Under the pieces are notes generated by a model that did not search any database, had not been told where the DNA came from, and was given only the letters and a program-made list of their open reading frames with translations. This document shows positions 1 through 64,000 of a DNA stretch of 64,000 nt, piece by piece; the stretch's first letter is position 1; each line of letters opens with the position of its first letter. Source of the stretch: Clostridium sp. Cult3. Lineage in GTDB: Bacteria; Bacillota; Clostridia; Tissierellales; Tepidimicrobiaceae. Both the position numbers and the translations under genes were made by a program. The stretch is from NCBI RefSeq assembly GCF_021655115.1, contig NZ_PPXY01000034.1, positions 1 through 64,000 of the forward strand. The letters run 5' to 3'.

Positions 1-2
1 AT

Positions 3-77
3 ATAAATCCTAAAGCAGAACTAAAAAGGGAAGATGCAGCAAATATAATATATAATTATCTATTTAGTGGAAATTAA
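3..77 (+). CDS. C-terminal tail of an S-layer-homology (SLH) type protein, partial
   Basis: An open frame enters from the left edge and stops with TAA at 75-77, giving 24 residues that begin INPKAELKREDAANIIYNYL. The pattern of a proline/lysine turn, then L-K-R-E-D-A-A and a hydrophobic helix resembles the end of an SLH repeat, the module that anchors surface proteins to secondary cell-wall polymer in Firmicutes. Only the tail is visible, so the rest of the protein and its catalytic part, if any, are unknown. The bidirectional hairpin at 88-127 follows immediately. Confidence 0.5.
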   Translation: MNPKAELKREDAANIIYNYLFSGN

Positions 78-87
78 TATTATATAC

Positions 88-127
88 CAAATAATAAGTC
101 AGGGCTGCACCCCTGACTTATTATTGG
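88..127. terminator. Bidirectional terminator hairpin
   Basis: A near-perfect inverted repeat of about 17 bp (arms CCAAATAATAAGTCAGGG and its complement) closes on a six-base loop. It lies between the converging SLH-type tail and the leftward hydrolase gene, and its right arm overlaps the hydrolase stop codon. The A-rich and T-rich arm ends would provide a U-tract in both directions. Confidence 0.8.
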
Positions 128-810
128 TAGAATACATGTCCACCAATTCTTGATACATAGGTTTTATTTTTTACTATCCATGTCCCAGCTGCTTTACTTG
201 GATTAAAGAAATATGTGGAATTGCCAACGGGCCTTACACCGTTTATGGCTTCCTTTGCAGCATTAATACTTTCTTGGGATGGAGTATTGTAAATCGTGCC
301 GTCGGCAACGGGACTGAATTGAGGAATACTTCCATAATACTCAAATATTACATTATAGATGGTATTTGGAAACTCTTTAGAATTGACTCGGTTTAAGATT
401 ACATTTCCAACGGCTACCTTACCTTGGTAGGATTCTCCTCCAGCTTCTGCCTGGATAATTCGGGCTAACCAATAGAGGTCACCATCAGTGTAGTTTCTAT
501 TGATTGTCCCCCCTCTTGAAGGAGTGGAATTGCCATGCAAAGTTCTTTGAGTTTCTGGCCCTGCGATACCGTCAATTCTTATGTGATGGTCTATTTGAAA
601 GTTGATAACAGCTCTTTCCGTTATAACTCCATATATTCCATCTATGTTATAATTATAGTAGCCTTTCTGATTTAGAGTTTGTTGAGGTTTACGAACATCA
701 TCCCCACGATGTCTAAACTGCAATGTTCTAGAATAGCCACTAGCCGATACCGGTACAGTAACTGTCACTAATATCAGCATGATCAACAAAATATGTGCAA
801 TTTTCTTCAT
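121..810 (-). CDS. SleB-like cell-wall hydrolase (peptidoglycan-binding plus Hydrolase_2 domain)
   Basis: The 229-residue product starts MKKIAHILLIMLILVTVTVP, a typical Sec signal peptide. A peptidoglycan-binding type-1 domain follows at about residues 30-90 (LNQKGYYNYNIDGIYG, then AVINFQIDHHIRIDGIAGPET). The C-terminal SleB/CwlJ-type domain at about 112-229 contains LARIIQAEAGGESYQGKVAV, with the family's catalytic Glu, and NRVNS. The family cleaves cortex or vegetative peptidoglycan as a lytic transglycosylase. The ATG at 810 is chosen over an upstream in-frame ATG because AGGAAGGGG lies just before it. The gene is transcribed alone from a strong promoter through a leader resembling the c-di-AMP riboswitch. 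It could be the spore enzyme SleB or a vegetative homologue; the sequence does not decide this. Confidence 0.85.
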   Translation of the reverse strand: MKKIAHILLIMLILVTVTVPVSASGYSRTLQFRHRGDDVRKPQQTLNQKGYYNYNIDGIYGVITERAVINFQIDHHIRIDGIAGPETQRTLHGNSTPSRGGTINRNYTDGDLYWLARIIQAEAGGESYQGKVAVGNVILNRVNSKEFPNTIYNVIFEYYGSIPQFSPVADGTIYNTPSQESINAAKEAINGVRPVGNSTYFFNPSKAAGTWIVKNKTYVSRIGGHVFYQ

Positions 811-839
811 TTCTATGCACCCCTTCCTAAATTTTATCT

Positions 840-925
840 CCGAAGTTAGCATTCCTTCAGGGGGTTACCCCTTGTGTTGGTTCCCTCGTACCTAAAAATT
901 TAGGACTCAGCCATTGCATGATTTA
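840..925 (-). promoter_or_regulatory. Candidate c-di-AMP (ydaO/yuaA-like) riboswitch
   Basis: Read on the minus strand, the leader has GGCTGAGTCCTAAAT, then TTTTTAGGTACGAGGGAACC, then AAGGGGTAACCCC, and ends with TGCTAACTTCG. These match, in order, the conserved ydaO-class blocks (CCGAAUCC, GGUACGGGGGACCA, GGGGUUAAUC, GCUAACCUCG). The segment before the last block is shorter than usual, so it may be a compact or divergent member. The class is known to control cell-wall hydrolase genes, which fits the gene downstream. The assignment is by eye; no covariance model was run. Confidence 0.55.
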
Positions 926-936
926 CAATAAACAAT

Positions 937-965
937 ATTATATAGGAACCAATATATTATGTAAA
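937..965 (-). promoter_or_regulatory. Promoter of the SleB-like gene
   Basis: On the minus strand TTTACA (960-965) and TATAAT (937-942) are separated by exactly 17 bp. Transcription would start near 930, leaving a leader of about 120 nt before the ATG at 810. That is long enough to hold the riboswitch-like element. Confidence 0.75.
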
Positions 966-1081
966 CAGCTTTTAGACAATTACCAGAAACTACATTATTT
1001 TCATTACCTACATCTTATTATTCATTGATAAAACAATTTTCGTGTGATACAATAGCAAAAAAACACAATCTATTTTTGGAA

Positions 1082-1137
1082 TTTTAATCAAATTTTAATC
1101 TTTCTTAAATGGTTTTCAAAGCTTCTGTTGTTATAAT
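1082..1137 (+). promoter_or_regulatory. Promoter region with 11-bp-phased direct repeats (putative response-regulator box)
   Basis: TTTTAATC occurs at 1082-1089 and again at 1093-1100, an exact 11-bp period, with a weaker third copy (CTTAAATG, 1104-1111). A TATAAT -10 hexamer sits at 1132-1137 with no good -35 box. Direct repeats one helical turn apart replacing a -35 are typical of OmpR/PhoB-family sites. The operon encodes such a regulator, so autoregulation is likely but inferred. Confidence 0.5.
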
Positions 1138-1169
1138 TAAGCTACATTAAATAACAGGAGGTTATATTT

Positions 1170-1745
1170 ATGGTCACATTAGAGCAGGTTGAGAAATTAC
1201 GCCAGAGAGCTAATATATCCTATGATGAAGCAAAAGCGGCCCTTGAAGAGACTAATGGAGATATGCTTGAAGCAATAATTAATCTTGAAAAACGGAATCG
1301 TATTAAACCGCCTAAAGGTGGTGGCTATTACAGTTCAAAAAATTCACAAGAAGGCAGAAAACAAGAACAGTATAATGGAACTACGGAAGACGGAACAAAG
1401 GTAGATTATGGTGCATCTTTTGGGGAATTAATGGGTAGGTTTTTCAGATGGTGCGGAAAGATAATAAATAGGGGGAATAAAAACCATTTTGAGGTTATTA
1501 AAGACGGGGAAAAAATAATGGCCATACCGGTAACCGTACTAGCAGTTCTTCTAATATTTACATTCTGGATTACTATTCCTATCATAATCTTAGGACTATT
1601 CTTTGGATATAGATATATGTTTAGTGGTCCTGATTTAGGGAAAGAGAATGTTAACCGTGCCATGGATTCAGTTGCCGATGTAGCTGATAATCTAAAAAAG
1701 GAAGTAAAAGGTGAGAAATCTGATGGAGAGAATTCTGATCGTTGA
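1170..1745 (+). CDS. DUF4342 membrane protein with UBA/EF-Ts-N-like helical domain
   Basis: The 191-residue product has an N-terminal three-helix domain (about residues 1-42; LEQVEKLRQRANISYDEAKA and LEETNGDMLEAIINLEK) like the UBA/TS-N fold of DUF4342 proteins. A charged linker follows, then two close membrane segments at about 110-150 (PVTVLAVLLIFTFWITIPII, ILGLFFGYRYMF) and an acidic cytosolic tail. Start ATG is preceded by AGGAGG. It overlaps the response-regulator gene by 23 bp, so the two are translationally coupled. Its biochemical role is unknown. A job in sensing or damping the downstream two-component system is only suggested by position. Confidence 0.8.
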   Translation: MVTLEQVEKLRQRANISYDEAKAALEETNGDMLEAIINLEKRNRIKPPKGGGYYSSKNSQEGRKQEQYNGTTEDGTKVDYGASFGELMGRFFRWCGKIINRGNKNHFEVIKDGEKIMAIPVTVLAVLLIFTFWITIPIIILGLFFGYRYMFSGPDLGKENVNRAMDSVADVADNLKKEVKGEKSDGENSDR

Positions 1746-2406
1746 AGATGAGGAAAAAATAGCTCGTTTTATTGAATTAGAGCTTAAATATGAGGGGTAT
1801 GAAGTAGAAAAAGCTTTTAATGGAAGAGATGGGCTGGAACTTGCTAGAACCCAGCCCTTCGATCTTATTTTGCTGGACATAATGATTCCAGGTATAAACG
1901 GCATTGAAGTCCTTAGGAGGATTAGACAATTTTCTGATTTACCTATTATCCTTCTTACAGCTAGAGATGCAGTTGTAGATAAAGTCACAGGTCTTGATGG
2001 AGGGGCTGATGATTATATTACTAAACCTTTTGCAATAGAGGAGCTGCTGGCTAGAATTAGAGTTGCACTAAGAAAAAGGGATACGACAAATGAATCGGGA
2101 AAATCCTCTGAGCTGGTCTTAGGGCCTTTACATATTGATCCTTTGAAAAGGGAAGTTCGGGTAAATGATACTTTAATACATTTGACTAAACGGGAATTTG
2201 ATTTATTATACTATCTTTTGGAAAATAAAAATATTGTTTTAAGCCGTGAGAGGATACTTGAGAAAATTTGGGGATATGATTTTTCAGGTGAAACCAATGC
2301 AGTAGATGTATATATTAGATACATCCGAGCAAAGATTGAAGAACCTTTTGGATTAAAAATAATATACACTGTACGGGGAGTGGGGTATGTAATAAAAGAT
2401 GAATAG
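1723..2406 (+). CDS. OmpR/PhoB-family response regulator
   Basis: The 227-residue product has a receiver domain at residues 1-115 with the acidic pair in VEDEE, phospho-acceptor Asp52 (LILLDIMIPG), Thr in LLTARD and Lys in YITKPF. A winged-helix DNA-binding domain fills about 130-227 (LTKREFDLLYYLLENKNIVL, then VDVYIRYIRAKIEE). The ATG at 1723 is preferred to the in-frame ATG at 1711 because AGGTGAG lies at the right distance and the receiver fold begins MERILIVEDE. It overlaps the preceding gene by 23 bp and the kinase gene by 8 bp, so the three form one operon. It resembles CssR/ArlR-type regulators; the signal is unknown. Confidence 0.93.
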   Translation: MERILIVEDEEKIARFIELELKYEGYEVEKAFNGRDGLELARTQPFDLILLDIMIPGINGIEVLRRIRQFSDLPIILLTARDAVVDKVTGLDGGADDYITKPFAIEELLARIRVALRKRDTTNESGKSSELVLGPLHIDPLKREVRVNDTLIHLTKREFDLLYYLLENKNIVLSRERILEKIWGYDFSGETNAVDVYIRYIRAKIEEPFGLKIIYTVRGVGYVIKDE

Positions 2407-3886
2407 AAAGAACAAATCTTCAACCAATTTAACTACAAAAATACGTTCATCCCTTGTTATAAAACTAAACCTAAGAATGACAGGAAGGTTAATTTCAGGC
2501 TTTTTAGCAATTAACATCCTCATTCTTCTACTGGGTTCCTTTGTCATCCTTTGGAAAACCGAAGAAGGACTTCAAGATATAGTTGGCGTTGTAGATGAAT
2601 CTGGTGATAATTTAGGACAAATAGATTATGGAAGAAAAAACTATCAAGTATTAGTGGGAGAAAAGATGTCAAAAGGTATTAAACTCCCCAGTAGTATACA
2701 AAAAAGTTTACCCTTAAAAATTCATGATGCAAAACGAAATATTTATATACCTCCCCATGATAAAAACATGAGGTGGCTGGAAAAAATAGACTTAGTAGAA
2801 TATACTATTGGATTTACCATTGACGGTGTATCTTATCAAATAATATATTACATAGGCTCTGATTTAAAACTATTCTTATACTTATTCTTTATTATACTAA
2901 TATTTGAGTTATTGATACTAATTGGAAATATAGAAAAAGGTTCCAGAATGATTAGAAAAACCCTAAAACCCCTGGCTGAATTAGCGGAAACAGCTAAAAG
3001 CCTTAACCAAGAGGTATCTTCAATGGCCGATGGAACCTATATTAAAGATTTAGCAGGAGCTATTAGCAATATTGATGCTAATAGACTTGATAGCCGCATT
3101 TCTGTAGATAGTTCTCAAAATGAGCTTAAAGATTTGGCTGCTGCAATAAATGATATGTTAAACCGGATTAACGATGCATATCAGTCCCAAGTTCGGTTTG
3201 TATCCGATGCATCCCATGAACTAAGAACCCCTATATCCGTTATACAAGGATATGCCAACTTACTGGATCGATGGGGAAAAAGGGACGAGAAGACTATGCA
3301 AGAATCCATTGACGCAATTAAAACTGAGGCAGAAAACATGAAGGATTTAGTAGAACAGCTTCTTTTTCTTGCTCGAGGAGATAACGAAACCATCCAACTT
3401 CACAAAGAAGTGTTAGATGCTTGTGAAGTAGTGGATGAGATAATTCGAGAAGCTGAATTAATTGATAAAAGTCATAAATTTGAAATGGATCTAATTAGAC
3501 CAGCTTACATTGATGCAGATAGACAGCTTCTTAAACAAGCTATACGAATACTAGTGGATAATAGTATAAAATATACACCTAGGGGAGAAAAAATATTCCT
3601 TAGAATTTTTAATAAAGATGGGCATATCCATATTACGGTCCAAGACAGTGGCATTGGAATAGACCCTGAAGACTTACCCCATATATTTGATCGATTTTAC
3701 CGTTCAGATGAATCTAGAGCGAGAGAAACGGGAGGTTCTGGTTTGGGCCTATCTATTGCAAAATGGATAATAGAACGCCATGGTGCATATTTTGAGATAC
3801 TGAGTAGGATGAACATAGGTACTCGCATAACTATTATTTTTCCTGCAGTTGAGAAAATATATACTGAAACTACAGTTCAAGAATGA
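2399..3886 (+). CDS. Membrane sensor histidine kinase
   Basis: The 495-residue product has a first membrane helix at about 30-52, an extracytoplasmic sensor loop to about 155 and a second helix at about 157-177. A HAMP-like linker follows, then HisKA with phospho-acceptor His273 (SDASHELRTPISVIQGYANL). The ATPase domain shows the N box (VDNSIKYTP), the G1 box (VQDSGIGIDPEDLPHIFDRF) and the G2 box (GGSGLGLSIA). All catalytic motifs are intact. The ATG overlaps the regulator's stop by 8 bp, so the pair is coupled and is the obvious partner of the regulator at 1723. The sensor loop has no domain I can name, so the stimulus is unknown. Confidence 0.93.
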   Translation: MNRKNKSSTNLTTKIRSSLVIKLNLRMTGRLISGFLAINILILLLGSFVILWKTEEGLQDIVGVVDESGDNLGQIDYGRKNYQVLVGEKMSKGIKLPSSIQKSLPLKIHDAKRNIYIPPHDKNMRWLEKIDLVEYTIGFTIDGVSYQIIYYIGSDLKLFLYLFFIILIFELLILIGNIEKGSRMIRKTLKPLAELAETAKSLNQEVSSMADGTYIKDLAGAISNIDANRLDSRISVDSSQNELKDLAAAINDMLNRINDAYQSQVRFVSDASHELRTPISVIQGYANLLDRWGKRDEKTMQESIDAIKTEAENMKDLVEQLLFLARGDNETIQLHKEVLDACEVVDEIIREAELIDKSHKFEMDLIRPAYIDADRQLLKQAIRILVDNSIKYTPRGEKIFLRIFNKDGHIHITVQDSGIGIDPEDLPHIFDRFYRSDESRARETGGSGLGLSIAKWIIERHGAYFEILSRMNIGTRITIIFPAVEKIYTETTVQE

Positions 3887-3905
3887 TACGATCAATTCCC
3901 TTGCA

Positions 3906-4298
3906 TTAGGATTTTTTAATCATTACGGTTTTGCATTTAGGGCAGGTAATGGCAATTTTGCCCTTCCCCCTTGGTACTCGAAGGGTTTGTTTGCAATTGG
4001 AGCATTTATAGTATTTGTAGTGTTTTAAGCTTTTAATATGTTGAATTTTATTGTTGACTTTTCTCTTTATGGAATTCCACTTGTTTAGGAATTTGGCATT
4101 TTCCTGGTAGCGCTTTGCTATATCTTTGGAAAACATTCTATATAGTACCGTCCCTAAGGGGATGATATAGAGTATAGCTAGTACTTGACTGTGTAAAATA
4201 TTAGATAAAATAGATATGAATATGGAAATCCCCAAAAGGGTCCAGGATAGTTGGTCTACCCCATATCTACCAGCCATAAACTTCTTTAGCCAATTCAT
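3906..4298 (-). CDS. Membrane protein with C-terminal zinc ribbon
   Basis: The 130-residue product has two N-terminal hydrophobic segments (about residues 15-35 and 38-55), a basic helical middle, and a C-terminal zinc ribbon of two CxxC pairs: CSNCKQTLRVPRGKGK followed by TCPKCKTVM. It lies directly downstream of the J-protein gene in the same direction, with only about 15 bp between them, so the two are probably one transcript. Such zinc-ribbon membrane proteins are common in Firmicutes and have no established function. The pairing with a J-domain protein hints at a role at the membrane in handling clients, which is inference. Confidence 0.75.
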   Translation of the reverse strand: MNWLKKFMAGRYGVDQLSWTLLGISIFISILSNILHSQVLAILYIIPLGTVLYRMFSKDIAKRYQENAKFLNKWNSIKRKVNNKIQHIKSLKHYKYYKCSNCKQTLRVPRGKGKIAITCPKCKTVMIKKS

Positions 4299-4314
4299 AT
4301 ATAAAACCTTCTTT

Positions 4315-5100
4315 CTAACGCATATTGTTGTACCTATCTATATTATCATCACTTAAAAATTCATAGGCATTATTTATTTGTTGAAACATCCTTGTAGCAT
4401 CGGGTGATTTGTTTAGATCTGGGTGATATTGCTTTGCCTTTTTTCTGTAGGCTAGTTTTATCTCATATTTATCTGCATTGTATCCAACTCCTAGCATGTC
4501 ACAGCTTTCTTCATATTTCTTTTTGAACTCGGTAGTTGGATTTACATAGGCTTGCTCATTATTATATCCGGTGTATTGACCATATCCACCATATCCTCTC
4601 TGTTGGTTTTGGTATTCGTACCACTGTCTAAATCTCTCTTCCCATTCTCTTTGTTGCTCAGCTTGACGTCGTTGTCGTTCTTTCCTTCTTTTTTCGTCTT
4701 CCATCTCTCTATAGTAGTTTTTGTATTCATTAAAGGATTTGAATTTGTAGCTTGTTCCCTCAATAAGATAGTTAGCCCGATCAAACATATATTCCGTTAG
4801 GATATACTTTATATATTTTAAATAGGACACGAATTGGGTTCCCAAAATTGGGAATATGACGAAAAACAATATGACTAAAAGAATAACAGGATTTAACAAC
4901 ACTACAAGGCCTAGGGGACCAGCAAACATGAAAAGTAACAGACATCCTCCTAGTCCAATTAAGGCGATGAACCCTGTTGCGATGCTTCTCACAAGATTAA
5001 CTATAATCTCTATGATTTTGATCAAAACATCTAATATGGCAGAAACTGCCGTAGCAATACCATATAATATTTTTCCACCTATTTTTTTAAATATATTCAT
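4315..5100 (-). CDS. Membrane-anchored J-domain protein (C-terminal J domain)
   Basis: The 261-residue product begins with an amphipathic and hydrophobic stretch containing membrane helices at about 45-95 ([40 protein letters not shown]). It continues through a highly charged coiled segment (about 130-155) and a Gly/Tyr/Gln-rich linker ([13 protein letters not shown]). It ends with a J domain at about 195-261 that keeps the HPD signature ([10 protein letters not shown]). J domains stimulate DnaK. A C-terminal J domain behind a membrane anchor means this is not DnaJ but a specialised, probably membrane-tethered, co-chaperone. The zinc-ribbon gene follows at once. Client unknown. Confidence 0.85.
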
Positions 5101-5223
5101 GTATCATTAGACTCCTTAACTTTGCTATTGTATATTTCATATATAGTTTAGATTATATCACAATCTTTTAAACATTAATATAAAATTGAAATATAAAGGG
5201 ATACTTTCAAAAGCTGGTTTGAA

Positions 5224-5252
5224 TTGACGGGCTATCTTCAGTTATATAAAAT
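5224..5252 (+). promoter_or_regulatory. Promoter of the flavin-reductase gene
   Basis: TTGACG (5224-5229) and TAAAAT (5247-5252) with a 17-bp spacer, 24 bp upstream of the start codon; the ribosome site AAAGGAGG lies between. Confidence 0.6.
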
Positions 5253-5275
5253 GATAGTAAAGGAGGCATGTGTAG

Positions 5276-5782
5276 ATGGATTTTGATTATAAATTAAATT
5301 TGGTAGATGCATTAAATAGTTTGGAACAAAGAGGGGCATTTTTGACGGTAAAGGATGAAGAAGGTAGAGTAAACACCATGACCATAGGTTGGGGAAATAT
5401 AGGCTATGAATGGGGTAGACCTGTATTTATAGTATTGGTTAGGGAGAGTAGATATACACATGAGTTACTAGAAAAGGCTGAAGACTTTACCGTATCCATT
5501 CCATTAGATGATAATATGAAGGATGCCTTAGCATTCTGTGGGACTAAATCTGGTAGGGATCACGATAAATTTGAAGGCTGTGATTTAAACATACTAGATA
5601 GCAAGAAAGTCAAATCTCCAGCTATAGGGGATTGCCAAATGATCTATGAATGTAAAATAGTCTATAAACATGATATGGATTTACAGCTTTTAGATGGTGA
5701 AGTAAAGGATAAATGGTATAGTTCAGAGGGCTATCACACCATTTATTATGGAGAAATAGTCAATTGCTATCAGAATGATTAA
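5276..5782 (+). CDS. Flavin reductase-like FMN-binding protein
   Basis: The 168-residue product matches the flavin-reductase-like split-barrel family. Its N-terminal part (RGAFLTVKDEEGRVNTMTIG, WGNIGYEWGRPVFIVLVRES) and middle part (FTVSIPLDDNMKDALAFCGT followed by KSGRD) carry the family's FMN-contacting positions. Such proteins use FMN and NAD(P)H or accept electrons from other donors, and substrates vary widely. The gene stands alone with its own promoter and a strong AAAGGAGG site, and is followed by repeat hairpin H1. Physiological substrate unknown. Confidence 0.85.
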   Translation: MDFDYKLNLVDALNSLEQRGAFLTVKDEEGRVNTMTIGWGNIGYEWGRPVFIVLVRESRYTHELLEKAEDFTVSIPLDDNMKDALAFCGTKSGRDHDKFEGCDLNILDSKKVKSPAIGDCQMIYECKIVYKHDMDLQLLDGEVKDKWYSSEGYHTIYYGEIVNCYQND

Positions 5783-5788
5783 CCTCGT

Positions 5789-5838
5789 ACAAGAGGGGCG
5801 GATCCTTTGCTCATGAAAAAGATCCGCCTCTAGTGTAC
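5789..5838. repeat. Hairpin repeat H1 (copy 1), probable terminator
   Basis: A stem built from AGAGGGGCGGATC and GATCCGCCTCT around a loop containing GCTCATGA begins 6 bp after the flavin-reductase stop. Nearly the same 48-bp unit recurs at 10082-10129 after the M20 peptidase gene. The two copies therefore bracket the MerR/DUF5058/M20 block. Confidence 0.75.
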
Positions 5839-5856
5839 AATAAAGGGGGGAGCCCT

Positions 5857-7092
5857 ATGAGAATGGGGGAATTTTCTAGAAAGCACAATATACCTAAATC
5901 CACGGTGAGGTACTATATCGATTTAGGTTTGATTGCTCCTAACAAGGTGAATTCACAATACATATTTGATGAAATGTGTTCCAAAAACTTAGGGACAATT
6001 AAGAAACTAAAGGATCTAGATTTTAGTTTAGATGAAATAAGCGATATTCTGTCCTTTATGCTGTTGAGCGAGGTTGAAGATTCAATATATGTGGATTATT
6101 TTACTAAAGTATATTCTAAAAAGAAAGATGAACTTATAGAAGAAAAAATCAATATAGAAGAGAAGCTCAAGGCTATTGAAAAAGAAATGGAAAGATTGAA
6201 AACCATAGAGAAGGATGATAATGAGAAAATAGGAGTTCCCTTGAGTTTTATACCTTATCTATATTGTCCTAAGTGCAAATCGGAAGTAACGGTGAATAGC
6301 AACAATGTGAAAGACAATATGATAATGGAAGGAGAAATAAAGTGTTCCTGTGGCTTTACTATGGAGATATATGAAGGGGTAATTATCGTAGATGAGAGTT
6401 TAAAAAGTAGATTGGACTTAGATGTAGACTTAGACAAATTCCAATTGAATTATATCGGTAAAACCGATAGGGAATTTATAAAGCTTATATATGAAGCATC
6501 CAATTGGATTGCAAAGAAAATAGATTTAAAATCCCTTTCAAATAAAATAATCATGAAGAATAATACAGGTACAGGAATGTTTATTAGAAAGTATTGTGAA
6601 CTATTGCCTAAGGATTGTTATTATATAGCAGTGGACAACAAATTGGATTTTTTAAGGTATACCAAGGAAGTATTGGAGAAAAAATCAGAAAGGCCTAAGA
6701 TTATTTTTATATGTACTGAATTTGATGATATGCCTATAAAGGATAATATCATAGATATAATTATCGATAAGACCAATGGTTCATTTTATGATATTGATAA
6801 AGTAGCCTTTGTAATGGATATGCTATGTGATAAGTTGAAGGATAAAGGCAAGTGGTTGGGAACCTATCTATACTTTCCCCATGGGAAATATCCAAAGAAA
6901 ATGGAAGAGAAGTATTTTAAGTATTTCGATATAGACAATCTAAAAGGAGTTTTTAATAAAAATTATAAGGAAATAGACACAATGGAATATGCTCCCTTCC
7001 GTATGAAAATTGGTGAATATGGCTCCTTTTTAGAAAAGGGAGATATAGTATACCAATGGACTTACTATGGGGAGAAGAATCCAAAAACCTAA
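5857..7092 (+). CDS. MerR-family regulator fused to zinc ribbon and methyltransferase-like domain
   Basis: The 411-residue product starts with a MerR DNA-binding domain (residues 1-70: FSRKHNIPKSTVRYYIDLGL, then KLKDLDFSLDEISDIL) and a dimerisation coiled coil at about 85-130. A zinc ribbon follows (CPKC at 137-140 and a CSC pair near 165-167). The rest, about 190-400, looks like a Rossmann methyltransferase, with NNTGTGMF at motif I, an acidic residue in YIAVDNKLDF and FDDMPIKDNIIDIIID after it. The ribbon-plus-methyltransferase order recalls RlmA-type rRNA methyltransferases. ATG 5857 is chosen for its GGGGGG site. As effector domain the C-terminus could bind SAM or a ligand rather than catalyse. 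The adjacent MerR-type promoter suggests it controls the next operon. Confidence 0.85.
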   Translation: MRMGEFSRKHNIPKSTVRYYIDLGLIAPNKVNSQYIFDEMCSKNLGTIKKLKDLDFSLDEISDILSFMLLSEVEDSIYVDYFTKVYSKKKDELIEEKINIEEKLKAIEKEMERLKTIEKDDNEKIGVPLSFIPYLYCPKCKSEVTVNSNNVKDNMIMEGEIKCSCGFTMEIYEGVIIVDESLKSRLDLDVDLDKFQLNYIGKTDREFIKLIYEASNWIAKKIDLKSLSNKIIMKNNTGTGMFIRKYCELLPKDCYYIAVDNKLDFLRYTKEVLEKKSERPKIIFICTEFDDMPIKDNIIDIIIDKTNGSFYDIDKVAFVMDMLCDKLKDKGKWLGTYLYFPHGKYPKKMEEKYFKYFDIDNLKGVFNKNYKEIDTMEYAPFRMKIGEYGSFLEKGDIVYQWTYYGEKNPKT

Positions 7093-7119
7093 AGTCGACT
7101 TTAGGTTTTTGGATTTTTT
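7081..7119 (+). terminator. Rho-independent terminator
   Basis: CCAAAAACCTAAA and its complement flank a GTCGAC loop and are followed by ATTTTTT. The left arm overlaps the MerR-fusion stop codon. It separates the regulator from the operon that follows. Confidence 0.85.
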
Positions 7120-7144
7120 ATATTTAATCTAGTCTTTTATCATA

Positions 7145-7175
7145 TTGACCTAAAGTGAACTTCAACAGTTAATAT
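7145..7175 (+). promoter_or_regulatory. MerR-type promoter with 19-bp spacer and central dyad
   Basis: TTGACC (7145-7150) and TAATAT (7170-7175) are 19 bp apart, the abnormal spacing that MerR-family activators correct by distorting DNA. The spacer contains the dyad AAAGT-GA-ACTTC centred between the boxes, exactly where MerR dimers bind. The promoter fires toward the DUF5058 gene and lies about 50 bp after the MerR-fusion gene. Confidence 0.75.
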
Positions 7176-7219
7176 ATAATTAAGAAGATTCCAACAATTA
7201 CAATGAGGGGGTATGAAAT

Positions 7220-7930
7220 GTGGAGGATTATCTGAGTATTGCTAACAGTTCTTTTATCTATGTACTAGGAATTATCATAGTGGTTTTTGTTATGATTCAG
7301 TCATTTATATTTCTTAGAAGGGCTTGGAAAGAAGGATTAAAAATAGGATTAAGTAAAGAAACTATGATAAACGCCATTAAATCCAGTGCTATTTTTTCCA
7401 TAGTTCCATCTTTACCAATAATCATATCATTGATTGCAATGGCACCAGTACTGGGATTGCCTTTCCCATGGATTAGACTTTCCGTAGTGGGTTCAGCACC
7501 TTATGAGCTTCTATCTGCAAATGTAGGAGCCCAAAGCATGGGAATCAAAGGGTTAGGTGGTGCAGGATATACTGCTGAGGTCTTTGCTAACTCCATGTGG
7601 GTCATGAGTTTTGGTATAATCTGGGGGCTTTTGCTAGTAATATTGTTCCTAAAAAAGCTTCAAAGCAAAATGGACAATATAAAGAAAAAGGATTCTCGAT
7701 GGTTAGAGATCCTTATCTCATCTCTATACTTTGGAATGCTTTCAGTATTTATCGGTCAACCGGTTGTTGAAGGTGGAGTCCCGCTAGCAACCATACTTTC
7801 TGGAGCAGCAATAATGACTTTTCTTACCTATATCATAAAACGATTTGAGATTAAATGGTTAAACAACTTTGCCTTAGCAATAAGTATGGTTGGGGCCATG
7901 GCATTGGCTATTCTGTATTCGAATATATAA
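7220..7930 (+). CDS. DUF5058 family membrane protein
   Basis: The 236-residue product is mostly hydrophobic, with about six membrane helices. It has loop signatures seen in DUF5058 proteins (APVLGLPFPWIRLSVVGSAP and GAQSMGIKGLGG). The start is GTG, with GAGGGGG nine bases upstream; nearby ATGs are out of frame. It is the first gene of an operon with a second membrane protein 13 bp downstream and an M20 peptidase after that. DUF5058 has no established function. Two unlike membrane subunits followed by a peptidase suggest a peptide or acylated-amino-acid transporter, which is inference from context. Confidence 0.8.
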   Translation: MEDYLSIANSSFIYVLGIIIVVFVMIQSFIFLRRAWKEGLKIGLSKETMINAIKSSAIFSIVPSLPIIISLIAMAPVLGLPFPWIRLSVVGSAPYELLSANVGAQSMGIKGLGGAGYTAEVFANSMWVMSFGIIWGLLLVILFLKKLQSKMDNIKKKDSRWLEILISSLYFGMLSVFIGQPVVEGGVPLATILSGAAIMTFLTYIIKRFEIKWLNNFALAISMVGAMALAILYSNI

Positions 7931-7943
7931 AGGAGGACTTCTA

Positions 7944-8609
7944 ATGGAAAAAGGGATAAAGATTGTTGATGATTATGACGAGAGGACCCATAGATTAGGC
8001 AGATTAACTGGGATATTAGCTTTAGGTTTGATATTTATGGTTCCAACTCTAGTCTGTATAAAGTTTAATATATTTCCACCTATAAAAAATGTGATTTCTG
8101 GTATTTTGACGATTTGGATGCTAGAGCTACCTATTTGTATAGCTGAGGTATTAACCTACACTCCTATGTTAGGAACAGGGGCTTCCTACTTAGTATTTGT
8201 AACGGGCAACTTAACCAATCTTAAGATTCCTTGTGCAACTATGAGCATGGAAATAGCTGGTGTCAAACCTTCTACAAAGGAGGGAGATATAATATCCACC
8301 ATTTCCGTTGCAGCCTCTTCTATTGTGACAGAAGGAATTATTATAATTGGCCTTATAGCCATAGTACCCTTAACACCAATACTAAGTTCACCAGTATTAG
8401 CACCTGCCTTTGAAAATATCCTTCCTGCTCTATTTGGTGGATTGGGCGCCTATTGGATATTAAAGGGATGGAAATTAGCTGTTACACCCCTTTTGGTAAC
8501 TGTAATCATTTCCCTATTTATCGATGTAGAACCAGGAGCGCTTATACCCGTATGTGGGCTAGTATCCGTCTTAGCAGCTAGATTTATGTATAAAAAGGGA
8601 TGGATATAA
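7944..8609 (+). CDS. Multipass membrane protein, partner of DUF5058 protein
   Basis: The 221-residue product has a short charged cytosolic N-terminus (KIVDDYDERTHRLGRLTG) and then about six membrane segments. These are joined by proline-rich loops such as LTYTPMLGTGASYLVFVTGN and VPLTPILSSPVLAPAFENIL. The ATG at 7944 has AGGAGG seven bases before it; a longer upstream reading would overlap the DUF5058 coding end. I do not recognise a characterised family. Its fixed position after DUF5058, with similar size and topology, suggests that the two form one heteromeric carrier. Confidence 0.75.
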   Translation: MEKGIKIVDDYDERTHRLGRLTGILALGLIFMVPTLVCIKFNIFPPIKNVISGILTIWMLELPICIAEVLTYTPMLGTGASYLVFVTGNLTNLKIPCATMSMEIAGVKPSTKEGDIISTISVAASSIVTEGIIIIGLIAIVPLTPILSSPVLAPAFENILPALFGGLGAYWILKGWKLAVTPLLVTVIISLFIDVEPGALIPVCGLVSVLAARFMYKKGWI

Positions 8610-8627
8610 TATTGGAGGTGAATTAAT

Positions 8628-10079
8628 ATGGGTTTAAAACTTGTAATTACAGGGATATTCGTTTTAATTATCATAGTTATCATAAGGGCTTTGATGTTAA
8701 AACCAAAGAAAGCTTCTATAAGAGAGAAGGCTCAAATAGATATAGATGTACAAGGAGCAGCAGAAAAGCTATCTGAAATGGTCAAATGCAAGACCATATC
8801 ATCAAGAGATCCATCAAAGACAGACTATAATGAGTTTAAAAAACTACAGGATTATATGGATAGTGCCTTCCCTCTAGTCCACTTGAATCTAAAAAAGGAA
8901 ACCGTAAATGGTTATGGACTCCTTTATACTTGGAAGGGCAAAGAAGAAGGGAAAAAACCTATACTATTAATGTCCCATATGGACGTGGTAGCCATAGAAG
9001 ATGGAACGGAAAAGGATTGGGAATACCCTCCCTTTAGTGGAGCCATAGAGGAAGGCTTCGTTTGGGGCAGAGGTACTTTGGATATAAAGATACAAGTCCT
9101 TTCAATTCTGGAAGCGGTGGAAACCCTTCTTAAAGAAGGCTATGAACCGGATAGGGATATATACCTAGCCTTTGGATTTGATGAGGAAGTAGGTGGATAC
9201 CAAGGTTCCACCTATATTGCTCAATTGTTAAAAGAAAGAAATATAGAATTTGATTTCGTATTAGACGAAGGCGGCTGTGTAACGGAAGGAGGGATAGAAG
9301 GCATATTCAAGCCAATAGCTGTCGTAGGGATTGGTGAGAAGGGATATGCAGATATAGAATTTGTAGCAGAAAGTGGTGGCGGTCATGCATCTATGCCTCC
9401 TAGGCATACAGCTGTAGGGGAGATAAGTAGGGCTATAGTAGATTTGGAAAAAAGGCCCATGAAAACAAAGATAACGGAACCAGTAAAGGAAATGCTTAGG
9501 TATGTAGGACCAGAGATGAGCTTTTTAAACAGGATAATCATTGGAAATCTATGGCTGTTTGGAGGAATATTTAAAAAGATATTTGCAGCTAATTCCTCGG
9601 GAAATGCACTATTGAGAACTACTGCAGCCCCAACCATTATCGAAGGTAGTAATTCGCCTAATGTATTAGCCCAAAAAAGCAGAGCAGTTGTAAATTTTAG
9701 GATATTGCCAGGAGAGACGAGCAGTGAATTGATAGAGCATATTGAAAGAACTATACACAACCCAAATATAAAGATTGTTCCTCAGAGAGTAGATGAACCA
9801 TCTAATATATCTAGCACCAGATCCAAGGGATACAAGATAATAGAGGAGACCATATACCAAGTATTTATAGACTCCTTAACCACCCCTTATTTGTCCCTTG
9901 GCAGTACAGATGCTAGGAAATACCAGATCGTCTGTGACAATATATATAGATTTTCTCCCTATCAAATAAGCACAGAAGACCTAAGCCGTATGCATGGAAC
10001 CAACGAGAGAATATCCTTTGATAATATTGAGAAGGGAATAGATTTTTTCATTCAATTGATTATAAACTCAACAAACTAA
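8628..10079 (+). CDS. Membrane-anchored M20 family metallopeptidase
   Basis: The 483-residue product begins with a single membrane helix (residues 4-24) followed by a complete M20 dizinc hydrolase. Zinc ligands are His117, Asp152, Glu187, Asp213 and His456, with catalytic Asp119 and Glu186 (MSHMDVV, GTLDIK, FDEEVGG, LDEGG, RMHGT). A lid/dimerisation domain lies at about 240-370. Overall it resembles PM20D1/carboxypeptidase S-type enzymes, which hydrolyse peptides or N-acyl amino acids. The helix would tether it to the membrane beside the two transport-like proteins encoded just upstream. GGAGGTG precedes the ATG. Substrate unknown. Confidence 0.88.
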   Translation: MGLKLVITGIFVLIIIVIIRALMLKPKKASIREKAQIDIDVQGAAEKLSEMVKCKTISSRDPSKTDYNEFKKLQDYMDSAFPLVHLNLKKETVNGYGLLYTWKGKEEGKKPILLMSHMDVVAIEDGTEKDWEYPPFSGAIEEGFVWGRGTLDIKIQVLSILEAVETLLKEGYEPDRDIYLAFGFDEEVGGYQGSTYIAQLLKERNIEFDFVLDEGGCVTEGGIEGIFKPIAVVGIGEKGYADIEFVAESGGGHASMPPRHTAVGEISRAIVDLEKRPMKTKITEPVKEMLRYVGPEMSFLNRIIIGNLWLFGGIFKKIFAANSSGNALLRTTAAPTIIEGSNSPNVLAQKSRAVVNFRILPGETSSELIEHIERTIHNPNIKIVPQRVDEPSNISSTRSKGYKIIEETIYQVFIDSLTTPYLSLGSTDARKYQIVCDNIYRFSPYQISTEDLSRMHGTNERISFDNIEKGIDFFIQLIINSTN

Positions 10080-10081
10080 TG

Positions 10082-10129
10082 CAAGAGGGGCGGATCTTTT
10101 GCTCATGAAAAAGATCTGCCCCTAGTGTA
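10082..10129. repeat. Hairpin repeat H2 (copy 2), probable terminator
   Basis: GGGGCGGATCTTTT pairs with AAAAGATCTGCCCC across a GCTCATGA loop, 13 of 14 pairs plus one G-U. The unit begins 2 bp after the M20 stop. It differs from H1 at a few stem bases on both arms and keeps the fold. Confidence 0.75.
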
Positions 10130-10271
10130 TTTTGTATTACTAAAGAAGCTATCTAGAAGTGGATCCATAAAAACTAGTTATTCGGAGCTGACCCATACCA
10201 ATATTGTCAATGAAGATGATGGAAGATGTGAAGAGAATATTATAATTATAAAAACCTTTTCCTAAAAAGGC

Positions 10272-10330
10272 TTTACAAATATTAAAAAATAGTATATCCT
10301 TTATATAAAGGGTGTGCAAGCGGTTGCACA
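10272..10330 (+). promoter_or_regulatory. Maltodextrin-operon promoter and LacI-family operator
   Basis: TTTACA (10272-10277) and TATCCT (10295-10300) are spaced 17 bp. Just downstream, 10313-10330 is an 18-bp palindrome, TGTGCAAGCGGTTGCACA, matching in 8 of 9 half-site positions with the central CG typical of LacI/GalR operators. It overlaps the expected transcription start, a repressing position. The operon's last gene encodes a LacI-type regulator. Confidence 0.75.
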
Positions 10331-10354
10331 AATTTATTGCAAGAGGAGACGGGT

Positions 10355-12493
10355 ATGAAAACATATAAATTAAAAAATGACACAAAGATATTTGAATACG
10401 GCCATCCCATAGAGACTGGGGCTGTAGTTGAAGCAAAGATAAAAACAAAATTGGAAGAAGATTTATATATTCGATTTGAAGAGGGGCATGCTAAAATTTC
10501 CCTAAAGCTTTTACCAGAGGATGTGGTATTTGGCCTTGGTGGAAATCTAGGGGGAATCAACAAGAGAGGTAGACTATATGAATCCTATTGTACCGACGAA
10601 CCTTTGCATATTGAAGATAGGGCTAAGCTATATGCAGCTCACAATTTTTTTATAATATCAGGAGAGGAAGCCAGGGGATATTTCATCGATTTTCCTAGTA
10701 GGATTAAATACGATGTGGGATATTACGACAAGAATTATCTTAATATTGAAATTTGTGGACAAGATTTTTATATTTACATAATTGAAGGAAAAGATGCAGA
10801 AGAAGTTTCAAGGAAGTTCTTAGAAATAATCGGCAGGTCCTATATTCCGCCTAAATGGGCTTTTGGATACTTTCAAAGCCGATGGGGATATAAGGATAAG
10901 GATGAGGTTAGAAAGGTCTACGAAAACTTTAGGGAGAACGATATCCCATTAGAGGGGATTTTCCTAGATCTAGACTATATGGAGGATTTCAAAGATTTTA
11001 CTATATCGGATGAGAAATTTAGTGGATTTAAGGAATTTGTAGAGGATTTAAAAAGAGATGGCCTATATCTAGTACCTATAATAGACGCTGGTGTGAAGGT
11101 GGAAAAAGGCTACCACATTTACGAGGAAGGCATTGCAGGAGATCATTTCTGCAAAGATGAAGAGGGAAAACCCTATGAAGGGGTAGTATGGCCAGGGAAA
11201 GTCCATTTTCCAGATTTCATGAAGGAAGAAACTCAACTGTGGTTTGGTTCTAAATATAAGATCTTAACGGACTGTGGGATTGAAGGCTTTTGGAATGATA
11301 TGAATGAGCCAGCTATATTTTATGAACCAAAAGCTTTAGATGCAGCCATTCAGTATGCGCAGGAACAAAAGGGCAAGGATTTAGATGTATTTTCCTATTT
11401 TGAATTGAAGGATAATTTTACAAATCTAGCTAACAAGGACTCATACTATAAGAATTTTTATCATGAAATAGATGGAAAAAGATTTTCTAACGACGAAGTT
11501 CACAATCTGTACGGTTATTACATGACTAAATCCGCCAACTTAGGCTTAACAAGATTGTTAAAGGACAAGAGGTTTTTATTAATATCTAGAGCATCTTCCA
11601 TTGGAATGCATAGATATGGCGGCATTTGGACAGGGGACAACTCCTCTTGGTGGTCCCATTTAGAGCAAAATATTAAGATGCTACCGTCCTTAAATATGTG
11701 TGGGTTCTTCTATATAGGTGCAGATACTGGTGGCTTTGGAGGCAATTGCAATGGAGAGCTTTTGACTAGATGGCTACAATTAAGCATATTTACGCCATTG
11801 TTAAGGAATCATTCTGCTATTGGCTGCAACAATCAGGAACCCTATGTTTTTACAGAAGAGGTACTTGAAAATACTAGAAATTTAATCAAGGCAAGATATA
11901 GCCTAATTCCCTATATATATTCAGAATATATGAAGGCTGTAAACAACTATACTTTAATGTTCAAACCTTTATCCTTTGAATTTCAGGGAACTTTAGCTGA
12001 AGAAGCAGAAGACCAAATTCTATTAGGAGATCAGTTAATGCTTGCACCAGTATATGACTCCAATCGTAGAGGAAGATACGTATATTTCCCAGAGGAGATG
12101 CTAGAGGTATCTTTCTTGGAGGAAGATATGACTACGACTATAAGGAAAAAGGGAATTTACTATATAGAATATGGACTGGAAGATTTGAAATTCTTTTTAA
12201 GGAAGAACTCAATCCTTCCTTACGTTAAGCCTTCTAAAAATGTAAAGGAATTGGATCTGAAAAACATAGAGATATTAGCCTATGTAGATGATGAGGCTAT
12301 ATATGAACTATACGACGATGATGGCAAAAGCTATGATTCAAGCTATTCAACTAATATAAATATAGTTAAAAAGACAGAGGATTATGATGTAAAAGTGGAT
12401 AATGACAATCCCTCTATAGAAAATATAAATATTAAAATTATTGACTCTAAAAACAATATCAAACATAAAGAAATTTTGATCAGAGGAGAATAA
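10355..12493 (+). CDS. GH31 alpha-glucosidase
   Basis: The 712-residue product is a glycoside hydrolase family 31 enzyme. The nucleophile is Asp315 in GFWNDMNEPAIF and the acid/base is Asp428 in WTGDNSSWW. The N-terminal beta-sandwich contains FGLGGNLGGINKRG, the catalytic barrel starts near FGYFQSRWGYKDKDE, and the protein ends in beta-sandwich domains. GH31 enzymes release glucose from alpha-linked oligosaccharides. There is no signal peptide, so it acts in the cytosol on imported maltodextrins. The ATG at 10355 follows GAGGAGA; an in-frame TTG six codons earlier is less likely. First gene of the operon, 1 bp before malQ. Confidence 0.93.
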   Translation: MKTYKLKNDTKIFEYGHPIETGAVVEAKIKTKLEEDLYIRFEEGHAKISLKLLPEDVVFGLGGNLGGINKRGRLYESYCTDEPLHIEDRAKLYAAHNFFIISGEEARGYFIDFPSRIKYDVGYYDKNYLNIEICGQDFYIYIIEGKDAEEVSRKFLEIIGRSYIPPKWAFGYFQSRWGYKDKDEVRKVYENFRENDIPLEGIFLDLDYMEDFKDFTISDEKFSGFKEFVEDLKRDGLYLVPIIDAGVKVEKGYHIYEEGIAGDHFCKDEEGKPYEGVVWPGKVHFPDFMKEETQLWFGSKYKILTDCGIEGFWNDMNEPAIFYEPKALDAAIQYAQEQKGKDLDVFSYFELKDNFTNLANKDSYYKNFYHEIDGKRFSNDEVHNLYGYYMTKSANLGLTRLLKDKRFLLISRASSIGMHRYGGIWTGDNSSWWSHLEQNIKMLPSLNMCGFFYIGADTGGFGGNCNGELLTRWLQLSIFTPLLRNHSAIGCNNQEPYVFTEEVLENTRNLIKARYSLIPYIYSEYMKAVNNYTLMFKPLSFEFQGTLAEEAEDQILLGDQLMLAPVYDSNRRGRYVYFPEEMLEVSFLEEDMTTTIRKKGIYYIEYGLEDLKFFLRKNSILPYVKPSKNVKELDLKNIEILAYVDDEAIYELYDDDGKSYDSSYSTNINIVKKTEDYDVKVDNDNPSIENINIKIIDSKNNIKHKEILIRGE

Positions 12494-12494
12494 T

Positions 12495-13976
12495 ATGGCA
12501 AAAAAACGATCAAGCGGAATTTTAATGCATATATCTTCATTGCCTGGTGAATATGGAATTGGAGATTTTGGTAAAGAAGCTTATAAATTTGTTGATTTTT
12601 TAGCAAAAGCAAATCAAAGGAATTGGCAAGTATTGCCTTTGGGAATTACAAGCTTTGGTGACTCCCCCTACCAATCATTTTCTGCCTTTGCTGGGAATCC
12701 CTATTTTATAGATTTAGATGAATTTATTGAAAGGGGATACTTGACCAAAGATGAAATCAACAGTTTTGATTTGGGGAGGGATCCTAGCAGGGTAGACTAT
12801 GGTTTGTTATATAAAAACAAGATGGAGCTTTTGAGAATAGCCTATGGGCGAGCTAAAGACTCTATGAAAGAAGAACTTAATGATTTCTATAGGGACAATA
12901 GGGACTGGCTTAGGGAGTTTGGCCTATTCATGGCTATAAAGGAATACCAGGATAACAGATCCTGGATGCTTTGGGATGAAGAATATAGAAAAATAAATTC
13001 TATAGAAGTACAGGACTTTGAAAAACAAAATGAGGATTCAATTTACTTTTGGGTTTTTACACAGTATTTTTTTACAGAACAATGGATTAGGCTTAAAAAT
13101 TATGCAAATGAAAATGGGATAAATATCATTGGAGATCTACCAATATATGTAGCTGAAGATAGTTCTGATGTATGGGCAAATCCAGAATTATTCAATTTAG
13201 ATGAAAACTTGGTGCCAATAACCATATCTGGTTGTCCTCCCGATGCCTTTTCTATAAAAGGACAGCTTTGGGGAAATCCAATCTATAACTGGGATGCCAT
13301 GGGAAAGGATGAATATAGTTGGTGGATCAAAAGATTTGAATACAGTTTTAAACTATTTGATGTACTTAGAATCGATCATTTTAGGGGGTTTGAGTCCTAT
13401 TGGGAAGTGAAATATGGAGCTGAAGATGCGGTAGATGGACAATGGACTAAGGGACCAGGGATAAAACTATTTAATAAACTCAAAGAGGAATTAGGAGATT
13501 TAAATATAATAGCTGAGGACTTAGGTTTTTTAACAGAAGATGTAAAAAAACTACTTGAGGAATCTGGATTTCCTGGGATGAAGGTATTGCAATTTGCTTT
13601 TGATTCAAGAGAAGAAAGCGATTATCTTCCCCACAATTATGATAAAAATTGTGTAGTATACACTGGTACCCATGATAATTCCACAGTAGTGGGATGGTGT
13701 TCTAGTGCAGATAAAGAAGATGTAAACTATGCAATTGAATACTTAAAACTAGACGTTCATGAGGGGGTGAATTGGGGTTTTATAAGAGGTGCTTGGAGTT
13801 CAACAGCTTACCTAGCTATAAGCACTATGCAAGACCTTCTAGGTTTAGACGATTCAGCTAGAATGAATATTCCTTCTACGGTTGGAGGCAACTGGACCTG
13901 GAGAATGAAAAAGGAAGATATTACAGAGGAGATAACAAAAAAATTAAGGGATTTAACAAGAATTTATAGGAGGTGA
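12495..13976 (+). CDS. malQ: 4-alpha-glucanotransferase (amylomaltase, GH77)
   Basis: The 493-residue product has the short bacterial MalQ architecture. It opens with SSGILMHISSLPGEYGIGDF, followed by QVLPLG and the GH77 core. The nucleophile is Asp294 (VLRIDHFRGF), the acid/base Glu341 (IIAEDLG) and the stabiliser Asp394 (YTGTHDN). It transfers alpha-1,4-glucan chains between maltodextrins, releasing glucose and making longer chains that the phosphorylase downstream can use. GH31 ends 1 bp before it and the phosphorylase begins 4 bp after it, so these three genes are tightly coupled. Confidence 0.95.
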   Translation: MAKKRSSGILMHISSLPGEYGIGDFGKEAYKFVDFLAKANQRNWQVLPLGITSFGDSPYQSFSAFAGNPYFIDLDEFIERGYLTKDEINSFDLGRDPSRVDYGLLYKNKMELLRIAYGRAKDSMKEELNDFYRDNRDWLREFGLFMAIKEYQDNRSWMLWDEEYRKINSIEVQDFEKQNEDSIYFWVFTQYFFTEQWIRLKNYANENGINIIGDLPIYVAEDSSDVWANPELFNLDENLVPITISGCPPDAFSIKGQLWGNPIYNWDAMGKDEYSWWIKRFEYSFKLFDVLRIDHFRGFESYWEVKYGAEDAVDGQWTKGPGIKLFNKLKEELGDLNIIAEDLGFLTEDVKKLLEESGFPGMKVLQFAFDSREESDYLPHNYDKNCVVYTGTHDNSTVVGWCSSADKEDVNYAIEYLKLDVHEGVNWGFIRGAWSSTAYLAISTMQDLLGLDDSARMNIPSTVGGNWTWRMKKEDITEEITKKLRDLTRIYRR

Positions 13977-13980
13977 CCCT

Positions 13981-16344
13981 TTGGAAGATAAGGAAAAAAT
14001 GATGGAAAGAATAGAAGCCTATGCTTTGACTACATTTGGGAAAGATTTTATTTACTGTGATGACAAAGAAAAATATATTGCTCTAGTTAAAGCATTGATG
14101 GAGGATATAATACCTAAATGGAACGCCTCCCTTAAAAAACATGAGGATGAAAAGAAAGCTTATTATCTTTCAGCTGAATACTTGATGGGAAGAGCATTGA
14201 GCAACAATCTAATCAATATGAATATACAATCTGAAGTAAAAGAATTGCTAGAAGAATGGGGCATAGACTACAACCGTATTGAAGAAGCAGAGGAAGATGC
14301 AGGTTTAGGAAATGGTGGTTTAGGAAGATTGGCTGCTTGTTTCTTGGATTCAGCGGCGACTCTAAACTATCCCTTAATGGGATATGGAATCAGGTATGAA
14401 TATGGAATATTTCGCCAAAAGTTTGAAGATGGATTTCAAGTAGAAGAAGGAGATGATTGGCTTAAGCTTGGAGATCCTTGGTCTATAAGAAAGGATAAGG
14501 AAAAAGTTCTAGTGAGTTTTGCAGATGGGGATGTGTTAGCAGTTCCCTATGATACTCCAATTATAGGCTATGGTGGAGGTACCATAAACACCTTAAGACT
14601 ATGGCAAGCAGAGGCCATCGATCCCTTTGATTTAGATGAGTTCAACAAACAGAACTATGATCTATCTGTAAAGGAGAAAAATAAGGCAGAGACCATATCC
14701 AAAGTCCTGTATCCAAATGATACAAAGGATGAAGGGAAGATACTAAGGTTAAAACAACAATACTTCTTTGCTTCTGCTTCCTTACAGGATTTAGTTAAGA
14801 AACATCTAGATAAATACAATACTTTGGATAACTTCCATCAACTACATGCAATACAGCTAAACGATACTCATCCAACGGTGGCTATTCCCGAATTGATGAG
14901 AATTTTAACCAAGGTCTACAATATGGATTGGGATAAATCTTGGAATATAGTAGTCAATACCTTTGCCTATACAAACCATACCATTATGCAAGAAGCACTG
15001 GAGAGGTGGCCTGTAAGGATATTCAAATCCTTGCTACCTGAGATATATGAAATAGTCGAGAAGATAAATAGGAATCTAGTAGAAGAACTTGAAAGAAAGG
15101 GTATCCCCTATGAGGAGATAGAGGAGTTAAAGATAATAGAAAAGGACAACATCAAGATGGCATATCTTGCAATATATGGCACTCACTCCACCAATGGGGT
15201 AGCAAAAGTTCATTCGGATATATTAGCAAAAAGGGAATTGAACAACTGGTACAAAGTATATCCAGAAAGATTTAACAACAAGACCAATGGAATAACCCAG
15301 AGAAGATGGCTACTAAAGGCCAATCCAGAACTATCAGAGTTGATTACAGAGCTGTTGGGCTCAAAGACTTGGATAACCAATCTAGAAGAATTAAAAAGAT
15401 TAGAAAGCTATAAGGATGATGAGGAAGTTCTAAAGAGATTCTTAGACATCAAGCAGACTAAGAAGAATCAGCTAGCTGAATATATAAGGATCCAGGAGGG
15501 CATAGATATAGATCCCTATTCCATATTCGATATTCAGATCAAGAGATTTCACGAGTATAAAAGGCAGCTTTTGAATGCTTTCCATGTACTAGATCTATAC
15601 TATAGGCTCAAAGATAATCCAGACCTGGATATAGTAAATAGAACCTTCATATTTGGAGGAAAAGCAGCACCAGGATATGATAGGGCTAAAGGGATTATAA
15701 AGTATATAAACGAAATCAAAGAACTGATAAACAACGACAAGGATATAGATGGGAAGATCAAAGTAGTATTTGTAACTAACTATGGAGTTTCCTATGGGGA
15801 AAAGCTTTTTTCTGCAGCTGATATATCAGAACAGATTTCTACTGCTGGAAAAGAAGCTTCAGGTACTGGAAATATGAAGTTTATGTTAAATGGCACTCCT
15901 ACCATTGGAACATTAGATGGAGCAAATATCGAAATAGTAGAAGAAGCAGGAGAGGAGAACAATTTCATATTTGGATTAAAGGTTGAGGATATTGAAAGAA
16001 TAAAATCCACCTATGATCCGAAGGAATACTATGAGAAAACAGAAGGGCTTAAAAGAGTAGTAGATTCCCTAGTAGATGGAAGCTTTGGAGATGGAGGTAA
16101 TGGCATATTTAAAGAGCTTCATGATTCTATATTGAAGGGTGCATCATGGCATAGACCCGATGCATATTATCTGATGAAGGATTTTGATAGCTATAGGAAA
16201 GCTCAGCAAAGGGTTAATGACGCCTATATGGATAGAATATCCTGGGCACAAAAATGTTGGGTAAACATGGCCAATGCCGGTAGATTTAGTTCTGATAGAA
16301 CTATAGAGCAATATGCTAAAGAAATATGGGGTATTGGGAATTAG
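13981..16344 (+). CDS. Glycogen/maltodextrin phosphorylase (GT35)
   Basis: The 787-residue product is a full-length alpha-glucan phosphorylase. It has YYLSAEYLMGRAL, GLGNGGLGRLAACFLDSAAT and the pyridoxal-phosphate Lys633 in SGTGNMKFMLNG. It converts alpha-1,4-glucans and phosphate to glucose-1-phosphate. The start is TTG, supported by AGGAGGTGA seven bases upstream; the next ATG lies seven codons in. Location in the mal operon suggests maltodextrin rather than storage glycogen as main substrate, although the enzyme could act on both. Confidence 0.95.
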   Translation: MEDKEKMMERIEAYALTTFGKDFIYCDDKEKYIALVKALMEDIIPKWNASLKKHEDEKKAYYLSAEYLMGRALSNNLINMNIQSEVKELLEEWGIDYNRIEEAEEDAGLGNGGLGRLAACFLDSAATLNYPLMGYGIRYEYGIFRQKFEDGFQVEEGDDWLKLGDPWSIRKDKEKVLVSFADGDVLAVPYDTPIIGYGGGTINTLRLWQAEAIDPFDLDEFNKQNYDLSVKEKNKAETISKVLYPNDTKDEGKILRLKQQYFFASASLQDLVKKHLDKYNTLDNFHQLHAIQLNDTHPTVAIPELMRILTKVYNMDWDKSWNIVVNTFAYTNHTIMQEALERWPVRIFKSLLPEIYEIVEKINRNLVEELERKGIPYEEIEELKIIEKDNIKMAYLAIYGTHSTNGVAKVHSDILAKRELNNWYKVYPERFNNKTNGITQRRWLLKANPELSELITELLGSKTWITNLEELKRLESYKDDEEVLKRFLDIKQTKKNQLAEYIRIQEGIDIDPYSIFDIQIKRFHEYKRQLLNAFHVLDLYYRLKDNPDLDIVNRTFIFGGKAAPGYDRAKGIIKYINEIKELINNDKDIDGKIKVVFVTNYGVSYGEKLFSAADISEQISTAGKEASGTGNMKFMLNGTPTIGTLDGANIEIVEEAGEENNFIFGLKVEDIERIKSTYDPKEYYEKTEGLKRVVDSLVDGSFGDGGNGIFKELHDSILKGASWHRPDAYYLMKDFDSYRKAQQRVNDAYMDRISWAQKCWVNMANAGRFSSDRTIEQYAKEIWGIGN

Positions 16345-16372
16345 TATTATATAAAAATTAGGAGGGAATGAG

Positions 16373-17704
16373 ATGAAAAGATTTGGTATTTTATTATTAG
16401 TGGTAGTATTGTCTTTGTCCATGGTAGCTTGTGGTAACAAGGAACCTGCAAGTACAGGAGAAGATGAGAGTAAAACTGAAGGGGAAGTTGTAGAAATCAA
16501 AGAGACTATCACCGTACAAGTAGAAGAAGAATGGTTGCCTCATTACGAAGCAGCAGCAGAAAGGGTTAAAGAGATACATCCAGATGCAACAATTGAGTTC
16601 ATAGTTACGCCTTCTTTCGACCATTTAGATGTATTGGATGCAACGGATGTTACAAACAAAGATGTAGCAGATGTATTTGCTATTCCAGCTGATAGAATAT
16701 ATGGATTAGCACAAAACGAAGCATTAGCAGCTATGGATGCTAAAGCTATGGCAGAAAATGTAGGAGGTTTCTCCAACTATGATGAAGGCCTTGGTGGAAA
16801 TTTCAACGTAGAAGGAGATTATTTAGCTTTTCCTATGAATATTGAAACCTTAATCATATTTGCCAACAAAGCTAATGCAGAAGCCCATGATATAGACCTA
16901 TCGAGTTCTATAGAATTTACTGAATTAGAAGCAGAAGATATGTTGATACCAGTATTTGATGCTTGGTTTGGCGTTGCAGTAACCAACTCAGCTGAAATAG
17001 AATTACTTGGGAAAGATGACTCTGGAAATCTATTCTCAGATCTAACTTCTGATTTTGATGAACTACCAAAAGAAAAACAAGAGGTATTTACAGCTTTATT
17101 TGACTATTGGAAAGCACACAACGAGGCAAAAACCTCCCTTTGGGATGAGGATGCAGCTTGGGGATATATGGACTCTGCCTTTAGTTCTGGTGGAGATGCT
17201 TCCTTAAGACTTGAAGGACCTTGGTCTACAGGCAGTCTATCCAATCTAGCAAATGATGGAGAAGATTTGGAAATATTACCTATAAACAATGTTACCATTA
17301 ATGGAAGACCACTAGCCCACTGGAAAGGTGGATGGGGCCTAGCAATCAACTCCCGAGTAGAAGAAAATGAAGAAAAGATGTTACTAAGTCAAAAATTCAT
17401 CGAAGAAGTGGTAAACCCTGAATATGCAGTAGATTTCTTCAAAGCTACAGGTAAGATATTGGAAAATGTCCCACTATCTGCCTATGAAGATTCTGATCTA
17501 TCGGATACGGATAAGGTTGTAATTGGAGCAGTCATTGAATCCTATGAAAATGCTCCAGCTCGTCCACTATTCTTAGAATGGGGTTCTGTTTGGGATACAT
17601 GGAAGAATGCAATACTTTCATGGCCAAATACTAAGCCAGCTACTGTAGAAGACGCTTATAAAGAAATAAAAGCATCCTTCGATGCTATGATGCAGAACTT
17701 CTAA
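16373..17704 (+). CDS. malE: Maltodextrin ABC transporter substrate-binding lipoprotein
   Basis: The 443-residue product starts with a lipoprotein signal (MKRFGILLLVVVLSLSMVAC) whose lipobox cysteine is Cys20. A Ser/Glu-rich linker and a family-1 solute-binding fold follow. Recognisable segments are FPMNIETLIIFANKANAEA, LRLEGPWSTGSLSN and a C-terminal aromatic cleft motif. It should sit on the outer face of the membrane and deliver maltodextrins to the MalF/MalG pair encoded downstream. AGGAGGG precedes the ATG. A stem-loop just after the stop may keep its mRNA more abundant than that of the permeases. Confidence 0.88.
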   Translation: MKRFGILLLVVVLSLSMVACGNKEPASTGEDESKTEGEVVEIKETITVQVEEEWLPHYEAAAERVKEIHPDATIEFIVTPSFDHLDVLDATDVTNKDVADVFAIPADRIYGLAQNEALAAMDAKAMAENVGGFSNYDEGLGGNFNVEGDYLAFPMNIETLIIFANKANAEAHDIDLSSSIEFTELEAEDMLIPVFDAWFGVAVTNSAEIELLGKDDSGNLFSDLTSDFDELPKEKQEVFTALFDYWKAHNEAKTSLWDEDAAWGYMDSAFSSGGDASLRLEGPWSTGSLSNLANDGEDLEILPINNVTINGRPLAHWKGGWGLAINSRVEENEEKMLLSQKFIEEVVNPEYAVDFFKATGKILENVPLSAYEDSDLSDTDKVVIGAVIESYENAPARPLFLEWGSVWDTWKNAILSWPNTKPATVEDAYKEIKASFDAMMQNF

Positions 17705-17719
17705 AGCTATCAATGATTA

Positions 17720-17754
17720 TATAGGGAAGAACCGCTTAGGCTTTCTTCCCTATA
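17720..17754 (+). promoter_or_regulatory. Intercistronic stem-loop between malE and the permease genes
   Basis: TATAGGGAAGAA and its perfect complement TTCTTCCCTATA flank a short loop. No U-tract follows, so full termination is unlikely. A stabilising or partially terminating hairpin after the binding-protein gene is a known way to make more binding protein than permease. Confidence 0.65.
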
Positions 17755-17776
17755 CATTTATTAAACAGGAGGAAAT

Positions 17777-18235
17777 ATGAATTTTAATATAAAATTACCT
17801 CAAAAGCAACTTTATATGATATTGATATTATGTTCTATAATCATATTTTTAAACTGTATAGAAGTGATGATAAAAGTAAAGGATATAGGCCTTTATGAAG
17901 AGTGGATGGATAGGATACAAAAAACAGAGGACCTTAATGCTGAAGATATAGATTATGCTCAGCTATATTTAACAACCAATCTTAGTCATTTTTTCATCAA
18001 GATTATAGCTCCTATGGTCCTAGGCATCTACTCCTATTTTGCATTTAAACGCACTAGAATAAATAAGATATATGTATATATATGGACTATATTATTGTTG
18101 GGGAATTTAGTTTTTATCCTAGTTGAACAGAATTTTGGCTCCATATTTTTCTATATCAATACAGCTTGTTATATAATATTAATGATAACCCTATTATCCT
18201 TAAACAGACTTATGGAAAATAGAGGAAATTCATAA
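17777..18235 (+). CDS. Small four-helix membrane protein in the maltodextrin operon
   Basis: The 152-residue product has four predicted membrane helices (about residues 12-32, 70-90, 97-117 and 122-144) and an acidic loop between the first and second (EEWMDRIQKTEDLNAEDIDY). AGGAGG lies before the ATG, and the MalF gene starts 14 bp after its stop. I recognise no family and find no catalytic or binding motif. Its place between malE and malF suggests that it assists the transporter. Confidence 0.75.
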   Translation: MNFNIKLPQKQLYMILILCSIIIFLNCIEVMIKVKDIGLYEEWMDRIQKTEDLNAEDIDYAQLYLTTNLSHFFIKIIAPMVLGIYSYFAFKRTRINKIYVYIWTILLLGNLVFILVEQNFGSIFFYINTACYIILMITLLSLNRLMENRGNS

Positions 18236-18249
18236 AAGGTGGGAATGAG

Positions 18250-20343
18250 TTGATTAGTTATAGTAAGTTTTTATATGATGAAGTTGGAAATCCATATAAA
18301 AGGAAAAACCTATACTTACAAGAGATTGCCCAGTTGAATGAGGAAATCAAAGGAGCAGATCCTGAATCTAAAAACAAATTAAAATTGGAATTAAGAGAAC
18401 TAATAAAGAATAAGGAAACCCATCCATACAATATAGAATTAAAGGAATTCAAAGCTAAGGAAAGGGAATTTTTAAAATCATTAAAGAGCAAGAAGAAGCA
18501 GTTTGTAAACACCCTAGATAAATCCTTGCCCTATAAGACAAGAAAATTAAGAATTCAATTGTTCCTAGCCCAGGAGAGATATAAATTCTATAAGGACTAT
18601 GTAGAGCTTACTTATGATGCTGAATTGGAATATGAAAAGAACAAACTATTGATGGAAGAGTTACCCAATATAATAGAATACATAGTTGATGGAACATCAG
18701 CCATAGAAAAAGCACTGGAAGATAGGAAAGAGATAGATCTGGCTGATGAGAAAAAATTTAATCGAAGATTGAAGGCATATAAAAAAGAACAAAAGGAGCT
18801 TCTAAGAGGAGAAAAGAGAAGGTTAAAGGCTAAAAGAAAAGAAGGGTTGATTTCAAAGAAGGCCCAAGTAAATGAAACCGAGATCCTTAAGGAAAAATAC
18901 AAGGAAGCATTGTTACTTAAATCCTATGAATCTCCATTGAAGACCAACAAGGAATTTGTTAAGAATAAAAAACATGAGATTAAGGAAAACACCAAAATGA
19001 GCTTAAAAGTGATGAACTCCAATATTGCTGACATACGTAGGACAACTCCTGTTGAAGTGGAAAAGACCAAAGCTAAAATAGCCTATTTTACCCTACTGTT
19101 TCCAGGGGTTGGGCAGATGTTCAATGGCCAGCATAAAAAGGGGATTATCTTTTTATTAGCCACTTTATTTATATATCTTGTTGCTATTCCATATGCCCTA
19201 GGATTTGGAAATTATCAAGGGGAAGGTATAAGAGGGCTTATCACTTTAGCTGAAGGAGGCAGAAGAGTAGATAAATCCTTAATATTCATGATAGAGGGTA
19301 TAATAGCCGTATTTCTAGTGATTATATCTCTATTTATTTTATATTTTTCCTTTAAAGATGTATTGAGAGTGGAAAAAAACACCATAAAAGGAATTAGACC
19401 TAACAATTGGTTTGAAACGAAATCATACTTAGGAGAAGGGGGTTTCCCATATATTGCAAACCTTCCAGCTCTCATAGTTATTGTATTCATGGTATTGGTA
19501 CCAGTTACTACCACTATATTGTTATCATTCACTGGAATGGATCCTCAACATCAATCGAAATTTAGCTGGATAGGAATTGAAAACTATAAAATGATATTTC
19601 TAGGTAAAGGACTAGCTGGTTCGGTTTTCTGGTTGACTTTAGGTTGGACTATTATATGGACCTTGGCGGCTACTAGTTTAGCTATATTTATAGGATTTGC
19701 ATTAGCCCTACTGGTGAACAACGATAGGGTTAAAGGGAAAAATATATTTAGAACCATATATCTGTTACCTTGGGCTGTTCCAGCATTTATTACCATAATG
19801 TTCTTCAGTATAATGTTGTCTCCAAATGGAGCTATTTCTCAATTGATTAACAATATTTGGGGTATTGAGATGAGTATAAAGACCAATGCTACCCAGACTA
19901 GAATTGCATTGATATTATTGCAAGGGTGGCTAGGGAGTTCATATATATTCTTACTATCTACTGGAGTGTTGCAAGCTATACCCGATGATCTATACGAGGC
20001 AGCAGAGATGGATGGGGCAACTAGGTGGCAGAAGTTAAAAAACATTACTATACCCATAGTATTATTCCAAACAGCACCCTTGTTGGTAGGTCAATACGTA
20101 TTTAACTTCAACAACTTCTCCATCATATATCTATTCAATGGAGGAGGGCCTTTTGAACCAAGTGTATATGGGAACTTAGCAGGTTCTTCCGATTTGCTTA
20201 TTTCATATATATACAAATTGACCATAGAAAAACAATATCAAGGTATAGGTGCAGCCATTACCGTATTCGTTTCTATTGCTGTAATGTTTGTTTCGTTTTT
20301 AGGATATAGAAATTCTAAAGCCTTTAAAGAGGAGCGATTATAA
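18250..20343 (+). CDS. malF: Maltodextrin ABC transporter permease MalF with long coiled-coil N-terminus
   Basis: The 697-residue product is much longer than a typical MalF of 300-500 residues. Residues 1-270 are charged, lysine- and glutamate-rich and helical, with no membrane segment. Three membrane helices follow at about 275-385, including GVGQMFNGQHKKGIIFLL, which resembles the short N-terminal helices of Firmicutes MdxF. The permease core starts near 405 and carries the EAA loop (EAAEMDGATRWQKLKNITIP). The start is TTG after AAGGTGGGA. Its stop overlaps the malG ATG by one base. No frameshift or internal start marks the extension as separate, so it looks like a real fusion or expansion. 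Confidence 0.85.
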   Translation: MISYSKFLYDEVGNPYKRKNLYLQEIAQLNEEIKGADPESKNKLKLELRELIKNKETHPYNIELKEFKAKEREFLKSLKSKKKQFVNTLDKSLPYKTRKLRIQLFLAQERYKFYKDYVELTYDAELEYEKNKLLMEELPNIIEYIVDGTSAIEKALEDRKEIDLADEKKFNRRLKAYKKEQKELLRGEKRRLKAKRKEGLISKKAQVNETEILKEKYKEALLLKSYESPLKTNKEFVKNKKHEIKENTKMSLKVMNSNIADIRRTTPVEVEKTKAKIAYFTLLFPGVGQMFNGQHKKGIIFLLATLFIYLVAIPYALGFGNYQGEGIRGLITLAEGGRRVDKSLIFMIEGIIAVFLVIISLFILYFSFKDVLRVEKNTIKGIRPNNWFETKSYLGEGGFPYIANLPALIVIVFMVLVPVTTTILLSFTGMDPQHQSKFSWIGIENYKMIFLGKGLAGSVFWLTLGWTIIWTLAATSLAIFIGFALALLVNNDRVKGKNIFRTIYLLPWAVPAFITIMFFSIMLSPNGAISQLINNIWGIEMSIKTNATQTRIALILLQGWLGSSYIFLLSTGVLQAIPDDLYEAAEMDGATRWQKLKNITIPIVLFQTAPLLVGQYVFNFNNFSIIYLFNGGGPFEPSVYGNLAGSSDLLISYIYKLTIEKQYQGIGAAITVFVSIAVMFVSFLGYRNSKAFKEERL

Positions 20344-21236
20344 TGAAATTGTTTAGAAAAAAAGAGGATTTATATCTATCGGATAAGCAACCATTGAGTA
20401 TTTCAGGTAAAATCCTGTTGGTGGTTACATATATAATACTGATATCTTGGGCAGTAGCTATTTTGTGGCCTCTTTTCCAAATGATTTTATCGGCCTTTAA
20501 TGGAAAGCAAGAGCAGTATCTGATGCTAAATGACCAGTTTGCTTTTTCATTGAAGCATTTTGAATACTTGTTTAAACACACATTGTTCTTGAAATGGGCG
20601 AAGAACACCATATTGATTGCTTTGGCTACAGCTGTTTTGACCTTGATCATCGTCTCGTTTACTGGATATGCCTATTCTAGATATAGGTTCAAAGGTAAAA
20701 AAGCATCTCTAATGGCCATGATGCTAATACAAGCTATACCTACTTTTGCTGGGATTACCGCTTATTTTACCATGTATTCTGTTATGTCTTCTATAAATCC
20801 AGGTTTTACAAGGCAGATGATGCTCGTGCTTATATATGCAGGAGGAGGAATAGCCAACAACACCTTTATCCTGAAGGGATATATCGATTCCATATCTACG
20901 GAATTAGACGATGCTGCTAAAATTGACGGCTGTTCCAATCTGCAAGTTTATAGACTAATTATCATGCCTATAGCAAGACCTATGTTAGCTTTAATAGCAT
21001 TGTGGTCATTTATTGGACCTTTTATGGATTATTTGCTACCAAAGGTATTGTTAACGAGTCCAGAAACATATACGCTAGCAGCAGGATTGTTCACATTAAT
21101 AAATGATGTTAGAACCTTAAACCAACCTGCCTTTGCAGCAGGAGGATTGCTTACAGCTATTCCCGTGGTAATATTATTCATAGCACTACAAAAGGAATTG
21201 GTTTCAGGTTTAGCTCAGGGTTCAGTGAAAGGTTAA
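20343..21236 (+). CDS. malG: Maltodextrin ABC transporter permease MalG
   Basis: The 297-residue product has six membrane helices and the cytoplasmic EAA-type loop DAAKIDGCSNLQVYRLIIMP that docks on the ATPase. The length is normal for the family. Its ATG overlaps the malF TAA by one base, so expression is coupled to MalF, with which it forms the translocation pore. The ending SGLAQGSVKG is characteristic of MalG C-termini. Confidence 0.93.
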   Translation: MKLFRKKEDLYLSDKQPLSISGKILLVVTYIILISWAVAILWPLFQMILSAFNGKQEQYLMLNDQFAFSLKHFEYLFKHTLFLKWAKNTILIALATAVLTLIIVSFTGYAYSRYRFKGKKASLMAMMLIQAIPTFAGITAYFTMYSVMSSINPGFTRQMMLVLIYAGGGIANNTFILKGYIDSISTELDDAAKIDGCSNLQVYRLIIMPIARPMLALIALWSFIGPFMDYLLPKVLLTSPETYTLAAGLFTLINDVRTLNQPAFAAGGLLTAIPVVILFIALQKELVSGLAQGSVKG

Positions 21237-21282
21237 GCATGGATTTACCATATAAAATTACAAAGGGTTTGGAGGTTGTTTT

Positions 21283-22368
21283 ATGGAAGTTACTTTAAAA
21301 AATGTGGGTAAAAAGTATGAAGGACGGGAAGAGTTTACTCTAAGGGGTATAGATTTAAGGATAGAAAGCAAAGACTTTTGTGTTATACTAGGACCATCAG
21401 GATGTGGCAAGACCACATTGCTTAGGATGATAGCAGGGCTTAACTCTATAACTGAAGGGGATCTGTATTTTAATGACAAACGGGTAAACAAAACTCCCCC
21501 TAAGGATAGAGATATTGCCATGGTTTTTCAGTCCTATGCCTTATATCCTCATATGACTGTATACGACAATATGGCTTTTTCTCTTATGATGAGGAAGGAA
21601 AACAAAAAGGTCATCCATGAAAGAGTGATGGAAGCGGCTAAATTACTGGAACTTACTGATTATTTGTATTCTAAGCCTTCAGATATTTCAGGTGGTCAGA
21701 AACAAAGGGTTGCTCTGGGACGAGCCATAGTGAGGAAACCTCAAGTATTCCTCATGGATGAGCCCTTATCTAACTTAGATGCTAAGCTTAGGGAGCATAT
21801 GAGGGTAGAGCTGGTAAGGTTACACAAAACCCTAGGTAGTACCACCGTATACGTAACCCATGACCAAACGGAGGCAATGACCATGGCAACAAAGATAGTA
21901 TTGATGAATGATGGGAAGATTCAGCAGGTAGGAAAACCTGATGAGTTCTATAACGAACCAGCCAATATATTTGTGGCTGAATTTATCGGTTCTCCTACTA
22001 TGAATATAATCCATGGAAACATGATAGATGGAAAATTTGTATCGGAGGATGGTATTATAAGAGTTAGCCCTTCAAAAGAAGATGAAGAGCATCTGAAACC
22101 CTACGAAGGAAAAGAAGTATCCCTAGGGATTAGGCCAGAAAGGTTTGAAAGCGGCGGGCAACTAGGAGATACCTTTGATTGTACTATAGATGTGGTGGAG
22201 ATGCTAGGAAAGGAAAAGACACTATATACTCGATTGGAAAATGGATATGAATTGATCATATCGGTCCCAGGACATTATGAATATAATGAAGGGGAAAAGC
22301 ATTCTTTTGGGTATGATATTAGTGCATTACATTTCTTTGATAGTCAAACGGGAAACCGAATAAACTAA
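21283..22368 (+). CDS. msmK: Sugar ABC transporter ATP-binding protein (MsmK/MalK type)
   Basis: The 361-residue product has an ABC ATPase domain with Walker A (GPSGCGKTT), Q-loop (MVFQSYALYPHMTVYDNM), signature (ISGGQKQR), Walker B (VFLMDEPLSNLD) and H-loop (VYVTHDQTEAMT). The MalK-type regulatory TOBE domain occupies about 240-361. It energises MalFG-mediated import. It lies 46 bp after malG and 24 bp before the regulator gene. MsmK-type ATPases often serve several carbohydrate importers, so use by other transporters is possible. Confidence 0.92.
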   Translation: MEVTLKNVGKKYEGREEFTLRGIDLRIESKDFCVILGPSGCGKTTLLRMIAGLNSITEGDLYFNDKRVNKTPPKDRDIAMVFQSYALYPHMTVYDNMAFSLMMRKENKKVIHERVMEAAKLLELTDYLYSKPSDISGGQKQRVALGRAIVRKPQVFLMDEPLSNLDAKLREHMRVELVRLHKTLGSTTVYVTHDQTEAMTMATKIVLMNDGKIQQVGKPDEFYNEPANIFVAEFIGSPTMNIIHGNMIDGKFVSEDGIIRVSPSKEDEEHLKPYEGKEVSLGIRPERFESGGQLGDTFDCTIDVVEMLGKEKTLYTRLENGYELIISVPGHYEYNEGEKHSFGYDISALHFFDSQTGNRIN

Positions 22369-22392
22369 AACAAGTAGAAAAGAGGTGAAGCG

Positions 22393-23418
22393 GTGAAAAA
22401 TAAAAAACAGGTTACAGCTAATGATGTGGCAGAATTAGCAGGAGTTTCTCCATCCACGGTATCCAGGGTAATATCCAACAATCCTAAGATAAGCGAACCT
22501 ACTAAGAAGAAAGTACTAGAGTGCATGGAAGAACTGGGATATTATCCCAATGCTAATGCTAGATCATTGGCTATTAAAAAGACGGGAACTGTAGGTATAA
22601 TAATACCTACTACATCAGAAGATTATTTTTCTAATCCTTTTTTCATCGAAGCCCTTAGGGGAATTATTAAAGGTGCATCTAAATCTGGCTACGACCTTTT
22701 ATTATCTACAAATACGGAAAAAGGTGAGGAATTAAAAATAACTGAAAAGTTTATAAAGGGTTCTAAAGTTGATGGAGTAATACTCATGACCAGTAAGGTG
22801 GATGATGAATGTATAGAATATTTACAGAGTATTGATTTTCCCTTTTCCCTAATAGGCTCTACCAATGGGGAAGATGGAAAGATCAACCAAGTAGATAACG
22901 ATAACCGCCTTGCTGCATATGAATTGACAAAGCATATCATTGGTATTGGAAGAAAACGAATTGCTATGATAGTTGGAGATATAGAGTTAATAGTAAGTAA
23001 AAAGCGTGTAGAAGGCTATAGAAAAGCCTTATCAGAGGCCAATATCGAATTTGATGAAAATCTGTTGTTTAGTGGTAGCTTCGATGAAAAAACAGGATAC
23101 GATTATGCAAAACAAATATCCAATCTTAAACCTCTACCGGATGGGTTGATAGTAGCAGATGATTTGGTAGCCTTTGGAGCCGTTAAGGCCTTTGAAAATC
23201 TAGGGATCGATATACCAGAAGACATAGCGATAGCAAGTTTTAACAACAGTGTACTTGCTAAGCATTCAAATATACCTTTGACATCTGTAGATATCAATGC
23301 CATAGAACTAGGACGAGAAGCCATGAATCTATTGGTAGATGCTATTGAAGATGAAGTGCGAGGGAAGAAAATAACAATCCCCTATATTATCTATGAAAGG
23401 GAATCTACTAAAGGATAA
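22393..23418 (+). CDS. LacI-family transcriptional regulator (MalR-like)
   Basis: The 341-residue product has a LacI helix-turn-helix at residues 1-58 (TANDVAELAGVSPSTVSRVI, with the hinge YYPNANARSLA) and a periplasmic-binding-fold effector domain. That domain contains TVGIIIPTTSEDYFSNPFF and DGLIVADDLVAFGAVKAFEN. The start is GTG after AGAGGTGAAG. As last gene of the maltodextrin operon it is the likely repressor acting on the palindrome at 10313-10330, responding to maltose or a maltodextrin. Cognate site and inducer are inferred. Confidence 0.9.
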   Translation: MKNKKQVTANDVAELAGVSPSTVSRVISNNPKISEPTKKKVLECMEELGYYPNANARSLAIKKTGTVGIIIPTTSEDYFSNPFFIEALRGIIKGASKSGYDLLLSTNTEKGEELKITEKFIKGSKVDGVILMTSKVDDECIEYLQSIDFPFSLIGSTNGEDGKINQVDNDNRLAAYELTKHIIGIGRKRIAMIVGDIELIVSKKRVEGYRKALSEANIEFDENLLFSGSFDEKTGYDYAKQISNLKPLPDGLIVADDLVAFGAVKAFENLGIDIPEDIAIASFNNSVLAKHSNIPLTSVDINAIELGREAMNLLVDAIEDEVRGKKITIPYIIYERESTKG

Positions 23419-23609
23419 ATATTTTCAAATTTTTATACATTTTCAAAAAAATAATTTGTAGAAAAAAACTATTGATTCCTGTAATCTAGATAATAAGCGG
23501 AATTACTTGAATAAAATAAACTAAAATAACATATAAAGATAGTCTATTAAATCGATTCTATTGTACGAATATTTTTTGATTTTTGTAAAAAGTGAACAAA
23601 GCGAATTTA

Positions 23610-23638
23610 TTGACTATGGTTAATATGTACTATATACT
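23610..23638 (+). promoter_or_regulatory. Promoter of the purine permease operon
   Basis: TTGACT (23610-23615), a 17-bp spacer and TATACT (23633-23638) lie 43 bp before the permease ATG. The 262-bp gap around it is AT-rich and holds no purine-riboswitch core or other feature I can identify. Confidence 0.75.
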
Positions 23639-23680
23639 TTTATAATTGTAGACACTAACTAAAAATTAGGGGGAATTGAC

Positions 23681-25003
23681 ATGACTAATGATTCAGCAGG
23701 TTATTTAGAAAGAAGGTTTAGGCTTAAGGAAAACGGTACTACTGTAAAAACAGAAATAACAGCTGGTGCTACAACCTTTATTACCATGGCTTATATATTG
23801 GCCGTAAACCCACTGATTTTATCAGAAGCAGGGATGGATAAAGGAGCGGTATTTACTGCAACAGCGGTAGCTTCCATTGTAGCAACTTTATTTATGGCAT
23901 TTTTTGCTAATTATCCTTTCGTACTTAGTGCAGGAATGGGACTTAATGCTTTTTTTACTTATTCAGTTGTTTTAGGAATGGGACATTCTTGGGAGTTTGC
24001 ATTGACAGCCGTATTTATTGAAGGGATTATATTTATATTGCTATCTTTTATTAATGTTCGTGAAGCAATAGTTAATTCCATACCAGAAAATCTTAAATAT
24101 GCAGTTTCTGTTGGTATAGGTTTGTTTATAGCTTTTGTTGGCTTCCAAGCTTCCACATTGGTAGTTGCCGATGAAGCTACGCTAGTTACCTTAGGCAGTG
24201 TAAAATCACCAGAAGCTATAGTGACCATAGTTGGATTAATAGTATCCATATTATTTTTGGTAAAAGGTGTACAAGGTGCTCTTCTCATAGGGGTATTAGT
24301 GGCAACAGTAGTTGCTATTCCTTTAGGTGTTACCCAGCTACCAACATCCATATTTGAATTACCACCTTCAGTAGCACCTACAGCTTTTGCATTTACAAGA
24401 GTAGGCATGGATGAGATATTCTCTTTTGATATGTTTATGGTAGTTATTACTTTCTTATTTGTAGATATGTTCGATACCATTGCAATGTTAATAGGTACTG
24501 CTACAAAGGCAGACATGCTAGATGAAGATGGAAAACTTCCTAATCTAAAACCAGCTCTAATGGCGGATGCTATTGGTACAACATTAGGAGCTTGTTTAGG
24601 AACTAGTACTGTAACTACTTTTGCTGAAAGTGCTTCAGGAGTTGCAGCTGGGGGTAGAACAGGTCTTACATCTTTAACTTCAGCGGTATTGTTTGGATTA
24701 GCCTTATTCTTTGCTCCATTATTTACGGCTATACCAGCTGCTGCAACAGCGCCAGCATTAATAATCGTTGGACTTTTCATGATTGGATCTGTAGTGAATA
24801 TTGATTTTGAAGATTTTACAGAAGGTTTCCCAGCATTCTTAGCTATTATCGTGATGCCTCTTACTTATAGTATTGGGGACGGATTGATGTTTGGTATAAT
24901 AGCATATGCAGTAACTAAGCTGCTTTCAAGAAGAGCTAATGAAGTTTCACCGGTAGTTTATATATTAGCCATACTATTCACTTTAAGATTGATATTCATG
25001 TAA
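23681..25003 (+). CDS. NCS2/AzgA-type purine permease
   Basis: The 440-residue product has about 13 membrane helices. Signatures of the guanine/hypoxanthine (AzgA/PbuG) branch include EITAGATTFITMAYILAVNP, SAGMGLNAFFTYSVV, FVDMFDTIAMLIG and GTSTVTTFAESASGVAAGGR. The branch imports hypoxanthine, guanine or adenine by proton symport. The start has AGGGGGAAT before it. Guanine deaminase follows 43 bp later in the same direction, pointing to guanine uptake and breakdown as one pathway. Confidence 0.92.
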   Translation: MTNDSAGYLERRFRLKENGTTVKTEITAGATTFITMAYILAVNPLILSEAGMDKGAVFTATAVASIVATLFMAFFANYPFVLSAGMGLNAFFTYSVVLGMGHSWEFALTAVFIEGIIFILLSFINVREAIVNSIPENLKYAVSVGIGLFIAFVGFQASTLVVADEATLVTLGSVKSPEAIVTIVGLIVSILFLVKGVQGALLIGVLVATVVAIPLGVTQLPTSIFELPPSVAPTAFAFTRVGMDEIFSFDMFMVVITFLFVDMFDTIAMLIGTATKADMLDEDGKLPNLKPALMADAIGTTLGACLGTSTVTTFAESASGVAAGGRTGLTSLTSAVLFGLALFFAPLFTAIPAAATAPALIIVGLFMIGSVVNIDFEDFTEGFPAFLAIIVMPLTYSIGDGLMFGIIAYAVTKLLSRRANEVSPVVYILAILFTLRLIFM

Positions 25004-25046
25004 GTAAGTTGATACCCTATTAATAAATACTAGAGGTGATTTATAC

Positions 25047-26330
25047 ATGGCTAGTCTAAAGATATTGAAAGGAAATATAGTTCATACGCCAAAATTTGGT
25101 GAATTTGAAATAAAGGAAAAGGCCTACTTAGTAGTCAATGGGGCATTTGTAGAAGGAATATATGAACAGCTTCCCGAAAAATATGCTTCAATAGATATCC
25201 TTGATTATGGAGATAAGCTAATCATACCTGGTTTTGTAGATTTGCATTTACATGCTTCCCAATTCAACAATAGGGGATTGGGAGTGGACAAGGAACTACT
25301 TGATTGGCTAAATGTTTATACTTTTCCTGAAGAGGCTAAATATGAGGATTTGGATTTTGCTAAGAAAGCCTATGAGAAGTTTGTGTATGAATTGTGGAAA
25401 CAAGGTACTACTAGATCGGTAATATTTGCAACTATCCACAAGGAATCAACTATGCTTCTGATGGATATGATAGATAAGGCAGGCCTTGGAGCTTTTGTAG
25501 GTAAATTAAATATGGATAGGAACAGTCCAGATTTCTATATAGAGGATACCAAAAAGTCCTTAGAGGATACGGAAGACTATATAAGATCCACCAGGGACAA
25601 ATACGATTTAGTTAAACCTATAATTACCCCAAGATTTGTTCCAAGTTGTACTGAAGAAATGATGAAGGGGTTAGGAGAACTAGCTGATAAATATGATGTC
25701 CATATACAATCCCATCTATCTGAAAATAGAAGTGAGATAAAATGGGTTGAAGAACTTCACCCAGACTGTAGTTCTTATGCTGCAGTATACGATAAATATG
25801 GATTGTTTGGTGGGGACCATCCTACGGTAATGGCCCATTGCGTATGGAATACAGAGGAAGAAATGGAGTTAATGCTTAAGAACAACGTGTTCGTAGCCCA
25901 TTCCCCTTGTTCCAATGCTAATGTTTCCAGCGGTATTGCCCCTATAAGGAAGTTCATCGATAAAGGAATTCCTGTAGGATTAGCTAGCGATATTTCCGGT
26001 GGACATAAGCTGGCTATACCTGATGCAATGGTATTGGCAGCCCAGTTGGCTAATCTAAGATGGGTTCATATAGATGATAGGGACGAACATTTGTCGACAG
26101 CTGAATTATTCTATCTAGCTACAAAAGGTGGAGGAGAATTCTTTGGCAAGGTTGGATCCTTTGAAGAAGGATACGAATTCGATGCTTTAATAATAGATGA
26201 TACAAATCTATTTGATGTAAATGATCGTACTTTAGAGGAACGAATTCAAAAGTATATCTATCTTGGAGATGATAGAAATATTGTTGACAGATATGTAGCG
26301 GGAAATAGATTAGAAGAACCAAAGTTTTAG
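25047..26330 (+). CDS. guaD: Guanine deaminase
   Basis: The 427-residue amidohydrolase converts guanine to xanthine and ammonia. The metal-binding HxH is in PGFVDLHLHASQFNNRGLG, the third and fourth ligands in IQSHLSENRSE and VMAHCVWNTEEE, and the catalytic Asp in GLASDISGGH. NRGLGVDKELLDWLNVYTFP is typical of the guanine deaminase subgroup. AGAGGTGAT precedes the ATG. The purine permease gene lies immediately upstream, so imported guanine would be deaminated at once. Confidence 0.93.
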   Translation: MASLKILKGNIVHTPKFGEFEIKEKAYLVVNGAFVEGIYEQLPEKYASIDILDYGDKLIIPGFVDLHLHASQFNNRGLGVDKELLDWLNVYTFPEEAKYEDLDFAKKAYEKFVYELWKQGTTRSVIFATIHKESTMLLMDMIDKAGLGAFVGKLNMDRNSPDFYIEDTKKSLEDTEDYIRSTRDKYDLVKPIITPRFVPSCTEEMMKGLGELADKYDVHIQSHLSENRSEIKWVEELHPDCSSYAAVYDKYGLFGGDHPTVMAHCVWNTEEEMELMLKNNVFVAHSPCSNANVSSGIAPIRKFIDKGIPVGLASDISGGHKLAIPDAMVLAAQLANLRWVHIDDRDEHLSTAELFYLATKGGGEFFGKVGSFEEGYEFDALIIDDTNLFDVNDRTLEERIQKYIYLGDDRNIVDRYVAGNRLEEPKF

Positions 26331-26341
26331 ATGCAATAATA

Positions 26342-26375
26342 TAGTGGCCTTTAGGTGTACACCTAAAGGCCACTA
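26342..26375. terminator. Bidirectional terminator, perfect 34-bp palindrome
   Basis: TAGTGGCCTTTAGGTGT is followed directly by its exact complement. It sits between the converging guaD and metallo-beta-lactamase-fold genes. Flanking A/T tracts suit termination from either side. Confidence 0.85.
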
Positions 26376-26390
26376 ATATTATAATAATCT

Positions 26391-27503
26391 TTATTTAAAT
26401 TCTAATACCGTTCCTGTTGAGTTTACAAAGCTTATATCAGGAGCCATTTTTTCAAACATTTCTACAGCTCTGGTTCCAGTACAATGGGATAGTCCTACTT
26501 TTTCAATTCCTAGTTCTTTAAAGTGCTTGATAGTTTCTTCAGTTCTAGCATCATCTGCTTCTATTAGATGGGTTCCACCTATAACTGCATATATATTCTT
26601 TCCTGTTTTTTCGTGAATTGTGTCAACTATGTTCATGATTCCAGTATGCGAACATCCGGTTAGTATAACAATTCCTTTGTTTGTGTCTATAGCAATGGCT
26701 ACTTCTTCTACGAATTCATCAAGTTTGTATTCGTCATCAATTTTAACTTGCATAGCAGGGTTTAACTTTTCTTTTTCTGTTTTTCCAAAGTTGGTAAATA
26801 TACTTACTTGGTCTGAAATTTTCAATTCATCTACGTCAATATATTCTACTTTTACATTATTTTCGTTTAAATATTTTTCGTCGAAGTCTATTCCGATAAA
26901 GGTATAACCAGGTTTCCCATCTGTAAAGTCTAGCTTTGGACCAGGTTTTGCTTGGTGGTGGTACTTGTCATTATATTTAAAGAATTTGTCGTTTACATAA
27001 AGGGTAAAGTCTTCTGGCTTAACTTTTTCAACAAAATCTTTTACTCCACCACAGTGGTCGTAATGAGCATGGCTTAGGATCATACAATCGGTTTCTTTCA
27101 TATTTATGCCCAGTTTTTTTGCATTTTCTAGATAGTTTGCACTTTTACCTGTATCAAATAAAATATTTCCCTCTTCGGTTTCAATATACATTGCAATACC
27201 GTGTTCAGGCGTTAAACTTTCATTTGAATTATTTGAGTTTTCGATTAAGGTAGTTACTTTTACTGGTGATTTTTTCTCCGTATCTACAAATACAGTTTTG
27301 TCTTTGTAGTCAACTTTTCCACCGAAAAGCTCTATAAAATAACGAATAGGTGCGTATGTTGTGCCATCTTTAATAAATGCATTTACATCTGCCTCTTCCC
27401 CGTCTACAAGGATTTTAACATCGTTGGCAGCAAATGTTGGCACAATCTGCATGAGACATAAAACTAAAACTAAGATCATACTAAAGATAGATTTTTTTGA
27501 CAT
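26391..27503 (-). CDS. Secreted metallo-beta-lactamase-fold hydrolase with copper-amine-oxidase-N-like stalk domain
   Basis: The 370-residue product has a Sec signal peptide (MSKKSIFSMILVLVLCLMQI). A stalk domain of the copper-amine-oxidase-N type follows at about 28-75 (KILVDGEEADVNAFIKDGTT, YAPIRYFIELFGG). The metallo-beta-lactamase fold has its dizinc motif ILSHAHYDHCGG, and later GCSHTGIMN and GGTHL. The family acts on varied esters, phosphates or thioesters, and this domain pairing is outside well-characterised enzymes. The ATG at 27503 has GGGAGGAA before it; six further upstream codons are unsupported. It is transcribed alone, so the substrate cannot be read from context. Confidence 0.85.
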   Translation of the reverse strand: MSKKSIFSMILVLVLCLMQIVPTFAANDVKILVDGEEADVNAFIKDGTTYAPIRYFIELFGGKVDYKDKTVFVDTEKKSPVKVTTLIENSNNSNESLTPEHGIAMYIETEEGNILFDTGKSANYLENAKKLGINMKETDCMILSHAHYDHCGGVKDFVEKVKPEDFTLYVNDKFFKYNDKYHHQAKPGPKLDFTDGKPGYTFIGIDFDEKYLNENNVKVEYIDVDELKISDQVSIFTNFGKTEKEKLNPAMQVKIDDEYKLDEFVEEVAIAIDTNKGIVILTGCSHTGIMNIVDTIHEKTGKNIYAVIGGTHLIEADDARTEETIKHFKELGIEKVGLSHCTGTRAVEMFEKMAPDISFVNSTGTVLEFK

Positions 27504-27574
27504 AAACAATTCCTCCCACAAGATTGATATTTTTATAACAACAAGATTATACCATAAAGGTCTTGGCTTAACCT

Positions 27575-27635
27575 TTGATATATCAATATTTGATAGAATC
27601 CAAATAGCTATAGATAAAATCTATAGCTATTTTGG
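27575..27635. promoter_or_regulatory. Dyad-rich intergenic region between divergent genes
   Basis: A 12-bp perfect palindrome TTGATATATCAA (27575-27586) is followed by a second inverted repeat, about 27600-27635. The latter pairs CCAAA(T)AGCTATAGAT with ATCTATAGCTA(T)TTTGG. It lies between the divergent starts at 27503 and 27704, where operators are expected and terminators are not. Neither arm is followed by a T-tract. Which regulator binds is unknown. Confidence 0.4.
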
Positions 27636-27703
27636 ACAAGTTAAACCTAATTTAGTAAAATATATATTAATATGTGAATTAAAATTTGAAGGGTGGGAAT
27701 GCC

Positions 27704-28726
27704 ATGGATATAAAGGAAGTTAGAAAAGTTGCAAGGGAAAGGATGAAGGGCTACTGTAGAGTATGTCCAGTATGCAACGGGGTAGCCTGTGCAGGAGAGG
27801 TTCCTGGTATGGGAGGATCTTTGACAGGAGCTGCTTTTAAGAGCAATGTAGAAGATCTAGGGAAGGTAAAGTTGAGATTAAAAACTATTCATGATGCTAA
27901 GGATCCTAATATGAAATTTGAATTTTTCGGTGAAGAGCTAGATTTCCCTGTATTGGTTGCACCTATAACGGGAAGTGCCTTCAATATGGGAGGGGCCTTG
28001 ACGGAAAGGGAATATATAGACAGCGTAGTAAGGGGCAGCCTATCATCAGGAACTATTGCCATGATTGGGGATTCAGCAGACTTGACCATGTATGAAGATG
28101 GCCTAGAGGCTTTAAAAGCAGCTGGAGGTAAAGGAGTACCTATTATCAAGCCAAGGGAAAATCCCCATGTTATAGAAAATGTAAAAAAAGCAGAAGAGAT
28201 CAATTCGGTAGCGGTGGGAATGGATATAGATGGAGCAGGATTAGTCACCATGGCGCTAAAGGGGCAACCTGTGGGACCAAAGACTGTAAAGGAACTAGAG
28301 GAAGTAGTCTCTTCTAGTAAATTGCCTTTTATCCTAAAGGGGATAATGACTGTTGAAGAAGCTCAATTAGCTGTAGAAGTAGGAGCTAAGGCCATAGTAG
28401 TTTCAAACCACGGCGGCAGAGTACTAGATCATGCAGAATCCACAGCCAAGGCATTGTCTGAAATAAGTAAAGCAGTAAAGGGTAAAATTATGATCCTTGT
28501 AGATGGAGGAATACGTTCTGGAGTAGATGTGTTCAAGATGTTGGCCTTAGGAGCCGATGGAGTACTAATAGGTAGACCCATAATCATAGGCGCCTTTGGC
28601 GGTTATGAAGAAGGAGTATCACTAATCCTTGACAATATGAAGAAGGAATTGCATCAAGCTATGATATTGACTGGTTGCAAGGATTTGGAGGCTATTGATG
28701 AGAGGAGGATTATTATCCCAGACTAA
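27704..28726 (+). CDS. FMN-dependent alpha-hydroxyacid dehydrogenase/oxidase family protein
   Basis: The 340-residue product has the FMN-binding TIM barrel of the lactate/glycolate oxidase family. Signatures are FPVLVAPITGSAFNMGG, VVSNHGGRVLDH with the catalytic His, ILVDGGIRSGVDVFKMLALG and ADGVLIGRPI. An N-terminal cysteine-rich stretch (YCRVCPVCNGVACAG) is a clostridial peculiarity and may bind metal or take part in electron transfer. The ATG at 27704 follows GGGTGGGA; the TTG six codons earlier lacks a site. In anaerobes the physiological acceptor is probably not oxygen. Substrate is unknown. Confidence 0.85.
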   Translation: MDIKEVRKVARERMKGYCRVCPVCNGVACAGEVPGMGGSLTGAAFKSNVEDLGKVKLRLKTIHDAKDPNMKFEFFGEELDFPVLVAPITGSAFNMGGALTEREYIDSVVRGSLSSGTIAMIGDSADLTMYEDGLEALKAAGGKGVPIIKPRENPHVIENVKKAEEINSVAVGMDIDGAGLVTMALKGQPVGPKTVKELEEVVSSSKLPFILKGIMTVEEAQLAVEVGAKAIVVSNHGGRVLDHAESTAKALSEISKAVKGKIMILVDGGIRSGVDVFKMLALGADGVLIGRPIIIGAFGGYEEGVSLILDNMKKELHQAMILTGCKDLEAIDERRIIIPD

Positions 28727-28808
28727 AATTTATGACATAAAAATCTTCAAATGAGAAAAGATAATATGGACTAGGATTTCTACTAATAAATATTGAAGGG
28801 ATGGTAAT

Positions 28809-29081
28809 ATGAATCTTGATAATATCATAGAGAAGAGAAAAGTTAACGATGGTATTCACAGTTTAGTGCTGGAGATTTCTGCTGATGAATATAGAAAAGA
28901 TTATGATGAATATGAAGCAGATTACGCCTTAAATATTTTGGAAAGGCATTTAGAAAATAGAAACGATGATGGGAGACCGTCAGATGTTAAGATTGATTAC
29001 GATAGCAAAAATGATATAGTAAAGATATTTGCAAATATTCATTACCTGGGCAATGAACATACAAACTATAGATTTGAATAA
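28809..29081 (+). CDS. Small acidic protein of unknown function
   Basis: The 90-residue product is acidic, soluble and rich in Asp, Glu and Tyr (SADEYRKDYDEYEADYALNI, ending NEHTNYRFE). I recognise no domain. AAGGGATGG lies just upstream of the ATG, codon use matches its neighbours and a terminator follows, so it is probably a real single gene. Confidence 0.6.
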   Translation: MNLDNIIEKRKVNDGIHSLVLEISADEYRKDYDEYEADYALNILERHLENRNDDGRPSDVKIDYDSKNDIVKIFANIHYLGNEHTNYRFE

Positions 29082-29130
29082 TATTGGAGACCTACTATTT
29101 ATCTGACGTATAACAAGAGTTATGAAGTTA

Positions 29131-29178
29131 ATAAAAAAGCTCATTTTTAGTGAGGAAAAACTAGAAATGAGTTTTTTT
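29131..29178 (+). terminator. Rho-independent terminator
   Basis: Arms CTCATTT(TT)AGT and ACT(AG)AAATGAG around a GAGGAAA-type loop are followed by TTTTTTTG. It ends the small-protein transcript just before the TnpB unit. Confidence 0.75.
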
Positions 29179-29257
29179 GTTTTGCAAAGGGGTTGAACAT
29201 ATGTTACAATATACATGAACACTAGTTCTAAACCTAATTAATACTAAGGTGATTAAT

Positions 29258-30370
29258 TTGAAAATAACCTATGTTTTAGAGTTGCTAAAACCAACAAAGA
29301 GAAAACAAAATATACTTTTTAATAATATTTCAGAAGTGGTTGAAAACCGTCGCGATATTGCTACTAGGCTTAAAGATGGTGAAACCAAACTAACTTCTGC
29401 TCACTTCAAAGGGAGTAATTTACCATCTATTGTAATCAATCAAAATATTAGAGAAGTTAAAGCTTTATACAACAATTTTAAAAAATCTAATCCCCAAAAA
29501 GAAAATATAGAATTTAAACCAAATCAACCTATATGCTATAACAATCAAAACTATAAAATAGATGGACATATAATTTCAATACCTCTTTTTTATAATGGTA
29601 AATGTCAAAGGTTTGCACTTCCAATCAAACAAACGGATAGGCTTGAAAAATTAATTAAGCATATGGAAAATGGGTGTAAGCTTGGCAAAGCAAGTCTATT
29701 TTATAAAAATAACCTTTGGTATTTTGCTGTAACTATAGATTTAGAGGACAAAAAAAGGAAATATACTAATGTGATGGGAATCGACATAGGGCTCAGACAA
29801 TTAGCTGTTGCTAGTATTATGAATTTAGAAGGCGAAGAAATTAATCGTCAATTTTATAATGGAAATGAGGCCGGGTTCAAACGCAAAAAATATCGTTCAC
29901 TAAGAAGAAAATTAGGCATGGCTAAAAAACTAAAAAAAATTAAAAGTATTAACAATAAAGAGCAAAGATGGATTAGAGATTTAAACCATAAAATAAGCCG
30001 ACAACTTGTTAATCTTGCTGTGCAAGAAAATGTGGGCATAATAGTTATGGAAAATCTAAAAAATATCCGTGAAACTGCTAGGAGTTTCAATAGAGCTGAT
30101 AGAAACATAAATAGCTGGGCATTTTATGACCTTCAACAATTTATTGAATACAAAGCTAATTTGGCTGGAATAGAGGTGATATACATAAACCCGAAATACA
30201 CTTCCCAAAGATGTTCAAAGTGTGGTAAGGTAGAAAAAAGTAATCGCATAGGCAATCTATATTCCTGTGCGTGTGGTAATCATATTCACGCTGATTTAAA
30301 TGGGAGTAGAAACATAGCTAAAAATTATATAGAAAATATCTGCTTAGACGGTAACGGTCTAAGTGCCTAG
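29258..30370 (+). CDS. tnpB: TnpB-family RNA-guided nuclease (IS200/IS605-type OrfB), stand-alone
   Basis: The 370-residue product has the TnpB layout: basic N-terminal domain, split RuvC nuclease and zinc finger. The RuvC acidic residues are all present: Asp176 (MGIDIGLRQLAVAS), Glu265 (IIVMENLKNI) and Asp346 (HADLNGSRNIA). The zinc finger CSKCG...CACG lies between the last two. The start is probably TTG 29258, with AAGGTG six bases before it; an in-frame GTG at 29249 overlaps that site. No TnpA transposase is adjacent, so movement would need one in trans. TnpB proteins cut DNA using an RNA made from the element's right end. All residues needed for cleavage appear intact. Confidence 0.92.
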   Translation: MKITYVLELLKPTKRKQNILFNNISEVVENRRDIATRLKDGETKLTSAHFKGSNLPSIVINQNIREVKALYNNFKKSNPQKENIEFKPNQPICYNNQNYKIDGHIISIPLFYNGKCQRFALPIKQTDRLEKLIKHMENGCKLGKASLFYKNNLWYFAVTIDLEDKKRKYTNVMGIDIGLRQLAVASIMNLEGEEINRQFYNGNEAGFKRKKYRSLRRKLGMAKKLKKIKSINNKEQRWIRDLNHKISRQLVNLAVQENVGIIVMENLKNIRETARSFNRADRNINSWAFYDLQQFIEYKANLAGIEVIYINPKYTSQRCSKCGKVEKSNRIGNLYSCACGNHIHADLNGSRNIAKNYIENICLDGNGLSA

Positions 30371-30544
30371 GTTGGTATATCCATATCTTAGGAGGGTTGA
30401 CGACACAGCCTAAAGTCTACACCATACTCACTAACCAGAAATGGAAAGGTGTTTAAGTAGTAGATAACCTCGTAAGTTCCTTGTAGGAATCCCAAAGAAA
30501 ACTATGAACGATTGGGTAGGATGTCGGCTATAAGGAATTGAAAC
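30371..30544 (+). ncRNA. Putative omega-RNA (reRNA) and right end of the TnpB element
   Basis: The non-coding stretch after tnpB contains conserved-looking structure. One example is the arms ATCCCAA and TTGGGTAGGAT around a purine-rich loop (about 30488-30522). It ends in GGCTATAAGGAATTGAAAC at 30526-30544. TnpB omega-RNAs overlap the 3' end of the gene and run to the element end, with the guide taken from flanking DNA. The flank starting near 30545 (AATTTATAGAATTTATAATT) would be the guide. The boundary is inferred from position and motif only. The ending resembles the 3' end of type I-B/III CRISPR repeats, but there is only one copy. Confidence 0.55.
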
Positions 30545-30580
30545 AATTTATAGAATTTATAATTTACTCTAAAAAAATAG

Positions 30581-30613
30581 CCACTAACTTATGACAAAAG
30601 CATAAGTTAGTGG
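30581..30613 (-). terminator. Terminator of the Rieske oxidoreductase gene
   Basis: A perfect 13-bp stem (CCACTAACTTATG and complement) with a seven-base loop. On the minus strand it is followed by CTATTTTTTTAG. It lies 71 bp beyond the oxidoreductase stop, with repeat copy R1 in between. Confidence 0.8.
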
Positions 30614-30627
30614 TATACAAGTTCTAA

Positions 30628-30681
30628 AATAAGTTAACAAGTTAGTGCCGGGGGCGGATATTTACCGGGGGCGGATATTTA
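30628..30681 (+). repeat. Intergenic repeat R, copy 1 (two tandem units)
   Basis: The core AATAAGTTAACAAGTTAGTG plus CCGGGGGCGGATATTTA is followed by a second CCGGGGGCGGATATTTA unit. The repeat ends 3 bp from the stop of the leftward oxidoreductase gene. Confidence 0.85.
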
Positions 30682-30684
30682 TAT

Positions 30685-32250
30685 TTAATAATCATCCTTA
30701 AGTAACTTTTCTATGGTATTTACGCTATTATCCTTCCTTAGTGGTTTTACTGCAGGACCTTGGATTATCTCGCCTTTGTAGGTAAATCTTGAACCATGAC
30801 AAGGACAATCCCAGGATTTTTCCGCAGAATTCCAATTTAGCTCACAACCCATATGGGGACAGGTGGTATTTACTAAATGGAAGTTGCCTTCTTCATCTCT
30901 ATAGGCTCCAACTCTTTCCCCTTCTATTTTCACTACCTTGCTTTCTCCAGGTTGAATATCTATATCTTCAGGTATTGGAGTAAGCTTTCCATCTAACAGA
31001 TGCTCTGCAACGCTTAAATTTTGTACGATGAAGTTTTTGGCTGATGCAATTATATTTTTCCGTGAAGGATTATACACATCCTGCCATTCGCTTTCCCCTT
31101 CTACTATCAAATCCCTAAGAATCATAGCAGATACCATGCTATTTGTCATACCCCACTGTTGAAATCCTGTGGCAACGTATAGATTAGGGGTGTTGGATGT
31201 AAAGTTTCCAACATAAGGAATCCCATCTAAAGTTAAATAATCTTGAGTAGACCATCTATAGGGAATGCTCTCTACAGTGAATAAATTTTCGGCGAAATCC
31301 ACCAAGGCTTGGTAATTCTCCTCTGTATCATCCTTCTGCCCAGTAATGTGATTGGCCCCTACTACTAATATGAGTTCCCCGTCTTCAGTATTTTGATGGC
31401 GAAGGGATCGGGTAGGGCTTTCGGCATTAATATACATTCCACCGGGGTATTTTTCTTTTGCCTTGATTCCGATGATATAAGATCTTATGGGGAAAATTCT
31501 TGCAAAGTAGATTCCCGGCTTATTATAGAAGGGATAATGAGATGCCATGATAACCTTCTTAGCCTTTATTCTTTTTCCCTGTTCAGTAGTAACTATATAA
31601 TTGTCATCTTTTTCAATATTAATTCCTCGACTGTTCTCAAATATTTGAACACCATTCTTGTGTATAACTTCTGCTAAGCCTAGTACATATTTTCGTGGAT
31701 GAAATTGGGCCTGATCATCAAAGCGAACTGCTGCCTTAATGGGAATGTGAAAAGGTATTTTATCTACGTAGGAGGCCTTGATCCCTAGATTATACGCTGC
31801 TTTAGCTTCATCCTTAATCTTTTGGATATATTTGTCTTCTTGAGTATATACGAAGGCTGATTGGGAGATATAATCACAGTCAATTTGATTGTCCTCGGAA
31901 ATCTTCTTTATCTCCTTTATTGCATATTCATTAGCTTCAGCATATTGCTTGGCTAAATCCTTTCCCATGGCCCTTTGGATTTTATCATATATCAGCTCAT
32001 GCTGAGATGTAATCTTAGCTGTGGTATGGGCTGTGGTACTTTGACAAATACGGTCTGCTTCAATAATTGCTATTTTAAAACCTTCCTTTTGCAATAGATA
32101 AGCACAGGATATACCCACCAATCCACCACCTACTATAAGAATATCTACATCTATATCTTCTTCTAATGTTGGATATTCTGTAGTAGGAGTAGATGCCAGC
32201 CAATAGGATTTAGGCAAATCCCTGAAGTTATTCTGATCATTAACACCCAT
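30685..32250 (-). CDS. FAD-dependent oxidoreductase with C-terminal Rieske [2Fe-2S] domain
   Basis: The 521-residue product starts with a DAO-type FAD domain. Its dinucleotide motif is VDILIVGGGLVGISCAYLLQ, and STTAHTTAKITSQHELIYDK follows. A C-terminal Rieske domain at about 425-500 keeps both ligand boxes, CPHMGCELNW and CPCHGSRF. Proteins of this layout are seen in many Firmicutes and probably shuttle electrons between an amine or glycine-like substrate and an iron-sulfur chain. The substrate is not established. GGAGGGGAT precedes the ATG. It is transcribed alone and its terminator is the hairpin at 30581-30613. Confidence 0.9.
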   Translation of the reverse strand: MGVNDQNNFRDLPKSYWLASTPTTEYPTLEEDIDVDILIVGGGLVGISCAYLLQKEGFKIAIIEADRICQSTTAHTTAKITSQHELIYDKIQRAMGKDLAKQYAEANEYAIKEIKKISEDNQIDCDYISQSAFVYTQEDKYIQKIKDEAKAAYNLGIKASYVDKIPFHIPIKAAVRFDDQAQFHPRKYVLGLAEVIHKNGVQIFENSRGINIEKDDNYIVTTEQGKRIKAKKVIMASHYPFYNKPGIYFARIFPIRSYIIGIKAKEKYPGGMYINAESPTRSLRHQNTEDGELILVVGANHITGQKDDTEENYQALVDFAENLFTVESIPYRWSTQDYLTLDGIPYVGNFTSNTPNLYVATGFQQWGMTNSMVSAMILRDLIVEGESEWQDVYNPSRKNIIASAKNFIVQNLSVAEHLLDGKLTPIPEDIDIQPGESKVVKIEGERVGAYRDEEGNFHLVNTTCPHMGCELNWNSAEKSWDCPCHGSRFTYKGEIIQGPAVKPLRKDNSVNTIEKLLKDDY

Positions 32251-32436
32251 ATTATCCCCTCCAAATAGATACGTAAAGTTTCTTTCAAATCTATTTTTTG
32301 CTTTAGCAAGATAAAATATACAGATACTTTTTACTTTTATTTTATAGTAGATATAAAAGATTTGCCTTATTTAGCAAAACCAATAAATATAGAAGAATTT
32401 TTTCTGTCATCCTGTTATTTAACCAAAGAATATCCC

Positions 32437-32470
32437 AATAAGTTCACAAGTTAGTGCCGGGGGCTGATAG
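32437..32470 (+). repeat. Intergenic repeat R, copy 2 (degenerate)
   Basis: AATAAGTTCACAAGTTAGTG then CCGGGGGCTGAT: two substitutions from the core, no tandem unit. It lies in the 309-bp gap between divergent genes. The left flank CTGTCATCCTG...AGAAT resembles that of copy 6. Near the right end of the gap a weak promoter (TATAAT at about 32532) precedes the 5'-nucleotidase gene. Confidence 0.7.
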
Positions 32471-32559
32471 TGTTGAGCGCCGAGGAAGGATATTGGTATG
32501 TTTTTTTTGGTGCAATTGAAATAGTATAATGCTATAATTATATGTAAAAGGAGGTATAT

Positions 32560-34500
32560 ATGAGAAAGGTTTCTAAAGTATTACTCATTTGCTTAAGCAT
32601 ATTAATACTATTTACATCAATTCCCCAGAAAATTTATTCAGAAAGAAAATCCCAATCCATAACCATACTTTTTACCCACGATATGCACGACCATTTCTAT
32701 CCTTCCAAGGTAGAAGGAAATGGGGAAATTAAAACAGTAGGTGGATATGCTAGGCTGTATACAGCAATTAATGAAGAAAGGGAAAAGGATCCCAATCTGC
32801 TACTAGTAGATGGAGGAGATTTTTCCATGGGAACTCTGTTTCAAACTATCTATGCTAGCCATTCTCCCCAATTGAGAATTCTGGGACAGATGGGATATGA
32901 TGTGGTAACTTTAGGGAATCATGAATTCGATTTTAGGGCAGAAGGATTAGCAAATAGTCTAAAAAATGCCAAAGATAGTGGAGAAGATTTACCCCAGATT
33001 GTAGCCTCTAATATTTCCTTTCCAGTAGACGATGAAGGAAAACTAACCCCCACCTTATCCAAGTTAAAGGATTCTATGGAGCACTATGGAGTAAAAGATT
33101 ATACCATAATCCAGCGTAATGGAATCAAAATAGGTATCTTTGGGCTAATGGGAAAAGAGGCAGATTCCAATGCACCTATGGCTGAGGTGGTGTTTGATGA
33201 TCCTATTGAAACAGCTAAAAATACGGTAGATATACTAAAAAACGAGGAAAATGTAGATCTGATAATTTGCTTGTCCCATTCGGGAACTCACAGAGATAGC
33301 TCTAAATCAGAAGATGAAATACTAGCTAAAAAGGTTCCAGACATCGATGTAATCATAAGTGGCCATAGCCATACTACCCTTGATGAACCTATAATAGTGG
33401 GGAATACAGTTATCGGTTCTTCTGGGAAAAATGGAGAAAAACTTGGAGTATTAAATATAAAACAAGAGGGGGATCATTGGAAAGTAGAGGATTATAGATT
33501 GGAACCTATAGGAGATCATCTAATTGGGGATCCATCCATTGACGAAACTATAGAATCCTACAAGGAAATAGTCCAAGAAGAATATCTAGATAATTTCAAT
33601 ATGGCCTTTGATGAAGTGGTGGCCTATACTCCCTTTAGCTTTACCCCTTATAGTGTATTAGGAAATATACACGATGAGGATACACTAGGCAATCTAATCA
33701 GCGATTCCTATATATATGCAGTAAAAGAAGCTGAGGGAGAAGATTATGAACCTATAGCTGCATCTGTAGCTCCTGTAGGGACTATAAGAGGTTCCTTTCC
33801 TAAGGGAGATATTACAGTATCCGATGTATTTACAGTTAGCTCATTAGGCATAGGACCAGACAAGGTTTCCGGCTATCCTCTAATATCCGTATACCTAACG
33901 GGTAAGGAGTTAAAGACCGTAGCGGAAGTAGATGCTTCCATTACCCCTATCATGAAAGTAGCTCAACTATATTCATCAGGACTTAACTATACATTTAATC
34001 CTAACAGGCTCATTTTTAATAAGGTTACTGATGTGTATATACAAGATGAAGAAGGCAATAGGGAGGAAATAGTAGATGACAAACTATATAGGGTAGTAGC
34101 AGGTTTGTATTCAGCTCAAATGCTTTCAATAGTTGGTGATGAGTCCTTTGGAATACTATCCATAGTGCCAAAGACAAAAGAAGGCATTCCTATTACAGAC
34201 TATGAAGCACAAATAATATATGATGAAGGCCACGAGATAAAGGAATGGCTGGCCATAGCTGAATACCTAAAATCCTTTGATAAGGAGAGCCAAATACCCC
34301 AAGTACCAGAATACTATAGTCAAAAGCAAGGAAGAAAAATCGTAGATGATAATCCTAATCTATTTGTTAGAATTAAAAATCCAAATAAAATAGCACTAAT
34401 CCTATATGGGATTGGACTAGTTATAATAATCCTAATACTACTGTTGATTAGATTTATAGTAAGGAAAAATAAGAGAAGAAGAGAAGCAAGTCGAGGATAG
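32560..34500 (+). CDS. Membrane-anchored bifunctional metallophosphatase/5'-nucleotidase
   Basis: The 646-residue product has a signal peptide (residues 1-27) and a dimetal calcineurin-like phosphatase domain. Its motifs are ILFTHDMHDHFYPS, VDGGDFSMGT, TLGNHEFDF and ISGHSHTTLDEP. A 5'-nucleotidase C-terminal substrate domain follows at about 345-560 (YTPFSFTPYSVLGNIHDEDT). A C-terminal membrane helix (about 606-628) and a basic tail complete it. It would sit on the outer face of the membrane and dephosphorylate nucleotides or UDP-sugars for salvage. AAGGAGG lies before the ATG. A hairpin overlapping the stop codon ends the transcript. Confidence 0.9.
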   Translation: MRKVSKVLLICLSILILFTSIPQKIYSERKSQSITILFTHDMHDHFYPSKVEGNGEIKTVGGYARLYTAINEEREKDPNLLLVDGGDFSMGTLFQTIYASHSPQLRILGQMGYDVVTLGNHEFDFRAEGLANSLKNAKDSGEDLPQIVASNISFPVDDEGKLTPTLSKLKDSMEHYGVKDYTIIQRNGIKIGIFGLMGKEADSNAPMAEVVFDDPIETAKNTVDILKNEENVDLIICLSHSGTHRDSSKSEDEILAKKVPDIDVIISGHSHTTLDEPIIVGNTVIGSSGKNGEKLGVLNIKQEGDHWKVEDYRLEPIGDHLIGDPSIDETIESYKEIVQEEYLDNFNMAFDEVVAYTPFSFTPYSVLGNIHDEDTLGNLISDSYIYAVKEAEGEDYEPIAASVAPVGTIRGSFPKGDITVSDVFTVSSLGIGPDKVSGYPLISVYLTGKELKTVAEVDASITPIMKVAQLYSSGLNYTFNPNRLIFNKVTDVYIQDEEGNREEIVDDKLYRVVAGLYSAQMLSIVGDESFGILSIVPKTKEGIPITDYEAQIIYDEGHEIKEWLAIAEYLKSFDKESQIPQVPEYYSQKQGRKIVDDNPNLFVRIKNPNKIALILYGIGLVIIILILLLIRFIVRKNKRRREASRG

Positions 34501-34520
34501 TTATAGTCCTCGACTTGTTT
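34487..34520 (+). terminator. Rho-independent terminator of the 5'-nucleotidase gene
   Basis: CAAGTCGAGGA and TCCTCGACTTG form an 11-bp perfect stem followed by TTTATATTT; the left arm overlaps the stop codon. Confidence 0.85.
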
Positions 34521-34549
34521 ATATTTAACATGTATCTAAAGAATCCCTA

Positions 34550-34602
34550 AATAAGTTAACAAGTTAGTGCCGGGGGCGGATATTTACCGGGGACGAATAT
34601 TT
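34550..34602 (+). repeat. Intergenic repeat R, copy 3 (two units)
   Basis: Core followed by a variant second unit CCGGGGACGAATATTTG. The repeat ends 2 bp before the stop of the leftward threonine-synthase-like gene. Left flank is AGAATCCCTAA, as in copy 4. Confidence 0.85.
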
Positions 34603-34604
34603 GC

Positions 34605-35726
34605 TTAATCAGCTTTAAGTCCTGATCCACATAATGGAATTAACACTTTTTTATTTAATAGACTCTTATCTTGTTCTACATATTTAGCATAGCTAGCAAA
34701 GGTGGCAGCTGTTGTTGGTTCTACAAAGAATCCTTTATTGGAAAGGGATTTCATAGTATTCAATATTTCATCTTCAGGGCTAACTATTATCTTACCTTTT
34801 GTAGCTCTTATTGCTGCAAGTATTTGCTTTCCCCTTTTAGGTTCGGCAATTGCTATTCCTTCAGCTAGGGTAGGCGTAGTTTGTATTTCTTCTACATAGT
34901 CTTTCTTTTCAACAAAAGCCTTATATATAGGGGCACAGTTTTGTGATTGGACGGCAATTATTTGTGGCATCTTAGATATAAGCCCAGCATTAAATAGATC
35001 TTTAAGTCCATAGTAGGTGCCCAATACTAGAGTACCATTACCTACAGGAATTACTAGAACATCGGGCATTTCACCCTTTAATTGTTCATAGACCTCATAG
35101 ATATAGGTCTTGGTTCCTTGATAGAAAAATGGATTATATACATGGCTAGCATAAAAAGCTTCCCCTTTATTAGCTGCTACTAAAGCAGCTTTTGCTGTAT
35201 CTTCTCTACTTCCTTCAATTACATGTATATTAGCACCATAAGAAGCTATTTGTCCAATCTTTTTATGAGATGTATTTTCAGGTACATAGATGTCGCATTG
35301 GATATCTGCCCTACTTGCATATGCAGCTATAGAAGTACCAGCATTACCACTACTATCCTGAATAACTTTTTTTACTCCTAATTCTTTTGCTTTAGCAATC
35401 AATACAACGGCACCCCTATCCTTAAAAGAAAGAGTAGGCATTAAATAATCCAATTTAACCAATAGATTGGAATTATCAGCATCTAATGGAACAATGGGAG
35501 TAAGCCCTTCACCCATAGAAATACCTTTCCAAAGAGTAAAATCCTCCCTAAAAGGTAGAGCCTTGATATATCTAAATAGGCTGTATTCATCTTTAATTAT
35601 GTCTTTCTCTGAAAGGGAAATACCAAAGTTATCTAGATCTAGCATTCCACCACAAGGGCATCTAAATATCAATGTTTTGGGATCATGTTTTTTACCACAT
35701 TTAGTACAAATATAATTAAAAGGCAT
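34605..35726 (-). CDS. Threonine synthase-like PLP-dependent enzyme
   Basis: The 373-residue product has an N-terminal zinc ribbon (CTKC at 7-10, CPC at 23-25) and then a fold-type II PLP enzyme. The PLP Lys102 is in LSFKDRGA, and the protein also has IQDSSGNAGTSIAAYASRA, PVGNGTLVLG and the C-terminal LIPLCGSGLKAD. The ribbon plus this fold is typical of threonine synthases, but related lyases share it. The neighbouring DauR-type regulator lies 20 bp upstream in the same direction and no other threonine gene is present. A degradative or racemase-type role is therefore possible. The ATG at 35726 follows GGAGATGAT. Confidence 0.82.
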   Translation of the reverse strand: MPFNYICTKCGKKHDPKTLIFRCPCGGMLDLDNFGISLSEKDIIKDEYSLFRYIKALPFREDFTLWKGISMGEGLTPIVPLDADNSNLLVKLDYLMPTLSFKDRGAVVLIAKAKELGVKKVIQDSSGNAGTSIAAYASRADIQCDIYVPENTSHKKIGQIASYGANIHVIEGSREDTAKAALVAANKGEAFYASHVYNPFFYQGTKTYIYEVYEQLKGEMPDVLVIPVGNGTLVLGTYYGLKDLFNAGLISKMPQIIAVQSQNCAPIYKAFVEKKDYVEEIQTTPTLAEGIAIAEPKRGKQILAAIRATKGKIIVSPEDEILNTMKSLSNKGFFVEPTTAATFASYAKYVEQDKSLLNKKVLIPLCGSGLKAD

Positions 35727-35747
35727 CAAATCATCTCCATACTTTTC

Positions 35748-36398
35748 TTATATATTGTTTTTCCTTACTTCATCTAGATAGCTATATATCGTTACCTTTG
35801 AAACATGCAACTTCTCAGCAACCTTATCAATAGAATTTTTCATTAAAAATATGCCTTTCTCATCCATGAACTTAATCAATTGAATTTTATCCATTCTTTT
35901 CATCTCTGCTATATTATTATCTCCAATAATCTTGTCAATCAGATCATCTACAATATCTTCTACATTTTTAAAGGGCTCTATCTCTTGTTCTACTTCTTCA
36001 ACCTCAACAAAGGTGAACTCTTCTAGCCAACTTTCAAAATCATCCATAAGAGTTATATCAAAATTCACACATAAAGCCCCAACAACCTTATCCTCATTAT
36101 CTCTAATTAAGGCTGTGGAGGATTTGATTCTTTTACCACTAGGATCCTCATGTAAATAATTTGATAGATAATCATCCTTAAAATTTTTAGAAAGCAAAAC
36201 ATTTTTTATCAGATGATCAAAAGTTTGACCAACTTTACGACCAGTTACATGATTGTTAACAGTATATACCACAGATTCTTGAGGTATAGCTAGATCATGA
36301 ATAACTACCTCGCAATTTTTTCCGAAGGTACTAGCGATTAAATTAGCAATAGGAATAAACTTTTCTAATTCTTTATTTATTTTTGTCAGGATACTCAC
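35748..36398 (-). CDS. DauR/YheO-type transcriptional regulator
   Basis: The product is about 216 residues. It has a YheO-like PAS domain at the N-terminus (FIPIANLIASTFGKNCEVVI, VTGRKVGQT, KSSTALIRDNEDKVVGALCV) and a C-terminal helix-turn-helix (SIDKVAEKLHVSKVTIYSYL). DauR-type proteins regulate D-amino-acid or related catabolism. The start is uncertain: GGGAGGTGAG is followed at good spacing only by a CTG (36387-36389), while the in-frame GTG at 36396-36398 lies inside that site. An upstream TTG has no site. It is divergent from the M20D/AbgT operon and co-directional with the PLP enzyme, so it probably controls both. Confidence 0.8.
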   Translation of the reverse strand: MSILTKINKELEKFIPIANLIASTFGKNCEVVIHDLAIPQESVVYTVNNHVTGRKVGQTFDHLIKNVLLSKNFKDDYLSNYLHEDPSGKRIKSSTALIRDNEDKVVGALCVNFDITLMDDFESWLEEFTFVEVEEVEQEIEPFKNVEDIVDDLIDKIIGDNNIAEMKRMDKIQLIKFMDEKGIFLMKNSIDKVAEKLHVSKVTIYSYLDEVRKNNI

Positions 36399-36468
36399 CT
36401 CCCAATTAATAAATTTTATGTATATTACCAAGGAACAAAAAAGGTAAAATATAAAATTTTATATATAA

Positions 36469-36488
36469 TTACATAAAACTTTATGTAA
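36469..36488. promoter_or_regulatory. Palindromic putative operator in the divergent regulator/M20D gap
   Basis: TTACATAAA, a two-base centre AC, and TTTATGTAA form a perfect 9-bp inverted repeat about 70 bp upstream of the regulator start. A second short dyad, ATATAAAATTTTATAT, lies beside it. The remaining 36489-36716 gap is very AT-rich and contains the promoter of the M20D gene, whose boxes I cannot place with confidence. Confidence 0.45.
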
Positions 36489-36716
36489 ATTGGCACAAAA
36501 TGTATCAATATAACTATTATATATAAATTATTATACAAAATCCAATAAAATATTATACATTTTCTGAATTTTGTGTTACAATTACATTATACACAATATA
36601 GGAAAGATACTGACAATTATTTAAACCTAATTATTTTCAAATATTAAAAATTAAATATATGGGAGGGGATAATAAACGACCAAATTCTATAATAATAAAA
36701 TTTTAGGAGGATATTT

Positions 36717-37910
36717 ATGGCAGAACTAAAACAAAGATTAATGGAAAAGGTTATTGACGAAATCGATAGTAGAAAAGCTGAGTTAGTAGGACTATCAAGT
36801 TATATTTGGCACAACCCTGAATTAGGTTACGAGGAGCATAAGGCATGTAAAGTATTAGCAGATTCTTTAGAAGAAGAGGGCTTTCAAGTTACAAGGAAAG
36901 CAGCAGGATTAGATACTGCATTTACAGCAGTAAAAAAAGCAACAAAAGAAGGACCTTGTATTGCCTTGATGGCTGAATATGATGCTCTACCTGAAATTGG
37001 CCATGCTTGTGGTCACAACTTATTTTCAGTATCAGCAGTAGGAGCTGCTTTAGGACTATCCAAAGTAATCGAAGAAACTGGAGGCACTATCATGGTAGTT
37101 GGAACTCCTGCAGAAGAAGGAACGGTTCCAAATGCAGGCGGTAAGATAATAATGCTAGAAGAAGGCATATTTGACGACGTAGATATAGCTATGATTTGCC
37201 ACGCAGAAGGAAGAACCATAATAGAAAGACAACTAGTAGCATCCGCTGTCGTTAAAGCGGTATTTACAGGAAAAGCAGCCCACGCAGGAGGCTCTCCCCA
37301 TGAAGGAATCAATGCACTAAGTGCAGGGATTCTAGCCATAAACAATATAAACGCATTACGTCAACATTTCCTTCCGAGGGTAGTTGTAAATACCATAATT
37401 ACAGAAGGTGGAGTTACTCAAAATACTATCCCGGATAGATGTGTCCTAGAGATGAGTGTAAGAGCAGACAAAAGAGAGGTTTTAGCAGAAGTGATGGAGG
37501 TCATCAACAACTGTGTGAAAGCAGGAGCGATAGCTACGGGATGCAGCTATGAGATCAATTCACCAAAGAAAACCTATGAAAATCTTATATCTAATCACAA
37601 TTTAGCATTAGCATTTAAAGAGTCATTGGATATTTTGGATGTTCCTTCAATTCCAACGGAAGCCACTAATTATGGCTGGGATGCAGGAAATATTAGCCAT
37701 GTATGCCCAACTATTGCACCATATATAAAGATAGGTAGTGAAGATCTTGTAGGACATACTGCTGAATTCAGAGAAGCAAGCAATTCCAAAGAAGGGCATG
37801 ATGGAATGCTTATAGGAGCAAAGGCTATGGCTATGACGAGTATCAGTTACTTAGTCGATGAGGATCTAAGAAAAAGGGTAGAAGAAGAATTTAAGAATAA
37901 AAACTCGTAG
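36717..37910 (+). CDS. M20D amidohydrolase (AbgB/HipO-like)
   Basis: The 397-residue product is a dimetal amidohydrolase of the M20D branch. Motifs are ALMAEYDALPEIGHACGHN, GTPAEEGT, ICHAEGR and GHTAEFREAS. A lid domain is at about 180-290. The family cleaves p-aminobenzoyl-glutamate, N-acyl amino acids or similar amides. The AbgT-type transporter gene begins 24 bp downstream, the classical pairing for import and cleavage of aminobenzoyl-glutamate or acylated dipeptides. AGGAGG precedes the ATG. Only one subunit is present, unlike the E. coli AbgA-AbgB heteromer. Confidence 0.9.
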   Translation: MAELKQRLMEKVIDEIDSRKAELVGLSSYIWHNPELGYEEHKACKVLADSLEEEGFQVTRKAAGLDTAFTAVKKATKEGPCIALMAEYDALPEIGHACGHNLFSVSAVGAALGLSKVIEETGGTIMVVGTPAEEGTVPNAGGKIIMLEEGIFDDVDIAMICHAEGRTIIERQLVASAVVKAVFTGKAAHAGGSPHEGINALSAGILAINNINALRQHFLPRVVVNTIITEGGVTQNTIPDRCVLEMSVRADKREVLAEVMEVINNCVKAGAIATGCSYEINSPKKTYENLISNHNLALAFKESLDILDVPSIPTEATNYGWDAGNISHVCPTIAPYIKIGSEDLVGHTAEFREASNSKEGHDGMLIGAKAMAMTSISYLVDEDLRKRVEEEFKNKNS

Positions 37911-37934
37911 AACTTATTAAAGGGGGAGAATGAT

Positions 37935-39458
37935 ATGAGTAACAAAAAAGAGAAGGGTGGAGTACTGAAAGGAATAGAAAGAATAGGAAACAAATTGCCT
38001 CACCCTATTTATATTTTCTTAATATTAAGTGTTGCAGTAATTATCATATCAGCATTAACTGCCGGTACCGAAATAGTACATCCTGGTACAGGAGAAACTG
38101 AAACAATAAACAGTTTAGCCTCAGCAGAAGGATTTAGATGGATATTAGATAATTTAGTAAAAAACTTTACTAAGTTTCCACCCCTTGGCATGGTCTTGGT
38201 AATGATGATAGGCTTAGGACTTGCAGAGGAAACAGGACTTTTGAGAGCAGTTTTAAGGAAAGTAATCGTGGGAGCACCCAAGACTTTGGTAACTTTTATA
38301 GTAGTATTTGCAGGAGTTATAGGTAATATTGCTGGAAGTGCTACATTTGTAGTTATTCCACCATTAGGTGGTTTAATATTCAAAGCATTAAATCGTCATC
38401 CGTTAGCTGGTATTGCTGCAGGGTTTGCAGGAGTAGCAGCAGGACTAAATGCCAATATACTAATCACACCGACGGATATATTATCAGCTGGAATTACAGA
38501 AAAAGCTGCACAGATAATATCAGCAGACTTTTTAGTTCATCCTGCGGTAAACTGGTATTTTATGATAGTTTCAACAATTATTTTATCGGTAGTAGGAGTT
38601 ATTGTAACGGAAAAAATCGTAGAACCTAGACTAGGAAAATATGAATCGAAAGATACAGATGAAATTACCTCAGAAGACGAAGAACTAATGGAGATAACAC
38701 CCCTTGAGCAAAAGGGATTGAGAAATGCCGGGATAATAACTTTAATATATTTTGCTATTATAGCTTTTATGGTGGTACCTAAGAATGGCATACTTAGAAA
38801 CCCTGAAACAGGATCATTAGTGCCATCACCATTTCTTTCTTCAGTAATACCATTGCTTTTATTCTGGTTTATTTTAGCAGCATTGGCCTATGGAATAACA
38901 TCTAAAGGTATTAAAAACTCTAATGATATAGTAAAATATATGACAAAATCCATGGAAGGTTTTGCTGGGTTTATAGTACTATGTTTCTTTGCAGCCCAAT
39001 TTGTAGAGTTCTTTTCCTATACAAATTTAGGATTATTATTAGCAGTAAATGGAGCTGACTTATTGGAATCTAGTGGTTTCACAGGAATACCGCTAATAAT
39101 AGTATTTATATTGATAGTATCCTTTATCAACTTTTTCATTGGCAGTGCATCGGCAAAATGGGCATTATTGGCGCCAATATTCGTACCAATGTTTATGCAA
39201 ATAGGATTGTCACCATTTTTCACCCAAGCTGCATACCGTATAGCAGATTCAGTGACAAATTCTATATCCCCTTTGGAACCTTTTATGCCATTTATAATAA
39301 CTTGTGGTCAACGTTATGATAAAAAGACAGGCCTTGGCACAATAATATCCATGATGCTTCCTTATGCCATAGCATTTTTAGCATCTTGGACTATACTATT
39401 AATTATATGGTATGTGTTTAATATACCACTTGGACCAGGCGCTACAATAGGAATGTAA
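37935..39458 (+). CDS. AbgT-family transporter
   Basis: The 507-residue product has about 11-13 membrane segments. AbgT-family features are GIERIGNKLPHPIYIFLIL at the N-terminus, ASAEGFRWILDNLVKNF, IGNIAGSATFVVIPPLGG and the repeat GSASAKWALLAPIFVPMF. The family transports p-aminobenzoyl-glutamate or, in some members, exports sulfonamides. The partner M20D hydrolase upstream supports uptake of an amide that is then cleaved in the cytosol. Start ATG follows AAAGGGGGAGAA. Confidence 0.92.
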   Translation: MSNKKEKGGVLKGIERIGNKLPHPIYIFLILSVAVIIISALTAGTEIVHPGTGETETINSLASAEGFRWILDNLVKNFTKFPPLGMVLVMMIGLGLAEETGLLRAVLRKVIVGAPKTLVTFIVVFAGVIGNIAGSATFVVIPPLGGLIFKALNRHPLAGIAAGFAGVAAGLNANILITPTDILSAGITEKAAQIISADFLVHPAVNWYFMIVSTIILSVVGVIVTEKIVEPRLGKYESKDTDEITSEDEELMEITPLEQKGLRNAGIITLIYFAIIAFMVVPKNGILRNPETGSLVPSPFLSSVIPLLLFWFILAALAYGITSKGIKNSNDIVKYMTKSMEGFAGFIVLCFFAAQFVEFFSYTNLGLLLAVNGADLLESSGFTGIPLIIVFILIVSFINFFIGSASAKWALLAPIFVPMFMQIGLSPFFTQAAYRIADSVTNSISPLEPFMPFIITCGQRYDKKTGLGTIISMMLPYAIAFLASWTILLIIWYVFNIPLGPGATIGM

Positions 39459-39476
39459 TATAAAATGTAGATAACG

Positions 39477-39505
39477 TATACCCACGAATTCTATTCGTGG
39501 GTATA
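39477..39505 (+). terminator. Terminator-like hairpin after the AbgT gene
   Basis: TATACCCACGAAT and ATTCGTGGGTATA pair perfectly around TCT. The T-tract after it is weak (TATAATTTAG), so some read-through to the YitT gene is possible. Confidence 0.7.
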
Positions 39506-39533
39506 TAATTTAGAAAGAATAAGGAGGACAGAA

Positions 39534-40415
39534 ATGTCAACTCAAGTACAACAAAACAAAAAATCCATAGAAGTAAAAGAAGTAGTAAGAAAACTAATAT
39601 TCATCGTATTAGGAAATTTTTTATGTTCTATAGCTTTCAATGTCTTTTTTATACCCAGTAGACTTTTAAGTGGCGGGGTAGGAGGACTAGGCATATTGAC
39701 CCAGTATTTAACAGGTATACCCTCTGGGATTGCCGTATTTGCTATTAATGTTCCCATATTTATCATAGGAGCCAGGTTAGTAGATAGAGAATTTGCTCTA
39801 TATGGATTTATATCTATGTTTGTTTTTTCCTCTCTATTAACTCTAACCAATGGCATAGATAAATATTTTGCAGTAGAGGATATATTATTAGGTGCAGTTT
39901 TTGGTGGGGTATTTAATGGTGTAGGAATGGGACTTATGTTTAGAAATAGAACTTGTCAAGGGGGCTTTGATATAATAGCAGCTATACTTAAGAACAAGTA
40001 CAATGTAAATATAGGTTCAGGATTAATGGCTGCTAACACCATAGTTATATCTCTTTCATCTTTACTATTTGGCTATAAACCTGCTATGTATACATTAATA
40101 TCCATGTACATAGGATATAAGATATTGGACAAGGTTCAGACCGGATTTAATGTAAAGAAGAAGATAGTCATAGTATCCAATAAATCGGAAGAGCTAGCCG
40201 ATGCCATAATCACTCAATTGAATAGGGGAGTCACCTTCCTAGATGGCATAGGAGGCTATACTAAAGAGGACAAAAAAGTTATATATTGTATAGTAACATC
40301 TAGAGAAACAGCAAAGCTAAAAAATATCATAGATGAAATAGACCCTACAGCTTTCTTTACCGCTAGTGATGTAGTTGAAGTAAGGGGAAGTGATTTTAAA
40401 AATGTAGGTATGTGA
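39534..40415 (+). CDS. YitT family membrane protein (DUF161 plus DUF2179)
   Basis: The 293-residue product has a hydrophobic N-terminal two-thirds with about six helices (GNFLCSIAFNVFFIPSRLLS, GGVGGLGILTQYLTGIPSGI, FRNRTCQGGFDIIAAIL). A soluble DUF2179 domain forms the C-terminus (about 215-290, TQLNRGVTFLDGIGGYTKED). This is the standard YitT layout, with no settled function. AGGAGG lies before the ATG. Confidence 0.9.
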   Translation: MSTQVQQNKKSIEVKEVVRKLIFIVLGNFLCSIAFNVFFIPSRLLSGGVGGLGILTQYLTGIPSGIAVFAINVPIFIIGARLVDREFALYGFISMFVFSSLLTLTNGIDKYFAVEDILLGAVFGGVFNGVGMGLMFRNRTCQGGFDIIAAILKNKYNVNIGSGLMAANTIVISLSSLLFGYKPAMYTLISMYIGYKILDKVQTGFNVKKKIVIVSNKSEELADAIITQLNRGVTFLDGIGGYTKEDKKVIYCIVTSRETAKLKNIIDEIDPTAFFTASDVVEVRGSDFKNVGM

Positions 40416-40441
40416 TATATTTGTTACTTTAAGGTATAGTC

Positions 40442-40523
40442 ATATCATTTTGAGAGGTAGTGGAAGAAACTCATAGGCTTGAAAAGCGAGCTCTTTCACT
40501 ACGCTCAAGATGATATTTTTTTG
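40442..40523 (+). terminator. Long imperfect palindrome, terminator of the YitT gene
   Basis: ATATCATTTTGAGAGGTAGT pairs over about 25 bp, with a few mismatches, with a right arm containing CTTTCACTACGCTCAAGATG. The hairpin ends in a seven-base T-run. The right arm matches a widespread bacterial intergenic palindrome motif (TCATCTTGAGCGTAGTGAAA). Confidence 0.7.
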
Positions 40524-40558
40524 TAGCTCTATTTTGGGATATAATTAATGAATCCCTA

Positions 40559-40594
40559 AATAAGTTAACAAGTTAGTGCCGGGGGCGGATATTT
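40559..40594 (+). repeat. Intergenic repeat R, copy 4 (single unit)
   Basis: Exact core AATAAGTTAACAAGTTAGTG plus CCGGGGGCGGATATTT with no second unit. It is the only copy between two rightward genes and lies about 115 bp before the ribokinase start. Confidence 0.85.
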
Positions 40595-40708
40595 TTTTCT
40601 TGGGTAACCTTACCAATTATACTTTTATTTTTGCACAACAAGAGTATAATAGTTTTAAAGGTTTGATATGTAGAAGTTAGCTAAAACTTAACTGAAAGGA
40701 AAATGCTT

Positions 40709-41593
40709 ATGTTTGATATTCTAGTTATAGGAAGTATTAATGCAGACTTGGTCTTTACATCAGATATTATGCCAAAGGCTGGCGAAACAGTAATCGGCAA
40801 AGATTTTAGAGTTGTTCCAGGAGGTAAAGGTGCAAATCAAGCTATTGCAGCTGCAAGACTAGGTAAAAAGGTTGGCTTTATTGGTTGCGTAGGGGATGAT
40901 GATAACGGCAAAATGCTAATCGATAATTTTAAAGAAAACAATGTAGAAACTAGACATATTAGGACTTTAGAAGGGATTCCCAGTGGGGTTGCAAATATAG
41001 TAATATCTGAAGATGACAATAGTATTATTGTAATACCTGGGGCAAATTATTATATTACGAAAGAGATGATAGACGAAAATATAGATATTATAATGAATTC
41101 AAAGCTAGTAGTATTACAGCACGAGATTCCCATGGATATTATAGAATACATAGTAGATATATGTTTTGAAAATAGAATTAAGGTTATTCTAAATCCAGCT
41201 CCTGCCATCAAGCTAAAGCAAACTATTATAGATAAAGTTGATTATTTAACGCCGAATGAACATGAATGCAAAATAGTATTTGACAATTCCAATATAGATG
41301 AACTTTTGTCTAATTACCCAAACAAGTTAATTATTACCAAGGGTGATAAAGGAGTTGTATATCACAATGGAAATAGAATGGTTAATATACCCGCTATTAA
41401 TGTAGATGTAGTGGATACAACTGGGGCAGGAGATACCTTTAATGGTGCACTTGCTACCGCTATTGTTAATGGGTACAATATAGACAGTGGAATTGAATTT
41501 GCAAATAAAGTGGCAGCTATTTCAGTTACCAAATTTGGAGCACAAAGTGGCATGCCTTATTGGGAAGAGTGTTTTGTAGACTGTGAACCTTAG
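40709..41593 (+). CDS. rbsK: Ribokinase (PfkB family)
   Basis: The 294-residue product has both PfkB signatures: GGKGANQAIAAARLGKKVGF near the N-terminus and DTTGAGDTFNGALATAIVNG with the catalytic Asp near the C-terminus. NADLVF and GGKGAN favour ribokinase over fructokinase. The ATG at 40709 is preferred to one two codons upstream because AAAGGA lies 8 rather than 2 bases away. It stands alone between repeat copies R4 and R5, without ribose transport genes. Confidence 0.9.
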   Translation: MFDILVIGSINADLVFTSDIMPKAGETVIGKDFRVVPGGKGANQAIAAARLGKKVGFIGCVGDDDNGKMLIDNFKENNVETRHIRTLEGIPSGVANIVISEDDNSIIVIPGANYYITKEMIDENIDIIMNSKLVVLQHEIPMDIIEYIVDICFENRIKVILNPAPAIKLKQTIIDKVDYLTPNEHECKIVFDNSNIDELLSNYPNKLIITKGDKGVVYHNGNRMVNIPAINVDVVDTTGAGDTFNGALATAIVNGYNIDSGIEFANKVAAISVTKFGAQSGMPYWEECFVDCEP

Positions 41594-41633
41594 TTACGCA
41601 AAAGTATAAAATAAGCTATCAGTTTATAATTGG

Positions 41634-41665
41634 AAACTGCTGAGATTATTCCTCAGCAGTTTTTT
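41634..41665 (+). terminator. Rho-independent terminator of the ribokinase gene
   Basis: AACTGCTGAG and CTCAGCAGTT form a 10-bp perfect stem around a short A/T-rich loop, followed by TTTTTT. Confidence 0.88.
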
Positions 41666-41680
41666 GGTGCTTACACATAT

Positions 41681-41816
41681 ATTCAATAAATAAAACTAGA
41701 TTTAGTGACTACCAGGGAGTACTGTAACCATAGTAGAGAATAAGTTAACAAGTTAGTGCCGGGGGCGGATATTTACCAGGGGCGGATATTTATTAGGGGA
41801 TGGATATTTACCAGGG
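41681..41816 (+). repeat. Intergenic repeat R, copy 5 (extended left flank and three-to-four tandem units)
   Basis: The core lies at 41739-41776. To its left, 41681-41738 is homologous to 48091-48148; counted by eye, the whole 96-bp block matches copy 7 at 84 of 96 positions without gaps. To the right the GGGGCGGATATTTA unit repeats with variation up to 41816, inside the 3' end of the nuclease gene. Confidence 0.85.
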
Positions 41817-43071
41817 AAGATTTATAATCAATATCTACCTTATCTACAAACAATATACCTTCAACATCAATGGTACTAGAGGGGTTTTCAAATATATACT
41901 TTGAATTAATATGGTTTTCTTTGATGAAATAAATATATTCTAGCAACTCCTCTAATCCCTTAATTATATAATTTTTATTGGTGGTATATTTTACTTCACC
42001 GATGATTATTTTAACCAAATCATTAGTATCCTTGCGGCATATTTCAATTAGTATATCCGGTCTTCCGCTCCAAAAGTTATCACTAAAATTAATATTATTA
42101 AATAGTGACTTAGCAATAGTTTTGGTACTGTTTATCGCTTTTATCTTTCTATTTAAATATTCATTATCTGAACCTTCAACTTCATCAAAACCAATATTAA
42201 AAGAAAGATTGTTAGAGCCTGTACTATCATGGTATATCTTATATAAGAATTCATCATCCTGCCAGCTAGCTACAATATTATTAGTACCGTCAACAATATA
42301 CATTTTCTCGTCTATGGCATTTTCCCTTATTATATTGATGATCCAGTATAATTCAAACAAGGTATTTTCATCAGCAATTTCTATGAAGGTTCTTTCAAAC
42401 AACTCTTTCACCATAGTCACATCTAGATTTAGATTCATTAGATTCCTATACTTTTGTAATAGTTGAGCAGCGGTACTATATAGGATATTCCTATCCTTTG
42501 TCACATCTTCAACCATTCTATCGGTTACATGAACTCCTTCTATATTTATTCTATTTATATACACATTTTTTTCATATATTTGTTTAACAATATTATTTAT
42601 ATCCTGACCACTAGCATACCAGGAATAATGGACGAATTTATCCATAGAAATATCTACAAATATGATGTTATATAGGGTTTCAATAAACTCTTTTAATACA
42701 ATATTTTCCTTGGTATTATACCATTTATCTATTTCATTGCAGACAAATAGGGTTGGATCTTTGTAATTATAATTTAAACGTCTATTTAAGGTTTCCTGCC
42801 AATGGATACTTCCCCTAATTTCCCCTTGGTTAATTGTTCTCGTAAAACTAGTGGAGGTTTTCAAATTTCTAATTAAAATAGGTAAATTTAATATATATTC
42901 TCTTACTTCTGGCAACAATAGAAAGTGTATTTTTAACAGATCTTCTATTCTATCAATATTTAAATTTAATTTATTGAGAAAAGGCCTAGGAGATAGTTTG
43001 CCAGACTTTAGATATATAATTAAATCATCAGAAATATCCTTTAGCAGTGCTTCTTTGCTGGTTTTCATCAT
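41773..43071 (-). CDS. McrC-like PD-(D/E)xK nuclease subunit
   Basis: The 432-residue product has an N-terminal DUF2357-like helical region (QGEIRGSIHWQETLNRRLNY is the McrC-type signature). A C-terminal restriction-endonuclease-like core carries SGRPDILIEI and IIGEVKYTT, the PD...ExK active site. It begins 20 bp after the stop of the AAA+ gene upstream, with GAGGAG before the ATG, so the two form an McrBC-like operon. The final 13 residues (LVNIHPLINIRPW) and the stop codon are encoded by tandem units of repeat R5, so the native C-terminus has been replaced. The active-site core lies upstream of this and looks intact. Confidence 0.82.
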   Translation of the reverse strand: MMKTSKEALLKDISDDLIIYLKSGKLSPRPFLNKLNLNIDRIEDLLKIHFLLLPEVREYILNLPILIRNLKTSTSFTRTINQGEIRGSIHWQETLNRRLNYNYKDPTLFVCNEIDKWYNTKENIVLKEFIETLYNIIFVDISMDKFVHYSWYASGQDINNIVKQIYEKNVYINRINIEGVHVTDRMVEDVTKDRNILYSTAAQLLQKYRNLMNLNLDVTMVKELFERTFIEIADENTLFELYWIINIIRENAIDEKMYIVDGTNNIVASWQDDEFLYKIYHDSTGSNNLSFNIGFDEVEGSDNEYLNRKIKAINSTKTIAKSLFNNINFSDNFWSGRPDILIEICRKDTNDLVKIIIGEVKYTTNKNYIIKGLEELLEYIYFIKENHINSKYIFENPSSTIDVEGILFVDKVDIDYKSSLVNIHPLINIRPW

Positions 43072-43090
43072 AATAACTCCTCTAAATTAT

Positions 43091-45460
43091 CTATATTCTA
43101 AAGAAATCTTTAACGAAATTATCTAGCATATTTCTTTGATTAGAAAAATCTTTAATACTAGAAGCATATAACTCTTTAGTAAAGCTGATGATATCCGTTG
43201 GCATAATTCCTTCAAATTGGGGTAGTACATATAGTATTAACGCAGAGGTATAATCCCCTTGAACGCTAACATATCTAGCAATATCTTCAATAATAGCAGG
43301 ACCAACTGTCCTATATTTGTTGATGATATTCCATATTTCAACTAAACCTTCCTTCAGATCTATATCGTTGATACTCTTATCTTCTATTCCCCAAAGGGTT
43401 AAATATTTTTGCATAATATCCTCATCAATATTTTCTGGTATTCCTACCGGTATGAAAGCAAATCTTCTCATGAAAGCATAACTCATCTCATATAGAGAAG
43501 TTTTATCGAAGGTATTCATAGTCCCTATAATTCTCCAGTCTTTAGGTATTATATATTCATAATCATTAGGTTCTATCATATCGCCATCCTCTTCAGGTTT
43601 TAAAACTATATTATTATCCGACTGAGATTTAAAGTGTAAGGTAATCTTATCGTCTGTTAAAGCAGAAAATAGGGAACCAAAGGCTTTGTCAATATCAGCC
43701 CTATTTATTTCATCTATGATTAGCCATTTATTTATAGGAGAAAAATCATCCTTATCTTTAAATAGCTGTAAGAATATCCCTTCATCAAAATACAAATTCC
43801 CATCCTTACCAGGTTTATATCCACCAATAGTATCATAGGTAGACCAATCGGACATAGCAGTAGTCATTTCATATTCTATTTCATAGGATTCGCATATTTC
43901 CTTAGCTAGTTTTGACTTACCAGTACCAGGAGGGCCTACAAGTATAATATTTTTTCCTGATTTAAGTGCAGTAGATATTTGGTTTAATAAAATATTTTTA
44001 TTTTCAAAGAATAGTTTTTTGATTTCAATATTTCTATTGAAATCCACTTCAAGATCGTAGGTTTTTCCATTATCAGTACCATTACCATTGATATCCTTAT
44101 CAGCACTTTTGTTAATTTCTTTAAATTCATCAAATACTTCTAACATTTTCTGTTTCATATCTTTGAAACTAAAATCATCAGGATTTTCTACTATATCGAC
44201 ATTCTTTATTAAGGATCTATTCTTTTTTTCTAATTCGTCACCAAAAGTAAGGCCGTAGGATATATGGTTATAGTCTTCTTCTTTCGTATATCCAATACCT
44301 AAATATAATTGAGCTGAATCCTTGTGACTATTTTTATCACTAGGATATAGTACAAACCAACATCGAGAGTTGCCATAGTTATTTGGACCGAAAAAGTCAG
44401 ATATAAACTTATTTTCCTTGAACTCAAAATCTTTAAATTCCTCTATGGATTTAACGGTATCGAAAAGCTTTCTAAACTCTATACCTACTTTTTCTTTATA
44501 CTTTTCATAATAAAAGGGGAATAATATTCTAAAATTGTTCCATTGCTTTAGTATATTTTCTCCAAACCTATTTAGAGCTTCAGTTTTTATACCTTCTAGT
44601 TGATCAATATCTATGCTTCCCTCATTTAATATTTTATCTGCAATATTAAATCTAATGAAATTTACCTTGTCATCTCCTTCATACTTAATACGAATATTAT
44701 TTAAAAATTCTTTATCTAATTTATTTATATAGTCTATAAAGACTTCATCATCTAGTTCAAAGGATCTGATCTTTTCGGCATGTTCATAAATATACCTAAG
44801 GGATATCCTAGCATGCAGTTCGTGGTATTGGGTTGTGCAGAATATGAAGTCTTGTACATCTAACATATTTGGATTGTCTATGTAGTGGTTTTTATTGAAA
44901 TAATCCAGTAATATAGTACATAGTTCATAGTAATTAGTATATTTAGTGGGTATATCGCCTAAGTTTTTATTGATTCCAAAGGGTCTTAAGAAGTCCCTAT
45001 ATATTTCGTCTTTATATAGGGGGTATTTTTCCAAGTCATATCCTGCCAATAAATATCCAAAGAGTGGGGTACCTAAACTAATTTTTCTATTGTAGGCTTT
45101 GCCAGCATTTAAAAACCTTGTAATCCTGTCATTTAAATCAGCAGAATCCTCATATAAATAATTCAAAAGCTCTGCCACCTCTAGAGGCTTTGCTGTTGCA
45201 TAATCCTTCAGGTTGCCAAGGTTGCTCCAATGGACAAAACCACCGCTAGATGGATTTTGAGTTTGGAAGTATTTTATTATCTCCACTACATTTTCAGAAG
45301 TTATTTTTTTATCTTTCAAATAATTATTGATTTCCTTCAAAACTTCTCTTTTATATGTCTCACCGTAATCATCTTGATCTTTAAATTTTAGATATTCTTC
45401 AATTGCTATATCTAAATAATTATCTTTAAACAGTTCTTTTTTCAAATCTTCAACTTTCAT
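43091..45460 (-). CDS. McrB-like AAA+ NTPase of a modification-dependent restriction system
   Basis: The 789-residue product has a long N-terminal region of unrecognised helical and mixed domains. A C-terminal McrB-type AAA+ domain at about 505-760 has Walker A (VGPPGTGKSKLAKE), Walker B (WLIIDEINRADIDKAFG), the family-specific IIGTMNTFDKTS and the arginine-finger region AFMRRFAF. McrB proteins bind modified DNA and power cleavage by McrC. The segment around CWFVLYPSDKNSHKDSAQLY may be the base-recognition domain, by analogy to MrcB-N. ATG 45460 has GGAGGTG before it; 49 further upstream codons are unsupported. Specificity is unknown. Confidence 0.85.
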   Translation of the reverse strand: MKVEDLKKELFKDNYLDIAIEEYLKFKDQDDYGETYKREVLKEINNYLKDKKITSENVVEIIKYFQTQNPSSGGFVHWSNLGNLKDYATAKPLEVAELLNYLYEDSADLNDRITRFLNAGKAYNRKISLGTPLFGYLLAGYDLEKYPLYKDEIYRDFLRPFGINKNLGDIPTKYTNYYELCTILLDYFNKNHYIDNPNMLDVQDFIFCTTQYHELHARISLRYIYEHAEKIRSFELDDEVFIDYINKLDKEFLNNIRIKYEGDDKVNFIRFNIADKILNEGSIDIDQLEGIKTEALNRFGENILKQWNNFRILFPFYYEKYKEKVGIEFRKLFDTVKSIEEFKDFEFKENKFISDFFGPNNYGNSRCWFVLYPSDKNSHKDSAQLYLGIGYTKEEDYNHISYGLTFGDELEKKNRSLIKNVDIVENPDDFSFKDMKQKMLEVFDEFKEINKSADKDINGNGTDNGKTYDLEVDFNRNIEIKKLFFENKNILLNQISTALKSGKNIILVGPPGTGKSKLAKEICESYEIEYEMTTAMSDWSTYDTIGGYKPGKDGNLYFDEGIFLQLFKDKDDFSPINKWLIIDEINRADIDKAFGSLFSALTDDKITLHFKSQSDNNIVLKPEEDGDMIEPNDYEYIIPKDWRIIGTMNTFDKTSLYEMSYAFMRRFAFIPVGIPENIDEDIMQKYLTLWGIEDKSINDIDLKEGLVEIWNIINKYRTVGPAIIEDIARYVSVQGDYTSALILYVLPQFEGIMPTDIISFTKELYASSIKDFSNQRNMLDNFVKDFFRI

Positions 45461-45651
45461 CCTAACACCTCCAATGGATTTGAGTGTAATGGTTAATATA
45501 TACAATATTCTATAAGGATGGCAAAAATCCTTTTTATCTATAGTAAGTTCCCATGAAAATGATTTAGCTAGTAGCTCCTCCCGATTAGTCAAACAAGAAG
45601 CAAGCAAATACTAGAACATCATCTAATGAAGTAGATAATTGGAGTATTAGT

Positions 45652-45733
45652 TGATATAATAATCTTATTATTGTATAGTTAAAAACAACAAATAGAAAAA
45701 TATAAATATTTTTCTATTTGTTGTTTTTTAGAT
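45652..45733 (+). promoter_or_regulatory. MATE-gene promoter and terminator-like leader hairpin
   Basis: An extended -10 (TGATATAAT, 45652-45660) is followed at once by a near-perfect 22-bp inverted repeat at about 45681-45726 (AAAAACAACAAATAGAAAAA and complement). A TTTTTTA run comes 30 bp before the MATE start. A terminator between promoter and gene is an attenuator arrangement. No known riboswitch aptamer is visible in the very short leader. Confidence 0.5.
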
Positions 45734-45766
45734 AATCTTTAATATATAGGAAGGGATTGAAACAAA

Positions 45767-47116
45767 TTGAGAAAATTAAACCACAACTTAACTGAAGGAA
45801 ATATATACAATTCGTTGTTGCTTTTTTCAATACCTTTTGTTATAGCAAATCTAATACAAGCCTTATATGGAACAGTAGATTTAGTAGTAGTTGGATTGTT
45901 TACAGATACACAAGGGATATCATCTGTTGCAATTGGGACACAGGTTATGCAGATTGTAAATGGATTGATAATAGGCTTCACCATGGGTGGGACAATACTT
46001 ATTGGCCAATACTATGGAGCTAATAAGAAAGAAGATACCCAAGAAGTAATTGGAACTATGTTTACTTTAGGGTTAATTATATCTTTGTTTATTATGATTT
46101 TTATGTGGGTAATTACAAATCCACTACTTAATATTTTACGCACACCTGATGAAGCATTTATAGATGCCAGGAAATATGTCACCATTGCCTCCAGCGGTAT
46201 TGTTTTTATATTTGGATATAATGCTATTAGTGCTATATTACGTGGTCTGGGTGATTCTAAAAGGCCGGTTTTGTTTATCGGCATAGCATGTGTATTCAAT
46301 ATTTTATTGGATTTTCTTTTTGTTGGGTATTTAGGAATGAGGGCATCTGGTGCAGCTCTAGCAACTATACTTTCTCAAGGCATTAGTATGGTTTTAGCAA
46401 TTGTGTATCTGAAAAAAAACAATCTTTTATCCTATCTTAAATTAAATAATTTTGCTATAAATAAAGAAAAAGTGAAAAAACTATTTAAGATTGGTTTTCC
46501 TTTATCATTACAAGAGGTACTACTATGGATGTCGTTTTTATTTATTGCAGCTATTGCTAACAGCATGGGGGTTGCAGAGTCTGCAGCAGTAGGTATCATA
46601 GCAAAGTTTGAGACATTCTCCATGTTACCACCTATGGCTTTTTCAAATGCATTAGCAGCATTAGTAGCACAAAACGTTGGAGCAAATAAATTGGAACGGG
46701 CTAAAAAGGCTTTATACATAAGTATTTTCATATCCTTGGCATGTTCATTATTATTCTTTTTATGGGCACAAATATCCCCTCAATCTATAATTGGGTTGTT
46801 TCAGGGAGATGAAGATGTAAAAATAGCTGGTTCTAAATATTTCAAAAGCTACAGCTCCGATTATATTCTAGTTTCAATCAAATTTAATTTGAATGGATTC
46901 TTAAACGGATGTGGATCTACTACATTTACAATGATAAATGGAATAGCCTCATCATTATTGATAAGAATTCCAGTAGCATATATATTAAGTATATATCTTT
47001 CTAAAGGCCTAATAGGCTTAGGTGTTGCAGCACCAATAGCCTCTATAATCTCTATAATTGCATCAACAATATATATAAGAATGGGGAAATGGAAGAAACA
47101 TAAGTTAGAAGACTAA
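45767..47116 (+). CDS. MATE family multidrug efflux transporter
   Basis: The 449-residue product has 12 membrane helices in two related halves. MATE features include NSLLLFSIPFVIANLIQALY, LIGFTMGGTILIGQYYGANK and the second-half ALAALVAQNVGANKLERAKK. The start is TTG after AGGAAGGGA. It exports cationic drugs or metabolites using a sodium or proton gradient. The leader hairpin suggests induced expression. Two hairpins follow the stop, the second being the terminator. Confidence 0.9.
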   Translation: MRKLNHNLTEGNIYNSLLLFSIPFVIANLIQALYGTVDLVVVGLFTDTQGISSVAIGTQVMQIVNGLIIGFTMGGTILIGQYYGANKKEDTQEVIGTMFTLGLIISLFIMIFMWVITNPLLNILRTPDEAFIDARKYVTIASSGIVFIFGYNAISAILRGLGDSKRPVLFIGIACVFNILLDFLFVGYLGMRASGAALATILSQGISMVLAIVYLKKNNLLSYLKLNNFAINKEKVKKLFKIGFPLSLQEVLLWMSFLFIAAIANSMGVAESAAVGIIAKFETFSMLPPMAFSNALAALVAQNVGANKLERAKKALYISIFISLACSLLFFLWAQISPQSIIGLFQGDEDVKIAGSKYFKSYSSDYILVSIKFNLNGFLNGCGSTTFTMINGIASSLLIRIPVAYILSIYLSKGLIGLGVAAPIASIISIIASTIYIRMGKWKKHKLED

Positions 47117-47152
47117 CTCATATTTAGCGTGAAAGAACCACAGAGATTTTCT

Positions 47153-47245
47153 GGTGAAGTTAAGGAGAGCTACTTCACCAATGAATAACACATAATTGTC
47201 GTCGGTCCAAGGTAATGAACCTAAGGATGTCGACGACAATTTTCT
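47153..47245 (+). terminator. Two tandem hairpins ending the MATE transcript
   Basis: GGTGAAGT pairs with ACTTCACC at about 47153-47181. Then AATTGTCGTCG (47194-47204) pairs with CGACGACAATT (47231-47241), followed by TTTCTT. Confidence 0.75.
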
Positions 47246-47278
47246 TCTGTCATCCTGCAGCGTAGCTGAAGAATCCTC

Positions 47279-47331
47279 AATAAGTTAACAAGTTAGTGCC
47301 GGGGACGGATACTTTGGGGACGGGTGTTTTT
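47279..47331 (+). repeat. Intergenic repeat R, copy 6 (variant)
   Basis: Core with GGGGACGGATACTTT and a second unit GGGGACGGGTGTTTTT. It ends directly at the stop codon (47332) of the leftward NERD gene. Its left flank, TCTGTCATCCTG...GAAGAATCC, resembles the one at copy 2. Confidence 0.8.
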
Positions 47332-47997
47332 CTATCCTAAATTTTCAATATGCTTTTCCTTTAATTCATCCGACACATTAGTATAGGGCTTTAATATTTT
47401 ATATATTTCGAGAATCCTATCTGGTGATATTACCTGACGTGAGTCTGCTAAGATATTTTCCATTACCTCTTGAAGTTCTGTCCTTTTTATTACATATAAT
47501 TGATCCGAATAAGTTTCTATTTTTTTCAGGGTGCATCTTTCACTAAATACGATAATAGAAGTGTAAACATCATCTTTTTCATCTTTTAATAGATTTTTTA
47601 GACATTTTATGTGGGTGTTGTTTTGCCAGATTGGGTTATAGAAATATGATTTGTGACCATTTTTGAATGTTTGGAGCCAATTTTTGTTATTCTCATTTCC
47701 AAATATCCAACCTCCATAGTTTTTAGATTCAATCACATATATTCCTGTTTGATGGATAAATATTATATCTATTTCAGTAGTTTTGTCATCTTTAGGTATG
47801 TAGGTATTGACTAATATTTTAGAGTATCCAGGCAGAGATTCCAATATTCTGAAACTCAGGTATTCTCCATAAAGGCCTTTGTTAAACTTGACTTGGAAAT
47901 AGCTTAGTTTGGATTCATCTTTATATATACTTTTGTTGTATTTTTTTCTATCAAGATAAAAATATAATAATATAATGGCAATTAATACTATTGTCAC
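47332..47997 (-). CDS. Membrane-anchored NERD-domain (nuclease-related) protein
   Basis: The 221-residue product has an N-terminal membrane helix (TIVLIAIILLYFYLD) and then a NERD domain at about 40-150. The restriction-like core motifs are GLYGEYLSFRILESL, TTEIDIIFIHQTGIYVIESK and NYGGWIFG. The GTG at 47997, spaced well from GAGGTGATT, is preferred to a longer reading without a site. NERD proteins are predicted nucleases often found with defence or mobile genes, and an McrBC-like operon lies nearby. Activity is not demonstrated for most members. Confidence 0.82.
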   Translation of the reverse strand: MTIVLIAIILLYFYLDRKKYNKSIYKDESKLSYFQVKFNKGLYGEYLSFRILESLPGYSKILVNTYIPKDDKTTEIDIIFIHQTGIYVIESKNYGGWIFGNENNKNWLQTFKNGHKSYFYNPIWQNNTHIKCLKNLLKDEKDDVYTSIIVFSERCTLKKIETYSDQLYVIKRTELQEVMENILADSRQVISPDRILEIYKILKPYTNVSDELKEKHIENLG

Positions 47998-48090
47998 TAA
48001 AATCACCTCTTCATTTTTGTTAGATACTTCCCTATTTAGTAGTATATACAAAACAATATTTTGTGTCTATATATATTTCTTAACAGTAAT

Positions 48091-48186
48091 ATTGAATAAA
48101 TAGAACCAGATACAGTGACTGCTAGGGAGTACTATAACTACAACAGAGAATAAGTTAACAAGTTAGTGCCGGGGGCGGATATTTAC
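48091..48186 (+). repeat. Intergenic repeat R, copy 7 (extended left flank)
   Basis: A 96-bp block aligning without gaps to 41681-41776. It ends GGGGGCGGATATTTAC and passes straight into the reading frame of the truncated peptidase. Confidence 0.88.
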
Positions 48187-49113
48187 ATTGCAGCATATGC
48201 ATTAGGAGCAAAGCCAATGACTATAAATGTAGCTGCTCCACGAGGAGTTGGAAAAGCTGGTGACCCAGACTTACCACAAGGGCCTTTAACTGCCGCATTA
48301 AAAGAAGCAGACGTATGGATTGAATATAATAATCAATGGCTTTTATACTCAACACCATTTGATGAAGCAGTAGCAGCAAACAAAGATTTAAGATACATGT
48401 GCTTAGTTGGCATGAATCCGGACTTAATGATTAGGAACATTGGAAGAGTAAACAATATTGCAGTAGGAAACTTTTTAAGAAAAGTTGAAGAAATTACGAA
48501 AAACGCAGAGCATGTTAAGGTTACCACACCTGCTGGTTGTGATGTAGAATTCTATCACCAACCAAATAGGGACTTTTATACTTCAGATGGATTTGTAGGA
48601 CATGGGGAAAAGAAAATGATGGCTGGTCAGATAAGTTGGGCTCCAAAACTAGACACCATAAATGGGAAAATTGTATTTGATGGTTCAATAGTACCTGGAC
48701 CAGGTTTGCTAAATAATCCAGTAGAATTAACAGTAGAAAAAGGAATAATAACGAAAATAGATGGTGGAATAGAAGCAAAACAACTTGAAGAATTTCTAAG
48801 GGGTTTTGAAGATGAAAGGATGTTTAAAATGGCCCACATATCCTATGGTTTTAATCCAGGAGCTAAACTTACAGGGGATATTGTTGAAGATGAAAGAGTA
48901 TGGGGCTGTACAGAATGGGGAATTGGGAATGTAGGACCACAGTTAACTTCAGATATACCTGGTGGTATTGAAGCACCATCACATACGGATGGTATATGTC
49001 TAAACTCATCAGTTTGGTTGGATGGTGAATTATTCCTAAAAGATGGAGAAGTAGTAGGGCCAACAGATGAGATTATAGAACTAGCAAGAAAGGCAAAAAA
49101 ATTAGAATATTAA
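48166..49113 (+). pseudogene. 5'-truncated M29/aminopeptidase T-like (NicX-like) gene joined to repeat R7
   Basis: The 315-codon frame matches the family from about its first conserved block onward (IAAYALGAKPMTINVAAPRG, VWIEYNNQWLLYSTPFDEAV, EHVKVTTPAGCDVEF, HISYGFNPGAKL, WGCTEWGIGNVGP). Members are usually about 360-370 residues, so some 45-55 N-terminal residues are missing. The only start is a GTG inside repeat R7, with no ribosome site, and the first seven codons are repeat sequence. The downstream part is intact and still open, which suggests recent truncation or that a stable fragment is made. The family includes metallo-aminopeptidases and 2,5-dihydroxypyridine dioxygenases. Confidence 0.75.
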
Positions 49114-49180
49114 AATTTGCATTAGTATGTTAAAAATATAGCTTGACCCTTTATTATCTACGTAAAGTAGTTTAACACTA

Positions 49181-49325
49181 AGCTTGTCCTCATGTTTATA
49201 AATGTATAGCGTTTATATTTATGACAACCCCTGTCAAAATAATATTACTACTATAGGTAGAGACCTTCGATTTAGTACCAAGGAATTTAATCAAAATCAA
49301 GTTGATAAAAATATGAGGACAAGCT
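49181..49325. other. 145-bp element bounded by 13-bp inverted repeats
   Basis: AGCTTGTCCTCAT at 49181-49193 and its exact complement ATGAGGACAAGCT at 49313-49325 enclose a folded interior. The interior includes a TGACA-ACCCC-TGTCA hairpin at about 49222-49236. It lies in a 303-bp gap between the truncated peptidase and the symporter genes, and nothing else is recognisable there. It may be a small non-autonomous mobile element or a structured leader RNA; no clear target duplication was found. Confidence 0.5.
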
Positions 49326-49416
49326 AATTAAATTAATTTTGGATCGATTTTATGATACATAACTGAATTCAAAACTATTAAATTAGTTAGATTATGCCTA
49401 TGGGAGGGATTACTAA

Positions 49417-49539
49417 ATGAATAACTTTGTAGGAGGACTACCTGGGGAAACTTGGGGGATGATTATAGTAATAATTGCAGTTGTATTAATAAACATAATA
49501 ACCGTACGAAAGGAAATCAAAAAAGAGGGGGTAAAATAG
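49417..49539 (+). CDS. 40-residue symporter accessory membrane protein
   Basis: ATG at 49417 has GGGAGGG before it and reads 40 codons to a TAG that abuts the symporter ATG. The product has a short N-terminus (MNNFVGGLPGETWG), one membrane helix (MIIVIIAVVLINIITV) and a basic tail (RKEIKKEGVK). Single-helix proteins of this size immediately before sodium:solute symporter genes are a recurrent arrangement, known as symporter small accessory proteins. They probably bind the carrier. Confidence 0.8.
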   Translation: MNNFVGGLPGETWGMIIVIIAVVLINIITVRKEIKKEGVK

Positions 49540-51003
49540 ATGACTCATTATGGAATCTATTTATTTTGTATACTTGTATTTATGGCGATTATGATAATAA
49601 TAGGTTTTAAGACTAGAAAAAAAGTTACTGATGCTAGTTCATATATTACTGCAGGTAGGAGCATAGGCGTACTGTTAGGTGCTGGCATGTTTGTAGCTAC
49701 CTTCCTTAGTAGTAGTTCAATAGTAGGATATGTGGGCTTTTTATATGACTCAGGTTGGTCTGGTTTTTCATCAATTTTAGGAACAGTTATATCTGTATTT
49801 ATAGTAGGTAGGTTCTTAGTTGGAAAAATTAGAGAACAAGGGGATTATGGCCAGGAGACTATACCTGATTTCTTTGAGGATAGATATTATTCAAAATTTG
49901 CAAGAGGGTTTTCAGCTTTATTTATCGCAGGACTATATGTAATATTTGTAGCTGTAGAGACTATGGGAATGGCTAAAACATTAGAGGCATTTTTAGGTTG
50001 GAATTACTCTTTATCAGTTATACTGGTATCTATAATAACTATATCCTACATATTTTTAGGAGGATTACTAGCAGTAGCTGTTAATGATACTATTTGTGCT
50101 TTTATAGGGGTTGGTGGAGTATTAATTACCACTGCCATAGTGATGGCAAGGCTAGGCGGGATGACTGAAATGAACAATCAACTGGCAACAATTGATCCAA
50201 ATCTTATCTATACATTCAAAGAAGAAGGAGCTTTAGCATTTGTTATTAGTAATGCAGCAGTTTGGGGTATAGGAAATTCCTCCCACCCATCTTTTTTAGG
50301 ACAAGCTTATGGTGCTAAAAGCAAAGAAAGTGTCTTAAAAAGTTTGGCGTGGAGTTCTGTAGTCATATTCCTCTTTTATGGTGCAGCCATGCTTCTAGGA
50401 GCAGGTGCTAGGGTTATGTTACCAGATCTAGCTGATCCCGACTTTGCATTTCCAATGTTAGTCCAGATGGTATTGCCACCATGGGGTGCAGGTATATTAA
50501 TTGCAGCGGTGCTATCATTAGTAATTTCAACTACAGATACGGTATTATTAACTGCTGGTACAGCTATAGGTAGCGATTTTATTGTTAAAACCTTAGGAAA
50601 AGAAATGGATGAAAAAGAAAGATTAAAGGTTGTAAGGATTTGTGTAGTGATTATAGGATTGTTGGGAATGATCATATCCCTTATGAAACCAGCACAAGTG
50701 CTAATCTTTCAAATGTTGAATTTTGGTGCAGCAGGTGCTGTATTCTTTGTACCTATAATATTTGGACTGTATTGGAAAAGAGCAACCAAAGAAGGTGGAA
50801 TTGTATCTATGGTTGGTGGATTAATCGCTTATATAATTTGGTTCTTGATAGGATCTCCATATGGAATACATGCTGTAATAGTAGGGACTATTGTATCAGT
50901 ACTATTGATGATTATAGTTAGTTTGAATACGGAAAAACCACCCAAAATAGTAATCGACCAATTCTTTGGTGAAAAAACTGAGGAAATAAGCATTCAAAAT
51001 TAA
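49540..51003 (+). CDS. Sodium:solute symporter (SSS family)
   Basis: The 487-residue product has 13 membrane helices with SSS features: YITAGRSIGVLLGAGMFVAT, FLSSSSIVGYVGFLYDSG, IPDFFEDRYYSKFARGFSAL, WGIGNSSHPSFLGQAYGAKS and VISTTDTVLLTAGTAIGSDF. It uses the sodium gradient to import a small organic acid, amino acid or vitamin; the substrate cannot be read from sequence. It is coupled to the 40-residue accessory gene and is followed by a prolyl aminopeptidase, so a proline or peptide link is possible but not shown. Confidence 0.9.
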   Translation: MTHYGIYLFCILVFMAIMIIIGFKTRKKVTDASSYITAGRSIGVLLGAGMFVATFLSSSSIVGYVGFLYDSGWSGFSSILGTVISVFIVGRFLVGKIREQGDYGQETIPDFFEDRYYSKFARGFSALFIAGLYVIFVAVETMGMAKTLEAFLGWNYSLSVILVSIITISYIFLGGLLAVAVNDTICAFIGVGGVLITTAIVMARLGGMTEMNNQLATIDPNLIYTFKEEGALAFVISNAAVWGIGNSSHPSFLGQAYGAKSKESVLKSLAWSSVVIFLFYGAAMLLGAGARVMLPDLADPDFAFPMLVQMVLPPWGAGILIAAVLSLVISTTDTVLLTAGTAIGSDFIVKTLGKEMDEKERLKVVRICVVIIGLLGMIISLMKPAQVLIFQMLNFGAAGAVFFVPIIFGLYWKRATKEGGIVSMVGGLIAYIIWFLIGSPYGIHAVIVGTIVSVLLMIIVSLNTEKPPKIVIDQFFGEKTEEISIQN

Positions 51004-51058
51004 AAATTTATAATATTAGGTATTGCATGGTGAACATAATTTAAAGGAGATGATATTC

Positions 51059-52018
51059 ATGGATTATAGATATACCTTGTTTCCCGAAATAGAGTCCTAT
51101 GAAAAAGGTTATATAAAGGTATCCGATTTACACACAATTTATTATGAAGAGGCAGGGAACCCTAAAGGGAAACCTATATTATTTTTACATGGGGGACCTG
51201 GTGCAGGATTAGATCCAATGAACAGACGATTTTTTGATCCTAAATTCTACAGGATTATATTGTTTGATCAAAGGGGTTGTGGAAATAGTACACCTCATGC
51301 AGAATTAAAAGAAAACACCACTTGGGATTTAGTTGAAGATATTGAAAAAATAAGGCAACATTGTAGCATAGACAAATGGGTGGTATTTGGTGGAAGTTGG
51401 GGCGCTACTTTATCCCTTATTTATTCTATATTACATCCTGAAAATGTATTGGGATTAATATTACGTGGGATATGGCTTTCTAGGAAAAATGAAGTTCAGT
51501 GGTTATACCAGGAGGGAGCATCAAGATTTTATCCAGAAGTTTGGGAAGAATATTTGAAGCCTATACCAGAGCATAAGCGTAACGATATAGTTAAAGCTTA
51601 TTATGATATCTTTACAAAGGGCGAAGAAGAAAAACAGATGGAAGCTGCAAAGGCATGGAGTGCCTGGGAAGGTAGTATATCAAAACTAATTCCATCCAAG
51701 GATCTAATAGAATCTTTTAGCGATCCAAATAATGCAATAGCTATAGCTAAAATAGAATGTCATTACTTTGTAAACAATATGTTTGCTAAATCAGACAACT
51801 TTGTCATAGAAAACGCACATAAAATTTCCCATATACCAACTATTATTGTAAATGGAAGATATGATTTAGTATGCCCAATATATACTGCTTGGGAACTCCA
51901 TAAGGCACTACCAAAATCGAAATTTATAGTAGTAGATGATGCTGGTCATTCTGCTACAGAGCCAGGTATAGTTTCTGAACTTGTCAAAGCAACAGAAGAA
52001 TATAAAGAATTATACTAA
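51059..52018 (+). CDS. pip: Prolyl aminopeptidase (S33, alpha/beta hydrolase)
   Basis: The 319-residue product is a classic proline iminopeptidase. It has the oxyanion segment LFLHGGPGAGLDPMNRRFFD, DQRGCGNSTPHAELKENTTW, the nucleophile Ser in GGSWGATLSLIYS, and the acid and base residues in GRYDLVCP and DDAGHSATEPG. It removes N-terminal proline from peptides in the cytosol. ATG 51059 has AAAGGAGATGA before it; twelve upstream codons are unsupported. The symporter gene precedes it by 55 bp. Confidence 0.92.
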   Translation: MDYRYTLFPEIESYEKGYIKVSDLHTIYYEEAGNPKGKPILFLHGGPGAGLDPMNRRFFDPKFYRIILFDQRGCGNSTPHAELKENTTWDLVEDIEKIRQHCSIDKWVVFGGSWGATLSLIYSILHPENVLGLILRGIWLSRKNEVQWLYQEGASRFYPEVWEEYLKPIPEHKRNDIVKAYYDIFTKGEEEKQMEAAKAWSAWEGSISKLIPSKDLIESFSDPNNAIAIAKIECHYFVNNMFAKSDNFVIENAHKISHIPTIIVNGRYDLVCPIYTAWELHKALPKSKFIVVDDAGHSATEPGIVSELVKATEEYKELY

Positions 52019-52078
52019 ACATTTTACAAATCAGTGCATAGGGCTAAGTATTTAGGTCTATGTACATTAATATATATA

Positions 52079-52116
52079 AGCTGGACAGCGAAGAGAGCTG
52101 TCTAGCTTTGCTTTTT
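52079..52116 (+). terminator. Rho-independent terminator after pip
   Basis: AGCTGGACAGC and GCTGTCTAGCT pair with one mismatch around a short loop, then TTGCTTTTT. Confidence 0.78.
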
Positions 52117-52154
52117 GGCGATTCAATCTATCAATCCTAATGAAGGAGTATAAG

Positions 52155-52397
52155 ATGAGATTTTCTCAAAGGATGGGGTTAATACCTATTAAAGTTGATA
52201 TCCAAAAAGATGGTATGGATAAAGAGCTAAGGATTGGTTTATGGAATGTGTTTTATGAGTATATTGGTATTCATAGTCCAGGTAATGATTTATTGTCAAG
52301 CTCTCTTTATAAAGAACTTATCATGATAATATGGAAGGTTTTTTTAAAAAAACCTTCAGCTTTAGAAAAAGCATTTATTTCACCTTGCTCCCCTTAG
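52155..52397 (+). pseudogene. N-terminal fragment of an AbiJ-type abortive-infection protein (AbiJ_NTD4-like)
   Basis: The 80-codon frame opens MRFSQRMGLIPIKVDIQKDG followed by MDKELRIGLWNVFYEY, closely matching the start of AbiJ_NTD4 proteins. Those continue with an aromatic helix ending in a FxKKP motif, seen here as IWKVFLKKP. After that the family resemblance stops. The frame runs into the 3' end of the convergent gene and terminates, whereas complete members are several times longer. AAGGAG precedes the ATG. It is probably a remnant of a phage-defence gene. Confidence 0.6.
52334..52357. terminator. 24-bp perfect palindrome, probable terminator of the convergent gene
   Basis: GAAGGTTTTTTTAAAAAAACCTTC lies within the AbiJ remnant and 18 bp beyond the stop of the leftward gene at 52375. 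It can form a hairpin with a U-rich arm in either direction. Confidence 0.55.
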
Positions 52398-53010
52398 CTA
52401 ATATATCCATCTTCTTCTTTTCCTTATAATTCTTATAATAAGAATCTACATCCTTGGTAATACTGGTATCAAAACCATTGTCCTTCAATTCCTGTTCCAT
52501 CTCTTTTAATACCTGATTGAAATTAGCATCGCTTTCCTTTTCTAGAGCCTTGCTCATGGAGATGTATTTGTTTGCAAGTTTTATCTTGGACATATCTCCA
52601 TTTTTGTATTCCTGGTATCCTTTCTTTACCATATTATCTAGTTGGCCTTCAAAATTTGTTTGCAATGCTTCAAACCTAGAGTTATATTTAGCTAGTATTT
52701 CCACATACAGATTCTCATTGTTTTTTTCTATAGCCTTATCTTTACTATCAATATTTTCTATAGAAGAATCATCCTTTTCATCCTCAGTATTCTCATCTAC
52801 TGAAGGCGACTTAATATTTCCTTCTTCAATAATATCCAACAAAGGATTTTTAAGATCGGCTAATTCTTCTTTAGCAATCTGTTCATCACCACTAGAACTC
52901 CTTGACATCATATTGACCAAAAGCTTTATATCTCCCCAATTAACAGCAACTAATACGATAATAATTCCGACAATACCTAATAATATATACTTGCCTGTTT
53001 TCTTTTTCAT
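52375..53010 (-). CDS. Membrane-anchored acidic coiled-coil protein of unknown function
   Basis: The 211-residue product has one N-terminal membrane helix (residues 7-24) and an acidic low-complexity linker at about 60-100 (DENTEDEKDDSSIENIDSKD). A helical C-terminal half is rich in Lys and Glu (YISMSKALEKESDANFNQVL). I recognise no family. GGGAGGTGAAAG lies before the ATG, so it is well supported as a gene. It lies alone between the AbiJ remnant and murJ. Confidence 0.75.
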   Translation of the reverse strand: MKKKTGKYILLGIVGIIIVLVAVNWGDIKLLVNMMSRSSSGDEQIAKEELADLKNPLLDIIEEGNIKSPSVDENTEDEKDDSSIENIDSKDKAIEKNNENLYVEILAKYNSRFEALQTNFEGQLDNMVKKGYQEYKNGDMSKIKLANKYISMSKALEKESDANFNQVLKEMEQELKDNGFDTSITKDVDSYYKNYKEKKKMDILAKGSKVK

Positions 53011-53162
53011 AAGCTTTCACCTCCCATAAGGATATTTAATAAATTATAACACAAAACTATAAATTACTGTATAAGATAATATAATATTCTCCTTTTTCAA
53101 AAACATGTCGAAAAATGAGAAATAAAATATGTAGGAAAATTGGTAAGTATGCCATTAATGGT

Positions 53163-53191
53163 TTGAGATTGGAATGAAAATTTGGTATAAT
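53163..53191 (+). promoter_or_regulatory. Promoter of murJ
   Basis: TTGAGA (53163-53168) and TATAAT (53186-53191) with a 17-bp spacer; a leader of about 90 nt follows, with a small CCTAT/ATAGG hairpin. Confidence 0.75.
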
Positions 53192-53287
53192 AAGATAAGC
53201 ATAGGCATTGTTACCTATATTTACATAGGAAGATTGTACTAAATCCATAGAAAAAATTTTACCATGGGTTTGTAGGGGGAATATTGG

Positions 53288-54847
53288 ATGGGATCAGCCA
53301 AGAAGGCAGCAAAATCTGCAATAATCATCATAATATTTTCGCTTATAAGCAAATTATTAGGTTTTTTAAGGGAAGTTTTAATAGCATTAAATTTTGGCTC
53401 AGGTATGGAAACTGACACCTACTTTGTAGCTCTATCAGCTACTACCGTTCTTATGGGCATGGTAGCAGCAGGACTAAATACTACCCTTATACCTATACTT
53501 GCTGAAATAGAAGTAAAAAATGGCCATGATAAAAAAATAGACTATATGAATAATCTAATAAATGTGGTAAATATACTAGCAGTTTTCTTTGTAATATTAG
53601 GCTGGTTTTTATCTCCCATGATTATTAGGGTAATGGGCAAAGGATTTGAAGGGGAGCAGTTCCAACTAGCAGTCAATCTAACCCGTATAGGTCTACCTAT
53701 AATGCTATTTACAGGAACTAGAGCTATATTTACAGGATACTTACAGAGTAATGAATCCTTTTTAGCACCAGCAGCTATTGGATTGCCTTTTAATGCGGTA
53801 TACATATTGTATCTAATATTTTTATCCCCTAGTTTTGGCATAAAGGGCTTAATGGTAGCTAGTGTGTTGGCAGCTTTAGCTCAGATATTCATCCAAATTC
53901 CAGCAGCAAAAAAGCAGGGATACAAGTATAGGTTTAAAGTAGATTTTAAAGATAGGTATATAAAAAAGGCATTATTATTAACCTTGCCAGTAATGGTAGG
54001 TACAGCTATCAATGAATTAAATATGATAGTAGATAAGACCATGGCATCTAGTCTACAGGAGGGAAGCATATCCTCTTTAAATTATGCAAGTAAGCTTAAT
54101 GGCATAATACTAGGGGTATTTATAGCAGCTGTAACTACTGTGATATTTCCCATGCTGTCTAAAGAATCCAATAAGGATAATATGGATGGGATAAATATCA
54201 TCATGAGCCATGGGATCAATATAATCCTATTGATAACCCTGCCAGCAACTGTAGGATTGATCATATTATCTGAACCTATAGTTAGGCTGTTTTTTCAAAG
54301 GGGAGCTTTTGATGCTACAGCTACAGTTATGACTGCAAAGGCTTTGATATTCTACGCCGTAGGGTTGGTGGGCATGGCCTTAATGCTTATGTTAAATAAA
54401 GTATACTATTCCATGCAGGATACCAAAACACCAATGATAAATAGTGCTATAGCTGTAGGAGCAAATATAGGTTTAAACTTTCTATTTATAAAACCTCTAG
54501 GCCATGGGGGCTTAGCTTTAGCCACTAGTATATCCACTACTATAGCTACTATTCTACTCATAAGGGATTTAGACAAAAGGGTAGATGATATAGATCATAG
54601 TACCAATAGAAAATGTATGGTCAAAACCCTAGTAGCATCTATAATAATGGGAGTAGTAGTATACTTCCTATATGGAGGGCTAAACCGGGTATTCATAGGA
54701 GGCAAGATGATAGAACTGTTGATATTGATAGTATCTGTAGCTATAGGGGCTATGGTATATATAGGACTGTGCTATCTATTTAGAGTAGAGGAGATCAGGA
54801 TGGTAATAGATAGGATGAAGCTAAGGTTGGGAAAGAGTATGGCTTAA
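53288..54847 (+). CDS. murJ: Lipid II flippase MurJ
   Basis: The 519-residue product has 14 membrane helices and MurJ signatures (ALNFGSGMETDTYFVALSAT, RIGLPIMLFTGTRAIFTGYL, SLNYASKLNGIILGVFIAAV). It flips lipid-linked peptidoglycan precursor across the membrane. AGGGGGA lies seven bases before the ATG. It sits next to a polysaccharide cluster, where MurJ-like proteins can also serve as oligosaccharide flippases, so a role in exporting the cluster's product is possible. Confidence 0.88.
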   Translation: MGSAKKAAKSAIIIIIFSLISKLLGFLREVLIALNFGSGMETDTYFVALSATTVLMGMVAAGLNTTLIPILAEIEVKNGHDKKIDYMNNLINVVNILAVFFVILGWFLSPMIIRVMGKGFEGEQFQLAVNLTRIGLPIMLFTGTRAIFTGYLQSNESFLAPAAIGLPFNAVYILYLIFLSPSFGIKGLMVASVLAALAQIFIQIPAAKKQGYKYRFKVDFKDRYIKKALLLTLPVMVGTAINELNMIVDKTMASSLQEGSISSLNYASKLNGIILGVFIAAVTTVIFPMLSKESNKDNMDGINIIMSHGINIILLITLPATVGLIILSEPIVRLFFQRGAFDATATVMTAKALIFYAVGLVGMALMLMLNKVYYSMQDTKTPMINSAIAVGANIGLNFLFIKPLGHGGLALATSISTTIATILLIRDLDKRVDDIDHSTNRKCMVKTLVASIIMGVVVYFLYGGLNRVFIGGKMIELLILIVSVAIGAMVYIGLCYLFRVEEIRMVIDRMKLRLGKSMA

Positions 54848-54874
54848 AATAAGGCAATCAATAGATACTATTGG

Positions 54875-54927
54875 TTTACACAAATATCCATCCATGCTAT
54901 ACTATAATCATTCGTACGGCGAACGAA
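54875..54927 (+). promoter_or_regulatory. Promoter and putative operator of the polysaccharide cluster
   Basis: TTTACA (54875-54880), 17 bp, TATACT (54898-54903). Immediately downstream, TTCGTACG-G-CGAACGAA (54911-54927) is a dyad with 7 of 8 matching half-site positions, covering the start region. The first gene encodes a winged-helix protein that could bind it. Confidence 0.65.
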
Positions 54928-54943
54928 AGGATGGAGGATGAAT

Positions 54944-55573
54944 ATGAAGTTTTTCAACCCAACTATTGTATATAAGGAAATGATTCTATTACAGGAAATA
55001 GAAAAGAATCCTAGCATAACCCAAAAGGAACTAGGAAATATCATAGGGGCAGCACCATCTATGGTTAATGTATATATAAAAGAATTGGAAGAAGAAAAGT
55101 ATCTAAAAAGAGAATATATATCCACTAAAACAGTCAACTACAAGATTACTCCCGAAGGTATAAAGCGGAAGAACTATCTACTGATAGTCTATATGAGGGA
55201 GCTTTTAGGTCTTTATCATTTAGCTAAAAACAATGTGGAAGAATTTCTATCAAAGGTAGAAGAAAAAGGCTACAAAAACCTACTACTATATGGAGCAGGA
55301 GAAGTAGCAGAAACCATCATAGGAGTAATCAGAGACAGAGAAAACTCTACACTTAATATATTGGCAGTAATAGATGACGACAAAGAAAAACAAGGCAAAG
55401 AAATACTAGGATATAAGATAATATCCACAAAACAAATACCCAACTACCCCCACGACGCCATAATCATCACCAGCTACACCTTTGAAGAGGATATAATGGG
55501 AAGATTGAAGGATATGGATTATGAGATGAGTAGGGTGGTTAGGTTCTTTGGGGTGGGGGAGCATAGAGTTTAA
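54944..55573 (+). CDS. Winged-helix regulator fused to a Rossmann-type nucleotide-binding domain
   Basis: The 209-residue product has a MarR/Lrp-like winged helix at about 1-85 (QEIEKNPSITQKELGNIIGA, APSMVNVYIKELEEEKYLKR). A PglD-N/CoA-binding-like Rossmann domain follows at about 105-200 (KNLLLYGAGEVAETIIGVIR, NILAVIDDDKEKQG, DAIIITSYTFEEDIMG). This composite is typical of the first gene of clostridial capsule or glycan clusters, and suggests control by a sugar nucleotide or similar ligand. The ATG at 54944 is correctly spaced from GGAGG; the ATG at 54938 abuts it. Confidence 0.8.
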   Translation: MKFFNPTIVYKEMILLQEIEKNPSITQKELGNIIGAAPSMVNVYIKELEEEKYLKREYISTKTVNYKITPEGIKRKNYLLIVYMRELLGLYHLAKNNVEEFLSKVEEKGYKNLLLYGAGEVAETIIGVIRDRENSTLNILAVIDDDKEKQGKEILGYKIISTKQIPNYPHDAIIITSYTFEEDIMGRLKDMDYEMSRVVRFFGVGEHRV

Positions 55574-55593
55574 TACGGAGAAGGATGTTGTTT

Positions 55594-56199
55594 ATGAAAG
55601 TGTATCCAATAATTAAAAGAATAATAGATTTTATATTGTCTTTAATAGGATTAATAATTTTAAGTCCATTGTTTTTAATTATTTCAATAATGGTATACCT
55701 AAAACTAGGGAGGCCCATATTTTTTATCCATGAGAGGCCAGGAAAAGATGGTAAAATTTTTGGAATGATAAAGTTTAGAACAATGTTAGATTTAAGAGAT
55801 GAAGAAGGCAATTTACTTCCCAACGAAAAAAGACATACAAAATTTGGATTGATGTTAAGAAGTACAAGCCTTGATGAGTTACCAGAATTAATAAATGTGT
55901 TAAAAGGTGACATGAGCCTAATAGGACCGAGACCTTTATTGGTTGAATATTTGCCATTATATAATGAAGAACAGGCCAGAAGGCATGAAGTAAAACCTGG
56001 GATAACAGGTTTAGCTCAAGTAAATGGTAGAAACACAATATCATGGGAAGAAAAGTTTAAGTACGATGTTTGGTATGTGGATAATTTTAATTTGATTTTA
56101 GATATAAAAATATTATTTAAAACAGTTATAAAGGTTTTCAAAAGAGAAGGAATTAATTTTGAAGAAATAAATAAAAGTAACAAGTTTTCAGGGAGATGA
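55594..56199 (+). CDS. Initiating sugar phosphate transferase (PglC-like)
   Basis: The 201-residue product is a monotopic phosphoglycosyl transferase. It has one N-terminal re-entrant/membrane helix (IIDFILSLIGLIILSPLFLI), GKIFGMIKFRTM, the catalytic SLDELPELINVLKGDMS and IGPRPL, and RHEVKPGITGLAQVNGR. The size matches PglC rather than the larger WbaP. It transfers a sugar-1-phosphate onto undecaprenyl phosphate to start glycan assembly. The following PglD- and PglE-like genes suggest that the sugar is diacetylbacillosamine. ATG 55594 has better spacing from its AAGG than the one at 55585. Confidence 0.9.
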   Translation: MKVYPIIKRIIDFILSLIGLIILSPLFLIISIMVYLKLGRPIFFIHERPGKDGKIFGMIKFRTMLDLRDEEGNLLPNEKRHTKFGLMLRSTSLDELPELINVLKGDMSLIGPRPLLVEYLPLYNEEQARRHEVKPGITGLAQVNGRNTISWEEKFKYDVWYVDNFNLILDIKILFKTVIKVFKREGINFEEINKSNKFSGR

Positions 56200-56207
56200 A
56201 TTAATAT

Positions 56208-56849
56208 ATGAAATCTCTTTACATAATAGGTAGTGGAGGATTTAGCAAACAGGTTATAGAAATTGTGGAGGAAATAAACAATATTCATAGAGAATATGAT
56301 TTAGTAGGGATAATTGATGATAATCCTAATTTATTGGGTAAAACTGTATTTGATTATAAAATAATTGGAGACACAGATTATTTAAAATCAATTGCAGAAC
56401 ATAAAGAGGTGCATTCTGTAATTGCTATAGGGGAAGGAAAGACAAGAGAAAAAATAGCTAGTAAATTTATGAATATTAATTGGGTTAATTTAATACATCC
56501 AAAAGCCATAGTCAGCAAATATATATCTATTGGTGAAGGAAATATTATATGTGGCGGGGTTATCATAAACCCTGAATGCAGAATAGGAAATCACTGTAAT
56601 ATTAATATAGGATGCACATTAGGACATGATGTTATTTTAGAGGATTATTCTACATTAATGCCAGGATGCAATGTATCTGGGAATGTGAGTGTAGGGAAGT
56701 ATTCTACTGTAGGGACAGGAGCAGCTATAATACAAGGATTAAAAATTGATAAAGCTACTACTATAGGTGCTGGATCAGTAGTTATTAAAGATTTACCTGC
56801 TAATTGTACAGCTGTAGGAATTCCAGCAAAGCCAATAAAGTTTAACTAG
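56208..56849 (+). CDS. PglD-like sugar O/N-acetyltransferase
   Basis: The 213-residue product has an N-terminal PglD-N Rossmann domain (SLYIIGSGGFSKQVIEIVEE, YDLVGIIDDNPNLLGK) and a C-terminal left-handed beta-helix of hexapeptide repeats. The helix includes IICGGVIINPECRIGNHCNI and NIGCTLGHDVILEDYSTLMP. The GHDV histidine is the catalytic base position of PglD. Members acetylate UDP-4-amino sugars. Start 9 bp after the initiating transferase, with AGGGAGATGA before it. Confidence 0.88.
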   Translation: MKSLYIIGSGGFSKQVIEIVEEINNIHREYDLVGIIDDNPNLLGKTVFDYKIIGDTDYLKSIAEHKEVHSVIAIGEGKTREKIASKFMNINWVNLIHPKAIVSKYISIGEGNIICGGVIINPECRIGNHCNINIGCTLGHDVILEDYSTLMPGCNVSGNVSVGKYSTVGTGAAIIQGLKIDKATTIGAGSVVIKDLPANCTAVGIPAKPIKFN

Positions 56850-56944
56850 TATAGAAAATGAATTATAAGAAATAATAGAATAGTCTTGAGTTTGCCCTAC
56901 TAATCTAAATTTATGCAATACTATATTAAAAAGAGGGATAAAAA

Positions 56945-58246
56945 ATGCTAGGTGAAAATATAAGAAAATGTGGATTTTGGACATTAGATTTTTTAAGACA
57001 AGGACAAATAAGAAAACCTTATGATGATATAAAGAAAATTATTGGAAATGAGGAACTAGGTAATAAACGAACAGAAGAATATTTAGACAATTTATTATAT
57101 CATGCAGTAAATACCACGAATCATTACAGAAAGTATAAAGAATATGAAAGCCTAAATGATTTTCCAATTATCACAAAAAAAGATATTAAGAACGATTACG
57201 AGGGATTTTTATCAAATAAATATAGAATGCAAGATTTAATAAGTGTAAAAACAAGTGGGTCATATGGAACACCTTTTACATTTTATCTTACTAATGAAAA
57301 GAAGGCTAGGCAAACTGCAGAAATAATCTATTTTAGTGAATGGGCCAGATATTATGTTGGAACTAAACATGCATATTTAAGAGCAAGAGTTAATAAGTCA
57401 AGGTTAAAACTAATTATGCAAAATGAATATTACATATATACTAGAGTAATCGACGATAATTGGTTAAAAAATGCTAGAGACATTATTAAGGATAAAAAAG
57501 TAAAAGTTTTAATTGGATTTCCTACAGCTATATCTGCAGTTGCTCAGTATTGTAATGAACAAGGAGATGTATCTGAAGATTTTTCTATAATCGGTGTCAT
57601 AACTTCTTCAGAGCCATTACTTGGTAGTCAAAGAAATGTTATTGAATCAACTTTTGGTTGTACTTGCTTAAGTAGATATTCTACAGAGGAGCTAGGTGTT
57701 TTAGCTCATGAGTGTTCAACTTCAAAAAAACACCATATAAATACTGCAAGTTATAAAGTTGAAATACTGGATTTAAATGAAGATAAACCTGCAAAAGAAG
57801 GAGAGGTAGGAAGAATTGTTGTAACAGATTTGTTTTCGTATGCAATACCACTAATTAGATATGAAACTGGAGATCTTGGTGTTTGGGGCACAGAATGTTC
57901 CTGTGGGTTGGAGGGCCCTATTATTGAAAGCCTACATGGACGAACAATACAATCAGTATACAGCACTGAAGGAAAAAAGGTACTCCCTTATTTTATAGAT
58001 GAAGTAATGAAGGATTATTCTAACGTGATTCAATATCAATTTATTCAAGATGGTAGAAATAATTATAGATTTAAGGTATGTAAAATAGAAGGTACAGACA
58101 TAGAAGAAGAAAAGATTATAAATGGAATTAAGAACTGGATGGGACAAGATGCAATTGTAAAGATGGAATTAGTTGATGATATACCAACATTACCGTCTGG
58201 TAAGAGACCATACGTAATAAATAATTATATCCCTAAAAAAAATTAA
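56945..58246 (+). CDS. CapK/phenylacetate-CoA ligase-like adenylate-forming enzyme
   Basis: The 433-residue product belongs to the AMP-binding branch that includes phenylacetate-CoA ligase and CapK. Signatures are ISVKTSGSYGTPFTFYLTNE, RYSTEELGVLAHECS, YETGDLGVWGTECSCGLEGP and the C-terminal TLPSGKRPYV with a catalytic-type Lys. In polysaccharide clusters such proteins are thought to activate an acid for attachment to a sugar. The acyl donor is unknown. GAGGGAT precedes the ATG. Confidence 0.82.
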   Translation: MLGENIRKCGFWTLDFLRQGQIRKPYDDIKKIIGNEELGNKRTEEYLDNLLYHAVNTTNHYRKYKEYESLNDFPIITKKDIKNDYEGFLSNKYRMQDLISVKTSGSYGTPFTFYLTNEKKARQTAEIIYFSEWARYYVGTKHAYLRARVNKSRLKLIMQNEYYIYTRVIDDNWLKNARDIIKDKKVKVLIGFPTAISAVAQYCNEQGDVSEDFSIIGVITSSEPLLGSQRNVIESTFGCTCLSRYSTEELGVLAHECSTSKKHHINTASYKVEILDLNEDKPAKEGEVGRIVVTDLFSYAIPLIRYETGDLGVWGTECSCGLEGPIIESLHGRTIQSVYSTEGKKVLPYFIDEVMKDYSNVIQYQFIQDGRNNYRFKVCKIEGTDIEEEKIINGIKNWMGQDAIVKMELVDDIPTLPSGKRPYVINNYIPKKN

Positions 58247-58265
58247 CATAGATTGGGTGAGATAA

Positions 58266-59435
58266 ATGACTAACAAACCAATACCCCTCTCAGTCCCTAA
58301 CCTTTCACTAGACATATTAGAAAACGTCAAAGAGACCATAGAAACAGGTTGGGTATCAACTGGAGGAAGATTTATAACTGAATTTGAAGAAAAAGTAGCC
58401 AAATACGTAGGTGTAGAAAGAGCAGTAGCTTGTCAATCGGGTACAGCAGGACTACATCTTGCAATGAGGGTACTAGGTATAGAACCTGGTGATGAAGTTA
58501 TAGTACCTACACTTACATTTATAGCAGCGGTAAACCCTGTTAGATACATGGGTGCAGAGCCCATATTCATGGATTGTGATGAAACTTTAAACATGGATAT
58601 GGACAAGCTGGAAGAGTTTCTGGAAAATGAGTGCGATTACATAGATGGGAAAGTAATCAATAAAAAAACTAAAAAGCAAATAAAAGCCATAGTAGTAGTC
58701 CACGTATTTGGTAATCCAGCAAACATGGAAAAACTAATGGAAATAAAAGAAAAATATAATTTAAAAGTAATAGAAGACTCTACTGAAGCCCTAGGATCCT
58801 ATTACCTAGAAGGCAAATACGCAGGAAAACACTGTGGCACAATTGGAGACATAGGAGTATATTCCTTCAATGCCAACAAGATAATAACAACTGGCGGTGG
58901 GGGAATGGTTGTATCTAATAATCAAGAATTACTAGACAAGGTAGCATTTTTAGGAGTACAAGCTAAAACAGATTCACTATACTTTGTTCATGATGAAATA
59001 GGATATAACTATCGTATGACCAACATACAAGCAGCCTTTGGAAGAGATCAAATAGATAGACTAGAAGGTTTTATAGAAACAAAGATTAGAAATTATAATC
59101 TATACAAAGAAGCTATAGAAAACATAGAAGGATTAACACTACTGCCATTTAGAGATGATACAAGAGCCAATCATTGGTTTTACTCTATAGTAGTGGATAA
59201 AGGAAATTATGGTATAGATAGAGATGAATTATTAAGGAAGCTAAATGAGTCAAATATTCAAACTAGGCCATTGTGGAGATTGATACATAAGCAGAAACCA
59301 TATTTGGACAATCAAGTATATGATATTGAAAGAGCAGAGTATTATGAAAAGAACTTGATAAATATACCCTGTAGTAGTAATTTGAATGAGTATGAAGTTG
59401 AGGTAGTGGTGGAGAAGTTAAAAAAATATAAATAA
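58266..59435 (+). CDS. LegC/PglE-like PLP aminotransferase (DegT family)
   Basis: The 389-residue product is a sugar aminotransferase with PLP Lys205 in YSFNANKIITTGGGGM. Other motifs are ETGWVSTGGRFITEFEEKVA, ACQSGTAGLHLAMRVLG and VIEDSTEALGSYY. It matches the LegC subgroup used for bacillosamine and legionaminic acid synthesis. It would aminate a UDP-4-keto-6-deoxy-HexNAc, supplying the PglD-like acetyltransferase. The needed 4,6-dehydratase is not in this window. Confidence 0.92.
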   Translation: MTNKPIPLSVPNLSLDILENVKETIETGWVSTGGRFITEFEEKVAKYVGVERAVACQSGTAGLHLAMRVLGIEPGDEVIVPTLTFIAAVNPVRYMGAEPIFMDCDETLNMDMDKLEEFLENECDYIDGKVINKKTKKQIKAIVVVHVFGNPANMEKLMEIKEKYNLKVIEDSTEALGSYYLEGKYAGKHCGTIGDIGVYSFNANKIITTGGGGMVVSNNQELLDKVAFLGVQAKTDSLYFVHDEIGYNYRMTNIQAAFGRDQIDRLEGFIETKIRNYNLYKEAIENIEGLTLLPFRDDTRANHWFYSIVVDKGNYGIDRDELLRKLNESNIQTRPLWRLIHKQKPYLDNQVYDIERAEYYEKNLINIPCSSNLNEYEVEVVVEKLKKYK

Positions 59436-59458
59436 GAATAAGGGTGGGCGATGTAAGG

Positions 59459-60589
59459 TTGAAGATATTATATGTTACCACGGTTATAGGTACTGTTAAC
59501 ACTTTTTTAATTCCACATATTGAATATTTGATAAATCATGGACATGAAGTAGATGTAGCTGCTAATATTACGAAAAAGCCTGGCCCCGATTTACTTAAAC
59601 TTGGATGTAATATTTATGATATTAAATTTGATAGGTCTCCAGTTAGTAAAAATAATTACCAGGCATATAAAGATATAAAAAAGTTGGTTCAAGAAGGGCA
59701 TTATAAACTAGTGCATGTTCATACACCTGTTGCAGCATTTTTGACTAGATTAGCTTGCAGAAAAATTGTTAATACAAAGGTGGTCTATACTGCCCACGGT
59801 TTTCATTTTTATAAAGACGCTCCGCTGAAAAACTGGTTATTATACTACCCTTTAGAAAAACTAGCTGCAAGGTGGACAGATATAATAATAACTATAAATG
59901 AAGAAGATTATGAATTAGTTAAAAGAAGGAATTTTAAAGAATCTAATTCATTATTTCACGTACATGGAGTTGGAGTTAATTTAGATAAGTTTTCTCCCAC
60001 ATCTTTTGAAGTAAAAAAAGAATTAAGGAAAAAATATGGGTTTAAGAGTGACGATTTTATATTATTTTATGCTGCTGAATTAAATTATAATAAACATCAA
60101 GATTTACTAATAAATGTAGTTAACTTGCTTAAAAGCAGAATACCTAATATTAAACTTTTACTTGCTGGTGATGGAAACTTTAGAGGAAAATATGAAGAAC
60201 AGGTTAGAAGATTAGATTTACAAGAAGAAATTTGTTTTCTAGGTTTTCGTAAAGATATATCAAATCTATTAAGAATATCGGATGTTGCGGTTGCATCATC
60301 TAGACGTGAAGGATTACCAGTTAATGTTATGGAAGCTATGGCAACAGGTTTGCCTCTTGTTGTTACAAATTGTAGGGGACAACGTGAATTGGTACGTAAT
60401 CGTGAAAATGGGTTTGTAGTAGATATAAATGACATAGAGGGATTTGCTGATTCTGTAGAAAAACTTTATAAAGACAAAAACTTAAGAAATCAGTTTGGTA
60501 AAAAAGGAGTTGAATTAATACAAAACTATTCAATAGAAAAAGTTCTTAAAGAGTTAAACAACGTATATCAGGCACAATTAGGGGGCTAA
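59459..60589 (+). CDS. GT4-family glycosyltransferase
   Basis: The 376-residue product has a GT-B fold. The acceptor half starts KILYVTTVIGTVNTFLIPHI and contains VHVHTPVAAFLTRL and YTAHGFHFYKDAP. The donor half contains AAELNYNKHQDLLINVV and the catalytic EX7E region SRREGLPVNVMEAMATGLPL. Start is probably TTG 59459, about 10 bases from AGGGTGGG; a GTG five codons upstream overlaps that site. It is probably retaining and cytosolic, adding a sugar to the lipid-linked oligosaccharide. Donor unknown. Confidence 0.88.
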   Translation: MKILYVTTVIGTVNTFLIPHIEYLINHGHEVDVAANITKKPGPDLLKLGCNIYDIKFDRSPVSKNNYQAYKDIKKLVQEGHYKLVHVHTPVAAFLTRLACRKIVNTKVVYTAHGFHFYKDAPLKNWLLYYPLEKLAARWTDIIITINEEDYELVKRRNFKESNSLFHVHGVGVNLDKFSPTSFEVKKELRKKYGFKSDDFILFYAAELNYNKHQDLLINVVNLLKSRIPNIKLLLAGDGNFRGKYEEQVRRLDLQEEICFLGFRKDISNLLRISDVAVASSRREGLPVNVMEAMATGLPLVVTNCRGQRELVRNRENGFVVDINDIEGFADSVEKLYKDKNLRNQFGKKGVELIQNYSIEKVLKELNNVYQAQLGG

Positions 60590-60593
60590 AATA

Positions 60594-61556
60594 ATGAATA
60601 TATTGGTAACAGGCGGTGCAGGATTTATAGGCTCAAACTTAGTCGATAGATTAATAAAAGAGGGGCACACCGTTGTTGTGGTAGATAACCTATCGACTGG
60701 CAGACTAGATAATATACATAACAAAGCAAAGTTTTATCAATTAGATATTCGTAGTAGAAAGGTTGCAGATATATTTAAAAAAGAAAAAATTGAAATTGTC
60801 TATCATAAGGCAGCTCAAATCGATGTTCAAAAATCGATTAAACATCCTATACTTGATGGAGATATAAATATACTAGGGACAATTAATATTTTAGAAGCTT
60901 GTAAAGAAGTTGGCGTAAAAAAGATTATATATCCATCATCAGCAGCTGTCTATGGTGAACCAATGTATTTAGGGATTGATGAAGACCATCCTATTAATCC
61001 TGTGTCTTATTATGGGATTTCTAAATTTGCCCCAGAAAGGTATATTAAAACCTATAGCAAACTTTACGGTATAGATTATACTATATTTCGATATTCTAAT
61101 GCTTATGGAATAAGACAGGATCCTAAAGGTGAAGGTGGCGTAATTGCTATATTTATGGACAAGCTTTTTAGAGGTGAATCTCCGACTATATTTGGAGATG
61201 GCAGCGCTACAAGAGACTTCATATATGTTGAAGATATTGTAGAAGCCAATATTAAAGCTTTACATAAAGGAAATAAAGAAGTGTTTAATATAGGAACTGG
61301 AAAAGCCACTTCTATAAAGGAACTATTTTATCTTATGAAAGAAATTATGGATGTGGACATTGAAGTAAAGTATGGAGAAGAACGAGAGGGAGATATAAAG
61401 AATTCATTTTTTAATATTAACAAAGCAAAAGAAAAATTAGGATGGATTCCAAAATATAGAATAGAAGAAGGATTATATAAGACAATTATATACTATAAGG
61501 AATTATTAATGGAAGAAGCAATGGATGAGATTGCTGTAGCTAGGGATGATAGGTAG
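60594..61556 (+). CDS. NAD-dependent UDP-sugar epimerase (GalE/WbpP-like)
   Basis: The 320-residue SDR protein has NAD motif ILVTGGAGFIGSNLVDRLIK and the catalytic YxxxK in NPVSYYGISKFAPERYI. Substrate-region motifs are SNAYGIRQDPKGEGGVIAIF and FGDGSATRDFIYVEDIVEAN. It would epimerise UDP-Glc/Gal or their N-acetyl or uronate forms. It starts 4 bp after the glycosyltransferase stop. Confidence 0.9.
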   Translation: MNILVTGGAGFIGSNLVDRLIKEGHTVVVVDNLSTGRLDNIHNKAKFYQLDIRSRKVADIFKKEKIEIVYHKAAQIDVQKSIKHPILDGDINILGTINILEACKEVGVKKIIYPSSAAVYGEPMYLGIDEDHPINPVSYYGISKFAPERYIKTYSKLYGIDYTIFRYSNAYGIRQDPKGEGGVIAIFMDKLFRGESPTIFGDGSATRDFIYVEDIVEANIKALHKGNKEVFNIGTGKATSIKELFYLMKEIMDVDIEVKYGEEREGDIKNSFFNINKAKEKLGWIPKYRIEEGLYKTIIYYKELLMEEAMDEIAVARDDR

Positions 61557-61634
61557 GTAAAAGATGAAAGCAAGGCGCAATATGTTTATGTACTTGGAAT
61601 TGAAATAAGAATCTATAAAGATAGGTGTTTAACT

Positions 61635-62747
61635 ATGAAAAAAGTTTTAATTATAGCTAATCATATAGATTGGGTTTATTCGCTTAGAAAGGAGTTAATT
61701 GAAAAATTAAGTGAAATCTATAGGGTAATTATATGTATTCCAGAATGTAAGGATAATAATAAATTAGATTATTTTAAAAGTATAAATGTCGACTTCGCAT
61801 TTGTAAATTTCCAAGGTAGAGATAAAAACCCTTTTAAAGATATAGGAGTTTTTATTAAATATCTGAATACGATAAAGAGTTTAAACCCTAATGTTATCAT
61901 AACTTACACTATTAAGCCTAATATATATGGTTCAATTGCAGGTAAGTTATTAAGAAAAAAGGTTGTTATTAATGTGACTGGTTTAGGAACTGGATTTCAT
62001 AGCAATAAAGTTGTTAAATTAATAGCAAAAAACCTATATTCGATAGGTTGTAAAGCATCTTACCATGTGTTTTTTCAGAATACTAACAATATGAGTCTAT
62101 TTATTAATAATAAGATGGTTGAAAGAAGTAAATGCTCGTTAATCCCTGGTTCTGGTGTAAATATTGAAAAGTTTAAACCTATGGAGAAGACAAAAGAACA
62201 TGACATTATAAGATTTCTATTTATAGGAAGGATAATGAAAGAAAAAGGAATAGAAGAGTATTTGCAAGTAGCAGAAAGTTTAATCAAAAAATATTCCAAT
62301 ATAGAATTTCAGATACTAGGTTCCTTTGAAGAAGATAGATATAAGGATATTATCTATGACAATAAAAATAAAAGAATAAAATATCTTGGCAGATCCGATG
62401 ATGTGAGAAATGAGATCAGAGAAGTAGATTGTATAGTAAATCCCTCATATCATGAAGGCATGTCTAATGTGCTGCTGGAAGGAGCGGCTATGGGGAAACC
62501 CCTTATAGCTTCTAACATACCCGGATGCAAAGAAATAATAGAAGAAGGGTATAATGGATACTTATTTGAGCCTAAATCGGTGGAGTCTATGGAGGAAAAG
62601 TTAATTCAATTTATAGAACTAGATGAAGAAAGCAAAGAGATTATGGGGAAAAACTCCAGAAAAAAAGTTGAAAAAGAGTTTGATAGAAATATTGTTATAA
62701 ATGAATATATGAAAGTAATAAACGATATTTTGAAAGAAGGTCGTTAA
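61635..62747 (+). CDS. GT4-family glycosyltransferase (PglA-like)
   Basis: The 370-residue product has an N-terminal acceptor domain ([32 protein letters not shown]) and a C-terminal donor domain. The donor domain contains [20 protein letters not shown] and the EX7E motif [20 protein letters not shown]. It resembles transferases that extend bacillosamine-linked carriers. It ends 1 bp before the dehydrogenase ATG. The 78-bp gap before it shows no feature. Confidence 0.87.
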
Positions 62748-62748
62748 T

Positions 62749-64000
62749 ATGAATCTATATGAAGCTATTAAAAACAAAGATGAAAAAATATCAGTAATTG
62801 GGCTAGGCTATGTAGGATTGCCACTAGCCATATCCTTTGCAAAAGTTGCAGATGTAGTTGGATTTGATATATCAAAAGAAAAAGTACAAAAATATCTTAA
62901 TGGAGTAGACGTAACTAAAGAAGTTGGAGATGAAGCTATAAAGGAAACTACAGCATTATTGACATGGGAAGAAAAGCATTTAAAGGATTGTAAATTCCAT
63001 ATAATTGCAGTGCCAACTCCAATAAGTTCTGACAAAATTCCAAATCTTAAACCAGTAATGGAAGCAAGTAAAACCGTAGGAAGAAATCTTACCAAAGGTT
63101 CAATAGTAGTATATGAATCTACGGTATACCCTGGAGTTACAGAGGATATATGTATTCCTATTTTGGAAAAAGAGTCTGGGCTAAAATGTGGACAAGACTT
63201 TAAAGTAGGCTATTCACCAGAAAGGATTAATCCAGGAGATAAAGTACATAGACTAGAAAATATAGTAAAGGTAGTATCAGGCATAGATGAGGAGTCGCTG
63301 GAAATCATTGCTAAAGTTTATGGCTTAGTAATAAAAGCAGGTATACATAAGGCAGAAAGTATTAAAGTAGCAGAAGCTGCAAAAGTAATAGAAAATTCTC
63401 AAAGGGATATAAATATTGCTTTTATGAACGAACTTTCTATAATATTTAATAAATTAGGAATAGATACAAAGGCAGTACTAGAAACAGCAGGTACAAAGTG
63501 GAATTTTTTAAACTTTAGCCCAGGTTTAGTTGGAGGACATTGTATAGGAGTAGATCCATATTATCTTACATATAAGGCAGAAGAAATAGGGTATCACTCT
63601 CAAATAATCCTTGCAGGAAGAAAAATAAATGATGATATGGGTAAATATGTAGCTGAAAATGTAGTCAAAAACATGATAAAAGCTGACAAACCAATCAAGG
63701 GCTCTACAGTAGCAGTATTTGGGATTACATTTAAAGAAAACTGTCCAGATATTAGAAATACAAAGGTAGTAGATGCTATAAAGGAATTAGAAGAGTATGG
63801 AATAAATGTAAAAGTAGTAGACCCAGTAGCAGATGAGGAAGATTTATGGGAAACTTATGGAATAAAACTACATAATATTGAGGATATAGAGGACATGGAT
63901 GCAATAATATTTGCAGTTCCCCATGAAGAGTTTAAAACTATAAAGTTAGAGGACATTAAGAAATTATATAATCAAAGATGGAATGGCTATTCAAATGTAA
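62749..64000 (+). CDS. Nucleotide-sugar dehydrogenase (UDP-HexNAc dehydrogenase, VipA/WbpA-like), partial at right edge
   Basis: The frame starts at ATG 62749, 1 bp after the preceding stop, and is still open at 64000 after 417 codons, close to full length. It has the NAD motif [40 protein letters not shown] and the catalytic Cys265 in [14 protein letters not shown]-terminal [20 protein letters not shown] completes the picture. The VDPYY and GITFKEN forms favour UDP-N-acetylhexosamine over UDP-glucose dehydrogenases. It would make an N-acetylhexosaminuronate for the glycan. Confidence 0.92.

Follow-up and report, generated by a model that had tools for sequence, protein, structure and literature searches.

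A DUF5058 membrane protein and its obligate partner beside interchangeable amide hydrolases: a putative two-gene carrier for amide-capped amino acids

What do two different multipass membrane proteins do when their genes lie directly ahead of a gene for a membrane-anchored M20 peptidase? The question is raised by a locus of Clostridium sp. Cult3 in a 64,000-nt stretch of contig NZ_PPXY01000034.1, hereafter called the window. A sequence-only reading had proposed a two-subunit carrier that hands a peptide or an N-acyl amino acid to a tethered hydrolase, with the three genes under one predicted inducible promoter. The features of the locus are as follows.

5857..7092, + strand: MerR-family HTH protein, upstream (Pfam MerR_1, E = 2e-12); Zn-ribbon and methyltransferase-like C-terminal part
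7075..7118, + strand: terminator-like hairpin 3' of the MerR-family gene; contains the perfect palindrome CCTAAAGTCGACTTTAGG
7145..7175, + strand: candidate MerR-type promoter TTGACC-19 bp-TAATAT; near-palindrome CCTAAAGTgaACTTCA (7149-7164) in the spacer
7220..7930, + strand: DUF5058 (membrane protein A); GTG start; 236 aa; about 6 spans; predicted N-out/C-out from hydropathy and charge bias; PF16481, E = 2e-72
7944..8609, + strand: membrane protein B (unnamed partner); 221 aa; about 6 spans; predicted N-in/C-in; no Pfam/NCBIfam family
8628..10079, + strand: PM20D1/PRK08262-like M20 hydrolase; 483 aa; N-terminal anchor at residues 5-23; catalytic domain predicted cytoplasmic
10086..10123, + strand: terminator-like hairpin at the operon end

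The three genes had been read as two multipass proteins of similar size and an anchored M20 enzyme. They proved to be real, intact (236, 221 and 483 aa) and closely spaced: 13 nt separate the first from the second and 18 nt the second from the third, and every gene of the operon has its own Shine-Dalgarno sequence. The product of the first gene matched PF16481 with 243.8 bits over positions 1-222 of the 222 in the profile, above the curated Pfam cut-off. The start of B is best taken as the ATG at 7944, with AAGGAGG upstream, and its product carries a conserved loop, LGxxGxYxxFxTGNxxNLKxP. B gave no credible match in Pfam or NCBIfam, and 14 of its relatives likewise matched no Pfam family. Downstream of the terminator-like hairpin that closes the module lies a block resembling a glycogen/maltodextrin degradation operon (10337-16344), in which alpha-glucosidase, 4-alpha-glucanotransferase and glycogen phosphorylase genes were recognized by eye.

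We searched 291 genomes of the window's class, a 398-genome phylum sample, two named relatives, and haloarchaeal and Micrococcaceae plasmid records; 61 pairs were collected, from bacteria and haloarchaea. DUF5058 was found above cut-off in 27 of the 291 class genomes, and an independent search with a partner profile recovered an intact B in exactly those same 27 genomes, while two further class genomes held only broken partner fragments. Across all samples, B lay directly after DUF5058 in every locus that was not cut by a contig end; on two Micrococcaceae plasmids only part of B was matched. The pairwise distances of A and B correlated with r = 0.93 (61 pairs), and the window's own genome contains a second copy of the pair, approximately 30% identical, on contig C24. 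A seemingly missing partner at locus L119 turned out to be an ORF-calling artefact, and no confirmable relatives were found on viral contigs. Judged by sequence, A and B are obligate partners, and it is they that make up the constant unit, the hydrolase being interchangeable.

The gene at position +1 belonged to an amide- or peptide-cleaving family in 49 of 59 single-pair loci, compared with 1 of 386 genes lying at least three positions away; the hydrolase query set was taken from the neighbours themselves, which leaves some circularity in the +1 count, and the evidence is therefore not the raw count but this distance control, which reduces the circularity without removing it. When either side was considered, a hydrolase adjoined 56 of the 61 pairs, including one whose hydrolase gene an antisense ORF had masked. 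The enzymes included PM20D1-like M20, M20D like CpsA, M20D like AbgB, carbamoylase-type M20 and ArgE/DapE-type hydrolases, as well as M42 aminopeptidase, S58, N-acyl-D-amino-acid-deacylase-like, Xaa-Pro-dipeptidase-like, C45 and AstE/AspA types; the tethered M20 of the window is one among about ten interchangeable kinds. In a tree built from A and B joined, the type of the neighbouring hydrolase changed at least 16 times, with M20, M42, S58, amidohydrolase, C45 and AstE/AspA folds among those swapped. PM20D1-like M20 loci of the class sample followed a pair in 18 of 30 cases and stood without one in the other 12. PucR-type or sigma-54-type regulators adjoin some pairs, as in catabolic operons. 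These hydrolases have in common that they free amino acids from amides or small peptides, and we regard this as the best evidence for the class of substrate.

No hydrolase was found beside the nearest relative of the window pair (L112, 64% identical) or at three other loci, and a fourth other locus had only a PGA_cap gene beside the pair; an apparent lack of hydrolase at L124 was an ORF-calling artefact. Genes of the PGA_cap family (CapA-like) follow the pair in three genomes, at L035 (6678-8030), L123 and L126 (2840-4180). Two pairs without a hydrolase (L064 and L133) have, by eye, a large LuxR/MalT-like regulator gene directly upstream. At L141 and L142 (also L140 and L144), which lie in genomes without DUF5058, PM20D1-like M20 genes were seen by eye in tandem with or near genes for a 10-span EamA/DMT-like protein and an argJ-like product; the EamA/DMT-like protein is possibly a substitute transporter.

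The gene-neighbourhood survey that the sequence-only reading had suggested was strongly positive, the families co-occurring far beyond chance. Accidental adjacency, which that reading had named as one way in which it could fail, is rejected by the match in 27 of 27 genomes together with the +1 counts. It had also named a characterised, unrelated function of DUF5058, and none was found: neither 'DUF5058' nor 'PF16481' is named in the open-access papers to which the search was confined.

The hydrolase of the window (8628-10079) contains M20 and M20_dimer domains (Pfam), and aminoacylase-1 is its best solved relative by sequence. Alignment to aminoacylase-1 gave the metal and catalytic positions as H117, D119, D152, E186, E187, E214 and H456, of which H456 was placed by motif only. 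The N-terminal anchor and full set of zinc ligands that had been noticed earlier were confirmed, with a hydrophobic segment at residues 5-23 and complete metal ligands. The protein matched the PRK08262 models over their full length with scores below the equivalog cut-offs (462 versus 825 bits for NF006111 and 456 versus 503 bits for NF006113), and by these scores it is related to the equivalogs and is not filed as a member. In 24 paired PM20D1-like M20s, no more than one positive residue stands before the anchor, except in two with doubtful upstream starts, and positive residues come after it, often as RALxFKP. By the positive-inside rule, the anchor is therefore predicted to be N-out/C-in and the catalytic domain to face the cytoplasm, which fits import first and hydrolysis afterwards. 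The anchor was rejected as a hallmark of the module because some M20s without a pair are also anchored. For the window, its family suggests that the PM20D1-like enzyme acts on N-acyl amino acids or on dipeptides with a free carboxylate. What stands of the module as first described is the co-occurrence, the obligate pair, the amide- or peptide-hydrolase neighbours and the predicted cytoplasmic M20; the three-gene unit as such is not conserved, whereas the pair is.

Averaged hydropathy gave about six spans each for A and B, with the last two spans of B lying in one long hydrophobic stretch that was split by eye, and in both proteins the longest and best conserved loop follows the second span. 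On this hydropathy-based span assignment, A carries 14.6 K+R in odd loops versus 3.6 in even loops, a bias that held in 60 of 61 sequences, and B carries 0.7 versus 10.6, a bias that held in 61 of 61. With the positive charges of alternate loops in opposite phase, A is predicted to be N-out/C-out and B N-in/C-in, and from this opposite positive-inside bias we infer an antiparallel heteromeric carrier. The idea that A and B are homologous halves was not supported: hhalign returned a collinear match, yet its score of 21.0 was no better than those of matches to unrelated membrane proteins. The pair is therefore not filed as a member of an antiparallel paired-gene family, although by its sequence features it may be built like one.

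The sequence-only reading had seen no ABC or symporter motif in the membrane pair. Neither A nor B matched a known transporter family in Pfam or a PDB sequence, and neither matched ABG_transport (AbgT) in Pfam at E values up to 1. ABC importer genes (ATPase, binding protein) were found neither in the window operon nor as recurring neighbours of the pairs. The best weak profile match was that of A to Glt_symporter, with a probability of 9.5%, and a link to glutamate symporters or LrgB was retained as no more than a lead; a link to undecaprenyl diphosphatase, raised by weak DUF5058 matches below cut-off of which one was named by eye, was dropped. AF2 models built from four sequences reached pLDDT values of 47 and 42, too poor for a fold search.

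By genome comparison, the system is real and widely conserved, and the idea of a carrier plus hydrolase gains strong support. We consider it probable that A and B import an amide-capped amino acid or a dipeptide that is cleaved inside the cell by the neighbouring hydrolase. In this mechanism, A (DUF5058) and B would form one heteromeric membrane carrier, probably driven by an ion gradient, that would bring in either a dipeptide or a small amino acid with an amide cap (N-acyl, N-aroyl or N-carbamoyl); the amide would then be cleaved by the adjoining hydrolase, here the M20 on the cytoplasmic face, and the free amino acid would enter catabolism, so that the inward gradient would be maintained. 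In haloarchaea, the pair and an M20D hydrolase lie within approximately 8 kb of glycine-cleavage genes in five of six plasmids, and a TRIC-family gene lies near the pair in four of the six; the one that was tested matches the Pfam family 'Glycine transporter' (PF03458), which mutant phenotypes have linked to glycine use (PMC12173739). N-acylglycine-like substrates are therefore the best guess for the haloarchaeal copies. We put forward more tentatively, as a possibility somewhat less likely than not, a new transporter family in which two distinct subunits of opposite orientation make up a split carrier, its halves being either unrelated or too diverged for their kinship to be recognized, serving general uptake of amide-capped amino acids in bacteria and archaea, with the paired hydrolase revealing the role of each copy.

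The pair could instead be an exchanger or exporter that expels a product of hydrolysis (the free amino acid or the acid set free with it) or trades this product for the amide coming in, with uptake perhaps left to another system. Linkage to a hydrolase gives no direction, product classes are as uniform as substrate classes, and substrate/product antiport is often used by fermenting bacteria; however, no other uptake system is a recurrent neighbour of the pair in the 61 loci, and the haloarchaeal copies adjoin glycine-consuming rather than glycine-exporting genes, and we judge export or exchange to be unlikely. It is quite improbable that A and B are a membrane enzyme, scaffold or sensor working with the hydrolase, for example in docking or substrate sensing. 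No transporter homology was found for the pair, and the M20 of the window is itself membrane-anchored, but among the other +1 hydrolases most are soluble and have unrelated folds, which makes a shared docking surface unlikely, and A and B consist almost entirely of membrane spans with no sizeable soluble domain. A passive block held together by shared mobility or inheritance, without functional link, is very hard to credit: some copies do lie on plasmids, and A and M20 distances correlate (r = 0.92) as for block inheritance, but the replacements of the hydrolase brought in other amide hydrolases while A and B stayed together, and repeated gain of the same activity from different folds is not expected, which already disfavours it.

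The inducible promoter that had been predicted for the operon is plausible. TTGACC (7145) and TAATAT (7170) lie 19 bp apart with CCTAAAGTgaACTTCA between them, next to a MerR-family gene, and a long -35/-10 spacing such as 19 bp is typical of MerR-controlled promoters. A standard sigma-70 scan lists spacers of 16-18 bp only, which places this site outside its range, and the yield of the scan was no better than that of shuffled sequences. Elsewhere in the 64 kb, the motif has an exact match only in the perfect palindrome CCTAAAGTCGACTTTAGG, matched once per strand, which lies within the hairpin that ends the MerR-family gene and shares its half-site with the promoter element. Control by the MerR-family protein is therefore plausible here. 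The presumed operator palindrome (7088-7105) thus sits inside the regulator gene's own terminator hairpin, so binding and termination could interact. The protein itself (5857-7092) would be an unusual regulator, in which one chain combines a MerR-type DNA-binding domain with Zn-ribbon and methyltransferase-like domains; its ORF opens at a GTG at 5833, the ATG at 5857 being the likelier start, and it has distant homologues in six order-level relatives. It is a possible regulator of the operon, peculiar to this organism's copy, and it was rejected as a conserved part of the module because it was not found beside other pairs. Near-identical 40-base imperfect palindromes, AGAGGGGCGGATCYTTTGCTCATGAAAAAGATCYGCCYCT, occur at 5792-5831 and 10084-10123, with paired changes that preserve the stem, and bracket exactly the MerR-family gene and the three-gene module; they may be repeated terminators or the trace of four genes moved as one block.

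With these results, DUF5058, an unstudied Pfam domain, gains an obligate unnamed partner, a testable function and a substrate class. A two-gene carrier that feeds an adjacent hydrolase, if right, would give fermenting Clostridia and haloarchaea a widespread route by which amino acids are taken up in N-acyl, N-carbamoyl and dipeptide form. Its hydrolase in the window resembles PM20D1/PRK08262-type N-acyl amino acid hydrolases in the full-length PRK08262 match and the metal ligands, but PM20D1 is secreted (PMC12395774), whereas the window enzyme is predicted to be anchored and to face the cytoplasm. UPF0126/Gly_transporter (PF03458) is likewise a formerly unknown membrane protein with a link to the catabolism of an amino acid (PMC12173739), but it is an unrelated family, acts alone and has free glycine as its substrate. 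In UPF0016 pairs, charge bias was used to propose antiparallel pairs and function needs both partners (PMC4067407), and SMR pairs are paired-gene antiparallel membrane proteins (PMC9574504). A and B share with both the adjacency of the two genes and the opposite positive-charge bias of their products, and may add a further case of an antiparallel two-gene carrier; the partners in UPF0016 and SMR pairs are clearly homologous, whereas no homology could be demonstrated for A and B. The E. coli abg region encodes the AbgT importer and the AbgA/AbgB p-aminobenzoyl-glutamate hydrolase (PMC5082436). There, as proposed here, an importer gene stands beside M20-type amidase genes whose products cleave an imported N-acyl amino acid, and AbgB-like M20D enzymes occur at several of the pairs described above. 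AbgT is a single polypeptide of the Pfam ABG_transport family, whereas A and B need two genes, match no transporter family and accompany many types of hydrolase, and the repeated exchange of unrelated hydrolases around a constant pair would predict the substrate of each copy.
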